Assembly (NCBI RefSeq): GCF_013201625.1
Contig: NZ_CP053839.1
Span: 744,001-808,000 of the forward strand
DNA from: Aliarcobacter lanthieri
GTDB lineage: Bacteria; Campylobacterota; Campylobacteria; Campylobacterales; Arcobacteraceae
Direction of reading: 5' to 3'
DNA length: 64,000 nucleotides
The notes beneath the pieces are model-generated. The model made no database searches, was not told the DNA's origin, and saw only the letters and a list, made by a program, of their open reading frames with translations. Below are positions 1-64,000 of this stretch, in pieces. The position numbers and the translations under genes are program-made. How positions within the stretch are numbered: position 1 is the first letter of the stretch; the number at the start of each line of letters is the position of its first letter.

Positions 1-258
1 GGTTCACTTTTTGTTGTGGATTCATTTAAAGTTGAATCAGGTAAAACTAAAGATGCAGTTGCAGTTTTAAATAAATTAAATAAAAGAGATACATTAATTG
101 TTGTTGATACAATTGATGAAAAAACTTATTTAGCATTTAGAAATATTAAAAACTGTTATATGGTTGAAAAGCAAGAAGTAAATGCTTACTTAATTGCAGT
201 TTACCACTCTGTACTAATTGAAAAATCAGTACTAGAAGTATTAACTAAAGAGGCTTAA
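1..258 (+). CDS. rplD: 50S ribosomal protein L4 (3' part)
   Basis: This is the C-terminal part of L4, a primary 23S rRNA-binding protein whose extended loop lines the exit tunnel. The reading frame is open from base 1, so the gene begins outside the window. The visible 85 or so residues hold the conserved tail (DTLIVVD, then [16 protein letters not shown]). The GTG at 16 is internal and is not the start. rplW follows after 1 base, in the usual S10-operon order. Confidence 0.95.
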
Positions 259-259
259 G

Positions 260-541
260 ATGGCAGATATTACAGATATTAAATCAATTTTATATACAGA
301 AAAAACAATTGAGCTTCAAGAAAATGGTGTAATCGTTGTTCAAACTAGTCCAAAAATGACTAAAAACGGTTTAAAAGAAGTGTTTAAAGAATATTTTGGA
401 GTAACTCCATCAAAAATTAATTCTTTAAGACAAGATGGTAAAGTTAAAAGATTTAGAGGAAAAATTGGTAAAAGAGCTGATTTCAAAAAATTCTATGTAA
501 CATTACCAGAAGGCGCAGCTATTGCGAACCTATCAGCATAA
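260..541 (+). CDS. rplW: 50S ribosomal protein L23
   Basis: L23 sits at the tunnel exit of the large subunit and docks trigger factor and SRP. At 93 residues it has normal bacterial length. It carries the typical [12 protein letters not shown] start region and the basic loop [20 protein letters not shown]. It follows rplD by 1 base and precedes rplB by 10 bases, so translational coupling is likely. Confidence 0.97.
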
Positions 542-551
542 GGAGTAAAGA

Positions 552-1379
552 ATGTCAATTAAAAAATTTAGACCAATAACTCCTGCTAGAAGATTTATGT
601 CAGTTATTGAGAGTTCTGATATTACTTCAAAACCAACAGTAAGATCTTTACTTGTAAGAGTAAAAGCAAATGCTGGTAGAAATAATAATGGTAGAATAAC
701 ATCAAGACACAAAGAAGCAGGTGCTAAAAAACTATATAGAATTATCGATTTTAAAAGAGATAAGTTTGGAATAGAAGGTACGATTGCAACTGTTGAATAC
801 GATCCATATAGAAACTGCAGAATTTGTTTAGTTTCATACTTAGATGGAGATAAAAGATATATTATTCAACCATCTGGGTTAAAAGTTGGAGATAAAGTTC
901 AATCAGCTGAGTCTGGACTAGATATTTTACCAGGTAACGCTATGAGATTAAGTAACATCCCTGTTGGAACAATGGTTCACAATGTTGAGTTAAAACCAGG
1001 TAAAGGTGCACAGTTTGCTAGATCTGCTGGTGGATATGCACAAATTATGGGTAGAGAAGACAAATATGTTATCTTAAGATTACCTTCTGGAGAAATGAGA
1101 AAAATCCTTGGTGTTTGTATGGCTACAATAGGTGTAGTTGGTAATGAAGATTATATTAATATGGTAGTTGGAAAAGCTGGTAGAAATAGATACTTAGGAG
1201 TTAGACCTCAAACTAGAGGATCTGCGATGAACCCTATTGATCACCCACACGGTGGAGGGGAAGGTAAAACTAACTCTGGAAGACATCCTGTTACTCCATG
1301 GGGTATGCCAACTAAAGGTTATAAAACTAGAAAGAAAAAAGCTAGTGATAAACTAATCATTTCAAGAAGAAAGAAGTAA
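552..1379 (+). CDS. rplB: 50S ribosomal protein L2
   Basis: L2 is a large-subunit core protein needed for subunit association and peptidyl transfer. The 275-residue product has the family hallmarks [17 protein letters not shown] near residue 45 and the C-terminal [14 protein letters not shown] with the conserved histidine, followed by a basic tail [22 protein letters not shown] lies just before the ATG. Confidence 0.98.
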
Positions 1380-1388
1380 GGGTTTAAG

Positions 1389-1664
1389 ATGGCAAGATCA
1401 GTAAAAAAAGGACCATTTATAGATGCACACTTATTAAAAAAAGTTGTAGCTGCTAATAGTTCAAAAGACAAAAAACCAATTAAAACTTGGTCAAGAAGAT
1501 CGACAATATTACCAGATATGATTGGATTAACATTCAATGTACATAATGGAAGAAATTTTGTACCAGTTAATATTACAGAAAATCATGTTGGATATAAATT
1601 AGGTGAATTTGCACCAACTAGAACATTTAAGGGCCATAAAGGTTCTGTTCAGAGAAAGGCGTAA
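1389..1664 (+). CDS. rpsS: 30S ribosomal protein S19
   Basis: S19 forms the head of the small subunit with S13 and contacts the A-site tRNA region. The 91-residue product starts [16 protein letters not shown] and contains [14 protein letters not shown] and [12 protein letters not shown]-like blocks, all canonical. It lies between rplB and rplV with 9-base and 2-base gaps. Confidence 0.98.
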
Positions 1665-1666
1665 TA

Positions 1667-1999
1667 ATGGCAAGAGCAATATTAAAATTTATTAGAGTTT
1701 CTCCAATTAAAGCAAGACTTATTACAAGAGAAGTTCAAGGAATGAATGCAGAGTATGCTATTGCATCTTTACAATTTACTCCAAATAAAGCTGCTGGAAT
1801 TATTTCTAAAGTAATAGCTTCTGCTGTTGCAAATTCTGGTTTAGATCCTGTTGATGCAGTTATCACATCGGCTAGAGTGGATAAAGGTCCAGTTCTTAAA
1901 AGATTTACTCCAAGAGCAAGAGGTTCAGCTTCACCAAAGCATAAACCAACTGCACATATTATGATTGAAGTAGCTGCTGCAACAAAAGGAGACAAATAA
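1667..1999 (+). CDS. rplV: 50S ribosomal protein L22
   Basis: L22 spans the large subunit, and its beta hairpin lines the exit tunnel. The 110-residue product has the conserved opening [16 protein letters not shown] and the hairpin [12 protein letters not shown]. Its stop overlaps the rpsC start by one base (TAATG), a coupling arrangement seen several times in this operon. Confidence 0.97.
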
Positions 2000-2703
2000 T
2001 GGGTCAAAAAGTTAATCCAATAGGTTTAAGATTAGGTATTAATAGAAATTGGGATTCAAGATGGTTCCCAAAATTTGAAACAATGCCTGCAAATGTAGCT
2101 GAAGATGACAAAATTAGAAAATTTGTTAAGAAAGAGTTATATTATGCTGGAATTGCTCAAACAGTTATTGAAAGAACTGCTAAAAAAGTAAGAGTTACAG
2201 TAGTTGCTGCTAGACCTGGAATTATCATTGGTAAAAAAGGTGCAGATGTTGAAAAACTAAAAGATTCTTTATCAAAATTAGTAGGAAAAGAGATTGCAGT
2301 TAATATTAAAGAGGAAAGAAAACCTCAAATATCAGCTCAATTATCTGCTGAAAATGTTGCTCAACAATTAGAAAGAAGAGTTGCATTTAGAAGAGCTATG
2401 AAAAGAGTTATGCAAAATGCATTAAAAGGTGGAGCAAAAGGTATTAAAGTATCTGTTTCTGGAAGACTTGGTGGAGCTGAAATGGCTAGAACTGAGTGGT
2501 ATTTAGAGGGAAGAGTTCCATTACATACTTTAAGAGCTAGAATTGATTATGGTTTTGCTGAGGCACATACAGCTTATGGTTGTATAGGTATAAAAGTTTG
2601 GATTTTCAAAGGTGAAGTTTTAGCTAAAGGAATTCCTGCTGAGAAATCAGAAGATACTGCTTCAAAACCAAAAAGAAGACCAGCTAAGAAAAGAGGTAAA
2701 TAA
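1999..2703 (+). CDS. rpsC: 30S ribosomal protein S3
   Basis: S3 is part of the mRNA entry channel and has helicase-associated RNA binding. The 234-residue product starts [14 protein letters not shown], carries a type II KH motif ([15 protein letters not shown], about residues 73-87) and has the C-terminal S3 domain ([27 protein letters not shown] split over residues 155-180). The C terminus is a basic tail rich in K, R and P. Confidence 0.98.
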
Positions 2704-2705
2704 TT

Positions 2706-3131
2706 ATGTTAATGCCTAAAAGAACAAAATTTAGAAAAATGATGAAAGGCCGAAATAGAGGTCAAGCTCATAGAGGTAACTCTTTGGCTTATGGAGATTT
2801 CGGAATTAAAGCTGTTGAACATGGAAGAGTAGATTCTAGACAAATCGAAGCTTCTAGGGTTGCAATGACTAGAAAAGTAAAAAGACAAGCGAAAGTATGG
2901 ATTATGGTATTCCCTGACAAACCACTTACTGCTAAACCATTAGAAACAAGAATGGGTAAAGGTAAAGGTTCTGTAGATAAATGGGTTATGAACATTAAGC
3001 CAGGAAGAATTTGTTTTGAGATGGCTGGTGTTGATGAAGCGTTAGCAAGAGAAGCTTTAGCTTTAGCTATGCATAAATTACCATTTAAAACTAAATTTGT
3101 AACAAGAGATAGCGAAAATGAACTATACTGA
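2706..3131 (+). CDS. rplP: 50S ribosomal protein L16
   Basis: L16 helps organise the tRNA-binding side of the large subunit. The product starts [19 protein letters not shown]. Family members usually begin at MPKRTKFRK, so the ATG at 2712 is an alternative start, but the GAGG about 9 bases upstream favours 2706. Its 3' end overlaps rpmC by 14 bases. Confidence 0.97.
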
Positions 3132-3309
3132 TATTAAAGATAAAAGCTTGAGTGAATTACAAGCGTTATTAAAAGAGAAAAAGGTGCTTCTTTTTGAATT
3201 AAAAGCTAAGCTAAAAACTATGCAGTTAACTAACACATCTGAATTAAGAGTAGCAAAAAAAGATATTGCTAGAATTCAAACAGCTATTACTGCATCAAAA
3301 GCTAACTAA
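3118..3309 (+). CDS. rpmC: 50S ribosomal protein L29
   Basis: L29 is a small coiled-coil protein at the tunnel exit next to L23. The 63-residue product has the family pattern [22 protein letters not shown] followed by a second helix. Its start codon lies inside the end of rplP (14-base overlap), so its translation is probably coupled to L16. Confidence 0.96.
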
Positions 3310-3318
3310 GGATCTAGT

Positions 3319-3570
3319 ATGACACATAAAAGAGAGATTCAAGGTGTAGTAGTAAAAAGATCAGGTGATAAAACAGCTTCTGTTTTAGTTACAAGATCAG
3401 TTTTACACCCAAAATATCACAAAACTGTAAAAAGATTTAAAAAATATTTAGTTCATGATGAAAAAAATGAATTAAATGTTGGTGATAGTGTTATTGCAGT
3501 TGAGTGTAGACCATTGTCAAAGACTAAATCTTTTAGATTAAAGACAATCGTTGCTACAGGAGTTAAATAA
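3319..3570 (+). CDS. rpsQ: 30S ribosomal protein S17
   Basis: S17 is a primary binder of the 16S 5' domain. The 83-residue OB-fold protein has the conserved [16 protein letters not shown] and [19 protein letters not shown] segments. Its stop codon shares a base with the rplN ATG at 3570. Confidence 0.97.
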
Positions 3571-3938
3571 TGATTCAAAGTTTTACAAGATTAAATGTAG
3601 CTGATAATACAGGTGCTAAAGAGATTATGTGTATCAAAGTTTTAGGTGGTTCTAAAAGAAGATATGCAACTGTTGGTGATGTTATTGTTGCTTCTGTTAA
3701 AAAAGCTTTACCAACTGGTAAAATTAAAAAAGGTCAAGTTGTAAAAGCTGTTATTGTTAGAACTCATAAAGAGGTTCAAAGAGAAAATGGTTCATTAATC
3801 AGATTTGATGACAATGCAGCAGTTATTCTTGATGCAAAAAGAGAGCCTGTTGGAACTAGAATTTTTGGACCAGTTGCCAGAGAAGTTAGATATTCAGGTT
3901 TTATGAAAATCGTTTCACTTGCACCGGAGGTATTATAA
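3570..3938 (+). CDS. rplN: 50S ribosomal protein L14
   Basis: L14 sits at the subunit interface and forms bridge B8. The 122-residue product starts [19 protein letters not shown] and has the conserved [11 protein letters not shown] and GPVAREVR blocks. Both ends overlap neighbours by one base in TAATG junctions. Confidence 0.98.
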
Positions 3939-4177
3939 TGGCTATTAAATTAAAAATAAAAAAAGGTGATACAGTAAAAATCATCGCTGGTGATGATAAA
4001 GGTAAAACTGGAGAAGTTTTAAAAGTATTACCTAAAGCTAACAAAGTAATCGTTAAAGATTGCAAAGTTGCTAAAAAAACTGTTAAACCTGATCAAGAAA
4101 GAAATCCAGATGGTGGATTTGTAAACAAAGAGATGCCAATTGATATTTCAAATGTGGCAAAAGTAGAAGGTGAATAA
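3938..4177 (+). CDS. rplX: 50S ribosomal protein L24
   Basis: L24 is an assembly initiator of the large subunit with a KOW motif. In this 79-residue protein the KOW element is [20 protein letters not shown] at residues 5-24. The C terminus is short, as in other Campylobacterota. rplE starts 2 bases after its stop. Confidence 0.96.
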
Positions 4178-4178
4178 T

Positions 4179-4727
4179 ATGGCATCAAGATTATTAGAAA
4201 GATATAAAGCTGAAATCAAGCCTGTACTTGAAACAGAGTTTCCAAAAAACAAAACTTTAACAGCTAAAGTTGAAAAAGTTGTAATCTCTGTTGGTGCTGG
4301 TGAAGCTATGAAAGATACTAAGTTAATTCAAAATATTCAAGATACAATTTCTCTAATTGCTGGACAAAAAGCAGTTAAAGTTATTGCTAAAAAATCTGTT
4401 GCAGGATTTAAAGTAAGAGAAGGAATGCCTGTTGGTGTTAAAGTTACTTTAAGAGGTGAAAATATGTATCATTTCTTAGACAAACTATGCAATGTTGCAT
4501 TACCAAGAGTTAAAGACTTTAGAGGTTTAAATAAAAATGGTTTTGATGGTAGAGGAAACTTTAACTTTGGACTTGATGAGCAATTAATGTTCCCAGAAGT
4601 AGTTTATGATAACATCATTAAAACACACGGGATGAATATTTCAATTGCTACAAGTGCAACAAGTGATGCTGAATCTTTTAGATTACTTGAATTAATTGGA
4701 ATTCCATTTACAAAAGGAAGAGCGTAA
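4179..4727 (+). CDS. rplE: 50S ribosomal protein L5
   Basis: L5 binds 5S rRNA and contacts the P-site tRNA. I place the start at the ATG at 4179 ([10 protein letters not shown], 182 residues) because GAAGG lies 8 bases upstream and homologues begin there; an in-frame GTG at 4170 is less likely. The conserved [13 protein letters not shown] and [17 protein letters not shown] blocks are present. The stop overlaps rpsN by one base. Confidence 0.97.
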
Positions 4728-4912
4728 TGGCAAAAAAATCTATGATCGCTAAACAACAAAGAACTCCAAAATTTGCTGTAAGAGCATATACTAGATGTTC
4801 TGTTTGTGGAAGACCACACTCTGTTTACAGAGATTTTGGTTTATGTAGAGTTTGTTTAAGAAAAATGGCTAACGAAGGTTTATTACCAGGTGTTAGAAAA
4901 GCTAGTTGGTAG
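4727..4912 (+). CDS. rpsN: 30S ribosomal protein S14, zinc-binding short type
   Basis: S14 is located in the head of the small subunit. At 61 residues this is the short zinc-ribbon form (also called type Z). Four cysteines sit at 24, 27, 40 and 43 in a CxxC-x12-CxxC pattern within [17 protein letters not shown] and LCRVC. Some bacteria also carry a longer zinc-free paralogue for zinc starvation; none is visible in this window. Confidence 0.97.
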
Positions 4913-4924
4913 GAGAAAAAAGCT

Positions 4925-5323
4925 ATGATGAATGATTTAATCGCAGATGCTTTGACTAGAATTAGAAATGCTGCAATGAGAAGATTAGAAGTTGCAACAT
5001 TATTACACTCAAATACAGTTGTTGGTGTGATGAATGTACTTTTACAAAAAGAGTATATTACTGGATTCAAAGTTATCGATGGAACAAATAATAAAAAAAC
5101 AATTCAAGTTGAATTAAAATATGATGAAAATGAAAAATCAGTAATTAATGAAATTGTAAGAGTTTCTAAACCAGGAAGAAGAGTTTATAAACCAGCTTCT
5201 GAAATTAAAAACTTTAAAAATGGGTACGGTACTATTATTCTTTCAACTAACAAAGGTATCATCGCTAATGATGAAGCGTATGCTGCTAATGTTGGTGGAG
5301 AAGTACTTTGTACTGTTTGGTAG
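4925..5323 (+). CDS. rpsH: 30S ribosomal protein S8
   Basis: S8 binds the central domain of 16S rRNA and autoregulates spc operons in other bacteria. The 132-residue product has [13 protein letters not shown] at the N terminus and the C-terminal GGEVLCTVW. Two adjacent ATG codons (4925, 4928) follow AGGAG with 9- or 12-base spacing, and either may be used. Confidence 0.97.
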
Positions 5324-5332
5324 GAGAGTGTA

Positions 5333-5869
5333 ATGTCAAGAATTGGTAAAAAACCTATCGCTATTCCTTCAGGAATTGAAGTTACTGTAGATGGTACAGT
5401 AATTAATGTAAAAAAAGGAAACAGTGTTTCAACAGTTGAAACTCATGGAAGAGTTAGTGTAGAAGTAGCTAATGGTCAAGTTGTTTTATCTAAAATTGGT
5501 GAAACAAAAGAATCAGCAGCATTCTGGGGAACTTATAGAGCATTAACTGCAAATGCAATTAATGGATTACATGAAGGTTTCACAAAAACTTTAGAGATTA
5601 ATGGAGTTGGTTATAAAGCTGCTGTAAAAGGTAATGTTTTAGAACTAATTTTAGGATATTCTCATCCAATTAATTTTGAGATCCAAAAAGGTTTAGAAAT
5701 CTCTGTTGAGAAAAATATAATTACTGTTAAAGGTGCAGATAAACAACAAGTTGGTCAAGCTGCTGCAATTATTAGAGGCTTTAGAAAACCAGAACCTTAC
5801 AAAGGTAAAGGGGTTAAATATTCTGATGAGAAAATCATTAGAAAAGCCGGAAAAACTGCTAAGAAGTAA
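5333..5869 (+). CDS. rplF: 50S ribosomal protein L6
   Basis: L6 lies near the sarcin-ricin loop and the factor-binding site. The 178-residue protein has two repeated L6 domains: [13 protein letters not shown] at the start, and the C-terminal signature [15 protein letters not shown]. It is preceded by AGGAG. Confidence 0.98.
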
Positions 5870-5878
5870 GGTGTAACT

Positions 5879-6238
5879 ATGAGTAGAGAAAAAGATTTAG
5901 CAAAAAAAGTTGCTTTAAGAATCAAAAGAAAAAAGAGAGTTAGAGCTAATATTTTTGGTACTGCTGATAAACCTAGAGTATCAATTTTTAAATCTAACAA
6001 ATACATTAGTGCACAAGCTATCAATGATGTTGAAGGTAGAACTTTAGCAGCGGTTAGCTCTCAAGCTATGGGTTTAAATGGTAATAAAGAGAATGCTGCA
6101 AAAGTTGCAGCTGAGTTTGCTTCTAAATTAAAAGCTGCTGGTATTGAAACAGTTATTTATGATAGAAACGGATATCTTTATCATGGTGTTGTTGCAGCAT
6201 TTGCTGACGCATTAAGAGAAAATGGTATTAAATTATAA
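5879..6238 (+). CDS. rplR: 50S ribosomal protein L18
   Basis: L18 carries 5S rRNA into the large subunit together with L5. The 119-residue product has a basic N-terminal tail ([15 protein letters not shown]), [18 protein letters not shown], and the C-terminal [21 protein letters not shown]. Gaps to its neighbours are 9 and 6 bases. Confidence 0.97.
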
Positions 6239-6244
6239 GGATTA

Positions 6245-6688
6245 ATGATGGCAGTAAATAGAGAAGATTTTCAAGAAGCAATCGTTAAAATTGGAAGAGT
6301 AACAAAAGTTGTAAAAGGTGGAAGAAGATTCAGATTTACAGCTTTAGTTGTTGTTGGTGATAAAAATGGTACTGTAGGATTTGGAACTGGTAAAGCAAAA
6401 GAAGTTCCAGATGCTATCAAAAAAGCATTAGATGATGCTTTTAAAAGCTTAGTAACAGTTTCTATTAAAGGAACAACGATTGCACATGATATTGAACATA
6501 AATATAATGCAAGTAAAATATTATTAAGACCAGCATCAGAAGGTACTGGGTTAATTGCTGGAGGAGCTGCAAGACCTGTTCTTGAGCTTGCTGGATTAAA
6601 AGATATTATTGCAAAATCTTTAGGTTCAAATAATCCAAATAACCTTGTACAAGCTACTGTTGAAGCTCTTGCAAGAATTAAAGGATAG
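6245..6688 (+). CDS. rpsE: 30S ribosomal protein S5
   Basis: S5 affects decoding accuracy and mRNA entry. The 147-residue product has the N-terminal dsRBD-like domain ([20 protein letters not shown]) and the C-terminal [20 protein letters not shown] block. The second ATG (6248) has better spacing from AAGG than the first. rplO starts only 3 bases after its stop, so there is no room for rpmD (L30), which normally lies here in many bacteria. Confidence 0.97.
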
Positions 6689-6691
6689 TAT

Positions 6692-7090
6692 ATGATATTA
6701 GAAAATTTACAACCAGCTTGTGGTAGTACAAAAGATACTAAGAGAAAAGGTAGAGGTCAAGGTAGCGGTAACGGTAAAACTGCTGGAAAAGGTAACAAAG
6801 GTCAAAAAGCTAGATCTGGATACAATGTAAAAAGAGGTTTTGAAGGTGGTCAACAACCACTATCTAGAAGACTTCCTAAAGTTGGATTTATCTCTAGAGT
6901 TGTAAAACCTTATTCAATTAATGTTGATAAAGTTACAGCAGTTGCAAACCTTGATGAAATTACATTAGATTCTATTAAATCTGTGTATAAATTATCTAAA
7001 TCAGTTGAAAAAGTTAAACTAATTGGATCAACTGCTAAAAATTTAAGTGCTAAGATTAAAGACGAAAACGTTACAACTACTGGAAAATAA
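6692..7090 (+). CDS. rplO: 50S ribosomal protein L15
   Basis: L15 is an early-to-middle assembly protein of the large subunit. The 132-residue product has the glycine- and lysine-rich N-terminal extension ([19 protein letters not shown]) and the RRLPKVGF element. It immediately precedes secY (2-base gap), as in nearly all bacteria. Confidence 0.97.
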
Positions 7091-7092
7091 TT

Positions 7093-8355
7093 ATGAGTAA
7101 AGATCTAATAAATAAGATTCTTATTACTTTAGGCTTTATTCTTCTTTACAGGCTATTGGCATACGTGCCAGTACCTGGAGTTAATATAGATGTAGTTAAA
7201 GAATTTTTTGACTCAAATGCAAATAATGCTTTAGGGTTAGTTAATATGTTTAGTGGAAATGCAGTTGAAAGACTAAGTATTATCTCACTAGGAATTATGC
7301 CTTACATTACTGCTTCTATTATTATGGAACTTCTTGCAGCAACTTTCCCAGCTTTAGGTAAAATGAAAAAAGAGAGAGATGGTATGCAAAAATATATGCA
7401 AATCATCAGATATACAACTATTGTAATTACTCTAATTCAATCTATTGGTGTTTCTATTGGACTTAACTCTCTAACAGGACAAAGTGGACAAGGTGCTATC
7501 TCTATAGATATGAATACATTTATAGCAGTATCAGCAATTTCAATGCTAACTGGAACAATGCTTTTAATGTGGATTGGAGAACAAATTACACAAAAAGGTA
7601 TTGGAAATGGTATCTCATTAATTATCTTTGCAGGTATCGTATCAGCAATTCCAAGTGCTATTGGTGGAACTGTAGAATTGGTAAATAATGGTCAAATGCA
7701 TTTCTTAACAGTTATTGGAATTTTAATTGTTATTATAGCAACTGTTGGTGCTATTATTTATGTTGAATTAGGTGAGAGAAGAGTTCCTGTATCATACTCA
7801 AGAAAAGTGATGATGCAAAATCAAAAAAGAAGAGTTATGAATTATATTCCTATAAAAGTGAATCTTTCAGGAGTAATTCCAGCAATTTTTGCTAGTGCTA
7901 TTTTGATGTTCCCTGCAACAGTATTACAAGGTAGTCAAAATAAGTATCTAGTTATGATTGCTGATTATTTAAATCCAAGTTCATATACTTTTAATCTATT
8001 TATGTTTTTATTTGTAGTTTTCTTTGCATTTTTTTATGCATCAATTACATTCAATGCAAAAGATATATCTGAAAACTTAAAAAGACAAGGTGGTTTTATT
8101 CCTGGAGTTAGACCAGGAGAAAGTACAGCTGAATTTTTAAATACAGTTGCAGGAAGATTAACTTTCTGGGGAGCTATTTATATGGGACTAATATCTACTT
8201 TACCATGGTTAATTGTAAAAGCTATGGGTGTACCTTTCTATTTTGGTGGTGTTGCAGTGTTAATCGTTGTTCAAGTTGCTATTGATACAATGAGAAAAAT
8301 TGAAGCTCAACAATACTCAAGTAAATATCAAACTTTAAGTGCGGTTGGACTATAA
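7093..8355 (+). CDS. secY: Protein translocase channel subunit SecY
   Basis: SecY is the inner-membrane channel of the Sec translocon, working with SecE, SecG and SecA. The 420-residue product has about ten hydrophobic segments. It carries the SecY signatures GIMPYITASIIMELL near residue 72, GIGNGISLIIFAGI near residue 170, and the cytoplasmic loop PFYFGGVAVLIVVQVAIDT near the C terminus. It lies in the spc cluster, with map starting one base after its stop. Confidence 0.98.
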   Translation: MSKDLINKILITLGFILLYRLLAYVPVPGVNIDVVKEFFDSNANNALGLVNMFSGNAVERLSIISLGIMPYITASIIMELLAATFPALGKMKKERDGMQKYMQIIRYTTIVITLIQSIGVSIGLNSLTGQSGQGAISIDMNTFIAVSAISMLTGTMLLMWIGEQITQKGIGNGISLIIFAGIVSAIPSAIGGTVELVNNGQMHFLTVIGILIVIIATVGAIIYVELGERRVPVSYSRKVMMQNQKRRVMNYIPIKVNLSGVIPAIFASAILMFPATVLQGSQNKYLVMIADYLNPSSYTFNLFMFLFVVFFAFFYASITFNAKDISENLKRQGGFIPGVRPGESTAEFLNTVAGRLTFWGAIYMGLISTLPWLIVKAMGVPFYFGGVAVLIVVQVAIDTMRKIEAQQYSSKYQTLSAVGL

Positions 8356-8356
8356 A

Positions 8357-9121
8357 ATGTCAATCGCTCTTAGAAAACCACACGAAATTGAAAAACTCTA
8401 TGTTGCAAATCAAGCAGTTGCTAAAACTTTAAAATATCTTGAAGAAAATGTTAAAGCAGGAATGACTTTAAAAGAAGTAGATGCAATGGGAGAAAAGTTT
8501 ATAAGAGATTTAGGTGCAAGACCTGCATTTAAAGGCTTATATGGATTTCCTAATGCTATTTGTACATCTTTGAATGAAGTTATAATTCATGGTATTCCTA
8601 GTGATGTTGTTTTGAAAGAAGGCGATATCTTAGGACTTGATATTGGAACAGAGATTGATGGTTGGTATGGAGATAGTGCTATTACAATGCCAATAGGTAA
8701 GATTTCAAAAAAAGATGAAGATTTAATAGCTTGTTCTAAAGATTCTTTATATTATGCAATTGACATAATAAAAGAAGGAATGAGATTTAAAGAGTTATCT
8801 AAAAAAATTGAAGATTTTATTGTAGCTAGAGGTTATCAACCTTTAGTTAGATTTTGTGGGCATGGTATAGGAAGAAAACCACATGAAGATCCAGAAATTC
8901 CAAATTACTTGGAGTATGGAGATACAAAATCTGGTCCAAAAATAAAAAATGGAATGGTATTTTGTATAGAACCAATGATTTGTCAAAAGGATAGAAATCC
9001 AGTTATTTTAGAAAATGGTTGGGATGTAGTTTCAGCTGATGGATTAAGAGGTAGCCATTATGAGCACACAGTTGCTGTTGTTAATGGTAGAGCAATTATT
9101 TTAAGTAATCGGGAAGATTAA
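8357..9121 (+). CDS. map: Methionine aminopeptidase, type I
   Basis: This cytoplasmic metalloenzyme removes N-terminal methionine from nascent proteins. The start is set at the ATG at 8357 (MSIALRKPHEIEKLY, 254 residues), one base after secY; an in-frame GTG at 8339 would overlap secY. Metal ligands are visible as LGLDIGTEIDGWYGDSA (two Asp), the CGHGIGRKPHE histidine, CIEPM (Glu) and SHYEHTVAV (Glu). There is no clear ribosome site, consistent with coupling to secY. Confidence 0.96.
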   Translation: MSIALRKPHEIEKLYVANQAVAKTLKYLEENVKAGMTLKEVDAMGEKFIRDLGARPAFKGLYGFPNAICTSLNEVIIHGIPSDVVLKEGDILGLDIGTEIDGWYGDSAITMPIGKISKKDEDLIACSKDSLYYAIDIIKEGMRFKELSKKIEDFIVARGYQPLVRFCGHGIGRKPHEDPEIPNYLEYGDTKSGPKIKNGMVFCIEPMICQKDRNPVILENGWDVVSADGLRGSHYEHTVAVVNGRAIILSNRED

Positions 9122-9130
9122 GGGGAGAAA

Positions 9131-9349
9131 GTGGCGAAAGATGATGTAATAGTTATTGATGGTAAAGTTATAGAAGCTTTACCTAATGCTATGTTTAGAG
9201 TTCAATTGGATAATGGTCATGTAGTTTTGTGTCATATCTCAGGTAAAATGAGAATGCACTACATCAAAATATTACCAAATGATGTAGTTACTGTGGAAAT
9301 AACACCTTATTCATTGGATAAAGGTAGAATAGTACATAGAAAAAAATAG
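9131..9349 (+). CDS. infA: Translation initiation factor IF-1
   Basis: IF-1 occupies the A site during initiation. The 72-residue OB-fold protein is canonical ([19 protein letters not shown], then [24 protein letters not shown]). It begins with GTG at 9131 behind a strong AGGGGAG site. It is the last gene of the cluster here: no rpmJ, rpsM or rpsK follows, and a strong hairpin comes directly after the stop. Confidence 0.97.
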
Positions 9350-9383
9350 TTTAAATAAGGTTTTTACCTTATTTAAATCTTCT
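9350..9383 (+). terminator. Hairpin ending the S10-spc cluster
   Basis: A perfect 12-bp stem (9350-9361 with 9366-9377) encloses a TTTT loop and starts one base after the infA stop. The following sequence is pyrimidine-rich (TCTTCTTC) rather than a pure T run. It is likely the main transcript end for the ribosomal cluster. Confidence 0.75.
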
Positions 9384-9416
9384 TCAATACAAATCAATAC
9401 TAAAGTATATTTTTTG

Positions 9417-9422
9417 TAAAAT
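9417..9422 (+). promoter_or_regulatory. -10-like element of the UDG gene, near-leaderless
   Basis: TAAAAT ends 5 bases before the ATG at 9428. With normal spacing, transcription would begin at or within one or two bases of the start codon. No Shine-Dalgarno sequence is visible. Inferred by eye only. Confidence 0.4.
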
Positions 9423-9427
9423 CTCGT

Positions 9428-10093
9428 ATGACAAAGCAAGTTAAGAATCAAATTTTAAAATATTTATACTATCAAAAACTTTTTGGATTTGACTATCATA
9501 GCAACCTAAATATCAATTTATATAGTAGTTGTGATTTTAATTTACCAAGTAGTTTAAAAGAATTAAAAAATTCTGTTGATAATTGTCATTTGTGTGAATT
9601 ATCAAAAGGTAGGAAAAACACACTTTTTGGATATGGTAAAGAACAAAGTAAAATTATGTTTATTTGTGATGAACCTACAAAAAGTGAAGATGAAACAGGA
9701 TTTTTTTATTCAGGTAATAGTGGAGAGCTACTTTCAAAAATGATTGAAAATGTTTTAAATATAAAGAAAGAGGACGTTTATATAACAAATTTAGTTAAAT
9801 GTAGAGGTGCAAAAGAAGCGAATTTTCAAAACTTTGAAAGTTGTAATTGCTATTTATTAAAACAAATAGAAATTATAAAACCTAAGCTTATTATTGCTGT
9901 TGGAGAGAAAGTATATAGTTATTTGATGAAAAATAGTGAAGAGTTTTCAAAAAATAGAGGTAAAACTTTAAACTTTAATTCAAGTATCTTAATACCTATA
10001 TTCTCTCCAATATATTTACTAAAAAATCCATCTTTAAAAAAAGATACTTATCTTGATATGTTAAAAATCAAAAATCTATATGAGGAGTTTTAA
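9428..10093 (+). CDS. Divergent family-4-like uracil-DNA glycosylase
   Basis: The 221-residue protein belongs to the UDG superfamily and matches family 4 in layout. It has Cys at 53, 56, 125 and 141, whose spacing (CxxC, 69, 16) is that of the [4Fe-4S] ligands I recall for the Thermus enzyme. It also has YITNLVKCR and LLKQIEIIKPKLIIAVG. The first 50 residues are an extra N-terminal segment. The catalytic motifs deviate: the GE(A/G)PG loop reads CDEPT (80-84), and the HPxxLLRNP histidine is Ser193 (SPIYLLKNPS). Base-excision activity is therefore uncertain. It overlaps the next gene's ribosome site, suggesting coupling. Confidence 0.8.
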   Translation: MTKQVKNQILKYLYYQKLFGFDYHSNLNINLYSSCDFNLPSSLKELKNSVDNCHLCELSKGRKNTLFGYGKEQSKIMFICDEPTKSEDETGFFYSGNSGELLSKMIENVLNIKKEDVYITNLVKCRGAKEANFQNFESCNCYLLKQIEIIKPKLIIAVGEKVYSYLMKNSEEFSKNRGKTLNFNSSILIPIFSPIYLLKNPSLKKDTYLDMLKIKNLYEEF

Positions 10094-10094
10094 A

Positions 10095-11258
10095 TTGAAG
10101 CATTTAGTAACTTTAATTTTCATGGCTGTTTTATTTACAGGTTGTTTACAAAAACAAGTTGTTCAACTAAAAATGCCAAATCAAAATGTTCCAGTGAAAC
10201 AAGTTGATGAGGATAAAGCAACAGTTGTTGAAGAGTTTATTTCAAACGATAGTATAATTCAAGAAGAAATTATCAATAATAGTGGATCACAAAATGATAT
10301 TATTCAAGATGGTGATAGTATTGTAATGAGTGATATTGATGGAACAAAAGCTAAAATAAAAATAGCTTTTGTTTATCCATCTTCATTAGTATCAAAGTAT
10401 GCTAAAAATTCTATAAATACGGTTTCAGGTTATCTTTCTTATATAAAAGCTAATTATAATTTAGTTGTTATTGATAGTTCAAATGAAAGTTTAGACAGTA
10501 TAACTAAAGCATTTGATAAAGTAAAAGAAGAGGGTATTACAAAAGTAATAGCTTTATATACACCAAATGCTATAAATAATATAAATAAAGTTGCTTTAGA
10601 TGATATATTAGTGTATCTTCCTTTGATAGAGAAAAAAGAGTCATTGGAGATTAATGATAATTTAATTTTTGGTTCAATATCTTATGAAGAACAACTTAAA
10701 AAATTAAGTTATTACTCTGATGGTGTAAATGTACTTTTTTATCAAGATACATATTTAGGGAATAAATTAAAAAATAGTTATGAATCAGTTGTTCAAGGAA
10801 CTATTGTTAGAAAAGAGATAAAAAAGAATGAAACGAATTTTAGAAGTATTGTTGTAGATTCAAGATTAAGAAATAGTTCTCTATTCTTAAATACTGATAT
10901 AGTAAAAAGTTCATTAATTTTATCTCAATTAAGAGCAAATGATATTTACCCAAAAATTATATTCTCAACACAAATAAACTATGATCCTGTTTTAATGACT
11001 TTGACTCAAGATAAAGATAGAGAGAGATTAGTTTTAGCAAATTCAATTGAAAATATAGACAATAATTTAAAAGATGAGATTTTATCTTATGGTGGTAATA
11101 TAATTTACGAATGGGTTGATTATTCAACTTTAGTAGGAATAAACTATTTAATAAATGGAAATAATAGATATATACCAACAAAAATTGTAGAAAATCAAGC
11201 AGTTTATACTCCAAGGCTATTTAAAAGTACAGAGTATGGATTTGTTGAGATTAAGTAA
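10095..11258 (+). CDS. Putative lipoprotein with periplasmic-binding-like fold
   Basis: I place the start at TTG 10095, since GAGGAG lies 7 bases upstream and the product then begins MKHLVTLIFMAVLFTGC, a clean lipoprotein signal with lipobox LFTGC (Cys17). An ATG at 10080 gives five extra residues but has no ribosome site. After an acidic linker, the segment from about residue 90 (IKIAFVYPSSLVSKYAKN, then alternating beta and alpha segments) resembles type 1 periplasmic-binding or LpoA-like folds. Function is not recognised; a role in envelope biogenesis is only a guess. It lies 1 base after the UDG gene, in the same orientation. Confidence 0.7.
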   Translation: MKHLVTLIFMAVLFTGCLQKQVVQLKMPNQNVPVKQVDEDKATVVEEFISNDSIIQEEIINNSGSQNDIIQDGDSIVMSDIDGTKAKIKIAFVYPSSLVSKYAKNSINTVSGYLSYIKANYNLVVIDSSNESLDSITKAFDKVKEEGITKVIALYTPNAINNINKVALDDILVYLPLIEKKESLEINDNLIFGSISYEEQLKKLSYYSDGVNVLFYQDTYLGNKLKNSYESVVQGTIVRKEIKKNETNFRSIVVDSRLRNSSLFLNTDIVKSSLILSQLRANDIYPKIIFSTQINYDPVLMTLTQDKDRERLVLANSIENIDNNLKDEILSYGGNIIYEWVDYSTLVGINYLINGNNRYIPTKIVENQAVYTPRLFKSTEYGFVEIK

Positions 11259-11266
11259 GATTTAGA

Positions 11267-11272
11267 TAAAAT
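11267..11272 (+). promoter_or_regulatory. -10-like element upstream of aspS
   Basis: TAAAAT within TAGATAAAATCGCC lies 31 bases before the aspS start. The same TAAAAT plus pyrimidine pattern is seen before other genes here (9417, 13168). Confidence 0.4.
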
Positions 11273-11303
11273 CGCCAATTATTTAGAAAAAATGGAGTTT
11301 AAA

Positions 11304-13055
11304 TTGAGAACACATTATTGTACTAGTGTAAGAGAAAATTTAATAGGGGAAAAAGTAACAGTAGCTGGATGGGTTAATAGTAGACGTGACCACGGTGGGA
11401 TTATTTTTATAGATTTAAGGGACAAAAGTGGTTTAGTTCAACTTGTTGCTGATCCACAAGATTGTAAAGATGCTTTAGTTATAGCAGAAACAGTAAGAGA
11501 TGAGTATGTTTTAATAGCAACTGGAACTGTAAGAGCAAGAGGAGAAGGGTTAGAAAACCCAAATTTAGATACAGGTAAAATTGAGATTATTTTAGAAAAT
11601 TTAATCATTGAAAATAAAAGTAAAGCTATGCCTTTTGATATTAATGATGAGAAAGTAAATGATGAAATAAAATTAAGAAACAGATTTTTAGAATTAAGAA
11701 GTAAAAAATCATTTGATATTTTCCAATTAAGAAGTAAAGCAACTATTCAAGCAAGAAATACTCTTGATGAGTTAGGATTTTTAGATGTTGAAACTCCAAT
11801 TCTAACAAAATCTACACCAGAAGGTGCAAGAGATTATTTAGTTCCTTCAAGAGTTCATGCTGGGGAATTTTATGCACTTCCTCAATCTCCACAACTATTC
11901 AAACAACTTTTAATGGTTGCAGGTTTTGATAGATATTTCCAAATAGCAAAATGTTTTAGAGATGAAGATTTAAGAGCAGATAGACAACCTGAATTTACTC
12001 AAATAGATGTTGAGATGAGTTTTTGTACTCAAGAAGATGTTATTGGTGTTGCTGAAAAACTAATCTATGATGTATTTACAAAGTGCGGAAAAGATATACC
12101 AAAAACTTTTAGAAGAATGAAATATTCTGAAGCTATGGAAAACTATGGAAGTGATAAACCTGATTTGAGATTTGATATGCCTTTAATTGATGTTATAGAT
12201 ATTTTTTCAAAATCTTCAAATGAGATATTTAGTGAAATTGCAAAAGATAAAAAATCAAATAGAATAAAAGCTTTAAGATGTCCAAATGGAGATAATATTT
12301 TTTCAAAAAGACAGATGAAAGGTTTTGAAGATTATGTAAGAAAATTTGGTGCAAAAGGTCTTGGATACTTTCAAATGAAAGAAGATGGTCTTAAAGGACC
12401 ACTTACAAAATTCTTTAGTGATGAAGATTTAGAAGATATAGTAAAAGTTACGAACCTTGAAGTTGGTGATGTAGTATTTTTTGGAGCAGGGGATAAAAAA
12501 ACAGTTTGGGATTATATGGGAAGATTTAGACTTTTCCTTGCAAATGAAATGAATATAGTTCCAGCTGATAAATATGAGTTCTTATGGGTTGTTGATTTTC
12601 CTATGTTTGAAGTTGAAGATGGAAGAACAAAAGCTCTTCATCATCCATTTACTATGCCAAAAGATTTAAATAAAGATGATTTAGAAGAGATTGAATCAAT
12701 AGCTTATGATATTGTTTTAAATGGAACAGAATTAGGTGGTGGAAGTATAAGAATACATAAAGAAGAGATTCAATCGAAAGTATTTGAACTTATGGGAATA
12801 GATGAAGTTGAAGCAAAAGAAAAATTTGGTTTCTTGCTTGATGCACTTCAATATGGAGCACCATCTCATGGTGGATTTGCATTAGGACTTGATAGAATGA
12901 TAATGCTTTTAGCAGGAACTGATTCTATAAGAGATGTTATTGCATTTCCAAAAACTCAAAAAGCTCAATGTTTATTAACTCAAGCACCTTCAAGTGTAGA
13001 TGAAACTCAACTAAAAGAGTTACATATAAGAGTTAGAAAAAGTGTTGAGAGCTAA
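11304..13055 (+). CDS. aspS: Aspartyl-tRNA synthetase, probably non-discriminating
   Basis: This is a class II aminoacyl-tRNA synthetase of the bacterial type with the GAD insertion (about 583 residues). I choose TTG 11304 ([15 protein letters not shown]) because TGGAG lies 6 bases upstream and homologues start with M-R-x-H; ATG 11292 adds four residues and would consume that site. The N-terminal OB fold includes [11 protein letters not shown]. Class II motifs are present: motif 2 ([18 protein letters not shown]) and motif 3 ([14 protein letters not shown]). His30 in RRDHGG is the residue tied to dual Asp/Asn tRNA charging in Pseudomonas AspRS, whereas E. coli has Leu. Confidence 0.95.
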
Positions 13056-13067
13056 TATAGCTCTCAA
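13045..13067 (+). terminator. Hairpin over the aspS stop codon
   Basis: A 9-bp perfect stem (TTGAGAGCT with AGCTCTCAA) and 5-base loop span the aspS stop. There is no T run behind it, so termination is weak or it protects the 3' end. Confidence 0.45.
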
Positions 13068-13167
13068 TACAACCTCAGATTTTAATACATCAAGTTTAAA
13101 ATAAATTCTTTTATATTTATTATCATAAAATATTAAAATAAATGTTTATATCAAAGTTTTTTTTCGA

Positions 13168-13173
13168 TAAAAT
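13168..13173 (+). promoter_or_regulatory. -10-like element of the Cache-CheW gene
   Basis: TAAAAT in TCGATAAAATGTCC lies 115 bases before the ATG at 13288, implying a leader of roughly 105-110 bases. The leader contains a 9-bp hairpin (13228-13236 with 13245-13253) and a possible 28-codon upstream frame at 13227. Confidence 0.4.
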
Positions 13174-13287
13174 GTCCAGATTTTTTTAATCATACACAAA
13201 ATAGGAGAATAAAAAGTTATTTTTTAATGAACTTTTTTGAACATAAAAGTTCAACACAACTCAAAGTAGCCCTAATAGGAGATTGTT

Positions 13288-15858
13288 ATGAAAGAGGAAA
13301 CAATAAATTATAAGGGTATAAATATAAAAAATGAGTTATATCCGATTATAAAATATATTGAAGATGTAGATAAATATAAAGATGAATTAACTGCTTTAAA
13401 CTCATCTTGGGATATTTTATCACTTCTAGGACAACTTGGCGATATTAACATAGATATAGGAAAAACAAAAGAGAATTTTCTAAATCTTACTTCAACACTA
13501 TTAAATCACTTAGCTATTCAACAAATAAAAAAAGTTACTCAAGAGATAAATTTTAAATCACAAGTTGCTATTGATATTTTAGTTCGAAATCTTTTTGAAA
13601 GACGAGCTGATATTGGGTTTTTAGCAACAGATGATGAAATAAGAGGTTTCTTAGAAAAATTTATATCAAAATATGATGATAATAGTATGCTTTTAAAGCA
13701 AGATATTAAAAAAAGATTTGAAGAATATATCTCTAAATATTCAGTTTATTTTGATATTGTTTTATTTGATATTCACGGTAAAATAGCTGCTAGAGTGAAT
13801 GAAAATATAAATGTTGAAAGAGTAGATATATCATTTATTCAAAAAGTTTTAAATACAAATGAAGATTATGTTGAAACTTATCAATTTCATGATTTTATAC
13901 CAAAATATCCAAAATCATTAGTTTATTCATATAAAATTACAAATAATAATGAGAATTTAGGAGTTCTATCTCTTTGTTTTAAGTTTAAAGATGAAATGCG
14001 AGTTATTTTTAATAATCTTATAAATCAAAGAAATAAAGAGTGCTTAACAATCATTGATGAAAATGGTTATGTATTAGCAAGTAGTCATAGAGAACATATA
14101 GATTTAGGTACAAAATTACCAATAATTTTAGAGGAAAAATACAAAATTGTATCATTTTCAGGACGAGACTATATAGCAAAGAGTTCTAAAACAAGTGGTT
14201 ATCAAGGCTTTTATGGTCCTAAGTGGTATGGACATATTATGATTCCACTTGAATATTCTTTTTTAAGTGAAGAACATAATGATATAGCAATAGATGAAAA
14301 AGTTATAAACTCTATGATACAAAATGAACAGCATTTTTCAAAAGAGCTAAAAGATGTTTTTGAGAATAGTAAAGAAATACAAGATAATCTTATACGAGTT
14401 ATATGGAATGGAAATATCATCCAAAGTAAAATTAACTCAACAAATAGAGCATTTTCTAGAGCTTTATTAAATGAAATAGGACTTACAGGAAATAAGGCAA
14501 GTTCATCTTTAGATAATCTGAATCACACAATAATATCATCAATATTAAAAGATAGTGAATTCTTATCTCAACTTTCTATTGATATTATGGATAGAAATTT
14601 ATATGAAAGAGCTAATGATTGTAGATGGTGGTCTTTAAATCCATATTTTAAAGATGCTTTAGAAAATGGTATTAAAGATAAAAAAATCAATGAAAGTTTA
14701 AAATATATAAATAGTTTATATACCGTATATACAAATTTGATAATATTTGATAAAAATGGAATGGTTATCGCTGTATCAAATGAGAAATATGAGTCTTTAA
14801 TAGGTAAAAACTTATCTTATGAATGGATAGAACAAACTTTAAATTTAAAAGACACTTCAAAATATTGTGTTTCAAAATTCGAAAAGAGTAGTTTATATGA
14901 TGATAAACCAACATATGTATATTGTAGTGCAATTTTTTCATCAAAGGATAATAAAAAAGTTATAGGAGGAATAGCTACAATTTTTGATGCACAACATCAG
15001 TTTTACTCTATCCTTGATGAAATTTTACCTAAAGATAATAATGGATTAAATCAAAAAGGTGTTTATGCTTTTTTTACTGATAAGAGTAAAAAAATTATTT
15101 CAACAACAAGTACAAATTTTAAAATAGATTCTTATTTAGAAATAGATGATAAATTTTTTAGGTTAAATAATGGTGAGTATTTAAGTAGTATTATAGAATT
15201 TCGTGGATATTACTATGCTGTTGGCGTAAAATGCTCTACTGGATATAGAGAATATAAAAGTGCAGTTGATGATTATAAAAATGACGTTTTATCTTTTGTA
15301 TTTATACAAATTGGACAAACTGATATAGATATATCTTTTACAAATACAAAAACAAAATTTTTAACTTCTCAAAAAAGAGAGTTTGAAGATAAAACTGTTG
15401 AATTAGCAACTTTTTATTTAGGCAAAAGATTACTTGCTATTAATTCACTTAATGTTGTTGAATCTATAGGTATAGAAGATTTAGAAGTTTCTATTGATAT
15501 GGATGAAACAAATCCTTTTAAAGGTATGGTTTTACATAAAGATAGATTAATATCAGTTCTAGATATAAGAGAATTTATAAAAGAAGATATAACAAATGAA
15601 GAACTTTCAAATATAATATTAGTGGAGTATGATAAAGATAATATTGAACATTGTGTTGGTCTTTTGGTTAGTTCACTTGAAACTATTTGTACAGTTGAAG
15701 AAAAATCCATTCAACATATTCAAAATCACTTTTTAGGTAGTGGAACTTTGGTTGAAAGTCTAGTTGAAATAAAAGATATAGATGATGATAGAACTTCTAA
15801 AGTTGCTATGCTTTTAAATATTAAAAAATTAGATGATAATTTTACAAAAAGAGTTTAA
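13288..15858 (+). CDS. Soluble tandem-Cache protein with C-terminal CheW domain
   Basis: The 856-residue protein has no signal peptide or membrane segment, so it should be cytoplasmic. Two related Cache/PDC-like units can be seen. The first contains NLFERRADIGFLATDDEIR at about residue 100 and a sensor-like sheet (FDIVLFDIHGKIAARV). The second contains NLYERANDCRWWSLNPYF at about residue 436, then LIIFDKNGMVIAVSNE. From about residue 703 to 850 a CheW-like domain follows (ATFYLGKRLLAINSLNVVES, VLHKDRLISVLDIREFI). CheW domains couple receptors to CheA, so this looks like a soluble sensory adaptor. GGAG lies upstream of the ATG. The ligand is unknown. Confidence 0.8.
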   Translation: MKEETINYKGINIKNELYPIIKYIEDVDKYKDELTALNSSWDILSLLGQLGDINIDIGKTKENFLNLTSTLLNHLAIQQIKKVTQEINFKSQVAIDILVRNLFERRADIGFLATDDEIRGFLEKFISKYDDNSMLLKQDIKKRFEEYISKYSVYFDIVLFDIHGKIAARVNENINVERVDISFIQKVLNTNEDYVETYQFHDFIPKYPKSLVYSYKITNNNENLGVLSLCFKFKDEMRVIFNNLINQRNKECLTIIDENGYVLASSHREHIDLGTKLPIILEEKYKIVSFSGRDYIAKSSKTSGYQGFYGPKWYGHIMIPLEYSFLSEEHNDIAIDEKVINSMIQNEQHFSKELKDVFENSKEIQDNLIRVIWNGNIIQSKINSTNRAFSRALLNEIGLTGNKASSSLDNLNHTIISSILKDSEFLSQLSIDIMDRNLYERANDCRWWSLNPYFKDALENGIKDKKINESLKYINSLYTVYTNLIIFDKNGMVIAVSNEKYESLIGKNLSYEWIEQTLNLKDTSKYCVSKFEKSSLYDDKPTYVYCSAIFSSKDNKKVIGGIATIFDAQHQFYSILDEILPKDNNGLNQKGVYAFFTDKSKKIISTTSTNFKIDSYLEIDDKFFRLNNGEYLSSIIEFRGYYYAVGVKCSTGYREYKSAVDDYKNDVLSFVFIQIGQTDIDISFTNTKTKFLTSQKREFEDKTVELATFYLGKRLLAINSLNVVESIGIEDLEVSIDMDETNPFKGMVLHKDRLISVLDIREFIKEDITNEELSNIILVEYDKDNIEHCVGLLVSSLETICTVEEKSIQHIQNHFLGSGTLVESLVEIKDIDDDRTSKVAMLLNIKKLDDNFTKRV

Positions 15859-15867
15859 TATATAAAA

Positions 15868-15894
15868 GGTAACTATTTATAATAAATAGTTACC
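15868..15894 (-). terminator. Hairpin between convergent Cache-CheW gene and adk
   Basis: A 13-bp perfect inverted repeat (GGTAACTATTTAT and its complement) is centred at 15881. On the minus strand it is followed by TTTTATATATT, so it best fits termination of adk; the plus strand lacks a T run. Confidence 0.6.
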
Positions 15895-15900
15895 AAAAAA

Positions 15901-16527
15901 TTATGCTAATGCGTTAATCATATCTTTTGTAACTTCTGAAACATCTTTTGTTCCATCAAGTTCTATAAATATTCCTTTATCTTTGTAAAAGTCGATTAAA
16001 GGAGCAGTTTGAGTATGATACGCTTCTAGTCTTTTTGTAACAGTTTCTTCTGTATCATCTGCTCTTTGTTCAAGATCTTCTTCTTTTTCATCTACTGGTG
16101 GATTGAATTTAATATGATAGATTTTACCAGTTACTTTTGATGTTCTTCTCCCTGTGATTCTTTCAACTATATTTGAGTCTGGAACATTTAAAGATATTAC
16201 TTTATCAAGTGAGATTTTCATATTGTTCATTAACTCGTCTAAAGCTTCTGCTTGAGCTAAAGTTCTTGGAAAACCATCAAGAATAAAACCATTTTTACAG
16301 TCAGAAACTGCTAATCTATCTTTGATAATACCAATAATAGTTGAATCAGGAACTAACTTCCCTTCATCCATAAATCTTTTTGCTTCCATTCCCATATCTG
16401 TTTTATCTGCAATTGCAGCTCTTAGTATATCTCCAGTTGATATTTGAGGGATGTTATATTTTTCAATTAAGAACTTTGCTTGAGTTCCTTTACCAGCTCC
16501 TGGTGCTCCAAATAGCATTAAATTCAT
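15901..16527 (-). CDS. adk: Adenylate kinase, long-LID type
   Basis: This enzyme interconverts ATP plus AMP with two ADP in the cytoplasm. The 208-residue protein has the P-loop GAPGAGKGTQ, the AMP-binding QISTGDILRAA, DGFPRTLAQAEAL, and a long LID (GRRTSKVTGKIYHIKFNPP) with no zinc cysteines. It is divergent from a second, shorter adenylate kinase that starts 127 bases away. The ATG is preceded by AAGGATAAA. Confidence 0.95.
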   Translation of the reverse strand: MNLMLFGAPGAGKGTQAKFLIEKYNIPQISTGDILRAAIADKTDMGMEAKRFMDEGKLVPDSTIIGIIKDRLAVSDCKNGFILDGFPRTLAQAEALDELMNNMKISLDKVISLNVPDSNIVERITGRRTSKVTGKIYHIKFNPPVDEKEEDLEQRADDTEETVTKRLEAYHTQTAPLIDFYKDKGIFIELDGTKDVSEVTKDMINALA

Positions 16528-16622
16528 ATTTTATCCTTAAAATTTTTGGCTTATTGTATAGAAAAAGCTTTTAATAATAGATAAGTTTTAAATAATAGAT
16601 TAGGAATTTAATTGATTTTTGA

Positions 16623-16628
16623 TAGAAT
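16623..16628 (+). promoter_or_regulatory. -10-like element of the second adenylate kinase
   Basis: TAGAAT in TTTGATAGAATCATTC lies 26 bases before the ATG at 16655. It fits the loose -10 plus pyrimidine pattern seen elsewhere in the window. Confidence 0.35.
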
Positions 16629-16654
16629 CATTCTCAAAGTTTTAAAGGAAAGTG

Positions 16655-17224
16655 ATGAAAAAACTATTTTTAATAATTGGTGCACCAGGAAGTGGAAAAA
16701 CAACAGATGCAGAATTAATATCTAAAAAACATATAAATATTACACATTATAGTACAGGAGATATGTTTAGAGCAGAAGTTGCCAGTGGAAGTCAAAGAGG
16801 AGAATTAATTGATACTTTTATAAAAGCTGGAAATATAGTACCTATAGATATTGCTATTGAGACTATTTTAAAAGCTATAAAAAATGCTCCAACAGATATT
16901 ATAGTAATTGATGGATATCCAAGAAGTTTAGAACAGATGATAGAACTTGATAAATATTTAGTGAATGAGAATGAAGTTGAGCTTATAAGTTGTATAGAAG
17001 TTGTTGTAAGTGAAAAAGTAGCACGAGATAGAGTTCTTGGAAGAGCAAGAGGTGCTGATGATAATGTTGAAGTATTTAATAATAGAATGAGAGTTTATAC
17101 TGAGCCATTAGAACAAATACAAGCATTCTATGAAGAAAAAGGTATTCTTAAAAAAATTAATGGTGAGAGAACTATTGAAGAGATTGTCAATGAAATGGAT
17201 AGTTTTATTCTATCAAAAATATAA
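16655..17224 (+). CDS. Adenylate kinase, Campylobacter-type short-LID
   Basis: The 189-residue protein has the P-loop [41 protein letters not shown] and the tail [17 protein letters not shown]. This matches the adenylate kinase found as the only copy in Campylobacter as I remember it; it lacks the long LID insert. The start is ATG 16655 behind AAAGGAA; a GTG at 16652 is also in frame. It is followed after 18 bases by a CinA-like gene, a probable operon. Whether it replaces or supplements the neighbouring adk is unknown. Confidence 0.88.
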
Positions 17225-17242
17225 ATTATTAAAAGTTTCAAT

Positions 17243-18007
17243 ATGAATAAAAAAATAAATTTTTATAGTGTAATTATTGGAACAGAACTTTTGAATGGGA
17301 GAAGAACTGATGCTCATTTCCCTTTCTTAAATAAAGAACTTTTAAATCGTGGTTGGGAACATAAAGCTTCTTTTGTTATTGAAGATGATCCTAAACTTAT
17401 GTTAGAAATTTTTAATCTTATAAAATCTGATAAAAATTCTGTTATGTTTTGTTTTGGTGGAATTGGTGCAACTCCTGATGATTTTACAAGAGTTGTAGCA
17501 GCAAAAGCTTTTACAGATGAAAAAATGGAGTTTCACGAAGATGCAAAGCAAAGAATTATAGAACAATTTTGTGATGAAGCATATCCATATAGAATAAATA
17601 TGGCTTATTTACCAGTAGGTGCAAAACTTCTTAAAAATGTTGTAAATAATGTTGCAGGATTCTATTTAGAAGATAGATTTTTCTTTACACCAGGATTTCC
17701 TTCTATGAGCCAAAGTATGGTTATAGAAGCTTTAGAAAAACTTTATCCTAAAAATATAGTGAAGTATAGAAAAACTATAACTATAAATAGTAGTGAAAAT
17801 GACTTAATATCTAGTATGGAAAGAATACCTTCTCATCTTGATTTTTCTTCACTACCAAAAATCATTGGTGAGCAAAGAAGAGTTGTACTCAGTCTTGCTG
17901 GATATGATAAAGATGAAGTAGATATTTATTTTCAACTCTTTATAGATTTTTGTAAAACTAATAAAATGTATTATGAACTTAGAGATATTTTTGAACAAAA
18001 TATCTGA
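17243..18007 (+). CDS. CinA-like / molybdopterin-binding domain protein
   Basis: The 254-residue cytoplasmic protein contains the MoCF-biosynthesis (CinA N-terminal) domain. Motifs are IIGTELLNGRRTDAHFPFLN near the N terminus, FCFGGIGATPDDFTR around residue 72, and FFFTPGFPSMSQSM around residue 146. It lacks the C-terminal nicotinamide-nucleotide amidase domain of full CinA. The related N-terminal domain acts as ADP-ribose pyrophosphatase in COG1058 proteins, so an NAD-salvage role is possible but unproven. It probably shares a transcript with the upstream kinase. Confidence 0.8.
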   Translation: MNKKINFYSVIIGTELLNGRRTDAHFPFLNKELLNRGWEHKASFVIEDDPKLMLEIFNLIKSDKNSVMFCFGGIGATPDDFTRVVAAKAFTDEKMEFHEDAKQRIIEQFCDEAYPYRINMAYLPVGAKLLKNVVNNVAGFYLEDRFFFTPGFPSMSQSMVIEALEKLYPKNIVKYRKTITINSSENDLISSMERIPSHLDFSSLPKIIGEQRRVVLSLAGYDKDEVDIYFQLFIDFCKTNKMYYELRDIFEQNI

Positions 18008-18011
18008 TATA

Positions 18012-18758
18012 TTATTCAGATATCTCTATACTATATCCAAACCCATAATTATTCTGAATCACTAACCTAGGAACTTTTTTTCTAAGCCGTGATATTAGAT
18101 TTTTTAAATTTAATATTTGAGTTTCAAAACTATCATAATAATTCCATATATGATTTATTATATTTTCATTAGAGTGTATTTTATTTGGATATTTTATCAA
18201 CAATTCTACAAATAAAAACTCTTTTCTTGTAAGTTTTACAACCTTGTCTTTTAGAATTAATTGTTTCTCTTCTTTATTCCAAAAAAGTTCATCTGACAAT
18301 TTTATAATAGTAGATTTTATATCTTTTTTATGATTCTTTTCATATATATTTTTTGAAATATCAAATAAGACATTTAAAAAATTATCATAGTCAATAGGTT
18401 TTAATAAAAATTTAGCAATTCCAATATTTATAAGTTCCATTAAATACTCTTTTTCACTATGGGCTGATAACACTATAACTTTTTGGTTTGGATTTATTTT
18501 ATAAATATTTTTTATTAAATCTACTCCATTCATATTTGGCATTTGAATATCTGTTAATATAAAATCATAATATTTTGAATTTTCTTCAAAGTATTTAATA
18601 TATTTTGAAAGACCAATTATTCCATCCATTGCTATATCTACATTACTAAAAATATCTTTAAGCAATAACCCCATCTCTCGTGATAAATCTTCATCATCTT
18701 CAACAAATAAAACTGTAATTTCCTTACAATATTTATTAAGTAACATATAATCCAACAA
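18012..18758 (-). CDS. OmpR-family response regulator
   Basis: The 248-residue protein has an N-terminal receiver (LFVEDDEDLSREMG, phospho-acceptor Asp70 in LTDIQMPNMNG, and FLLKPID) and a C-terminal winged helix (VVKLTRKEFLFVELLIKYP, then RKKVPRLVIQNNYGFGYSI). TTG 18758 is the likely start since AGGGA precedes it; ATG 18746 is in frame. It lies downstream of the CZB chemoreceptor and an unknown gene on the same strand. The orphan PAS kinase at 22294 is a possible partner, but this is not shown by the sequence. Confidence 0.88.
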   Translation of the reverse strand: MLDYMLLNKYCKEITVLFVEDDEDLSREMGLLLKDIFSNVDIAMDGIIGLSKYIKYFEENSKYYDFILTDIQMPNMNGVDLIKNIYKINPNQKVIVLSAHSEKEYLMELINIGIAKFLLKPIDYDNFLNVLFDISKNIYEKNHKKDIKSTIIKLSDELFWNKEEKQLILKDKVVKLTRKEFLFVELLIKYPNKIHSNENIINHIWNYYDSFETQILNLKNLISRLRKKVPRLVIQNNYGFGYSIEISE

Positions 18759-18840
18759 AATATTCCCTTCTATTTCAATATCAAAAATTAATAATATAAA
18801 ATATATTACAAAAAAACTAGATTTATATTAATTAAGATAG

Positions 18841-19476
18841 TTATCTTTTTTTCTTTTTTCTTGAGTTATTAATTTTATATTCTGCTTTCTTTAGCTTCTC
18901 TATTAATTTTGAAGCTATTTTAAACATATTCATAATCACATCTTTTTTATCTATATCTAAATTCTTTCTTACTTTTTCATATTTACTAATTAAAGCTATA
19001 TAATCAAAATTATTTAAGTATGGGTATAAATAACTACTTTTTTCTTCTTCTATTATCCATTCACTTAAAAGACAAATTACAATAAGTTCTGGTATCCAAA
19101 AACTTCCATTTGGTAATAAAATTTCTATATTTTTTACTAAAGTATCATAATAAACCATTAGAGGTTCTTCTCTTTTTGCCAATATTCTTAAAGTTGAGTT
19201 TTTACTTGCATTTTCGATTAAACTTCTAAGATAACTAGAATTTATAACAGTATCTTGTAAATTTTCTAGTAAATTCTTTAAAATAGAATATATATATTTA
19301 TTATCTTCTTTATTGGATAACTCAAAATAATATACTCCATTATCTATTGAATCAAAATATTGTTCTAAAGTTGTTCTTATAAATACTAAAAGTGCTTCAG
19401 TTTTAATATCTCTTAATAGTTTAGGTTTTACTCTATTTTTACAATTCATATTAGAATTAAAAACTTTCCCATTCAT
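18841..19476 (-). CDS. Protein of unknown function in the CZB-receptor operon
   Basis: I do not recognise this 211-residue protein. It is mostly helical by composition, with hydrophobic stretches around residues 130-150 ([17 protein letters not shown]) too weak for a sure membrane segment, and a very basic end ([16 protein letters not shown]). The first ATG (19476) overlaps the final codons of the upstream chemoreceptor by 20 bases, so translation is probably coupled; no good ribosome site is seen, and ATG 19449 is an alternative. The response regulator follows 82 bases downstream. Confidence 0.65.
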
Positions 19477-21778
19477 TTTTATTTTTATCTATTTTTTTTA
19501 ATTTAATATCTTTTATTTCTTCAATAAAAATATTATCTTGTTTATTGGAATTTTGATTTTCTATACATACATTTTTTTTAACCATATTTAATTCATCAAA
19601 AATATTTGAAGTTAAATTCTCAATATCTATTGCTAAATCTTTTAGATTTACATTTGAATCTATTTTTATATCTTCATCTACGAAAGTTTGAACTGCTTGA
19701 TGAATATCTTCATGATATTTTTTTAAATTACTCCAACTTATAGTTTTTGTATATTTTTCTGAATTATTTTCAGATTCTTTTATCCATTTTCCTAAATTAC
19801 AATCGTTACAAGATACTACAGTCCATCTTTCATTTTTACCAAGCTTTGCAAAGTTATTCTCTTTAAATCTTATGTGGTCATTTTTTAATTTTGCAGTTTT
19901 AAATACTAAATCTACATTACAAATATAATCTTTTGTTTGTTTTGAATAATTAGCTAAGTTTGCAGCCTTAACTAATTTTGATGAAAGTTCAGAAACTTCT
20001 TTTGATAACTCATTTATTTGATTTGAAACCATTGCATTATGTTGAGTTTGACGGTCAAGTTGATTGACTGCATCATTTATTTGCTCAATTCCCATTAGTT
20101 GTTCTTTACTAGCCATTTCAACATCTGCTATTAAATTGATTGTTTGAGAAATATTTGAATTTAATTGAGTATAACCTTTTATCATATTATTAGCTATATC
20201 TTTACCTTCATTTGCTTTTTGTGTAGCTAGTTCTACTATATCTTTTATTTGTTTTGCTGCTTCTGCACTTCTACTTGCAAGATTTCTTACTTCTTGTGCA
20301 ACTACTGCAAAACCAAGACCTGATTCTCCAGCTTTTGCTGCTTCTACTGCTGCATTTAAGCTTAGTATATTTGTTTGAAATGCTATATTATCTATTACAC
20401 TTATGGCTTCATTCACTAAATTTACCTGAGTATTTATTTCATCCATCGCTTGATTTGTTTGATTCGCTAATTTTTCTCCATGAACAGATGATTTTGTTAT
20501 CTCATTAGAATATAGAGACATTTTTGCTATATTTTCTGTATTATTCCTAATATTAGATGTTATCTCTTCTAAAGCTGCTGCTGTTTCTTCTAATGATGTT
20601 GCTGCTTCATTTGCATTTGTTGATAAGTTTGATGAAGACTCTGATAATATAGTTGTATCCTCATTAAGTTTATCTCCAGTAGATAAAATCATAGCCAATA
20701 ATTCAGATATATTATTTCCAACTAATCTTGTACTAGACTTTAAACTTCCATAAGTCCCAACCATTACTAAATCCTCAGGAACTCTACTTTCAAAGTGTGA
20801 TTCACCAAAGTCTAATAATACATTACTTATTGAAGATATTTTTGTTTGTAAATTCTTTGAAAGAGAATTTATATTATTCTTTATAGCTTCTATTTGTTGG
20901 TTTTGAGATTCTGTTTTTATTTGAAACATAAAAAATCCTCTATCAATGTAATCAAGCATTTTATCTATTTCAACTAATATCTTTTGTTCATTTAATATTT
21001 CATTACTGATTTTTTCAATATTTTTATTTATAATTTTTGCCATTTCACCAAATTCATCTTCTGAATAAATATTTATTAATTCCACAGATAGTTTTTCTTT
21101 ATTTAGATAAGAGAAAAAATTTATTAGACCTAATTGGAAAGATTTTATATTAAATATTAAGTTCTTCCCTATGAAAAATATCAATATTTGGATGATGAAT
21201 AAAATAACTACTAAAGTAACAATGATTGAAATGATGATATTATCAGTTGTATCTTTTAGATTCTTTTCAAGTTTTAAAATTTTTTCTTGATTAGCTTCTT
21301 TCCATTTTAATAGCTTAGATTTTATGATTCTCCATTGATTTGTAGTTTCAACATTATCTTTATATATTAAAACTTCATTATTTTTTAATTTTTCTTCTAT
21401 TTTGCTTAATTCAGTTATTTGTGAACTGTATAATTTACCAATATCAAATTTCTCAAATCCTAAAGATATATTTGAACTATTTTTTAATTCTATAATCAAT
21501 TCGTTATAGTCTTTAATTGCTTGTATAAAATTTTCTTTGGCTTTTATATCATCATGATTAATAATAACTCCTCTTAAAGCATTTGATATTTGAAGTCCTT
21601 GTTCTAAACTACCATGAATTTTTTGTGATAGTTCTATAATTTCATATTTTTCTTTATTTGTTTTTTCTATATTATTTAATCCATAATATACAACAAGTGC
21701 AATTATAATAAATGATATTAAAGTTATAAAACTAATAATATTTATTTTATAATTGATTTTTAGATTTTTTAGTTTCAT
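19457..21778 (-). CDS. Chemoreceptor with C-terminal zinc-binding CZB domain
   Basis: The 773-residue methyl-accepting protein has a membrane segment at about 12-32, a helical periplasmic region of about 145 residues, and a second membrane segment at about 180-203. A HAMP-like linker ([20 protein letters not shown]) and a signalling hairpin follow, with the tip [19 protein letters not shown]. After the hairpin, at about residues 625-705, is a CZB domain: His in NDHIRF (about 635), Cys in CNLGKW and two His in YHEDIH, the family's zinc ligands. CZB domains bind zinc and in TlpD-type receptors link to oxidant sensing. The end is NEWESF, like the NWETF CheR tether. The leader carries three AGATA repeats. 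Confidence 0.93.
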
Positions 21779-21813
21779 TTTTTCCCCTACATGAGTAAAA
21801 TTAAAAAAGTTCT

Positions 21814-21838
21814 TATCTTATCTTATCTTTCAATTATA
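21814..21838 (-). promoter_or_regulatory. Promoter/leader with AGATA repeats, CZB receptor
   Basis: On the minus strand TATAAT (21838-21833) is followed by TGAA and three AGATA units (21828-21814). The same arrangement precedes the receptors at 33820 and 36365. Confidence 0.45.
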
Positions 21839-21943
21839 AAGCCAAATTAAGTTTTAGTTATATATTTTAGATTATTTTGATATTCTAAATTAAGATTGTC
21901 TGGAATTATAATTTAAAATAGTATTTAAAAAGTATTATTTTTA

Positions 21944-22153
21944 TTATTTAGATACATAAGTAGATTTGTTATCTAAATTACAAATAAAACTATCTTTTGA
22001 ATAATTATTTTCTAGTTGATTTACTCTTTTTTCTAAGTTAAAAATAGTTTTATAAATACTTGGGTTCATATTATCAATATTTGTAAAAGATACATCAGCG
22101 CTTTCAAATAAATCATTTAATAATAATTTCACATCAATATCTACTACTACCAT
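21944..22153 (-). CDS. Small protein of unknown function
   Basis: This 69-residue frame begins MVVVDIDVKLLLNDLFES and has a likely coiled-coil middle (TIFNLEKRVNQLENNY). An AAGG sits 7 bases before the ATG, which supports it being real. No family is recognised. It lies alone between the CZB receptor and the divergent PAS kinase. If it is not a gene, 21779-22293 is a 515-base intergenic gap holding only receptor promoter signals. Confidence 0.4.
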   Translation of the reverse strand: MVVVDIDVKLLLNDLFESADVSFTNIDNMNPSIYKTIFNLEKRVNQLENNYSKDSFICNLDNKSTYVSK

Positions 22154-22293
22154 TATTTTACCTTGAGTTTTGATAAGTTTATGAAATTCTAATAAAAGAT
22201 AGTATTAGAAAAGTATTATTTAAAAATAAATAATTAAAAATAGATATTAAAAAATTATATGGTAATCTAACAAATAATTTTAAATGGAGAGAT

Positions 22294-23337
22294 ATGAAAA
22301 CTGAAAAATCTATAAATGTGTATAATGAAATCATAAATAGTACAATAGAAGGTATTATCGTACTTCAAGATGGATTTATAAAAAATATAAATAACTCTTT
22401 ATTAGAAATACTTGGATATGAAAATCAAGATGATTTAGTAGATAAGCTCGTAACAGGTATTTTAATACCAACATCAACAGAAAACTTTATTAAGTATAAT
22501 CAAAAATTTTTTCAAGAGTTATCATTGGTAAAAAAAAATGGAGAGATTATTCCTGTTATTATAAAAATTAAAGATATTATCTATGGTGAAGAAGAGTACA
22601 AAGTAATTTATATATTAGATTTTACAGAAATAAAAGAAAAAGAAAGAATGCTTATTCACCAATCAAAACTTTCAATTATGGGAGAGATGATTAGTATGAT
22701 TGCACATCAATGGAGACAACCATTAGCAATAATTACTAGTATGCTAACTAGAATAAAATTAAAATTAAATACAGACAAAATAGATAAAGAGTTTTTAGAT
22801 GATAGTTTAAAAGGAATAAATCAATATATTCAATATATGTCATCAACAATAGAAGATTTTAGAAACTTATTTTCAAAAGATTCAAAAAAAGAACTTATTA
22901 GTCTAAATGAAATTATAATGATTGCATATAGTTTACTTGAAAAATCTTTTTTATCACAGAATATAAAAATAAAGATTATAAAAAAAGATTTAGAAAAGAA
23001 GTTCTTGCCTAAAAATGAATTAATACAAATATTTCTTAATATTTTAAATAATGCAAAAGATGCTTTCTTAGAAAGAAATATTGAGAATCCTCTTATAAAA
23101 GTATATTTTGATGAGGTAGATGAAAAACAAAAAATTTATATAGAAGATAATGCTGGTGGTATAGAAGAAGATGTTGCTATTAAGATATTTAATCCATATT
23201 TTTCAACAAAAAATAAGAAAAATGGTTCAGGATTAGGACTTTATATTTGTAAAAGTATTCTAGAAAAAGATAAACTAGGTGAAATAGAGTTAAAAAATAA
23301 AGAAGATGGAACAACTTTTATCATAACTATAAATTAA
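22294..23337 (+). CDS. PAS-domain sensor histidine kinase, soluble
   Basis: The 347-residue protein has an N-terminal PAS domain (IINSTIEGIIVLQDGFIKNINNS split at residues 13-35, IYILDFTEIKEKE near 115). It has a dimerisation helix with phospho-acceptor His138 in MIAHQWRQPLA, a motif common in Campylobacterota kinases, and an ATPase domain with N-box LNILNNAKDAF, G1 EDNAGGI and G2 GSGLGLYICK. No membrane segment is present, so it should sense a cytoplasmic signal. GGAGAG precedes the ATG. No regulator gene is adjacent; the OmpR-type gene at 18012 is the nearest. Confidence 0.9.
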   Translation: MKTEKSINVYNEIINSTIEGIIVLQDGFIKNINNSLLEILGYENQDDLVDKLVTGILIPTSTENFIKYNQKFFQELSLVKKNGEIIPVIIKIKDIIYGEEEYKVIYILDFTEIKEKERMLIHQSKLSIMGEMISMIAHQWRQPLAIITSMLTRIKLKLNTDKIDKEFLDDSLKGINQYIQYMSSTIEDFRNLFSKDSKKELISLNEIIMIAYSLLEKSFLSQNIKIKIIKKDLEKKFLPKNELIQIFLNILNNAKDAFLERNIENPLIKVYFDEVDEKQKIYIEDNAGGIEEDVAIKIFNPYFSTKNKKNGSGLGLYICKSILEKDKLGEIELKNKEDGTTFIITIN

Positions 23338-23353
23338 AAAATATATTTTATAA

Positions 23354-23388
23354 ACTACTATAAAATTTTATAGTAGTCTATTTTTATT
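23354..23388 (+). terminator. Terminator of the PAS kinase gene
   Basis: A perfect 24-base inverted repeat (ACTACTATAAAA and its complement, 23354-23377) is followed by CTATTTTTATT. It ends where the convergent PatB-like gene stops. Confidence 0.7.
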
Positions 23389-24559
23389 AAAAAGTATTTT
23401 TTATCGAATTTACAGTGAGTTTTAATCTTTCTAAACCATCTTTTAAAATATCTTTTGGGCAAGCTATATTTATTCTTATAAAATTATCACCATTTTCTCC
23501 AAAAGTTTTTCCAGATATAACTCTTAGTTTTCCAACATCTTCTAATTTCTTTGTAAACTCAATAGAACTAATATTTAACTTAGATATATCAATCCATAAA
23601 AGATATGTAGCTTCAGCTTTTACAACTTTTAGGCTAGGTATATATTCATTTATATAGTTTATTAAAAAATCTTTATTATTTTCAAGATAAACTAAAAGCT
23701 CTTCTAGCCAATCATCACAATAAAGATAAGCAGTCGTTGTTGATTCAATTCCAAAAACATTTAGACTTTTTACTTCATTTTTTGCTAAAGAATGATTTAG
23801 TTGTACTCTTAAATCTTGATTTGCAACTATTATATTTGAAGCTTTAAGTCCAGCAATATTAAAAGTTTTTGTTGCAGATGTACAAGTAATAGAGTTTTGT
23901 AAAAATTCTTCTGAAATAGATGCATATGGAGTATAAGAAAAATCTTTAAAAACTAAGTCTCTATGTATTTCATCACTTATTACAAGGACATTGTATTTTA
24001 TACAAAGTTCACCCATCTTTTGTAAATCATCTTTACTCCAAACTTTGCTAGTAGGGTTGTTTGGATTGCAAAGAATAAAGAGTTTTACATTTTCATCTTT
24101 AATTTTGTTTTCAAAATCTTCAAAATCTATTTTATAAGTATTATTTTCATAGATTAAATTATTTGTTACAACTTCAATATTATTTCTTTGAATCGCAATA
24201 TTAAAATAATGATATACTGGAGATTGTATCAAAACTTTATCTCCCTTTTTACAAAATGCTTGTACTATTGCACTTAAACTTGGGATTACACCAGTTGTTG
24301 GTTCTATCCACTCTTTTTTTATATCAAAGTTATATTTATTTTTCCACCATCTTATTTCAGCTTCATAATATTCATTTGGTATTACTGTATATCCAAAAAC
24401 TCCATGAGTTGCTCTTTTTATAATATTTTCAACAATTTTAGGTGCAACTTCAAAGTCCATATCTGCAACCCACATAGGAAGAACTCCATCTTTTGTAGTA
24501 TCCCATTTTGAACTATTTGTATTTTTTCTTTCTATAATTTTATCAAAATTGTATTTCAT
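23387..24559 (-). CDS. PatB/MalY-type aminotransferase (C-S lyase)
   Basis: This 390-residue PLP enzyme belongs to fold type I. Diagnostic PatB/MalY segments are GVLPMWVADMDFEVAP (about residue 26), VFGYTVIP, FILCNPNNPTSKVW, VISDEIHRDLVF, and the PLP lysine in CTSATKTFNIAGLK. Members cleave cystathionine to homocysteine, pyruvate and ammonia; MalY also represses the E. coli maltose system. A methionine-biosynthesis role is likely but unproved. The ATG follows AAAGGA, and the gene is divergent from the alcohol dehydrogenase at 24673. Confidence 0.88.
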   Translation of the reverse strand: MKYNFDKIIERKNTNSSKWDTTKDGVLPMWVADMDFEVAPKIVENIIKRATHGVFGYTVIPNEYYEAEIRWWKNKYNFDIKKEWIEPTTGVIPSLSAIVQAFCKKGDKVLIQSPVYHYFNIAIQRNNIEVVTNNLIYENNTYKIDFEDFENKIKDENVKLFILCNPNNPTSKVWSKDDLQKMGELCIKYNVLVISDEIHRDLVFKDFSYTPYASISEEFLQNSITCTSATKTFNIAGLKASNIIVANQDLRVQLNHSLAKNEVKSLNVFGIESTTTAYLYCDDWLEELLVYLENNKDFLINYINEYIPSLKVVKAEATYLLWIDISKLNISSIEFTKKLEDVGKLRVISGKTFGENGDNFIRINIACPKDILKDGLERLKLTVNSIKNTF

Positions 24560-24672
24560 AATATTTTCCTTTTTATAAAGTATTTATTATACAAAATTAT
24601 ATTTTATATAAGCTTCTTTGAATTTGCTATATAAAGAATAAAGTAGATAAAATTTTAAAAAAGGAGTAAATT

Positions 24673-25800
24673 ATGGAAAATTTCAGTTTTTATAATCCAA
24701 CAAAAATAGAGTTTGGGAAAAATAAAGAGAAAAATATTGGAAAATATATAGGTCAAAATGGAATAAAAAAAGTTTTATTAGTTTATGGAAGCCAAAGAAT
24801 AAAAAAAGATGGACTTTTTGATAGTGTAACACATAGTTTAAAAGAGAACAATATTGAGTTTGTAGAGTTTGGTGGAGTTATCAGTAATCCTATTTTATCA
24901 ACAGTACATAATGCTATAAAAGTTGCAAAAGAACAAAATGTTCAAGGGATTTTAAGTGTTGGAGGAGGTTCTGTATTGGATAGCTCAAAAGCAATAGCTG
25001 TTGGAACTTTATATGATGGTGATGTTTGGGACTTTTTTGGAAGAAAAAAAGATATAGAAAAAGCCTTGCCAATTTTTGATATTATAACTCTTGCTGCAAC
25101 TGGAAGTGAGATGAATGGTTATGCTGTTATTACAAATGAAAAAAATAAGAGAAAAGATTCTATTTGGTCACCATGTATTTATCCAAAAGTTTCTGTTATA
25201 AATCCTGAACTTCAAAAAAGTGTTTCAAAAAACTATTTAGTTTATTCAGCAACAGATATCATAGCTCACTGTATAGAAGGCTATTTTACAGCAAAAAAAC
25301 ATCCAACATATATGAGTAGAGTTGTAGAATCTATCATAAAAACAGTGATTGAAACAACAGAGATTTTATTAAAAAATCCAGATGATTATGAAGCAAGAGG
25401 AGATTTTGCTTGGGCTGCTACAAATGCTTTAAATGGTACAACTACAGTAGGAATTTCTAATTATTCTTTTCCAAATCACTTGATAGAACACTCACTTTCT
25501 GCACTTTATAATGTTCCACATGGAGCAGGGCTTAGTGTAGTGATACCTGCTTGGGCAAAATGGTACTATAAAGAAAATGAAGTACAATTTATAAGATTTG
25601 CAAAAGAAATTTTTGGAGAAAGTAGTGCAATAAGAGGAATTGAAGCCTTAGAAAATTGGTTTAATAAAATAGGGACTCCTACTAAACTACAACAATTTAA
25701 TTTAAATGAAAATAATATAAAAGAGATTATTGAAAATCTTTCATTTCAAAATGATATTTCAAAAGAAGATTTAAGAAAGATTTTAAATTTTGCACTTTAA
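24673..25800 (+). CDS. Iron-containing alcohol dehydrogenase (BdhA/YqhD type)
   Basis: The 375-residue cytoplasmic enzyme starts MENFSFYNPTKIEFGK. It has the cofactor loop SVGGGSVLDSSKAIA (about residue 95) and metal ligands in ATDIIAHCIEGYF, FPNHLIEHSLSA and YNVPHGAGLSV (one Asp and three His). This pattern is typical of NADPH-dependent butanol/aldehyde reductases such as BdhA and YqhD. AAGGAG lies 7 bases before the ATG. It probably detoxifies or reduces aldehydes; the physiological substrate is unknown. Confidence 0.9.
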   Translation: MENFSFYNPTKIEFGKNKEKNIGKYIGQNGIKKVLLVYGSQRIKKDGLFDSVTHSLKENNIEFVEFGGVISNPILSTVHNAIKVAKEQNVQGILSVGGGSVLDSSKAIAVGTLYDGDVWDFFGRKKDIEKALPIFDIITLAATGSEMNGYAVITNEKNKRKDSIWSPCIYPKVSVINPELQKSVSKNYLVYSATDIIAHCIEGYFTAKKHPTYMSRVVESIIKTVIETTEILLKNPDDYEARGDFAWAATNALNGTTTVGISNYSFPNHLIEHSLSALYNVPHGAGLSVVIPAWAKWYYKENEVQFIRFAKEIFGESSAIRGIEALENWFNKIGTPTKLQQFNLNENNIKEIIENLSFQNDISKEDLRKILNFAL

Positions 25801-25805
25801 TTTTT

Positions 25806-25833
25806 AAAAAAGAGAGGTTTAACTCTCCTTTTT
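25806..25833. terminator. Bidirectional hairpin between convergent genes
   Basis: GAGAG-GTTTAA-CTCTC with flanking A and T runs works on both strands. It serves the alcohol dehydrogenase gene (plus) and the chemoreceptor at 25819 (minus), whose stop codon lies in the loop. Confidence 0.6.
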
Positions 25834-28104
25834 AATAGTTTTTGAATTTATTTCATCTTTACCATTAAACTGTTTTTCATTAGTTTTTGTTACTACCATT
25901 TTTGCGATATTATCAGTTAAAATTGCAACATCATGTGTTTGAGAAGCAATTATAGCATTTTGTTGTGTTTGCTGATCTAGTTGATTTACAGCATTATTTA
26001 TTTGTTCTATACCAAGAAGTTGTTCTCTTGAAGAGTGCTCAATATCATAAATCAATTTATTAGAATTAGAAATATTTGTATTAAACTCTTTATACCCTTC
26101 TATCATAGTTGTAGCTATATTTTTTCCTTGATTAGCTTTAGAAGTTGCATTTTCAACTATTGTTTTTATTTCATTTGCAGCTTTAGCACTTCTATTTGCT
26201 AGGTTTCTTACTTCTTGAGCTACAACTGCAAATCCTTTTCCTGCTTCTCCTGCAGTTGCTGCTTCTACTGCTGCATTTAAACTTAATATATTTGTTTGGA
26301 ATGCTATATTATCTATAACTCCTATTGCTTCATTTATTAATGTTACTTGATTATTTATATCTTCCATTGCTTGAGTTGTTTGATTTGCTAGTTTTTCACC
26401 TTCTAATGCAGAATTAGTCAATTCCTTTGATAATTGAGTCATTTTTCCAACATTTTGTGTGTTATTTCTAATATTAGAAGTAATTTGTTCTAAAGAAGCT
26501 GCTGTTTGTTCTAATGATGAAGCTGCTTCATTTGAACTAATATTTAATTTATTAACATTTGAAAGAAGGATATTTGAACTATCATCAAGTTGTAATCCCA
26601 TAGATTTACTTTCAACTAACATTTCAGTTATAGAATCTCCTAAAGTATTTACACCATTTGCAAGTTTTAGTAAATGTTCTTTTAAATTTTTTGTTGAAAT
26701 TTTATTCAAATAGTTATAGTGTGCATACTCCTCTAGAATATGAAGTACATTATCTATATTTGATTCAAGATTATTTGCCATATTATTTAAAACATTTTTT
26801 AATTGCATTAATGCTGGATTTGAAACTTCTACATTCAATCTTTGGCATAAATCACCTTGTTCAAATTCTCCTAGTACGGCTATTGTTTCATCTATTAATT
26901 TTCTATCTTCATCTATAGATTTTTCTATTTTTCCAATATTTTCATTTATCTGTTTTGCAATAACACCAAATTCATCTTCAGAGTTAATTGAAATTCTCTC
27001 AACAGAATTTGAATCTCTATTTAGGTATTGGAAGAAAGAGAATAAACCATCTTTTATTTTTCTAAGAGATCTTAACGATATTCTCATAGTTATAAATATT
27101 GATAAAGATATGATAAGAACAGTAATTATAGATAAAACAGTAATTAAAAATACAATTTTATTTGCATCTTCAAAAATTTCATCAGAGTTAACTCCTCCAA
27201 CTAAAAGCCAATTCCACTCTTCAAAATTTTGGAATACTACAAATTTTTCATGCTTATCCCACATATAAGTTAAATTGCCATTTTTCTTTTGTAACATCTC
27301 TTCTATTATTAAAAAACCTTTATCATCAGTTAGTTTTAGTCCAGATGTATTTTTTAATTTTGGATGAACTATAAAATCTCCATATTTTTTGTTTTTATCA
27401 TCAGAATTTATAATATAGTAATAACCTGTTTTCCCTATAACTTTACTATTTATAGTGTCGATTAGATTTTCTAAATCATTGTTTATATCTGAACCAATAA
27501 ATGCTATTGCTATTATTTCACCATCTTTTTTTATTGGAATATATTTTGTCATATAACTTTTTCCAAATAAAAGAGCTTTTCCTAAATAAGTTTCACCTTG
27601 TAAAACTTTTTGATATCCTGGATGGTTTGTATCTAATTTTGTACCAATAGCTCTCTCACCATCTTCTTTTTTCAAACTTGTAGAGACTCTAATAAAATCA
27701 TTATTTTTTCTTACAAAAATAGTTGCAACTGAACCTTTTGTCATTTCTGTAAATTTATCAACAATATCATAATCTAGATTTATTATTTTGCCATTTACTG
27801 ATAAAATAGGTGTTTCTAATTCACCAATTTTAATATTTTGAGATTTATCTATATTTATGTTTTCTAACATATCTAGAAAAATGTTTCCAATTGTATCTGC
27901 ACCTGATTTAGCTACTTTATTAAAAGTATTTACATTTTCAACCAATAAAGATATCTCTTTAAATATTGTTTCTTCATTGTTTTTTTTCATTATTTCAAAA
28001 GTATTATTAACAACTAAAAGAGTTAGTATTGTCATTGAAATAATAATAGATATAATTGAAACAGAGATTACTTTTGCAATAACTGATTTTTTTATAAAAT
28101 CCAT
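25819..28104 (-). CDS. Chemoreceptor with periplasmic Cache domain
   Basis: The 761-residue methyl-accepting protein has membrane segments at about 9-31 and 313-337. The periplasmic part resembles a Cache_3/Cache_2 arrangement: [37 protein letters not shown], then [14 protein letters not shown] and NWLLVGGV. The cytoplasmic side has a HAMP-like linker ([19 protein letters not shown]), a long region shared with the receptor at 33820 ([20 protein letters not shown]), and the signalling tip [20 protein letters not shown]. It ends KTIKKES, without the WESF tether. It lies 90 bases downstream of alr on the same strand, probably with its own promoter. The ligand is unknown. Confidence 0.93.
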
Positions 28105-28194
28105 ATAATTGTCCTTCTATAGTTTCTAGTGAAAAGTTTTTTACCACAATTATAATTAAATCTTATTTAAATTAATAATTTTATATAGTAGAAT

Positions 28195-29217
28195 TTAAAT
28201 AATTTCTCTTTTTATATTCTCTTTTAAAGAACAAGTTATTTCATAAGTTATTGTATTGTGAATTTTTGCTAAAGTTCTTACATCATCAAAAATACAAACT
28301 TCTTTATCTGTGCTATTTATTGATAAGTTGTCCATAGATACTCGTCCTAAAACTTGGAATCCTTTTGGTGTTTTATAGCAATGATTTTCATTCAATCTTA
28401 AAAAGCCATCCCCATAACCAACATCATAGGTTGAAACTTCCATATCCTCTAAAGCTGTGAATTTACCTCCATAACCTACGCTTTGACCTTTTTTTAAAGT
28501 TCTTGTAGCCATTTTAGAAGCCCAAAGAGACATAACAGGTTTTAATTTTGGAAAATTAAATGGTAAGTCATCTTCCAAATATCCATATGTTGCTATTCCA
28601 ACTCTAGCAAAATCTTCATCAAAATCTATCTTTCTAAATAGTGCTGCAGAGTTACAAGAATGCAAGTTTGGTAGAGGTAAAAAAAGTTTTTCACATATAT
28701 CTTTTACACTCTTTTTTACAAGAGAAAAATTCTCATTTTGCCAAAAGAAATTTGTTGATAATTCATCAGCTCCTTTATGGTGTGTGAATACTCCAGTAAT
28801 ATTTATCTTTTTTTGTGAAAGCCCTAAAAAAGCCTTTTCTAAGTCATCAATATATATTCCATTTCTATGCATTCCCGTATCTACTTTTATATGTACATTG
28901 CTATTTGAGGGTATTTTATCAATTTGTTCAAGAGAGTTTAAGGCTATGTGAAAAGTATGTGAATAGTTGTGAAAATCCTGTTCAGCTAAAACAAGTATAT
29001 AGTTAAAATAATCTTTAATTTTATGAGCATCTTTAAAGTCTCTTACAACAGCTTTTTTTATTCCAAACTCTTTTGATAATTTTGCTATTTCTACTAAACC
29101 ATGTCCATAAGCATTATCTTTTAATACAACTGCAACTTTATCTTTACTACCAGCTTTTTGTGAAATAATATTTAAGTTATAAAATAAATTTTCTTTATTT
29201 ATTAAAATCTTTGCCAA
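28195..29217 (-). CDS. alr: Alanine racemase
   Basis: This PLP enzyme makes D-alanine for peptidoglycan. The 340-residue product has the PLP lysine in [14 protein letters not shown] (about residue 33), [14 protein letters not shown], and the catalytic-domain signatures [14 protein letters not shown] and [12 protein letters not shown]. It starts 2 bases after the uvrC stop, so the two genes are co-transcribed. Confidence 0.95.
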
Positions 29218-29219
29218 AA

Positions 29220-31061
29220 TTAATCCTTAAAATCATTAAAATAATCTAAAATTGTGTTTGCGTCTTTTTCATTTAACACACTTTTTAACTCTTCAAAAGA
29301 AGCATTTTTTATCTTTTCAAATTCTCCAAAATATAAAAGAAGTTTCTTGATCTTTGCTTCACCAATACCTTTTATTTGAAGTAATGATATCTGTTTATCT
29401 TGAGTTCTTTTTTGTTTTTTATGGAAATTTATTACAAATCTGTGTGCTTCATCTCTTTGTCTTTGAACGAATTGTAGTCTTTTATCACTGGTAAGTAAAT
29501 TAAAATTTTTAAATTCACCACTTGAATTTTTATAGTGAATTATATCTTTTGCACTTCCTTTTGCTCGGTGTGCTTTTGCATCTATTTTCTCTTTTGCAAT
29601 AGCTATAATATCAAGATTTACTCCAACACTTTGAACTATATCATAAGCTAATTTTAGTAAAGTTTCACCTCCATCAATTATCCATAAATCTGGTGCTGGA
29701 TTTTTTTCAAAACTTTCAACTCTTCTTATTAGCATTTCTCTCATTTGTGAATATTCATCTTTGGATTCAAGATTGTAGTGTCTAAAAGCTTTTTTATCAA
29801 AAGAGTTCAATTCTTCATTCCAAACAATCATTGCACCAACTGTTGCTTGTCCCATAAGGTGAGAGTTATCAAAACTTTCAATAATATATGGTAAAGTTTT
29901 AAGATTAAATAACTCTTTTAATTCTTCATAAATTGTTGTTTGATTTTTTGCTTCTTCAAGTCTTAAAAGTTCATTACAGTTATTTAGTGCAATATTTATA
30001 ATCTCTCTTTTTTTATCTTTTTTAGGATTTACTATTTTTATTTTTTTATTAAATTTTGTATATAAAAATTCTTCAATATCATCTAATTCTAAAAGCTCAT
30101 GTGCTATTAAAACTTCTTTTGGTAGAAGAGGAAGTTCATTGTCATAGTAGTTTATAATTGCTCTTTTATATGCTTCTTCATAATCAAATTCTAAATCATC
30201 ATTTATTTTTATAAAATCATAATTTGAAGAGGTAAGTTTTCCATCTCTTAAAAACATCCTTACAATCACAGCCTTTTTATTATTTGAGTTTATTGCAAAA
30301 ATATCAATATCTTCATTTGTAGCGAGATCTATTCCTGTTTTTATTTGAGATTTTTCAATGGTTTTTATTCTATCTCTTAAATTCATAGCATCTTCAAAAC
30401 GAAAATCATTTGAATAAATTTTCATTTTTTCTTTTAATTTAGAAATAAGTTTAGTTTTATTGTAGATATATTCTAAAGCATTTTCAACTATTTTTGAATA
30501 ATCTTCTTTTGAAATTTTATTCTCACAAGGAGCAAGGCATTTTGCTATTTGGTGAAATAAACAGGCTTTTTTACCTTTAATACAAGCTTTTTTTTGAACT
30601 AATGGAACTATTTCATAGATACTATCTAGCATATCTCTTGCTCCACTTGAATAAGGACCGAAATATTTTATATTTTTCCCTTTTTGTATTTTTCTTGTTA
30701 TTTCTAACCTTGGAAAATCATCATTATAATCTATAAAAATATATGGATATGTTTTATCATCACGAAGTAAGATATTGTATTTTGGTTTTAATTGTTTTAT
30801 TAAAGAATTTTCTAATATAAGTGCATCATGTTCATTTGGTACAACTATCCATTCTAAATTTTTAACTTCACAAATCATTTTATAAATACGAGGGCTTAGT
30901 TTATCAGCTGGTAATAGTTTTGGAGTAAATTTAAAGTAAGATTTAACTCTATTTTTTAAAACTTTTGCTTTTCCAATATATAGTAGATGTCCTTCTTTAT
31001 CAAAGTATTGATAAACTCCAGCATCATTTGGTAACTCTTTTAATTTCTCTTCTAAAATCAT
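29220..31061 (-). CDS. uvrC: UvrABC excinuclease subunit C
   Basis: UvrC makes both incisions in nucleotide excision repair. The start is set at ATG 31061 ([20 protein letters not shown], 613 residues). The open frame runs upstream to 31193, but that would overlap the divergent chemoreceptor and extend beyond the family's N terminus. The N-terminal GIY-YIG nuclease ([20 protein letters not shown]) comes first, then the UVR motif ([17 protein letters not shown]). The RNase H-like half follows ([27 protein letters not shown]), and a C-terminal helix-hairpin-helix ([16 protein letters not shown]) ends the protein. Confidence 0.96.
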
Positions 31062-31095
31062 TTTGAAATAGTACCAAAAAACTCTTGTTGTAGAG

Positions 31096-31124
31096 ATTAT
31101 ATATGCTACGTTTTTGCTAGTAAA
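31096..31124 (-). promoter_or_regulatory. Sigma-70-like promoter of uvrC-alr
   Basis: On the minus strand TTTACT and TATAAT (31101-31096) are separated by 17 bases, a good match to the housekeeping consensus. It places the transcript start about 28 bases before the corrected uvrC start, which supports that start. Confidence 0.55.
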
Positions 31125-31168
31125 AAATGATACTATTGTTACCTTAATTACAACAAGGGGCAAAAAGG

Positions 31169-33592
31169 ATGAAAAATCTAAACTTCGGTACAAAATTACT
31201 TATAATTTTGTTGGGTACTGTTATCTTATCATTAGGGACAATGATATTTTTCACAAGTAAAAATCAATATGCAAATGCAGAAGAAGAAGCTAAAAACTAT
31301 ATTAAAGCTACTGTAAAAGCACATGCAATGGAACAAAAATCTATTTTAGACAATACTATATCTGTTGTTGATTCTATGGTAAATAGAATTGAAACTGCTA
31401 TAAAAACAGGTGAAAAGCTAACAAAAGAAGGAATGGTAGATTACCAAAAAAATATTTTAAAGAAAAATGATTTTTTATTTACAGCATGGATAGGCTTTGA
31501 TGATGATTCATATTTATTTGATAGATATGATGGTAAAGATGTAAATCCATATTATACTCCAAAAGGAGTTTTTCAACCATTAGTAACAAGTGAAGGAGGA
31601 GGTAAGTATTCAGTAGAATTTTTACCAGAATTTAACAAAGAAGATGTATATTTAAAACCAGCTATTGAAAATAAAAGAGTTTCTATTACTAAACCTTATG
31701 AATATGAAATGAGTAATGGTAAAAAAGTTTTAATGGTATCTGTTGCTGCACCTATTATTATAAATAGTAAAGTTATTGGTGTAGTTGGAGTTGATTTTTC
31801 ACTTGAAACTATAAATAAAAAAGTTTCAGAAATAACTTTATATAAAACTGGATACTTATCTTTATATGAACCACATGGAATTGTTGTTGCTCATCCACGA
31901 ACTGAAGGTGTAGGAAAACCATTTTCAAATTTAACATCTAATCCAACAGTTTTAGGGATAATTGAACAAGGTGTTAAAGGTAAAGAGTATGATTTTATGA
32001 CAAAAAGTTTAAGAGATGGTAAAGAAGCTTATACATATTCTTATCCTTATGAGTTTGGAGATACTAAAAGATACTGGATGATGGCTTGTTCTGTTCCTAT
32101 TGATGAATTTATGGAAAAAGCTAATGATGTAAGAAACTTTTCTTTAATATTTTCTTTTATTGTTTTAGGGCTTATTATTGTGATTGTTGTTTATAATATG
32201 CGAATATTAAGTAAGAACTTAACAACAATAAGTAGCGGATTATTAGGATTTTTTGCATTTTTAAATAAAGAATCAGGAAATACAACAGCAATCAATATAA
32301 AATCAACAGATGAATTTGGAACAATGGCAAAAGTCATCAATGAAAATATAGTAAAAACACAAGAATTAATAAAACAAGATGAAATATTGATAAATGATGT
32401 AAAAAGAGTAGTAGATGAAGTAAAAGCAGGGTACCTAAATAAAAGGATAGAGAAAACAACAGTAAATACAGGACTAGAAGAATTAAAGAATAACTTTAAT
32501 GAGATGCTAGAGAATAGTATGAATAATATTTGTACAGATGTAAATAAAGTAGTAGAAGTATTAGATAAATTTAGTAAACTAGACTTTAGAGTAAAAATAG
32601 AGAATGATAATGGAAAAGTAGCTAAAGGAATAAATAACCTAGCAACAATTATAAATGATATGCTAAAAGAGAATAAAGCTAATGGATTGACTTTAGAACA
32701 AAGCTCAAAATTGCTACTAGAGAATGTAGATAAATTAAATTTATCTTCAAATGAAGCAGCAGCATCTCTAGAAGAAACAGCAGCAGCCTTAGAAGAGATT
32801 ACTTCAAATATTAGGAATAATACAGAGAGTATCGCAAAGATGTCAAAAATCTCATCAAATGTAACTTCTAGCGCAAAAGATGGAGAAGTACTAGCAAATA
32901 AAACAACAGTTGCAATGGATGAAATAAATGTACAAGTAAATCTAGTAAATGAAGCAATAAGTGTAATAGATAATATAGCATTCCAAACAAATATCCTAAG
33001 CTTAAATGCAGCAGTAGAAGCAGCAACAGCAGGAGAAGCAGGAAAAGGGTTCGCTGTAGTTGCACAAGAAGTGCGAAATTTGGCATCTCGTTCAGCAGAA
33101 GCAGCAAAAGAGATAAAAGATATAGTAGAGAAAGCAACAGTAAAAGCAAATGAAGGTAAAAATATAGCAACAACAATGATAGATGGATATAAAGAATTGA
33201 ATGAGAGTATTTCTCAAACAATAAACCTAATATCAGATATAGAGATGTCAAGTAAAGAGCAACTTTCTGGAATAGAACAAATAAATGATGCAGTAAATGA
33301 ACTAGATAGACAAACACAACAAAATGCGATGGTAGCAAGTCAAACAAATGAGATAGCATTGAACGCAGATGAGATAGCAAAACTAATAGTAGAAGATGCA
33401 AACGCAAAAGAGTTTAATGGTAAGAATGAAGTAAAAGCTAAAACATTACATAACTCAGTGAAAAAAGAAGAGATAGAGATAGTAAAAAGAAAAGTAGAGA
33501 TAAACTCAAAACCAAAACAAATAGAAAAAACTTCACAACCAACTATCATAAAAAGTAGTACAAAAGATGATGATGAGTGGGAAAGCTTTTAA
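31169..33592 (+). CDS. Chemoreceptor with periplasmic dCache domain
   Basis: The 807-residue methyl-accepting protein has membrane segments at about 8-29 and 328-348. Between them is a double-Cache (dCache_1-like) sensor: [58 protein letters not shown], then [14 protein letters not shown]. The linker [20 protein letters not shown] and the signalling tip [20 protein letters not shown] follow. It ends DDDEWESF, a CheR-tether-like tail. From about 32216 the codon style shifts to A-ending codons, like the shared module in the next two receptors. AAGGGG lies upstream of the ATG. Confidence 0.93.
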
Positions 33593-33611
33593 GCTCCCAT
33601 TCTTTTATATT
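33575..33611 (+). terminator. Terminator overlapping the WESF codons (receptor at 31169)
   Basis: GAGTGGG (33575) pairs with CCCATTC (ends 33602) around an inner AGCTT/AAGCT stem, followed by TTTTATATT. The left arm is coding sequence for the C-terminal EWESF. Confidence 0.65.
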
Positions 33612-33650
33612 ATAAAATTATTTATATCTTTTAATAATACAATTTTCAAT

Positions 33651-33794
33651 AATGATACTTTTTTAATACTTTTCCCTATTCTTCGAATATATAAAAAATT
33701 TAAACTAATATTTTGTTTCTAAAATACACAAAAAATAATTATTATAAAATAACTTGGTTCGATAATTGGAAGATAAGATAAGATATTTCTTTTT
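33651..33794 (+). repeat. Duplicated receptor promoter region, copy 1
   Basis: This 144-base stretch is largely identical to 36186-36334. It contains a GATAAT -10-like element (33761-33766) and three AGATA units (33771-33785). Copy 2 has one extra degenerate unit and is 5 bases longer. Confidence 0.8.
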
Positions 33795-33819
33795 AAATCT
33801 TACAAGGAAAAGGGGTTAG

Positions 33820-36135
33820 ATGTTAGGTAACTTGACAATAAAAAAGAAATTAATTTTTTCTTTTTCTATAATAATTGTGTTGATTTTTGGATTTGTTTTA
33901 TATTCTATAAAATCTATAAATGAAACAAGTGATGGTTTTTCAGAATATAGACGAATAGCTAAAAATGGAAAAAATATAGCTTCTATAGATATTCAAATAT
34001 TAAAAATGAATAGTATTATATTGGAATATATAAAATCACATCAAAAAAGTAGTATTGATGAATTTAATAAAGAGTTTGAAGATACAAAAATACTTGTTGA
34101 TTTTGGGATTAAAAGTTTTCAAAATCCTACAAGGAAGTCACAAATGGAAGATATAGATAAATCTTTAGAGCTTTATAAAAAATCTTTTTCTAAAGTTATA
34201 AATTATATGCAATTAAGAGATTCTATTTTAGAAGATAATTTATATATAAATGGTAAAGAACTGGAAAAAATGTTATCTTCTGCTATGCTAAAAGAATATG
34301 AATATAAAAATTATGAAAATAGTTTTGCTCTTTCAAAATTACTAAAAGATGTTTTAATTATGAGAATTTACATTTTAAGATTTGTTGAAACGAATAGTAG
34401 TGATGATTTCAAAAAAGTTAATGAAGAGATGGATTATATACAAACAGAATTTGAAAATATTAAAATTATGTTTGGCTCAAGAAATAATACAGAAATAAAA
34501 GAGTTTGAGAATATTTTAAAAAAATATGAGAATGGTGTTGTTCAACTTTATGATACTATCAATGCAAGAAATAGTGTAATCTCAAATGAATTAAATATAT
34601 TAACAAAAAATATACAAACTTTAGCACATGATATATTAATTTCTCAAGGTAAAAATCAAGATGCTATTGGTTCAAAAGTTGATAGTCAAAATAGTTTTAT
34701 AAAAATTATAATATTAATTATAGGGTTAGTAATCTTAATTTTTGCAATTATAGTATCAATAGTTCTTTCAAAAAATATTTCAGATTTACTAAAAACTTTT
34801 GAAAATGGATTATTAGGATTTTTTGCGTACTTAAATAGAGATGAATTAACAGTAAATAGTATAAATATAAATAGTAATTGTGAATTTGGAGAGATGGCAA
34901 AAGTAGTAAATGAGAATATCAAGAAGACACAAAAAGGGATAGAAGAAGATAGAAGATTGATAGATGAGACAATAACAGTATTAAGTGAATTTGAACAAGG
35001 GGATTTGTGTCAAAGGTTGAATATAGAAGTAACAAATCCAGCCTTAATGCAATTAAAACAGATGTTGAATAATATGGGAGAGAATCTTGAATCAAATATA
35101 AATAATATATTAAATATATTAGAACAATATGCAAATTATAACTACTTGAATAAGATAGATCAAAAAGGGTTAAAAGAGCATTTGTTAAAACTAGCAAGAG
35201 GAGTGAACCATTTAGGAGATTCAATAACAACAATGCTAGTAGAGAATAAATCAAATGGATTAACTTTAGAGAATAGCTCAAAAATACTTCTATCAAATGT
35301 AGATATATTAAATGTAAGCTCAAATGAAGCAGCAACATCTTTAGAAGAGACAGCAGCAGCCTTAGAAGAGATAACAAGTAATATAAGGAATACAACACAT
35401 AATATAGCAAAGATGTCAAATCTTTCAACAGATGTTACTAAGTCAGTAAATGAAGGAGAAGAATTGGCGAATAAAACAACAACAGCAATGGATGAGATAA
35501 ATGCACAAGTTAATGCAATAAGTGAAGCAATAGGAGTAATAGATAATATAGCATTTCAAACAAATATATTAAGTTTAAATGCAGCAGTAGAAGCAGCAAC
35601 AGCAGGAGAGTCAGGGAAAGGGTTCGCTGTAGTAGCACAAGAAGTACGAAATTTAGCATCTCGTTCAGCAGAAGCAGCAAAAGAGATAAAAGATATAGTG
35701 GAAAGAGCAACAGTAAAAGCAGATGAAGGGAAACAAATAGCAACAAATATGATAAATGGATATGTTGGATTAAGTAAGAATATAGAAGAGACAATAACAT
35801 TAATATCAGATATAGAGATGTCAAGTAAAGAGCAGCTAATGGGTATAGAGCAGATAAATGATGCAGTAAATCAGTTGGATCAACAAACACAACAAAATGC
35901 TATGGTTGCTAGTCAAACTAACGATATTGCACTTGGTACTGATAAAATAGCAAAATTAGTAGTAAGTAATGCAAATGAAAAAGATTTTATAGGTAAAGAT
36001 AAAGTTGAAGCAAAAGATATAGAAAATCAAATAAATGATATAGAAAAATTAAATAAAAAAGTATCAATTAATCAATTTTTAAAACCAACATCTACAAAAG
36101 ATAATATTAAAGATGATAAATGGGAGAGTTTTTAA
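33820..36135 (+). CDS. Chemoreceptor with HBM-like helical sensor
   Basis: The 771-residue methyl-accepting protein has membrane segments at about 10-30 and 291-315. The periplasmic part of about 260 residues is all helical by composition, of the size expected for a helical bimodular (HBM) domain. The linker [21 protein letters not shown] follows, then a region shared with the receptor at 25819 ([20 protein letters not shown]) and the signalling tip [20 protein letters not shown]. It ends KDDKWESF. Bases 35242-35813 are almost identical to part of the next receptor. AAAAGGGG precedes the ATG. Confidence 0.92.
35242..35813 (+). repeat. Shared signalling module, copy 1
   Basis: 572 bases aligned without gaps to 37472-38043 (constant offset 2230). 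I count four differences, all synonymous, clustered between 35555 and 35653. It encodes the methylation helix and signalling tip, from [14 protein letters not shown] to ETITLISD. Confidence 0.92.
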
Positions 36136-36160
36136 ACTCTTTCATTTATAATTATTTTTT
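36118..36160 (+). terminator. Terminator overlapping the WESF codons (receptor at 33820)
   Basis: A 14-bp stem with two G-T pairs (36118-36131 with 36134-36147) is followed by ATAATTATTTTTT. As at 33575, the left arm encodes the KWESF end of the protein. Confidence 0.65.
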
Positions 36161-36185
36161 AATCACTAATATTATAATTTTAAAT

Positions 36186-36334
36186 AATGATACTTTTTTA
36201 ATACTTTTCCCTATTATTCAGCTATATAAAACTTTTCAACTAATATTTTGTTTCTAAAATACACAAAAAATAATTATTATAAAATAACTTGGTTTGATAA
36301 TTGTAATATAAGATAAGATAAGATATTTCTTTTC
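36186..36334 (+). repeat. Duplicated receptor promoter region, copy 2
   Basis: Matches 33651-33794 with scattered substitutions. GATAAT is at 36296-36301; AGATA units are at 36311-36325, preceded by a degenerate ATATA unit. The 5-base length difference equals one repeat unit. Confidence 0.8.
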
Positions 36335-36364
36335 AGAAGAAAATTTAAATAAAAAGGTTTATCT

Positions 36365-38269
36365 ATGAGAATTTCTCAAAAGTTGTATTTAGGTTTTGGT
36401 TTGATGATTTTTTTAATTATATTACTGACAGTTATAGGGATAAATAGAGTATCTATCATAGATAATACTTTAAAAAATGATGTAGAACTTACTTCTGCAA
36501 AACAAAGATATGCAATCAATTTTCGTGGAAGTGTTCACGATAGAGCAATTTCTATAAGAGATGTTGTATTATCTGATAGTAAAGATAGTTCTTTATTTAA
36601 AAAATCTATTGATGATATTAAAAAACTAGAAGATTTTTATAGTACTTCTGCTCAATCAATGGATAAAATATTTACAAATAGAGACAATTTTGTAGAAGAA
36701 GAGTTAATAATATTAAATAAAATAAGAAATGTAGAGAGTAATACATTACCATTAGTAGAAAATATTATCAAACTAAAATTAGAAGATAATAATGAAGAAG
36801 CATTAAATATACTTTTAGATAAAGCTAGTCCATTATTTACTCAATGGTTAAAAGTTATAAATGAATTTATTGATTATCAAGAAGCAAATAATCATACATT
36901 TATTTCAAAAGTGAAAGATGTTGCTAGTGGATTTTCCTATACAATGATAGTTTTTTTAATTGTAGCGATAGTTTTATCTTTGATAATAGTATATGTTATG
37001 TCTAAACAACTTGTTAGTATTGTAGATAAAATTCAAGTAGGATTACAGAGTTTTTTTAGTTTTCTAAATAGAGAGACATCTACAATTAGATTTTTGGATA
37101 TAAATACAAAAGATGAATTTGGACAAATGGCAAATTTAGTAAATCAAAATATTGAAAAAACAAAAGATACTATAATTGAAGATAATAAATTTATAAATGC
37201 AGTTTCTATATTTGTTCAAGAATTAAAATCTGGAAATAATCTTGCAAAGTTTAATTTAGAAGTGAGTACTCCAATATTTAAAGAGTTAAAAAAATCTTTA
37301 GAAGAGTTACAATACTATCTAGAACATACAATAGCAAGAGATATTAATGTTTTATTAAATGTTCTTGGTAAATTCAAAGATAAAGATTACACTGCAAGAT
37401 TTCCAAATCCTTATGCTAGTGTTGCTGTAACTATAAATGAATTAGGAGATGTAATTTGTGATATTTTGGCTGAGAATAAATCAAATGGATTAACTTTAGA
37501 GAATAGCTCAAAAATACTTCTATCAAATGTAGATATATTAAATGTAAGCTCAAATGAAGCAGCAACATCTTTAGAAGAGACAGCAGCAGCCTTAGAAGAG
37601 ATAACAAGTAATATAAGGAATACAACACATAATATAGCAAAGATGTCAAATCTTTCAACAGATGTTACTAAGTCAGTAAATGAAGGAGAAGAATTGGCGA
37701 ATAAAACAACAACAGCAATGGATGAGATAAATGCACAAGTTAATGCAATAAGTGAAGCAATAGGAGTAATAGATAATATAGCATTCCAAACAAATATATT
37801 AAGTTTAAATGCAGCAGTGGAAGCAGCAACAGCAGGAGAGTCAGGGAAAGGGTTCGCTGTAGTAGCTCAAGAAGTACGAAATCTAGCATCTCGTTCAGCA
37901 GAAGCAGCAAAAGAGATAAAAGATATAGTGGAAAGAGCAACAGTAAAAGCAGATGAAGGGAAACAAATAGCAACAAATATGATAAATGGATATGTTGGAT
38001 TAAGTAAGAATATAGAAGAGACAATAACATTAATATCAGATATTCAAAATTCAAGTAAAGAGCAATTGTTAGGGATAGAGCAGATAAATGATGCTGTAAA
38101 TAGTCTTGATAGTCAAACACAAAAGAATGCGAATATAGCTTCTCAAACTCATGATATTGCAACATTAACAGATAATATAGCAAAACTAATAGTTAAAAAT
38201 GCAAATGAAAAAGAGTTTATAGGAAAAAATAGTGTTAAAGCTAAAGATTTTTCAGCATTAAAAAAATAA
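36365..38269 (+). CDS. Chemoreceptor with four-helix-bundle sensor
   Basis: The 634-residue methyl-accepting protein has membrane segments at about 10-27 and 195-215. The periplasmic part is a 4HB_MCP-type bundle ([20 protein letters not shown] near residue 50). The linker [20 protein letters not shown] leads to a signalling domain whose codons 37472-38043 are nearly identical to those of the upstream receptor. After 38043 the sequence diverges and ends [10 protein letters not shown], with no WESF tether. It is convergent with the hybrid kinase gene, 32 bases away. The shared module and unrelated sensor suggest domain replacement or gene conversion. Confidence 0.92.
37472..38043 (+). repeat. 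Shared signalling module, copy 2
   Basis: Second copy of the 572-base module at 35242-35813. The joint at 37472 is abrupt: upstream codons mostly end in T, downstream mostly in A. The match ends at 38043. Confidence 0.92.
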
Positions 38270-38301
38270 AGGAAATAAGTTGAAAGATAATCTAAATATT
38301 T

Positions 38302-40623
38302 TTATTTTAAACCTTTTAAAAATTCAATAGCTAAATTGTATTCAAAATCATCAATATAAGTTTTTAGGAGATTTATATCATCTGTTTTATTGTAAAGATT
38401 TTTATATAAAGATATAAGTTTTTCATCATCTATGATATTTCCTTCTTCTAAATCCTGAATTATTGATGATAAAAGTTTTTTAAACTCATCATCATTTAAT
38501 ATTGAGTTATCATCTTGTTCTAATTGTTCAAAAATTTCATTATCAAGAAATTCCAATTCTTTTTTAATATCTTCTATTTCGTTTTCTAATATTTTAATAT
38601 CTTCTTTACTTATATGAATATTTTGTTTATACTTTTCATCTATCTTTTTACAAATTTCAAATAGTGAAATAGCACCTAAATTTCCACTAACCCCTTTTAG
38701 TCCATGAACTAAACTTTTTGCATTTTTACTATTATTTGAAATTTCATCAACAATATTATTAAATTCATTATTTAGCTGTTCTAAAAACTTTTTAAGAAGT
38801 TTATTCATAAGTTCTTTATTTTCTATTGAACACTCTAATGCATTTTTATTTAGAATATTATTTGTAACTTCTAAGTTGTGTTTTATATATTTTATTTCAC
38901 AATCTTCTAATTTCTTTACATATTTAATAATTGTTTTATATAAAGAATCTGTATCTATGGGTTTTAGTAAAAAGTCATTCATTAAAACATCTAAAGCTTT
39001 TTGTCTATCTAGAATTAAGTTTGATGCTGTTAGAGCTATGATTGGTATATTTGTATCTATTTTTCTTATTTCTTCTGTTGCTTCAAAGCCATTTAAAATT
39101 GGCATTTGTAGGTCCATAAGTATTAAATCATATTTAGATCTATTTTTATTAAATATTTTTATTGCTTCTTTACCATTTGAAGCTATATCAACACTAATAT
39201 TTGATTTTTTAAGTATTAAAGAAGCTACTTCTTGATTTATTACATTGTCTTCTACTAACAAAATTGTTAAATTATCAAAATATGGATATGAATTTTCTAT
39301 TTCTAAATTTTCATCTAAAGTTTCGACAATAATATTAAAACTAAACTTACTTCCTATATTTATTTCACTTTCTAATTCGATTTTCGAATTAAATAACTCA
39401 ATTATCTTTTTACATATAGTAAGACCTAATCCACTACCTTTAAATTGTCTATTATTTGAATTGTCTTCTTGAAAAAATTGATTAAATATCTCATCTTGAA
39501 AACTTTTTTTTATTCCTATTCCTGTATCAATGACACTAAATCTTATTTTTGCTCTATTTGGCTCAATTCTTTCAATTAATTTAATATTTAAAGAAACTTC
39601 ACCATTTGTTGTAAACTTAAAGGCATTTGTTAAAAAATTTGATATAACTTGAAGAAGTTTTATTTTATCTACTAAGATTTTTTTGGGAATATTATCTTCT
39701 ATATTTAAAATAAACTTATTATTTTGTTTTAAAGACTCTTTAAAAAAGCTTGTTTCTACATATTGAATAAGTTCATTTAATATAAATTCTTTATTTTCTA
39801 GTTTAAACTCTTTTGATTCTATTTGAGTTATATATAATATATCTTCTATTGTATTTAAAAGTAGTCTTGAAGAATCATCAATTCTCATAAGTAAGTTATA
39901 TTGTTTTGAGTCTAGTTTTGTATCAAAGAATAACTTTGTAAAACCTATAATTGCATTCATAGGAGTTCTTAATTCATGAGAAATATTTGCTAAGAATTGG
40001 CTTTTTGTATTATTTGATTCTGTTATAATATTCCTTTGTTTTATTAACTCAGATTCAATTTTTAGTTCATTTGTAATATCTTCAAATGTAACTACTACTT
40101 CAAAATATTGAGAATCTTCTACTTTTTGTGCAAAGACTTTAAAAATATATTCATTATTATCTTGATTTATTTTTACAAGATTTGAACTATTATTGTTTTT
40201 CAGTATATATTCTAACCAATTACAATCATTTTTTAAAAGACCTGTTTCTTCTATAAAATAATCATAAATAGGAAGTTTATTTTTATTAAATTCTTCTAAG
40301 GAATTAATTTTGAAAAAATTTAGGAAAGCTTTATTTGATTGTATAATATTTTCACCATCTGTAACAATTAATATATTTCTTTGAGAATTTAATATTTTTT
40401 CTATTCTTTTTTGATGATAGATAATTTGCTTAAAAAGTATATTAAATATAATCAAGCTTATAAAAGAAAGAACTAAAATAACAAATAAAAATATAGTTGA
40501 TTTTATTGAAAAATTATTGTTATGATTATAAAAAATATCAGATATAACTAGTATTATAATAAAAAATGTTATAGCTAAAATAGATAATAGTAAGTTTCTT
40601 ATTTTAATATTTTGTAGATTCAT
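38302..40623 (-). CDS. Hybrid histidine kinase with PAS, receiver and HPt domains
   Basis: The 773-residue inner-membrane kinase has two membrane segments (about 10-30 and 42-63). A PAS domain follows (ILIVTDGENIIQSNKAFLNF). It has a HisKA helix with His216 (FLANISHELRTPMNAIIG), an ATPase domain (VISNFLTNAFKFT, GSGLGLTICKK), a receiver with LILMDLQMPILNG, and a C-terminal HPt-like segment with His in LVHGLKGVSGNLGA. It is a BarA-like multi-step phosphorelay kinase. It starts 1 base after the upstream GGDEF regulator gene, so the two form an operon and probably a signalling pair. Confidence 0.92.
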   Translation of the reverse strand: MNLQNIKIRNLLLSILAITFFIIILVISDIFYNHNNNFSIKSTIFLFVILVLSFISLIIFNILFKQIIYHQKRIEKILNSQRNILIVTDGENIIQSNKAFLNFFKINSLEEFNKNKLPIYDYFIEETGLLKNDCNWLEYILKNNNSSNLVKINQDNNEYIFKVFAQKVEDSQYFEVVVTFEDITNELKIESELIKQRNIITESNNTKSQFLANISHELRTPMNAIIGFTKLFFDTKLDSKQYNLLMRIDDSSRLLLNTIEDILYITQIESKEFKLENKEFILNELIQYVETSFFKESLKQNNKFILNIEDNIPKKILVDKIKLLQVISNFLTNAFKFTTNGEVSLNIKLIERIEPNRAKIRFSVIDTGIGIKKSFQDEIFNQFFQEDNSNNRQFKGSGLGLTICKKIIELFNSKIELESEINIGSKFSFNIIVETLDENLEIENSYPYFDNLTILLVEDNVINQEVASLILKKSNISVDIASNGKEAIKIFNKNRSKYDLILMDLQMPILNGFEATEEIRKIDTNIPIIALTASNLILDRQKALDVLMNDFLLKPIDTDSLYKTIIKYVKKLEDCEIKYIKHNLEVTNNILNKNALECSIENKELMNKLLKKFLEQLNNEFNNIVDEISNNSKNAKSLVHGLKGVSGNLGAISLFEICKKIDEKYKQNIHISKEDIKILENEIEDIKKELEFLDNEIFEQLEQDDNSILNDDEFKKLLSSIIQDLEEGNIIDDEKLISLYKNLYNKTDDINLLKTYIDDFEYNLAIEFLKGLK

Positions 40624-40624
40624 C

Positions 40625-41539
40625 TTAAACTGTAGTTATTAAAAAATTATTCTTTCCACTATTTTTTATTTTATATAGTGCTTCATCTGCTCTTAGTAAA
40701 ATTTCAGTTTTTGTTAAATTATAGTTTGAATTACAAAAACATATTCCTACGCTTATTGTTACAAAAGGAGCAATAGTTGAATAATTATGTTCTATATTTA
40801 ACTCTCTTATAGCTTCAAGTAGGTTATTTGCAACATTTTTTAATCCATTTTCATCTATATCTTTTAATAAAATAACAAACTCTTCTCCTCCATATCTTGC
40901 TACTAAATCATTTGGTCTATGTAATGTTTCTTGTAGAGCTAAGGCTACTTTTTTTAGTGTTTCATCACCTTTTCCATGTCCATAATTGTCATTGTATGGT
41001 TTGAAAAAATCAATATCTATCATCATAACTGCAAGATTTGAGTTTTCCCTTTTTATATCATTGTAAGTTTTTTCAAACATTTCATCAAAGAATCTTCTAT
41101 TTTTAATATTTGTTAATCCATCATACATAGATAATTTTTCTAGCATAAGAGTTTTTTCTCTTAATCTAATTTGGTTTCTAATTCGAGTTTTTATAATAAT
41201 TTTACTATAAGGTTTTGTAATATAGTCTATTGCTCCTATATTTAAACCATATTCTTCATCTGCTTCACTACTTTTTGCAGTTACAAATATAATAGGAATA
41301 TCTTTAGTTCTATCACTCTGTTTTAAATGTTTACATACTTCATATCCATTTATATCTGGCATTTCAATATCAAGTAAAACTAAGTCAATGTTATCTTGAT
41401 TATTTAGAATTTCTAAACACTTTTGGCCACTTTTTGCTATTTTTATATTGTACTCATCTTTTAAAATATCGGATAATAATAAAATATTTGTAGTCATATC
41501 ATCTACAATTAAAAGTGTATATTTCTTCTGTTCAAGCAT
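40625..41539 (-). CDS. Response regulator with diguanylate cyclase (GGDEF) domain
   Basis: The 304-residue protein has a receiver domain (LLIVDDMTTNILLLSD, Asp57 in LVLLDIEMPDING, ITKPYS) and a GGDEF domain. The active-site motif is GGEEF at 217-221. An RPND inhibitory I-site at 208-211 stands exactly five residues before it, so c-di-GMP synthesis with product inhibition is predicted. Layout is PleD/WspR-like. It is the first gene of a two-gene operon with the hybrid kinase at 38302. The target of the c-di-GMP is unknown; motility or attachment control would fit the chemotaxis context. Confidence 0.93.
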   Translation of the reverse strand: MLEQKKYTLLIVDDMTTNILLLSDILKDEYNIKIAKSGQKCLEILNNQDNIDLVLLDIEMPDINGYEVCKHLKQSDRTKDIPIIFVTAKSSEADEEYGLNIGAIDYITKPYSKIIIKTRIRNQIRLREKTLMLEKLSMYDGLTNIKNRRFFDEMFEKTYNDIKRENSNLAVMMIDIDFFKPYNDNYGHGKGDETLKKVALALQETLHRPNDLVARYGGEEFVILLKDIDENGLKNVANNLLEAIRELNIEHNYSTIAPFVTISVGICFCNSNYNLTKTEILLRADEALYKIKNSGKNNFLITTV

Positions 41540-41700
41540 AAATTTAACTATCCTATATTAAAATAAAAAATAATTTATTATTATATTAAAAATTATATTA
41601 AGACTGAATTAATTTTTTGGTAATAAAAATTATTAATAATAAAATATTGAATTTAGAAAATAATTATTTTAAAGTAGTAGATTTTTGTAGTAATTTTGAT

Positions 41701-41729
41701 AATAAAGAGTACTTTTAGTACTCTTTATT
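41701..41729 (-). terminator. Hairpin over the RND pump stop codon
   Basis: A 13-bp perfect stem (AATAAAGAGTACT and its complement) with a 3-base loop spans the stop codon. No good T run follows on the minus strand, so termination may be partial. Confidence 0.55.
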
Positions 41730-44700
41730 GTTTTCTTCTTCTTCTTTTTTTAACTCTTCAGCAATATTTCCTTCTTTTTCTTTACTAAGTCTTGAAATAA
41801 GTACATAGAATAATGGAATAAATAATATTGCTATAAATGTAGCTGTTAGCATTCCACCAACAACTCCAGTTCCAATAGAGTGCTTACTAGCTGCTCCTGC
41901 TCCACTACTAATAGCAAGTGGTAAAACACCAACTGTAAATGCTAAAGAAGTCATAACGATTGGTCTAAGTCTTACTTTAGCTGCTTCTATTGCAGCATCT
42001 ATTAAGTTATAACCTTCTCGTCTTTTTTGTAGAGCAAACTCTACAATCAAAATAGCATTCTTAGCAGCAAGTCCCGCAAGAACTAGAAGTCCAATTTGGA
42101 AATAAATATTATTATCTAATCCTCTTAAATTTGTAGCTAAAATAGCTCCAAATATAGCAAATGGTACAGCTAAAACAACTGAAAGTGGTAATAACCATTT
42201 TTCATATAGTGCACAAAGAATTAAGAATAAAAATACAATTCCAAATATAAATGCTTGTGCTGAACTTCCACCAATTTGTTTCTCTTGGTATGCAGTTCCT
42301 GTCCATGCTATAGTGTAACCTTCAGGTAATACTTCATTCGCTACTTCTTCAATAGCTCTTAAAGAGTCTCCAGAACTATATCCAGCTGCAGGTTGTCCTG
42401 AAACTTTTGCAGATTGGAATAGGTTAAATCTTTCAATAATATCTGCTCCAACAATTTTTTTATAATTTACAAATGAATTTATAGGTAAAAGTTCACCATT
42501 ACTTGATCTAACAAAAATATTTTGTAAATCTTCAATATTATTTCTATATTCATCAATTGCTTGTACATTTACTCTATAAGTTCTTCCTTGTAAAGAGAAA
42601 TCATTTACATAGAAACTTCCAAAAGTAGCATTTATAGTGCTATAAATATCATTTAAATCTACACCTTTTGATTTTACTTTTTCAATATCAATATCTATTT
42701 TAAACTGAGGAATATTAGCAGCAAGTGCTGTTCTAACTCCCATAAGTTCAGGTCGTTGATTTGCTTTTGCTATAATTTCATTTACAAGATTTCCTAAATC
42801 TTCTATTTTCCCACCAGTTCTATCTTGAACATACATATCAAACCCACCAGTAACACTCATCCCCATAATTGGTGGTGGAACAACAGCAACAGAGAAACCT
42901 TCACTTGTTCCCATAAGTTGTTGGCTAAATTTTTTCAATAAAGCTTGTGCATCTTGGTCTGGATTTGGTCTTTCACTCCAGTCTTTTAGTTTAATAATCG
43001 TTGCAACTGTATGGCTTCTTGTAGCTGAAGTTGTAAAGTCATATCCTGCAAGAGTAATTACATTTTCAACATTAGGATCAGCTAAAATAATTTTGTTTGT
43101 CTCTTCAGAAAGTTCTAATGATTTTGACATAGAATAACCAGGAGGGTTAAATCCAAATACGAAAATAGTTCCTTGATCCTCGTCTGGAACAAGACCTGTT
43201 TTCATAGATTTAAACATATCAAAAGATACAAATAATAATCCTACATATAATAAAATAGATATTAATGCAAATCTAATACTTTTTTTAACTAAAAACGAAT
43301 AACCTTCAGTTGCTTTATTAAACATATCATTGAACCATTTGAAAAATCCTTTAGGTTCATGTTTTTTATTTTTTAATATTCTTACACAAAGTGATGGAGT
43401 CAAAGTTAGAGCCACAAAACCAGAAATTATAACTGAAATTACAATAGTAATAGCAAATTGTCTATACATCTCTCCACTTAATCCACCCATAAATGCAACA
43501 GGAACGAATACAGCAGATAGAACTAAAATAATTGCAATTAAAGCTCCAGTTACCTCTTTCATAGCAATAAATGCAGCTTCTTTTGGAGTTTTACCTTCAT
43601 CCATATGTCTTTCAATATTTTCAATAACAATAATGGCATCATCAACAACTATACCAATAGCAAGAACAAGTCCAAATAAAGTAAGTAAGTTGATACTAAA
43701 TCCTAAAGCATACATTCCAGCAAATGCACCTATAATTGATACAGGAACTGCAATAAGAGGAATAATAGTTGCTCTCCAGCTTTGTAGGAATAAGAAAATA
43801 ATTAAAATAACTAAAATTAAAGCTTCAACAAAAGTTTTAACAACTTCATTAATAGATGCAGTAATAAAATCTGTACTATCATAAGGAATACTATAAGTCA
43901 TATCTTCAGGGAAAAACTGACTAGATTCTTCTAATGCTTTTTTTATAGCATCAGCTGTTTCAAGTGAGTTTGCACCACTTTGTAAAAATATTCCAATAGG
44001 AATAGAAGGTGCATCATTTAATCTTGTAGTAACACTATAATCTGATGCTCCAAGTTCTATAGTAGCAACATCTTTTAATTTTAAGCTACTTCCATCTTCA
44101 TTTGCTCTAATTACAATATTTCCAAATTGAGTTGGATTTTCAAATCTACTTGGAGTTTGAATTGTATATGTATACATTTGTTTATTTGCTATTGGCTCAG
44201 CTGCAACTTTTCCTGCTGCATATTGATTATTTTGCTCTCTAATAGCTGCAATTACATCAGTTGTTGCTAAAGAGTATTTTGATAGTTTCGATGGATCAAT
44301 CCAAACTCTAATAGAATAATCTTTTGCTCCAAAGATCATAGCATCTCCAACCCCTTTAACTCTTTTTAAAGTTTCAACTAAGTTTAAAAGAGCATAGTTA
44401 GATAAGTAAATACTATCATAAGTATTATTTGGTGATTGAAGCATAATAAATTGTAAAATACTAGGACTTCTTTCTCCTACAACAACACCTTGTCTTTGTA
44501 CTTGTTCTGGCATTTTTGCTAATGCAGCTTGAACTCTATTATTTACATCAATTTTTGCTTGATCTGGATCTGTTCCAACTTCAAAGAAAACATTTATACT
44601 TAATCTTCCACTATCTTCTGCAAGTGAACTCATATAAAGCATATCTTTAGCACCATTGATTTGTTCTTCAAGTGGTGCAGCAACTGTTTTTGCAATAGTA

Positions 44701-44867
44701 TCTGCACTAGCGCCTGGATAAGATGTACTCACAATAATTTGTGGAGGAAGAACTCTTGGATATTGTTCAATTGGTAGATTGAACATAGAAATAAGTCCAA
44801 CTAAAAATATAACAATACTTAAAACACCAGCAAAAACGGGGTTTCTAATAAAAAATGCGGAAATCAT
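41715..44867 (-). CDS. RND efflux pump inner-membrane transporter (HAE1 family)
   Basis: The 1050-residue protein has the AcrB/MexB/CmeB architecture: MISAFFIRNPVFAGVLSIVI at the N terminus, two large periplasmic loops and about twelve membrane helices. The proton-relay pair is visible in GLVLAIGIVVDDAIIVIENI (residues near 400-420), and the helix-10 lysine in GLAAKNAILIVEFAL. The family exports drugs, bile salts and dyes using the proton gradient. It is the third gene of a tolC-like, acrA-like, acrB-like operon, 2 bases after the adaptor gene. Confidence 0.95.
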   Translation of the reverse strand: MISAFFIRNPVFAGVLSIVIFLVGLISMFNLPIEQYPRVLPPQIIVSTSYPGASADTIAKTVAAPLEEQINGAKDMLYMSSLAEDSGRLSINVFFEVGTDPDQAKIDVNNRVQAALAKMPEQVQRQGVVVGERSPSILQFIMLQSPNNTYDSIYLSNYALLNLVETLKRVKGVGDAMIFGAKDYSIRVWIDPSKLSKYSLATTDVIAAIREQNNQYAAGKVAAEPIANKQMYTYTIQTPSRFENPTQFGNIVIRANEDGSSLKLKDVATIELGASDYSVTTRLNDAPSIPIGIFLQSGANSLETADAIKKALEESSQFFPEDMTYSIPYDSTDFITASINEVVKTFVEALILVILIIFLFLQSWRATIIPLIAVPVSIIGAFAGMYALGFSINLLTLFGLVLAIGIVVDDAIIVIENIERHMDEGKTPKEAAFIAMKEVTGALIAIILVLSAVFVPVAFMGGLSGEMYRQFAITIVISVIISGFVALTLTPSLCVRILKNKKHEPKGFFKWFNDMFNKATEGYSFLVKKSIRFALISILLYVGLLFVSFDMFKSMKTGLVPDEDQGTIFVFGFNPPGYSMSKSLELSEETNKIILADPNVENVITLAGYDFTTSATRSHTVATIIKLKDWSERPNPDQDAQALLKKFSQQLMGTSEGFSVAVVPPPIMGMSVTGGFDMYVQDRTGGKIEDLGNLVNEIIAKANQRPELMGVRTALAANIPQFKIDIDIEKVKSKGVDLNDIYSTINATFGSFYVNDFSLQGRTYRVNVQAIDEYRNNIEDLQNIFVRSSNGELLPINSFVNYKKIVGADIIERFNLFQSAKVSGQPAAGYSSGDSLRAIEEVANEVLPEGYTIAWTGTAYQEKQIGGSSAQAFIFGIVFLFLILCALYEKWLLPLSVVLAVPFAIFGAILATNLRGLDNNIYFQIGLLVLAGLAAKNAILIVEFALQKRREGYNLIDAAIEAAKVRLRPIVMTSLAFTVGVLPLAISSGAGAASKHSIGTGVVGGMLTATFIAILFIPLFYVLISRLSKEKEGNIAEELKKEEEENNKEY

Positions 44868-44869
44868 GA

Positions 44870-45910
44870 CTATTTCTCATCATTTACTATTTGAACTTTT
44901 GTATCTGGTCTAAGTTTTGCTAAGTTAGATATTATAACTTGCTCATCAGGTTTTAGACCACCTTTTATAACCATTCCTTTTGCTACTAAATCTCCTGTAA
45001 TAACTGGTCTTGGTTTTGCAATATTGTTTTCATCAACAACAAAAACAATATTTGCTTGAGCAGTTTTTAATACAGCATTTTCAGGAACAATAAAAACATC
45101 TCCTAATGATAAATTAGAAATTTCAACTTTTGTAAAGTTTCCAACGATTAATTCATTGTTAGCATTTTCAAATTTTGCTCTAACTAAAAGTGTATCTGTA
45201 TTTATATCAATTACAGGTGATATAAAATCTATTACACCATTTTCATATTTTTTATTACTTGTTAATAAAGTTACTTTGGCTTTTTTATCTTTTATTTGTG
45301 AAAGATAATTATTCATATCATCCTTTGGGATTGAAAATTCAGCATGAATTGGATTTGTATTTGTAATAGTTACAAGAAGTGAATTACTAGAACTTGTTCC
45401 TACTAAATCACCAATATCATGATTTTTTAATCCAACAATTCCATCTATTGGAGCAGTTACTTTTGTATAATTTAGGTTTATTTGAGCTTCATCTAAAGCT
45501 GCTTTCGCACTATCATATTGAAAAGTATAATCATCAAATGATTGTGGGCTTATAGCTTTTGAAGCAATTAATTCTTTTGCTCTTTCAAAATCTTTTTTTG
45601 CTTTTACAAAATTTGCTTTTTTGGCATTTAGATTTGCTTGATAAATATCTGGTTCAATTCTATATAATAGTGTTCCTTTTTTTACAAAATCACCTTCATT
45701 AAAATATTTTTCTTTTAATGTTCCAGAAACTCTTGCCATCACATTTACTTGCTCAAAAGCTTTTAAAATAGTTGGATAAGTTTTACTTGTTGTATTGTCT
45801 TCAGCTTTAACTGTAAAAGTTTTTACAGGTAAAGCTGGAGCTTCATTTGCTATTAAATTGTTAAATCCTAATAATAGGAAAGATATTGAAATTAATGATT
45901 TTTTTATCAT
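44870..45910 (-). CDS. RND efflux periplasmic adaptor (membrane fusion protein)
   Basis: The 346-residue protein starts with a signal sequence (MIKKSLISISFLLLGFNNLIA). It has the two lipoyl half-motifs (VSGTLKEKYFNEGDFVKKG and TKVTAPIDGIVGLKNHDIGD) flanking a helical hairpin, then beta-barrel and membrane-proximal domains. It bridges the pump to the outer-membrane channel. It overlaps the upstream channel gene by 4 bases. No lipobox cysteine is seen, so it is probably not lipidated like AcrA. Confidence 0.94.
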   Translation of the reverse strand: MIKKSLISISFLLLGFNNLIANEAPALPVKTFTVKAEDNTTSKTYPTILKAFEQVNVMARVSGTLKEKYFNEGDFVKKGTLLYRIEPDIYQANLNAKKANFVKAKKDFERAKELIASKAISPQSFDDYTFQYDSAKAALDEAQINLNYTKVTAPIDGIVGLKNHDIGDLVGTSSSNSLLVTITNTNPIHAEFSIPKDDMNNYLSQIKDKKAKVTLLTSNKKYENGVIDFISPVIDINTDTLLVRAKFENANNELIVGNFTKVEISNLSLGDVFIVPENAVLKTAQANIVFVVDENNIAKPRPVITGDLVAKGMVIKGGLKPDEQVIISNLAKLRPDTKVQIVNDEK

Positions 45911-47139
45911 CTTATATACTCCTGTAGTTTTTCACCGCTATGGTAAATTATTGTAGCTTTACTTATTTCTAAATCATTTAAAGCTTTTTTGTGTTGGCTT
46001 ATTGCATCATATTTTTCACTTAAACTTTGCAAAAATGCAACATTATCTATAAGTCCATTTTCATATTTTGATTTTATAACATCATAAGCACTTTGTGCTG
46101 CTTTTAAAGTTGCTTCACTTGATTTAATTTTTCTTTCTGCTATATCATAAGCTCTAAGAGCAAGTTGTAAATCAACTTCAGCTTTGTTTTTTTCATATTC
46201 AAAATTTGATTTACTTGCTAAATATTCTTTATGTTTTGATTCATGTTTATATTTTGTTTCACCAAAAGAAAAAATATTCCATTTCAAATTCGCACTTGCA
46301 ACATTTTGGTGATCTGGACTATCTGTATCATTGTTTTTGTTACTATAATCTCTATCATAATAATTGAAAGTATTATCTAAAGTAATTGTTGGTAAATAAC
46401 CACTTTTTTGAGATTCAGCATTACTTAGTTTTGTTTGAGTATCAAACTCTAAAGCTTGAATATCAAATCTTTCACTTTTTGATTCTAAATCATTTATATC
46501 TTTGATTTTTGAACCATCTTGTAAATCTATTTTTGTACCAGTTATATATTCAAGATTATGTAAAATTGTAACAATATTTAATTCAACTTCTTGTAGTTCA
46601 ACTATTGAATTTTGAAGTCTTGAAATAATTTTTTGTAATTCATCTTCTGTTGTTGTTCCAGCATTATAAAATCTGCTAAGTCTTTCTTTTTGTGCTTCTA
46701 ATTGCTCAATTTCTTTTAATTTAGCATCTTTTCTTGCTATTAATGATTGATAATCAAAATAGTAGTTTATTACTGTAAGTGAAAGATCGTTTCTTAAAGC
46801 TTCTAATGATTTTTCACCACTTTTAATACTACTTTCATAACTATCATAAATATCATATTTTTTTCCACCATCATATAAAATATAGTTTGCACTTGCATAA
46901 GCATTTGTTCCTTTTTTTGGAACATTAGGTAACTCATGTTCTGTTATTGAATAACTTGCACCAATGTCGATTTTTGGTAAATAACCACTTTTTACACTTT
47001 TATAGTCATATTTTAGAGCTTCAAGATTTTGTTTTGAAGCTTCGATTAATCTATTCTCTATTGATAAATTCACTAACTCTTCCAAGTTATGACCATATAA
47101 AAAAAGTGGGAATAAAAAAGTAAAATATATCTTTTTCAA
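45907..47139 (-). CDS. TolC-like outer-membrane efflux channel
   Basis: The 410-residue protein starts with TTG behind AAGGAG and a short signal (MKKIYFTFLFPLFLYG). It contains two OEP repeats rich in coiled coil, with SGYLPKIDIGASYS in the first and SGYLPTITLDNTFNY in the second, the classic TolC duplication. It is the first gene of the efflux operon and is divergent from the marR gene. The small size compared with E. coli TolC is normal for this phylum. Confidence 0.93.
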   Translation of the reverse strand: MKKIYFTFLFPLFLYGHNLEELVNLSIENRLIEASKQNLEALKYDYKSVKSGYLPKIDIGASYSITEHELPNVPKKGTNAYASANYILYDGGKKYDIYDSYESSIKSGEKSLEALRNDLSLTVINYYFDYQSLIARKDAKLKEIEQLEAQKERLSRFYNAGTTTEDELQKIISRLQNSIVELQEVELNIVTILHNLEYITGTKIDLQDGSKIKDINDLESKSERFDIQALEFDTQTKLSNAESQKSGYLPTITLDNTFNYYDRDYSNKNNDTDSPDHQNVASANLKWNIFSFGETKYKHESKHKEYLASKSNFEYEKNKAEVDLQLALRAYDIAERKIKSSEATLKAAQSAYDVIKSKYENGLIDNVAFLQSLSEKYDAISQHKKALNDLEISKATIIYHSGEKLQEYIR

Positions 47140-47191
47140 ACGTACTCCTTTTAAATTAATTTTGAAACTTTATCTTTTTTTCTCTTAAAAT

Positions 47192-47209
47192 TATCTTGCT
47201 AGAAAGATA
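47192..47209. promoter_or_regulatory. Palindromic operator candidate between marR and efflux operon
   Basis: An 18-base near-perfect palindrome (TATCTTGCTAGAAAGATA; one mismatched pair) lies in the 102-base divergent intergenic region. It overlaps a GATAAT-like -10 for the efflux operon on the minus strand and the -35 position of marR. MarR-family dimers bind palindromes of this size, so joint autorepression is likely. Confidence 0.55.
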
Positions 47210-47228
47210 TTTTTAATTTAATTTGTAT

Positions 47229-47234
47229 TATAAT
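47229..47234 (+). promoter_or_regulatory. -10 element of marR, leaderless
   Basis: TATAAT ends 7 bases before the marR ATG at 47242, and no ribosome-binding site fits in between. The transcript should begin at or next to the A of ATG. Confidence 0.5.
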
Positions 47235-47241
47235 CCGCCTC

Positions 47242-47724
47242 ATGGATACGAAATATTTTGATGATTTTTACAATTTAGTTAAAACAGATGAGCGATATGA
47301 AATATTTGCTATTACATTTCCTTTATTAGTTATAAATAAAGAGCTTTTTAATAAAGCAGAAAAAGATACTAAACAAAAATACGATTTATTAAATGTTGAT
47401 GTAGATGTTTTAGCAAGTTTATATTTTAGAGCTAAAGATTATACGATGACTCCTACAGATTTATATGATCATTTAGTATTTTCTTCTGGTGGTATGACAA
47501 AAGTTTTAAAAAAACTTGAAGATAGAGAACTTATTAAACGAGTAAGTTCAATAGAAGATAAAAGGAAAAGTTTAGTTTGTCTAACTATAAAAGGTATTGA
47601 TTTGATAAAAGAGATTATGGATAGTAAAATGTGTAAAGGTGAAGACTTTTTTAGTATTCTAGATAAAAAAGAGAGAGAAAATTTAAAAAATATATTTGCA
47701 AAGGTTCTTTATTCTTTAAATTAA
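47242..47724 (+). CDS. MarR-family transcriptional regulator
   Basis: The 160-residue protein has the MarR winged-helix layout: TMTPTDLYDHLVFSSGGMTKVLKKLEDRELI as helix-turn-helix (about residues 72-102), and the wing SSIEDKRKSLVCLT. These factors usually repress drug-efflux operons and release DNA on binding small aromatic ligands. It is divergent from the RND operon and has an 18-base palindrome in between. Its last bases overlap the convergent gene at 47721 by 4 bases. Confidence 0.92.
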   Translation: MDTKYFDDFYNLVKTDERYEIFAITFPLLVINKELFNKAEKDTKQKYDLLNVDVDVLASLYFRAKDYTMTPTDLYDHLVFSSGGMTKVLKKLEDRELIKRVSSIEDKRKSLVCLTIKGIDLIKEIMDSKMCKGEDFFSILDKKERENLKNIFAKVLYSLN

Positions 47725-48266
47725 TAGCATTCTATATTTGCATTTGATATTTTTTTAAAAATATTTAGCTCTTTTTTTAGTGGGATCCAGTTTATAAGTA
47801 AAATAGCTCCAGCTTCCCACAAAGCAACCCAACCTCCTACCATTATTCCTTCTGATAATAGTTTGATAATAAAATCTTCATTTTCTGATAGAATAAATGC
47901 AAATGCAACTAAAATAAAACCTATAACAATAAAAATTAAAGAATTTTTTATACTTTCTTTAATTTTTATTGTTTTTAAATATTGTAAATATTCAAAATAT
48001 TCTTTTATACTAATTTTTAATCTATCTTCTGTAGCTGATGTACTTTTTTCATCAAAATAAAAAACTATTTTAAAAGGATTATTATCTATCTCTTCAACAC
48101 TTTCAATTAAGTAGTCTTCTAAGTCTTCTTTTAAATCTTTTTTTATAAAAGTAGATTTTTTATCATAATCTTCATATAAATCTTCTACTTTTGTTGTATG
48201 TATTCTTATGATTAAGTTTCCATTTTCATCTTTATCATATCGTTCTATAATACTATTTTTAGTCAT
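47721..48266 (-). CDS. Membrane protein of unknown function
   Basis: The 181-residue protein has a soluble N-terminal half (about 105 residues, ENGNLIIRIHTTKVEDLYEDY) followed by two membrane segments (NSLIFIVIGFILVAFAFIL and VGGWVALWEAGAILLINWI). I recognise no family with certainty. It overlaps marR tail to tail by 4 bases, and xth lies 7 bases away downstream of it on the same strand, so regulation of the pump is not implied. Confidence 0.7.
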   Translation of the reverse strand: MTKNSIIERYDKDENGNLIIRIHTTKVEDLYEDYDKKSTFIKKDLKEDLEDYLIESVEEIDNNPFKIVFYFDEKSTSATEDRLKISIKEYFEYLQYLKTIKIKESIKNSLIFIVIGFILVAFAFILSENEDFIIKLLSEGIMVGGWVALWEAGAILLINWIPLKKELNIFKKISNANIECY

Positions 48267-48273
48267 AATTTAA

Positions 48274-49062
48274 TTATAACTCCATCTCAAGCCCAATAGG
48301 ACAATGGTCACTTCCTTCAATATTATCTAAAATATAAGCATCTTTTACAAAATTTTTTAAATCATCACTTACATAAAAGTAGTCAATTCTCCAGCCAACA
48401 TTATTTGCTCTTGCATTTGCTCTATAACTCCACCATGAATATTTATCTTTGATATCTCCATTTATCAGTCTAAAAGTATCAACATATCCAAATTCTAAAA
48501 ATTTAGTTATCCAATCTCTTTCCATCTTTAGAAAACCACTTGTATTTTCATTTGCTTTTGGTCTTGCTATATCAATCTCAGTATGAGCAGTATTTACATC
48601 TCCACAAACAATGATTGATTTTCCATCTTTTTTTAAAGTTTCACAATGTTCTAAAAATCTATCATAGAATTCCATTTTATAGTCAAGTCTTTCTTGTGAA
48701 CTTTGTCCATTTGGGAAATATACATTGAAAAATGCAATGTTTTTATTTCCTAGAGTAAAATGGATTTCATTTATTCTTCCTTCATCAAGAATATCGACTG
48801 TTGGGCAATTACATTCAAAAGTTGTAATAATATCTGTAAAGAGTGCTGTTCCACTTCTCCCTTTTATCTTTGATTCACTAGCCGTTGAAAAAGTAAACTC
48901 TTTATTAAAAATAGATTTTGGAATTTGGTTTTTTTGTGACTTTGTTTCTTGAATTCCAAGTAAATCAATATTTGATTCATCAACCCATTTTAGGGCCTCT
49001 TTTTTATCAACTGCTCTTATTCCATTTACATTCCATGATATAAATTTATATCTTTTTGCCAT
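48274..49062 (-). CDS. xth: Exodeoxyribonuclease III (AP endonuclease)
   Basis: The 262-residue enzyme of base-excision repair has the EEP-family active-site motifs FISWNVNGIRA, LLGIQETKSQ, FFNVYFPNGQ, VCGDVNTAHTEID, WRIDYFYVS and the final GSDHCPIGLE. It cuts 5' of abasic sites, a natural partner for a uracil-DNA glycosylase. Its ATG shares a base with the stop of the small secreted protein upstream (TAATG), so the two are coupled. Confidence 0.95.
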   Translation of the reverse strand: MAKRYKFISWNVNGIRAVDKKEALKWVDESNIDLLGIQETKSQKNQIPKSIFNKEFTFSTASESKIKGRSGTALFTDIITTFECNCPTVDILDEGRINEIHFTLGNKNIAFFNVYFPNGQSSQERLDYKMEFYDRFLEHCETLKKDGKSIIVCGDVNTAHTEIDIARPKANENTSGFLKMERDWITKFLEFGYVDTFRLINGDIKDKYSWWSYRANARANNVGWRIDYFYVSDDLKNFVKDAYILDNIEGSDHCPIGLEMEL

Positions 49063-49310
49063 TATTTTTTATCTTCCTTCTTATTTTTTATATCTTCTTT
49101 TATTAAATTTTCTGGTTCTTTTGGTTGAGTTGGTACAACTGGTTTCATAATACCAATTTGATTTATATTTGAAATACTATTTTTTTGATTTAATAAACTG
49201 TCTTTTTTACCACCATGCATATCTATTTTACCATTATTTTCACCTACATAATTATAGTTTGCAAATAAAAAGTTTGATAAAAATATCGTAACAATAAGTA
49301 ATGTTTTCAT
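49062..49310 (-). CDS. Small secreted protein of unknown function
   Basis: The 82-residue protein has a clear signal peptide (MKTLLIVTIFLSNFLFANYN) and a hydrophilic remainder with a Pro/Lys/Glu-rich C terminus (PVVPTQPKEPENLIKEDIK). No family is recognised. AAGGAA precedes the ATG. Coupling to xth by a one-base overlap is clear, but a functional link is not obvious. Confidence 0.65.
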   Translation of the reverse strand: MKTLLIVTIFLSNFLFANYNYVGENNGKIDMHGGKKDSLLNQKNSISNINQIGIMKPVVPTQPKEPENLIKEDIKNKKEDKK

Positions 49311-49406
49311 AATATCTTCCTTTTTAAAAAAATAAATTATAACTATATTTCAATAATAAAGCCTTTATTTGGTATTTTACAAAATATTTTTTAAAGGTAA
49401 ATATTT

Positions 49407-50129
49407 ATGACAGAGTTATTATTGGGAACAATTACATTTTTAACCTCGGTTATTGCAGCAGTTGTTGGTATTGGTGGAGGAATGATGTTAATAGCTATTT
49501 TACCATCCTTTTTACCTTTAAATGCTCTTATTCCAGTTCATGGACTTACACAAGTTTCAAGTAATTTAAGTAGAGCTTTTTTTGGCTATAAAGATATTCA
49601 ATATGAAGTAATACCAAAGTTTTTAATAGGTTCTATATTAGGAATAGCACTTTTTGCAGGAGTCTTAAGTTTTATTTCACTTGAATATGTACCATTATTT
49701 ATTGGAGTTTATATATTACTTTCTCTATGGAGTCAAAAATTTAACGAAAAGATAAAAAGATATGAAAACTACTATTTAGCTGGATTCTTTCAAACAGGGC
49801 TTTCTATGGTTGTTGGGGCAACTGGACCACTTACTATGACACTTTTATTCAAAGATTATAATGATAAAGATAAGGTCGTAGCAACTGGAGCAGCTTTGAT
49901 GAGTATAACTCATTTATTAAAAGTTGTTGTTTTTATATATTTTGGTTTTGTATTTTTTGATTATATTTGGATTATTATAGCTATGATATTTGGTGCAGTT
50001 TTAGGTAGTTTTGTGGGAACTAAAGCAAGAAATTTGGTAGATGGTAAAAAGTTTACAATTATATTAAAATCACTTCTTACAATTTTAGCTATAAAACTTA
50101 TAGTTGATATTTTAATAAAAATGTTTTAA
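49407..50129 (+). CDS. TauE/SafE-family membrane permease
   Basis: The 240-residue protein is almost entirely hydrophobic with about seven or eight membrane segments. The N-terminal VIAAVVGIGGGMMLIAILPSF and mid-protein FQTGLSMVVGATGPLTMTLLF are the paired repeats of the TauE/SafE (former DUF81) family, linked to export of sulfite and other organosulfur anions. The substrate here is unknown. AAAGG lies upstream of the ATG. Confidence 0.85.
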   Translation: MTELLLGTITFLTSVIAAVVGIGGGMMLIAILPSFLPLNALIPVHGLTQVSSNLSRAFFGYKDIQYEVIPKFLIGSILGIALFAGVLSFISLEYVPLFIGVYILLSLWSQKFNEKIKRYENYYLAGFFQTGLSMVVGATGPLTMTLLFKDYNDKDKVVATGAALMSITHLLKVVVFIYFGFVFFDYIWIIIAMIFGAVLGSFVGTKARNLVDGKKFTIILKSLLTILAIKLIVDILIKMF

Positions 50130-50154
50130 ATATCAACTAAAAAACTTATAACTT

Positions 50155-51066
50155 CTAATTAAAATATTGTAAGAAAACTATTAAAAATAGGGCAGCAATA
50201 ATTGTTTGTACAGTTATTATAGTTGTCATTAAAGACAAATTACCACCTAGTTGACGTGCAAGTATAAAAGCACTAGGTGCTGTTGGCATAATTGCAAATA
50301 AAACTAATATTGAAATCATCAAATCATCAAGATCAAAATAAATTGCAAGAAAGTAGATAATTACTGGTAAAACTATGAACTTTGCTATCATAGTAACAGT
50401 TAAATCTTTTTTTGAACTTCCAATTTCTTTTAAAACTAAAGTATACCCAATAGATAAAAGCCCAAGTGGAAGAGCAGCACTACTTAAAATTTTTAGTAAG
50501 TTTTCTATGCTAATTGGTAATATAATTCCAGAAAAATTTATTAGTGCTCCTAAAACACAAGATATTATTAAAGGATTTTTTATAATAGATTTAACCAAAT
50601 ATATAAAATCAATTTTACTATTGTTTGAGTATAAAGCAAAAATTGTTATACAAAAAACATTCAAAATAGGGATAGCAAAAGTTATTATAATAGCTGATAA
50701 AACTAAACCATTTGAACCAAATATAGAACCACTTAAAGCTAAAAATACATAAGTGTTAAATCTAATTCCCCCTTGAACAATAGATGTAAATGAGCTATTT
50801 GTTGTAGGACTAATTTTATTAAATATCATTAAAATAAGCATTGTTATAAATATTGCTAGAATAGAAACTAATATAAAAGTTATGCTATTTGAATCAATTT
50901 TAGCTTTTGATAAGGTAAAAATTAAAAGTGCAGGCATTAAAACATAGTATGTAAGTTTATCTGCCATTGGCCAAAATTCATGTGAAGGGAAACTTATTCT
51001 TTTAAATAAGTATCCAATCACAATTAGGGAAAATATAGGGATTAAACTAGAAAATATATGTTCCAT
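50155..51066 (-). CDS. AEC-family (auxin efflux carrier type) permease
   Basis: The 303-residue inner-membrane protein has about ten hydrophobic segments and AEC-family features: LIPIFSLIVIGYLFKR at the N terminus, an ALPLGLLSIGYTL repeat region, and the C-terminal MPTAPSAFILARQLGG. Bacterial members export malate or other organic acids. It follows pgi by 3 bases and so shares the pgm-galU-pgi transcript. Confidence 0.85.
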   Translation of the reverse strand: MEHIFSSLIPIFSLIVIGYLFKRISFPSHEFWPMADKLTYYVLMPALLIFTLSKAKIDSNSITFILVSILAIFITMLILMIFNKISPTTNSSFTSIVQGGIRFNTYVFLALSGSIFGSNGLVLSAIIITFAIPILNVFCITIFALYSNNSKIDFIYLVKSIIKNPLIISCVLGALINFSGIILPISIENLLKILSSAALPLGLLSIGYTLVLKEIGSSKKDLTVTMIAKFIVLPVIIYFLAIYFDLDDLMISILVLFAIMPTAPSAFILARQLGGNLSLMTTIITVQTIIAALFLIVFLQYFN

Positions 51067-51069
51067 TAC

Positions 51070-52302
51070 CTAGTTTTTACTTTTTAGTTTATCTTTTAAT
51101 ATTATTTTTCCACCTTCAACACCTGGTTGATCATAAGTATTTATTCTTAAAAATTTACCAACTATAGAAGTTAATAATTCATAGTAAAATAGGAGCTTTC
51201 CTATTTCAAATTCACTTATCTCTTCTATTTCAATTAAATCAATAGGAATATCTTTTTTATACTCTTTTACTGAAGCAATAGTTGCATCTGCTTGTAGATT
51301 TATAAGCTCCTTAAAATCAAGATTATTAATATAATCTAACTCCTCTAAACCTTGTAGTGTTGTAGGTGCAATTTTTGTATCATCTTTGAAATCTTTTATC
51401 TTTATAAAAGTTACAGTTTTATCACGTTTACCTTCAACGATTAGTTGTAGAAATGAATGTTGGTCAACAGGTCCAAGTAATCCAATAGGTGTTAAACCTT
51501 GATTTGTACTATTTGCATCTATTTTTCCTAAACTTTCTCCCCAAAGCTGGATATACCATTTATTAAATCCTTCTAAAAGTTGAGAATATGAAAAAACGGC
51601 ATTTATATTATAAACATCTTTGTACTCATAATAAGTTCTAGCTTTTTTTATTAAGTGAGTATAAAGTTCATATTGTTCAAAAAATGAAGTTGATATATGT
51701 CTAGCACCTTTTAAAAGTTCATCAATATCAAAACCAGCCAAATATAATGGGATTAATCCAACATTAGATAAAACTGAAAATCTTCCACCAACATTTTTTG
51801 GGATATCAAAAGTTTTTATATTATTTGATTTTGCAAAAGTATTTAGTTTACTATCATCTTCTGTTATTACTAAAAGATTTGATTGATCAATTTTTATAAT
51901 TGACATAAGATATTTAAATATTGATACAGTTTCTATTGTAGTTCCAGACTTAGATATAATTATAAACAAAGTATCTTCTAAATCAAATTGTGAAATAGTT
52001 CCATTTAAGTTTACAGGATCTGTACTTTCAAAGAAAAAGATTTCTTTTTTTAAAGATTTGTTTTTTTGTTTGTGATATTTTAGAAAATTATATATTGCAT
52101 ATGTTCCTAAAGTACTTCCACCTATTCCAATGATAGCAATATTTTTTTGTTTAAAATCTAAATTATCTAGCTCTTTTTTAATACTTGTTGTATCTGTATA
52201 TGGTAAAGAGTAATAACCTATCTCTTCACGCTCTTTTTTTATTTCTAAAAAAATATCTTCATCACTTAGAGATATCTTTGGATAATATAGATTGTTTTTC
52301 AT
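51070..52302 (-). CDS. pgi: Glucose-6-phosphate isomerase
   Basis: This enzyme interconverts glucose-6-P and fructose-6-P. At 410 residues it is the short form seen in Campylobacterota. Motifs are IGIGGSTLGTYAIYNF, IIISKSGTTIETVS (phosphate loop), NKWYIQLWGESLGK, PIGLLGPVDQHSFLQL with the catalytic His, and the C-terminal YDQPGVEGGKIILK. Its ATG shares a base with the galU stop. Confidence 0.93.
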   Translation of the reverse strand: MKNNLYYPKISLSDEDIFLEIKKEREEIGYYSLPYTDTTSIKKELDNLDFKQKNIAIIGIGGSTLGTYAIYNFLKYHKQKNKSLKKEIFFFESTDPVNLNGTISQFDLEDTLFIIISKSGTTIETVSIFKYLMSIIKIDQSNLLVITEDDSKLNTFAKSNNIKTFDIPKNVGGRFSVLSNVGLIPLYLAGFDIDELLKGARHISTSFFEQYELYTHLIKKARTYYEYKDVYNINAVFSYSQLLEGFNKWYIQLWGESLGKIDANSTNQGLTPIGLLGPVDQHSFLQLIVEGKRDKTVTFIKIKDFKDDTKIAPTTLQGLEELDYINNLDFKELINLQADATIASVKEYKKDIPIDLIEIEEISEFEIGKLLFYYELLTSIVGKFLRINTYDQPGVEGGKIILKDKLKSKN

Positions 52303-53168
52303 TATTTTTTACCACTAACTTTTTTTTCTTCTTTTATTGATTTATCATAAAAATAGTTTGTAGCTTTTACAAATCCATCTATACTTCCACAATCAAATCT
52401 TTGACCTTCAAATTTATATGCTAAAACCATACCTTTTTTTGCTTGAGTTAAAAGTGCATCAGTTATTTGAATTTCACCACCTTTTCCAGGTTTTGTTTCT
52501 CTTATAATATCAAAAATATCTGGTGTTAAAATATATCTTCCAATAATTGCTAAATTTGAAGGTGCAACTTCAGGTTCTGGTTTCTCAACCATATCTTTTA
52601 CCATAAATATCCCAGGTTCTATTTCATTCCCTGCAATTACTCCATATTTATTTGTATCTTCTTTTGGGATTTCTTCAATAGCTACAATAGAGCAGTGATA
52701 TTTTTTGTATAAATCAACCATTTGAGATAAAACACCTTTTGTTGGTGCATCACATAAATCATCTGCTAGTAAAACAGCAAAAGGTTGGTTACCAATTAAG
52801 TTTTCTCCACATAATATTGCATGACCTAGACCTTTCATCTCAATTTGTCTAGTATAAGAAAAAGTACATTTTGTAATAACTGAACGAATTTCTGTTAAAT
52901 AATGTTCCTTACTTGTCCCTTTTATTTGATGCTCAAGTTCATAAGATATATCAAAGTGATCTTCAATAGCTCTTTTACCACGACCTGTTACAATTGACAT
53001 ATTTTCAATTCCAGCTGCTAATGCTTCCTCAACTCCATATTGTATAAGTGGTTTTGTTAAAACTGGTAACATCTCTTTTGGTGTTGCTTTTGTTGCAGGT
53101 AAAAATCTTGTACCATAACCTGCAGCAGGGAATAGACATTTTTTAATTGGATTATTTGTATTACTCAT
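52302..53168 (-). CDS. galU: UTP-glucose-1-phosphate uridylyltransferase
   Basis: GalU makes UDP-glucose from UTP and glucose-1-P for lipopolysaccharide and other glycans. The 288-residue protein has the nucleotidyltransferase signature FPAAGYGTRFLPATKATPKE, KPLIQYGVEEALAAG, LLADDLCDAPTKGV and EKPEPEVAPSNLAIIGRY. It is placed between pgm, which supplies its substrate, and pgi. Confidence 0.95.
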   Translation of the reverse strand: MSNTNNPIKKCLFPAAGYGTRFLPATKATPKEMLPVLTKPLIQYGVEEALAAGIENMSIVTGRGKRAIEDHFDISYELEHQIKGTSKEHYLTEIRSVITKCTFSYTRQIEMKGLGHAILCGENLIGNQPFAVLLADDLCDAPTKGVLSQMVDLYKKYHCSIVAIEEIPKEDTNKYGVIAGNEIEPGIFMVKDMVEKPEPEVAPSNLAIIGRYILTPDIFDIIRETKPGKGGEIQITDALLTQAKKGMVLAYKFEGQRFDCGSIDGFVKATNYFYDKSIKEEKKVSGKK

Positions 53169-53169
53169 T

Positions 53170-54546
53170 TTATTTTCCTTGTAATTTATTAAATAGATTT
53201 ATTAAACACTCTTCGTAGATTTTTGCATTTTCTTTTGTATCTGCTTCAAATCTTGTAACTAATTTTGGAGTTGTATTACTAGCTCGAACCAATCCCCAAC
53301 CTTTTTCAAATATAACTCTTACACCATCAACTGTTATAATATCCTTGATTTTTGGAAAATTTACAGATGGATTTTGTAAAGCTTCTTTTAAATCTTCAAT
53401 TATTTTAAATTTTGTATCTTCAGTTACAGTTATATTTATTTCAGGAGTTGAGTAAACTTGTGGTAAAGCTTCATACTCTTTATCAAAATCAAATCCTTGG
53501 TCTATAAGTTCTAAAGCTCTAAAAGTAGCATAAATAGCATCATCATATCCAAAATATCTATCATTAAAGAATAAATGTCCAGAAACTTCAGCAGCAAAAT
53601 CGGCATTTGTTTCTTTAATTTTTACTTTCAAGTTTGAATGTCCTGTCTTATACATTATAGCTTTACCATAAGAATTTATAGTATCGTACATAACTTGAGA
53701 ACATTTTACTTCCCCAATAACTGTTGGGTTTTTAATATGCTTAGAGAAAAATATTGCTAAAATATCTCCTTTAAAATTATATTTTTGAGAAAGTAGAGCA
53801 ATTCTATCTGCATCACCATCATAAGCAAATCCAAAATCAAACTCTTTAGTTGCTAATTCTTTTTTGATATCTTCTAAAGTATGCTCATCACTAGGATCTG
53901 GATGATGATTTGGGAAAGTACCATCTGGATCTTCAAATAAAATTTTATGTTTAATATTTAGTTTTGTTAATATCTCACCTAAAACAACACCAGCAACACC
54001 ATTACCACAATCAAAAATAAATTTTTTATTTTCTAATTTTAAATGTTTAAAACTTTCAACTATATAATCTATATATTTATTTTTTGAATCAATATTAATA
54101 GTTTTTTCATTATTTGGAATAATAGATTTATCATTTAAAATCTCTCTTCCTAAAGCATAAATATCTTCTCCAAAAAATGGGTCTTTATTTAAAGTGATTT
54201 TGAAACCATTATATTCTGGTGGATTATGTGAACCAGTTATCATAACTGACCCATCACATTTTAAACCATCAAATTCTGTAAAATTTGCAAAATAATTTGC
54301 AGGAGTTGGAACAAGCCCCATATCCAAAACTTTTAATCCAGCTTGATTTATCCCAGAACTTAACCAATCTTTTAAAATAGGTGAATGAAGTCTTGCATCA
54401 TAACCAACAGCTATATAAATAGCACTTGGAACTCTTTGTATTAAGGCTTTTGCTAAATAGTATCCGATTTTTTTTACAATATCTTCATTTAACTCTTTTT
54501 CAAATATACCTCTAATATCATACTCTCTAAAAATAGATGAACTCAT
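53170..54546 (-). CDS. Phosphomannomutase/phosphoglucomutase
   Basis: The 458-residue AlgC-type enzyme moves phosphate between C6 and C1 of glucose or mannose. It starts MSSSIFREYDIRGIF. The phosphoserine loop is MITGSHNPPEYNGFK (about residue 105), the metal loop is FAYDGDADRIALL, and the sugar and phosphate loops are EVSGHLFF and VRASNTTPKLVTRFE. It is the first gene of a four-gene operon (pgm, galU, pgi, AEC permease). Substrate choice between glucose and mannose cannot be read from sequence alone; many members use both. Confidence 0.93.
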   Translation of the reverse strand: MSSSIFREYDIRGIFEKELNEDIVKKIGYYLAKALIQRVPSAIYIAVGYDARLHSPILKDWLSSGINQAGLKVLDMGLVPTPANYFANFTEFDGLKCDGSVMITGSHNPPEYNGFKITLNKDPFFGEDIYALGREILNDKSIIPNNEKTINIDSKNKYIDYIVESFKHLKLENKKFIFDCGNGVAGVVLGEILTKLNIKHKILFEDPDGTFPNHHPDPSDEHTLEDIKKELATKEFDFGFAYDGDADRIALLSQKYNFKGDILAIFFSKHIKNPTVIGEVKCSQVMYDTINSYGKAIMYKTGHSNLKVKIKETNADFAAEVSGHLFFNDRYFGYDDAIYATFRALELIDQGFDFDKEYEALPQVYSTPEINITVTEDTKFKIIEDLKEALQNPSVNFPKIKDIITVDGVRVIFEKGWGLVRASNTTPKLVTRFEADTKENAKIYEECLINLFNKLQGK

Positions 54547-54664
54547 CTTGTGTATAACTCCTAAACATAATTATATAAAAATTTCAAAATTTTATCTAAA
54601 AATTGTAAAATAAATGTTTACAAAAAGAAAAACAGCAATTAAGTTTAGATTAAGCGAAATACTC

Positions 54665-54693
54665 TTGACAAATATAAAAAAACCCACTATAAT
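54665..54693 (+). promoter_or_regulatory. Consensus sigma-70 promoter of the rRNA operon
   Basis: TTGACA (54665-54670) and TATAAT (54688-54693), both perfect, are separated by exactly 17 bases. An A-rich tract lies upstream (AAAAAGAAAAACAG), a possible UP element. Transcription should begin near 54700, about 30 bases before tRNA-Asn. Confidence 0.88.
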
Positions 54694-54728
54694 TCCCGTC
54701 CAATTTGACTGAAAGTAGTTAAATAGAA

Positions 54729-54803
54729 TCCGGCATAGCTCAGCGGTAGAGTAGATGACTGTTAATCATTTGGTCCCTGGTTCGATCCCAGGTGCCGGAG
54801 CCA
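54729..54803 (+). tRNA. tRNA-Asn (GTT)
   Basis: 75 bases with CCA encoded. The 7-bp acceptor stem (TCCGGCA with TGCCGGA) is perfect, the anticodon loop is CTGTTAA, and the T arm contains TTCGATC. It sits between the rrn promoter and 16S, so it is the first product of the rRNA transcript. Confidence 0.95.
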
Positions 54804-54826
54804 TTTTAAGATTTAGAAAAATCTGA

Positions 54827-54841
54827 GTTCTTTAAAGTTTA
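54827..54841 (+). promoter_or_regulatory. boxA-like antitermination site in the rrn leader
   Basis: GTTCTTTAAAGTTTA resembles the boxA consensus TGCTCTTTAACA recognised by NusB-S10. It lies after tRNA-Asn and before 16S, as expected for rRNA antitermination. The rest of the leader 54804-55113 holds only the 16S processing arm. Confidence 0.5.
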
Positions 54842-54858
54842 AGACGGTGATAGAGAAG

Positions 54859-54881
54859 TAATCTTTATAAACCGAATATAT
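54859..54881 (+). other. 16S processing stem, 5' arm
   Basis: 23 bases perfectly complementary to 56692-56714 on the other side of 16S. The long duplex is the expected RNase III site that releases the 16S precursor. Confidence 0.85.
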
Positions 54882-55113
54882 GATTGTTAAAAAAATAAAA
54901 AAAATGTACAAGTGGAGAGTTTGTATGTCAGAGATGATGTATAGATTAAGAACTTGTCTATAATTTGAGTGATAATTTTGTAACTAACGAATAAGAGAGT
55001 ATGTTTAGAGATAGATATATAATTTTAAGAGTAATTATAGAATATGTCAGTTTCAAACACTATAAAGATATGTTTAGATTATATAGTAAGATATATGGAC
55101 TAGATATAGATAA

Positions 55114-56631
<1,518 letters not shown>

Positions 56632-56691
56632 CAGAGAAATGTATTAAGATTTGTTTCTTAATACATAGAAAAATGAAAAACAATTAACAAT

Positions 56692-56714
56692 ATATATTCG
56701 GTTTATAAAGATTA
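56692..56714 (+). other. 16S processing stem, 3' arm
   Basis: Pairs perfectly over 23 bases with 54859-54881, closing the loop around 16S. Confidence 0.85.
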
Positions 56715-56737
56715 TTTGAATAAATATATAGGTAAAT

Positions 56738-56814
56738 GGGCCTATAGCTCAGCTGGCTAGAGCGCTCGACTGATAATCGTGAGGTCTCAGGTTCAAGTCC
56801 TGATAGGCCCACCA
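56738..56814 (+). tRNA. tRNA-Ile (GAT)
   Basis: 77 bases with encoded CCA. The acceptor stem is GGGCCTA with TAGGCCC, and the anticodon loop is CTGATAA. The anticodon stem as I fold it (CTCGA with TCGTG) has a T-T mismatch at the second pair. It lies in the usual place in the 16S-23S spacer. Confidence 0.95.
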
Positions 56815-56833
56815 TAATAAGATAATCTTTGTT

Positions 56834-56909
56834 GGGGAATTAGCTCAGCTGGGAGAGCGCCTGCTTTGCACGCAGGAGGTCAGCGGTTCGATCCCGCTAT
56901 TCTCCACCA
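56834..56909 (+). tRNA. tRNA-Ala (TGC)
   Basis: 76 bases with encoded CCA. The acceptor stem is GGGGAAT with ATTCTCC (one G-T pair), and the anticodon loop is TTTGCAC. It follows tRNA-Ile by 19 bases. Confidence 0.96.
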
Positions 56910-57259
56910 TATATATTTAAAGAAATTCTAATATAAGTTTTATAGCAGATAAGATTTATATTAGGATTTATCCTAAAGAACACTAAAAAGATAACAATAG
57001 TTATTAAAATAGTACGATATTTAAAAATATAATGTTAAAGTCTTTAAAATTTTTTCGTAAGATTAAATAGTAATATTTAATTTTAAATAAAAAAAATTTC
57101 ATATCAATAATTTGTGATAAATTAGAATAGATTTAATTTATTATATAACTATAGATAGAACACAACTAAATTATTAAATAGAATATATTTAATAAGATAG
57201 TAGCCAAAGAATATTATCAAAACAAATTGATAAATATAGCGATATATTTATCAGGCAAT
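56910..57259 (+). other. tRNA-Ala to 23S spacer
   Basis: 350 bases, AT-rich, without a gene. The only structure I can support is the 23S processing arm at 57029-57044. Confidence 0.7.
57029..57044 (+). other. 23S processing stem, 5' arm
   Basis: 16 bases perfectly complementary to 60250-60265 behind 23S; pairing may continue past a one-base bulge. Likely RNase III site for the 23S precursor. Confidence 0.8.
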
Positions 57260-60168
<2,909 letters not shown>

Positions 60169-60249
60169 TTTTATTTCTTTGGTTTACTATCTTATTAAGT
60201 ATATCTTTACTTTATATTTGTGTAGGTTTTTTTTTGAAAATTTACTTTT

Positions 60250-60265
60250 AAGACTTTAACATTAT
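60250..60265 (+). other. 23S processing stem, 3' arm
   Basis: Pairs with 57029-57044 over 16 bases. Confidence 0.8.
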
Positions 60266-60289
60266 CTTTATTCCTTTAACTCTTTTGTT

Positions 60290-60340
60290 AAAGTTGAGTA
60301 TTAAGAGATTATCTCTATGATTCTTTTAATACTCAACTTT
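60290..60340 (+). other. Hairpin directly before 5S rRNA
   Basis: A 15-bp perfect stem (60290-60304 with 60326-60340) ends exactly where 5S begins. It is a probable processing site for 5S release. A smaller inner hairpin (AGAGA/TCTCT) is possible. Confidence 0.7.
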
Positions 60341-60455
60341 GTTAGTGGTTACAGAGAAGTGGAAATACCCAGCCCCATTCCGAACCTGGTAGTCAAGCAC
60401 TTCATCGCCGATAATACTGCTGGGTCCCCCGGTGGAAACGTAGGTCATCGCTAAC
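60341..60455 (+). rRNA. 5S ribosomal RNA
   Basis: About 115 bases. The ends pair (GTTAGTG with CGCTAAC, one G-T), and the core has CCCAGCCCCATTCCGAACC and GGTGGAAACGTAGGTC. Exact ends could differ by one or two bases. Confidence 0.93.
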
Positions 60456-60472
60456 TCTTTGAGTCTTTAATG

Positions 60473-60520
60473 CCTTTCCTAAGCTACTTTATCTAGTGTT
60501 TTAGGGAAGGTATCCCTTCT
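60473..60520 (+). terminator. Probable rRNA operon terminator
   Basis: CCTTTCCTAA (60473) pairs with TTAGGGAAGG (60501) with one G-T pair and an 18-base loop; a second small GGGA/TCCC hairpin and TTCTTAT follow. It is the only strong stem after 5S. Confidence 0.5.
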
Positions 60521-60888
60521 TATACAATTTATTCAACAATTTAATATCCTCCCTTTTGTCCTTATATATGCTTTTATATCATATCTATTTATACAAATTA
60601 ATTATTCCTTTTCCTACTATTAATCTAACAACTAATTAGATGTCCTCGTAATAATATCTCTGCTTTTCTTATTCTTAAATCTATTTTTTATTTTATTATC
60701 TATCCTATTACTGTCTACAGATTTTATATACATCTACTTTATCCAATTATATGCTCTTTTATCATACATACTATTTATTTATATATATCTAGTTATGTTA
60801 ATTTAATTATTAATAACAACTATTATATTTATATATTATTAAGGTTATTTTATTATCATTCTTTCTTATGTTATAAATAAGGGTATAA
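60521..60888. other. Gene-free, G-poor stretch after the rRNA operon
   Basis: About 370 bases with almost no G on the plus strand and no open frame of useful length on either strand. It could be a decayed minus-strand gene or simply spacer. Only the ribosome site of the next gene (AAGGG at its end) is recognised. Confidence 0.5.
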
Positions 60889-62163
60889 ATGAAAAAAAGA
60901 GATGATGGATATGTATTAGATACATCTTATCCTATGTTTTATTATAAAGAGATGGAACCTATTTGGCTTAGTTGTATAACAAATTTTTTAGGTTTTAAAG
61001 CACCTGATATTACAAAAGAATTTTCATATTTAGAATTAGCTTGTGGTACAGGTATAAATTTATTAGTTTCAGCTATTAGTAATCCAAATGGAAGTTTTAT
61101 AGGTATTGATTTTAATGAAAAACATATACAAATAGCACAAGATGCTGTAAAAGTGATGGGAATAACTAATTTAGAATTTATTCATTGTGATTTTGCTACT
61201 TTTCTAAAAAATAATGATAAAAAATTTGATTTTATAGTAAATCATGGTACATATTCATGGATTTCACCAGTTCATCAAAAGAGTATATTAGATATTGTTT
61301 CAAAATTTTTAAATAATCTAGGTATATTTTATCTACATTATATGTGCCATCCTGGATCCACTCCTTTACTTCCAATACAAAAGCTTTTAAATATTGTAGA
61401 TTATCATACAGATGAAAAATCAAATAAAAGTATTGAGATGGGAATATCATTATTTAAAGATTTAGATGAAGCTGGAACTTTTATTGATTATACAAGAATT
61501 GAAGCCATTAAAAATAGTTTACACAAAGATAGTTCATATTTAGCACATGAATTTTTAACAGATTTTTGGAATCCTTTATATAGTATTGATGTACATAAAA
61601 TGGTATTTGATGTTACTAAAACTGGATATTTAGGTAGTTCAAATACTTTTGAAAATATAGATAATCTTAGTATTCCTTCAAAAATTCAGCCAGTATTACA
61701 AAAAGTTAAATCTCCTATATTAAAAGAGTATATAAAAGATTTAGCAAGAAATCAAAAACAAAGAGAAGATATATTTCAAAAAGATTCAATTCCTTTTATA
61801 GGTGAAGATCATATAAATTGTTTAAATAAAATAAGATTTAAAAGAATGTCAGGTTGTCCAAAAAGTGGAGCAGTTGTTTTTAAAACACCAATAGGGGATA
61901 TAAATGCACCAAAAGAGATAATATCTCCAGTTCTTGAAGCTTTAGCTAAAAAAGATTGTACATTTGAAGAACTTTTAAATATTGAGCATTTTAAAAATCA
62001 ACCAAGATTGCTTTATGAAACTATTTTAATGCTTATGTATATGGAATATATTTATCCTAGTTCACTAAATTTTGAAATTATAAACTATGATATAACTAAA
62101 AGATTTAATAAATGGATTAAAGAAAATAGAATAAAAATAAAACCTATTTGGAATAAATATTAA
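60889..62163 (+). CDS. SAM-dependent methyltransferase, PKMT-like
   Basis: The 424-residue protein has an N-terminal class I methyltransferase domain: SAM motif YLELACGTGINLLVSA (about residues 46-61), GIDFNEKHIQIAQ, and FDFIVNHGTYSWISP. The middle and C-terminal parts resemble the methyltransferase regulatory domain and a winged-helix end (PKEIISPVLEALAKKDCTFE). Rickettsial outer-membrane-protein lysine methyltransferases (PKMT) have this layout, but the substrate here is unknown. AAGGG precedes the ATG. The gene stands alone between the rRNA operon and the TonB receptor. Confidence 0.82.
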   Translation: MKKRDDGYVLDTSYPMFYYKEMEPIWLSCITNFLGFKAPDITKEFSYLELACGTGINLLVSAISNPNGSFIGIDFNEKHIQIAQDAVKVMGITNLEFIHCDFATFLKNNDKKFDFIVNHGTYSWISPVHQKSILDIVSKFLNNLGIFYLHYMCHPGSTPLLPIQKLLNIVDYHTDEKSNKSIEMGISLFKDLDEAGTFIDYTRIEAIKNSLHKDSSYLAHEFLTDFWNPLYSIDVHKMVFDVTKTGYLGSSNTFENIDNLSIPSKIQPVLQKVKSPILKEYIKDLARNQKQREDIFQKDSIPFIGEDHINCLNKIRFKRMSGCPKSGAVVFKTPIGDINAPKEIISPVLEALAKKDCTFEELLNIEHFKNQPRLLYETILMLMYMEYIYPSSLNFEIINYDITKRFNKWIKENRIKIKPIWNKY

Positions 62164-62251
62164 TAATAATATTTTTCAATCAATAATTAGTATTAATTTA
62201 AAGTTATATTAAGAATAATTCATTAACATATCATTCACTTTTTGCTAATTA

Positions 62252-62277
62252 AAATAATAATTATCAAATTGTATTAT
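62252..62277 (+). promoter_or_regulatory. Fur-box-like site and promoter of the TonB receptor
   Basis: AAATAAT-A-ATTATCA (62252-62266) matches the TGATAAT-N-ATTATCA Fur element at 12 of 14 positions. A TATTAT -10-like element follows at 62272-62277, so the Fur-like box covers the -35 position. AT-rich background lowers certainty. Confidence 0.5.
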
Positions 62278-62337
62278 TTATAGATTCTCCTAAAAATCTA
62301 TAAGAAATTTTAATCACAATACAAAAAAGGAATAAAG

Positions 62338-64000
62338 ATGAAAATCACAATGGCCAGAACTGTTGCTGCAGCTTTATTAGTTGCTAGTAGTAATTTAAGT
62401 GCTAATGAGACAACAAAACTTGATGATATTCAAGTTGTAACTACTGCTTCTGGATTTGAGCAAAATATTGCTGATGCAGCTGCTTCAATTTCAGTTATTA
62501 CAGCTGAAGAATTAGAAAAAAAATCTTACTCAAATGTAACAGATGCTTTAAAAAATGTACCCGGGATTAATGTTACTGGAAGTGGTGCAAACAAAACTAT
62601 ATCTATTAGAGGTCTTGGGCAAGAATATACATTGTTCTTAATTGATGGAAAACCTGCACAAGGTGATGATGCTTATAAAATTAGGGGTGGTTATCCTGGA
62701 AGTAAAGTAAATTATATGCCTCCACTTGAAGCAATAGAGAGAATAGAAATTATAAGAGGTCCTGCTTCTGCTCTTTATGGTTCTGATGCAATGGGTGGAG
62801 TTATTAATATAATTACAAAAAAACATGCTGATAAAGCAACTGCAAGTATAAGAACAGAGTATATAAAGGGTGCTTCTTCAAATATAGTAAATAATGCTAC
62901 ATCAAATACAAGTATGTATGTAAATGTTCCACTTATTGAAAAAACACTATCTTTTCAACTCGATGCTGGGATAATGGATCAAAAAGAGAAGGATAATGCA
63001 GAAAGAACAAAACATATAAGTGGTGCAGATCCTGATTACGAGAGAAAAAATGTTGGAGGTAAATTTATATATACTCCAGATGAACATAATACTATTAGAG
63101 CTGGTTACTCTTATTCTTTACAAGAAACAACACAAAATCCTGGGAAAAGTATGAAAGAAGGAACTCTTAATGCTATGGGTGTTTTTACACCAGGTAGTGT
63201 TAGTCATCAAAAATTTGAAAGAACTAACTATAATTTAGATCATGAATTAAAATATGATAAATTTGCTCTTAATTCTTATGTAACTTATGATAAAGATAAG
63301 AGTATAACACAAAAAAATGAATTTGAAACTCTTATTGGGAATACACAAGGAACATATTTCTTTGATAATAACTCTTTAAGTGTTGGTTTAAATTATAAAA
63401 AAGAAGAAATTAAAACAGATGGACAGCATAATGCTGATAAGGAAACAAAAGAGTCTGAACGATATCAATGGGCACTATTTGCTGAAGATACTTGGCAAGC
63501 TACTGATGCTTTAGCTTTAACTTTAAGTGGAAGATATGATAAAAATGAAGTTTTCGGAAGTAATTTTTCTCCAAAAGCTTATGCAGTTTATAGTTTAACA
63601 GATAATTTAAACTTAAAAGGTGGAATTACTTCTGGATATAAAGCACCTAGCTTAAGAAATTCAGATCCTAGTTATGCTGAAGCTTCAATGGGTGGAGCTA
63701 TGATTGGAAATGCAGATTTAAAACCTGAGAAAAGTATAAACTATGAAGCTGGTCTTGCTTATGATAACCCTGATATTGGATTAGCAGCTAGTTTAATGTT
63801 ATTTCAAATAGATTTTAAAGATAAAATAATGCGTGATCAAAATGATAAATTACCAGGAAGTACATTACCAGGAGATTTTCATTGGAAAGGTCATACTTTC
63901 CCAAATGGAGGTGCAGCAGGATATACTACATACTATAATGTTGATGAAGCAGAGAGTAAAGGTATAGAACTTACAACAAAATATAATATTTTAGATAATT
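62338..64000 (+). CDS. TonB-dependent outer-membrane receptor (5' part)
   Basis: The frame is open from ATG 62338 to the window end, about 554 residues with no stop, so the gene continues outside. A signal peptide (MKITMARTVAAALLVASSNLSA) is followed by a TonB-box-like DDIQVVTT. The plug domain has DALKNVPGINVTGSG, ISIRGLGQEYTLFLIDG and IEIIRGPASALYGSDAMGGV. Barrel strands follow, including GGITSGYKAPSLRN and NADLKPEKSINYEAGL. The type resembles FepA/CirA/CfrA siderophore or colicin receptors; an iron role is supported by the Fur-like site. AAAAGGAA lies upstream of the ATG. Confidence 0.93.
   Translation, partial: MKITMARTVAAALLVASSNLSANETTKLDDIQVVTTASGFEQNIADAAASISVITAEELEKKSYSNVTDALKNVPGINVTGSGANKTISIRGLGQEYTLFLIDGKPAQGDDAYKIRGGYPGSKVNYMPPLEAIERIEIIRGPASALYGSDAMGGVINIITKKHADKATASIRTEYIKGASSNIVNNATSNTSMYVNVPLIEKTLSFQLDAGIMDQKEKDNAERTKHISGADPDYERKNVGGKFIYTPDEHNTIRAGYSYSLQETTQNPGKSMKEGTLNAMGVFTPGSVSHQKFERTNYNLDHELKYDKFALNSYVTYDKDKSITQKNEFETLIGNTQGTYFFDNNSLSVGLNYKKEEIKTDGQHNADKETKESERYQWALFAEDTWQATDALALTLSGRYDKNEVFGSNFSPKAYAVYSLTDNLNLKGGITSGYKAPSLRNSDPSYAEASMGGAMIGNADLKPEKSINYEAGLAYDNPDIGLAASLMLFQIDFKDKIMRDQNDKLPGSTLPGDFHWKGHTFPNGGAAGYTTYYNVDEAESKGIELTTKYNILDN

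Follow-up and report, generated by a model that had tools for sequence, protein, structure and literature searches.

A soluble Aliarcobacter lanthieri protein joining two dCache units to a CheW domain without Arg62-Gly63, a possible internal sensor of the chemotaxis array

Introduction

CheW joined to sensor domains is already known from CheWS and from CheW-CZB proteins. CheWS of Treponema denticola (CheW-CheRlike) is anchored in the array and senses SAM, and a supplementary figure of the same 2023 survey lists 30 further CheW architectures that are as yet unstudied (PMC10653840). CheV, in turn, combines CheW with a receiver. On the sensor side, prokaryotes are considered to rely chiefly on Cache domains for extracellular sensing; Upadhyay et al. 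found the Cache families to be principally extracellular, with two small exceptions (PMC4822843). The dCache chemoreceptors Tlp1 and Tlp3 of C. jejuni and TlpC of H. pylori are periplasmic, lie between two membrane helices, and carry an MCP signalling domain.

Here we describe a protein encoded in a 64,000-nucleotide stretch of the A. lanthieri genome (NZ_CP053839.1, positions 744,001 to 808,000, the whole of which is called the window), which places two dCache units ahead of CheW. It resembles CheWS in being soluble, in having one CheW and a ligand-sensing domain but no receptor signalling domain, and in being a proposed reporter of an internal metabolite to the array; however, CheWS carries its sensor, a CheR-like SAM domain, on the C-terminal side of CheW, whereas here two dCaches are N-terminal and CheW is without Arg62-Gly63 (PMC10653840). 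With CheV it shares the design of a CheW-domain adaptor bearing a second regulatory module, but input would come by ligand rather than by phosphorylation; a real CheV is encoded in the same genome. With Tlp1, Tlp3, and TlpC it shares the sensor fold. The dCache-dCache-CheW arrangement may already be among the 30 architectures of that survey (PMC10653840), and our literature search found no paper describing or studying it.

Overall architecture and cellular location

The features of the gene, all on the + strand and numbered by window position, are as follows.

13277..13282, +, AGGAGA, likely ribosome binding site (sequence)
13288..15858, +, whole gene, 856 aa, dCache-dCache-CheW, soluble (ORF and translation; Pfam; no transmembrane segment)
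13324..13572, +, N-terminal helices ahead of the first dCache, aa 13-95 (alignment; helical in a low-confidence full-length model)
13573..14283, +, first dCache domain, aa 96-332 (Pfam dCache_1 at aa 110-306; homology to unit 2 and to cytosolic MCP-tip dCache proteins)
13588..13623, +, motif NLFERRADIGFL, aa 101-112 (sequence)
14302..14508, +, helices ahead of the second dCache, with the first portion of its stalk, aa 339-407 (unit-2 model, low confidence here)
14509..15318, +, second dCache domain including its stalk helix, aa 408-677 (structure model; Z 17-21 against dCaches of solved or modelled structure)
14596..14631, +, motif NLYERANDCRWW, aa 437-448 (sequence)
15319..15393, +, linker, aa 678-702 (length nearly constant at 22-27 aa; 17% mean pairwise identity)
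15403..15831, +, CheW domain, aa 706-848 (Pfam CheW; profile match to solved CheWs)
15538..15543, +, Lys-Asp, aa 751-752, aligned to E. coli CheW Arg62-Gly63 (alignment)

The gene, which starts with ATG at 13288, is real and belongs to a conserved family; the opposite strand holds no ORF of comparable kind. It is probably monocistronic, and a scan for promoters gave no more matches than expected by chance. Housekeeping genes make up most of its neighbourhood (aspS, adk, ygiQ, and the gene for a zinc-type binding protein), in which no chemotaxis partner is conserved, so a conserved operon partner was rejected. Just downstream, two adenylate-kinase-like genes, recognized by inspection of their translations, lie side by side and diverge (15901-16527, -; 16652-17224, +).

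As the initial annotation had claimed, two related units precede CheW: Pfam dCache_1 and CheW both score above their cut-offs, and profile comparison aligns one half of the protein with the other (E = 2e-23). Its further statement that membrane segments and signals are lacking also held, since no 19-residue window has a mean hydropathy above 1.12 (a membrane MCP encoded elsewhere in the window reaches 3.38) and the N terminus shows neither a hydrophobic stretch nor a signal peptide. Export, which would have spoken against a cytoplasmic sensor, was rejected on these grounds; in one relative (L020), a hydrophobic stretch at residue 4 lies upstream of a plausible later start. The extracytoplasmic position between membrane helices that is usual for dCache_1 is thus absent, and a cytosolic dCache pair is unusual because Cache families are found principally outside the cell (PMC4822843). 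Pfam detected no receptor signalling domain (PF00015, no match at E up to 1), in agreement with the proposal that the protein is not a receptor, and no receiver of the CheV kind or CheR domain of the CheWS kind; an NCBIfam search gave no match.

The two dCache units

Pfam dCache_1 (PF02743) matches the protein in two stretches (1.3e-12, 48.2 bits against a cut-off of 45), and unit 2 has further, weaker Cache matches. A full-length structure model was unusable (pLDDT 42.5), and unit 2 was modelled from an input of 18 rows, to which each of nine sequences contributed its unit 2 and its unit 1. The model (pLDDT 75.5, pTM 0.70) combines a long helix with two alpha/beta modules; it resembles known dCache sensors in Foldseek (E = 1e-11 to 1e-7) and by Z scores of 17 to 21, the matches including DctB (19.6), H. 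pylori TlpC (17.4) and TlpA, and C. jejuni Tlp1 (18.2) and Tlp3. The Cache fold, for which structure prediction had been suggested as a check, is therefore borne out, but what had been described as a single Cache-like unit turns out to be a double Cache, complete and borne on a long stalk helix, as seen in the model for unit 2 and by Pfam and homology to unit 2 for unit 1; with that basis for unit 1, the protein carries four Cache modules.

The motifs placed by the initial annotation at about residues 100 and 436 were found at aa 101-112 and 437-448, but on the stalk and not within the Cache sheets: the unit-2 motif corresponds to model residues 99-110, inside helix 48-112. The unit-1 motif occurs as NL[FY]ER in 36 of 37 relatives, the remaining one (L043) having CLYERSSDVAFL, and the unit-2 motif is present in 37/37, where L043 has the form NLYERAADCRWW. 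A redox role for the Cys of DCRWW was rejected because the residue varies (35 Cys, 1 Ala, 1 Ser). A decayed MCP hairpin tip before each dCache, suggested by eye and by one gapped alignment, was dropped as well, since the helix profiles alone matched nothing when compared with a small MCP-tip profile (one MCP of the same genome and plasmid proteins).

A tblastn search of plasmids revealed alpha- and betaproteobacterial proteins (L044-L048, L050-L052; for instance, WP_318784668 and WP_060148510), most of them 340 to 390 aa long, in which an MCP hairpin tip is followed by a dCache with [DV]RNL[FY]ER; by inspection, they have no evident membrane segment. Their profile aligns with units 1 and 2 at about 1e-34, and among the Campylobacterota matches listed its dCache part matches only the twin-dCache family, the others covering the MCP tip. 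Units 1 and 2 are assigned by sequence to a cytosolic type of dCache whose mark is [VD]RNL[FY]ERxxD. The two kinds of protein share a homologous dCache, the RNLYER motif, and the lack of an evident membrane segment; in the plasmid proteins, however, a single dCache stands behind the MCP tip, their tie to chemotaxis, whereas here two dCaches stand ahead of CheW and Pfam detected no MCP tip. This dCache type is therefore wired to chemotaxis in the alpha- and betaproteobacteria too, where the plasmid proteins are possibly a distinct class of cytosolic chemoreceptor.

The CheW domain

The C-terminal domain matches Pfam CheW (PF01584) at 1.2e-10 (41.6 bits against a cut-off of 23.5) over profile positions 2-133 of 138, and a profile search matched it to the solved CheWs 1k0s, 4jpb, and 2qdl at about 1e-8. 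We aligned 34 fusion domains with the CheW, CheV, and CheA P5 of the host and with E. coli CheW. The Arg62-Gly63 signature (E. coli numbering) is kept in 0/34 fusion domains: position 62 is Lys (18), Asn (10), Glu (3), Asp (2), or Tyr (1) and never Arg, and position 63 is never Gly. The same site reads Arg-Gly in the CheW and CheV of the host and Arg-Glu in its CheA P5, and N-x-R-G is found in 19 of 20 other CheW domains of Campylobacterota, the remaining one not being read by the pattern. In a HMMER alignment made without the E. coli sequence, the N-L-R-G of the solved T. maritima CheW likewise falls opposite non-conserved residues of the fusion family. The CheW hallmarks expected of this domain are thus present in profile and coverage but absent at the signature, which makes a plain CheW adaptor coupling to CheA too simple a description. 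What appears to be new here, on the alignment, is that all 34 fusion CheWs are without a signature that the host's own CheW and CheV keep; its absence could reflect a loss of normal CheW function.

Family and distribution

Relatives were found in 34/298 Campylobacterota genomes and 15/58 genera by protein search and in 61/104 Arcobacteraceae genomes by profile search; both genome counts take in a few fragments, and the latter also a few CheW-only matches. The closest named relatives of the genome belong to Aliarcobacter, Arcobacter, and Poseidonibacter. Most relatives of the protein are complete dCache-dCache-CheW fusions, and since full-length fusions at 34 to 78% identity occur across many genera, the fusion is more than chance. 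Among 18 relatives tested with Pfam, CheW matched in 18, dCache_1 in 15, and Cache_WalK in 18. Three relatives of 637 to 666 aa (L041, L042, and L043) stop where CheW would begin and contain neither CheW nor another output domain by Pfam, while their genomes have CheW-domain genes; this end point at the junction indicates that the sensor pair is a module separable from CheW. In one relative (L028, 222-2935), the fusion is divided over two ORFs by a break within the second dCache, either a natural split or a sequencing error. Viral contigs held no relatives; outside Campylobacterota, plasmids were searched, and genome contigs were scanned for exact matches to short peptides, a search that extends to close relatives only.

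Proposed role in chemotaxis

Because sensors of extracellular type are joined to the array adaptor CheW in a cytoplasmic protein, the fusion, although not a membrane receptor, probably passes a chemical signal from inside the cell to the control of swimming. We consider it moderately likely that, by analogy with Treponema CheWS, it is a soluble internal sensor docked to the array, where it modulates the kinase instead of bridging it. The two cytosolic dCaches would bind one or two intracellular small molecules, and the C-terminal CheW would locate the fusion either within the CheA/CheW ring or at receptor tips, most likely as an anchor, given the loss of Arg62-Gly63 and the unconserved 25-residue tether; a ligand-dependent change in the dCache pair, or its dimerization, might then alter CheA output or the packing of nearby receptors, as proposed for CheWS. 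An array-docked sensor is favored by the presence of CheA, CheW, and CheV genes elsewhere in the genome and by the mean pairwise identity of the family, which is 52% for the sensors versus 38% for CheW. Several observations count against it: no chemotaxis gene adjoins the locus; R-x-W-[YF], which we take to be the ligand motif of amino-acid dCaches (dCache_1AA), is absent from the four sequences tested; some relatives are without CheW, so the sensor pair can act alone; most small genomes of the genus are without the gene; and another Aliarcobacter (G290) retains, between aspS and ygiQ at the orthologous locus, a decayed remnant that carries stops and large deletions (L049, 2400-2990).

CheW domains bind CheA and receptors alike, and the genome encodes 26 MCP signalling domains; the protein might thus be a receptor-specific adaptor whose CheW binds the tips of an MCP subset, as CheV does, the dCache pair tuning which receptors are active rather than CheA. 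Glu38, a receptor-site residue of E. coli CheW (PMC3828127), is retained in 17/34 fusion domains, that of the window protein included, but it is gone from the other half of the family and no MCP gene is linked, and we regard this alternative as unlikely. The missing arginine might instead point to a decoy or brake: E. coli CheW R62A binds CheA and receptors with normal affinity, yet chemotaxis is impaired (PMC3828127), and since Arg is replaced throughout the fusion family, a domain that competes with normal CheW and CheV for array sites would let units assemble that do not signal, the ligand setting the amount available. Other CheW positions diverge too, however, so the behavior of R62A may not carry over, and we judge such a role improbable. 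That the CheW fold was recruited outside chemotaxis, docking the sensor pair on another partner, would suit the lost signature, the relatives without CheW, and the housekeeping neighbourhood, but is very improbable given that CheW matches over its full length, is kept in 18/18 members tested, and is accompanied by further CheW-domain matches in every fusion-bearing genome examined.

Extending the array-docked reading to the plasmid proteins, we tentatively suggest that a branch of cytosolic dCaches may have been plugged into chemotaxis along two routes, by an MCP tip in alpha- and betaproteobacteria and by a signature-less CheW in Campylobacterota, the latter being a receptor-free, array-anchored input through which an internal metabolite would modulate CheA. 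The Arcobacter chemotaxis system is of the F7 class (PMC9321776). If the proposal is correct, Cache domains, in the form of a conserved cytosolic pair linked to CheW, would also read the cell interior, and CheW fusions would be a general route of metabolic input to arrays rather than a spirochete oddity; the missing Arg62 makes the question of binding versus signal transmission by CheW testable in a natural protein.

Elsewhere in the window, the segment 20051-38113 contains five MCP signalling domains (at about 20.1, 26.0, 32.8, 35.4, and 37.7 kb), so receptor genes are dense there, and the MCP at 19457-21778 presumably ends in a CZB domain.
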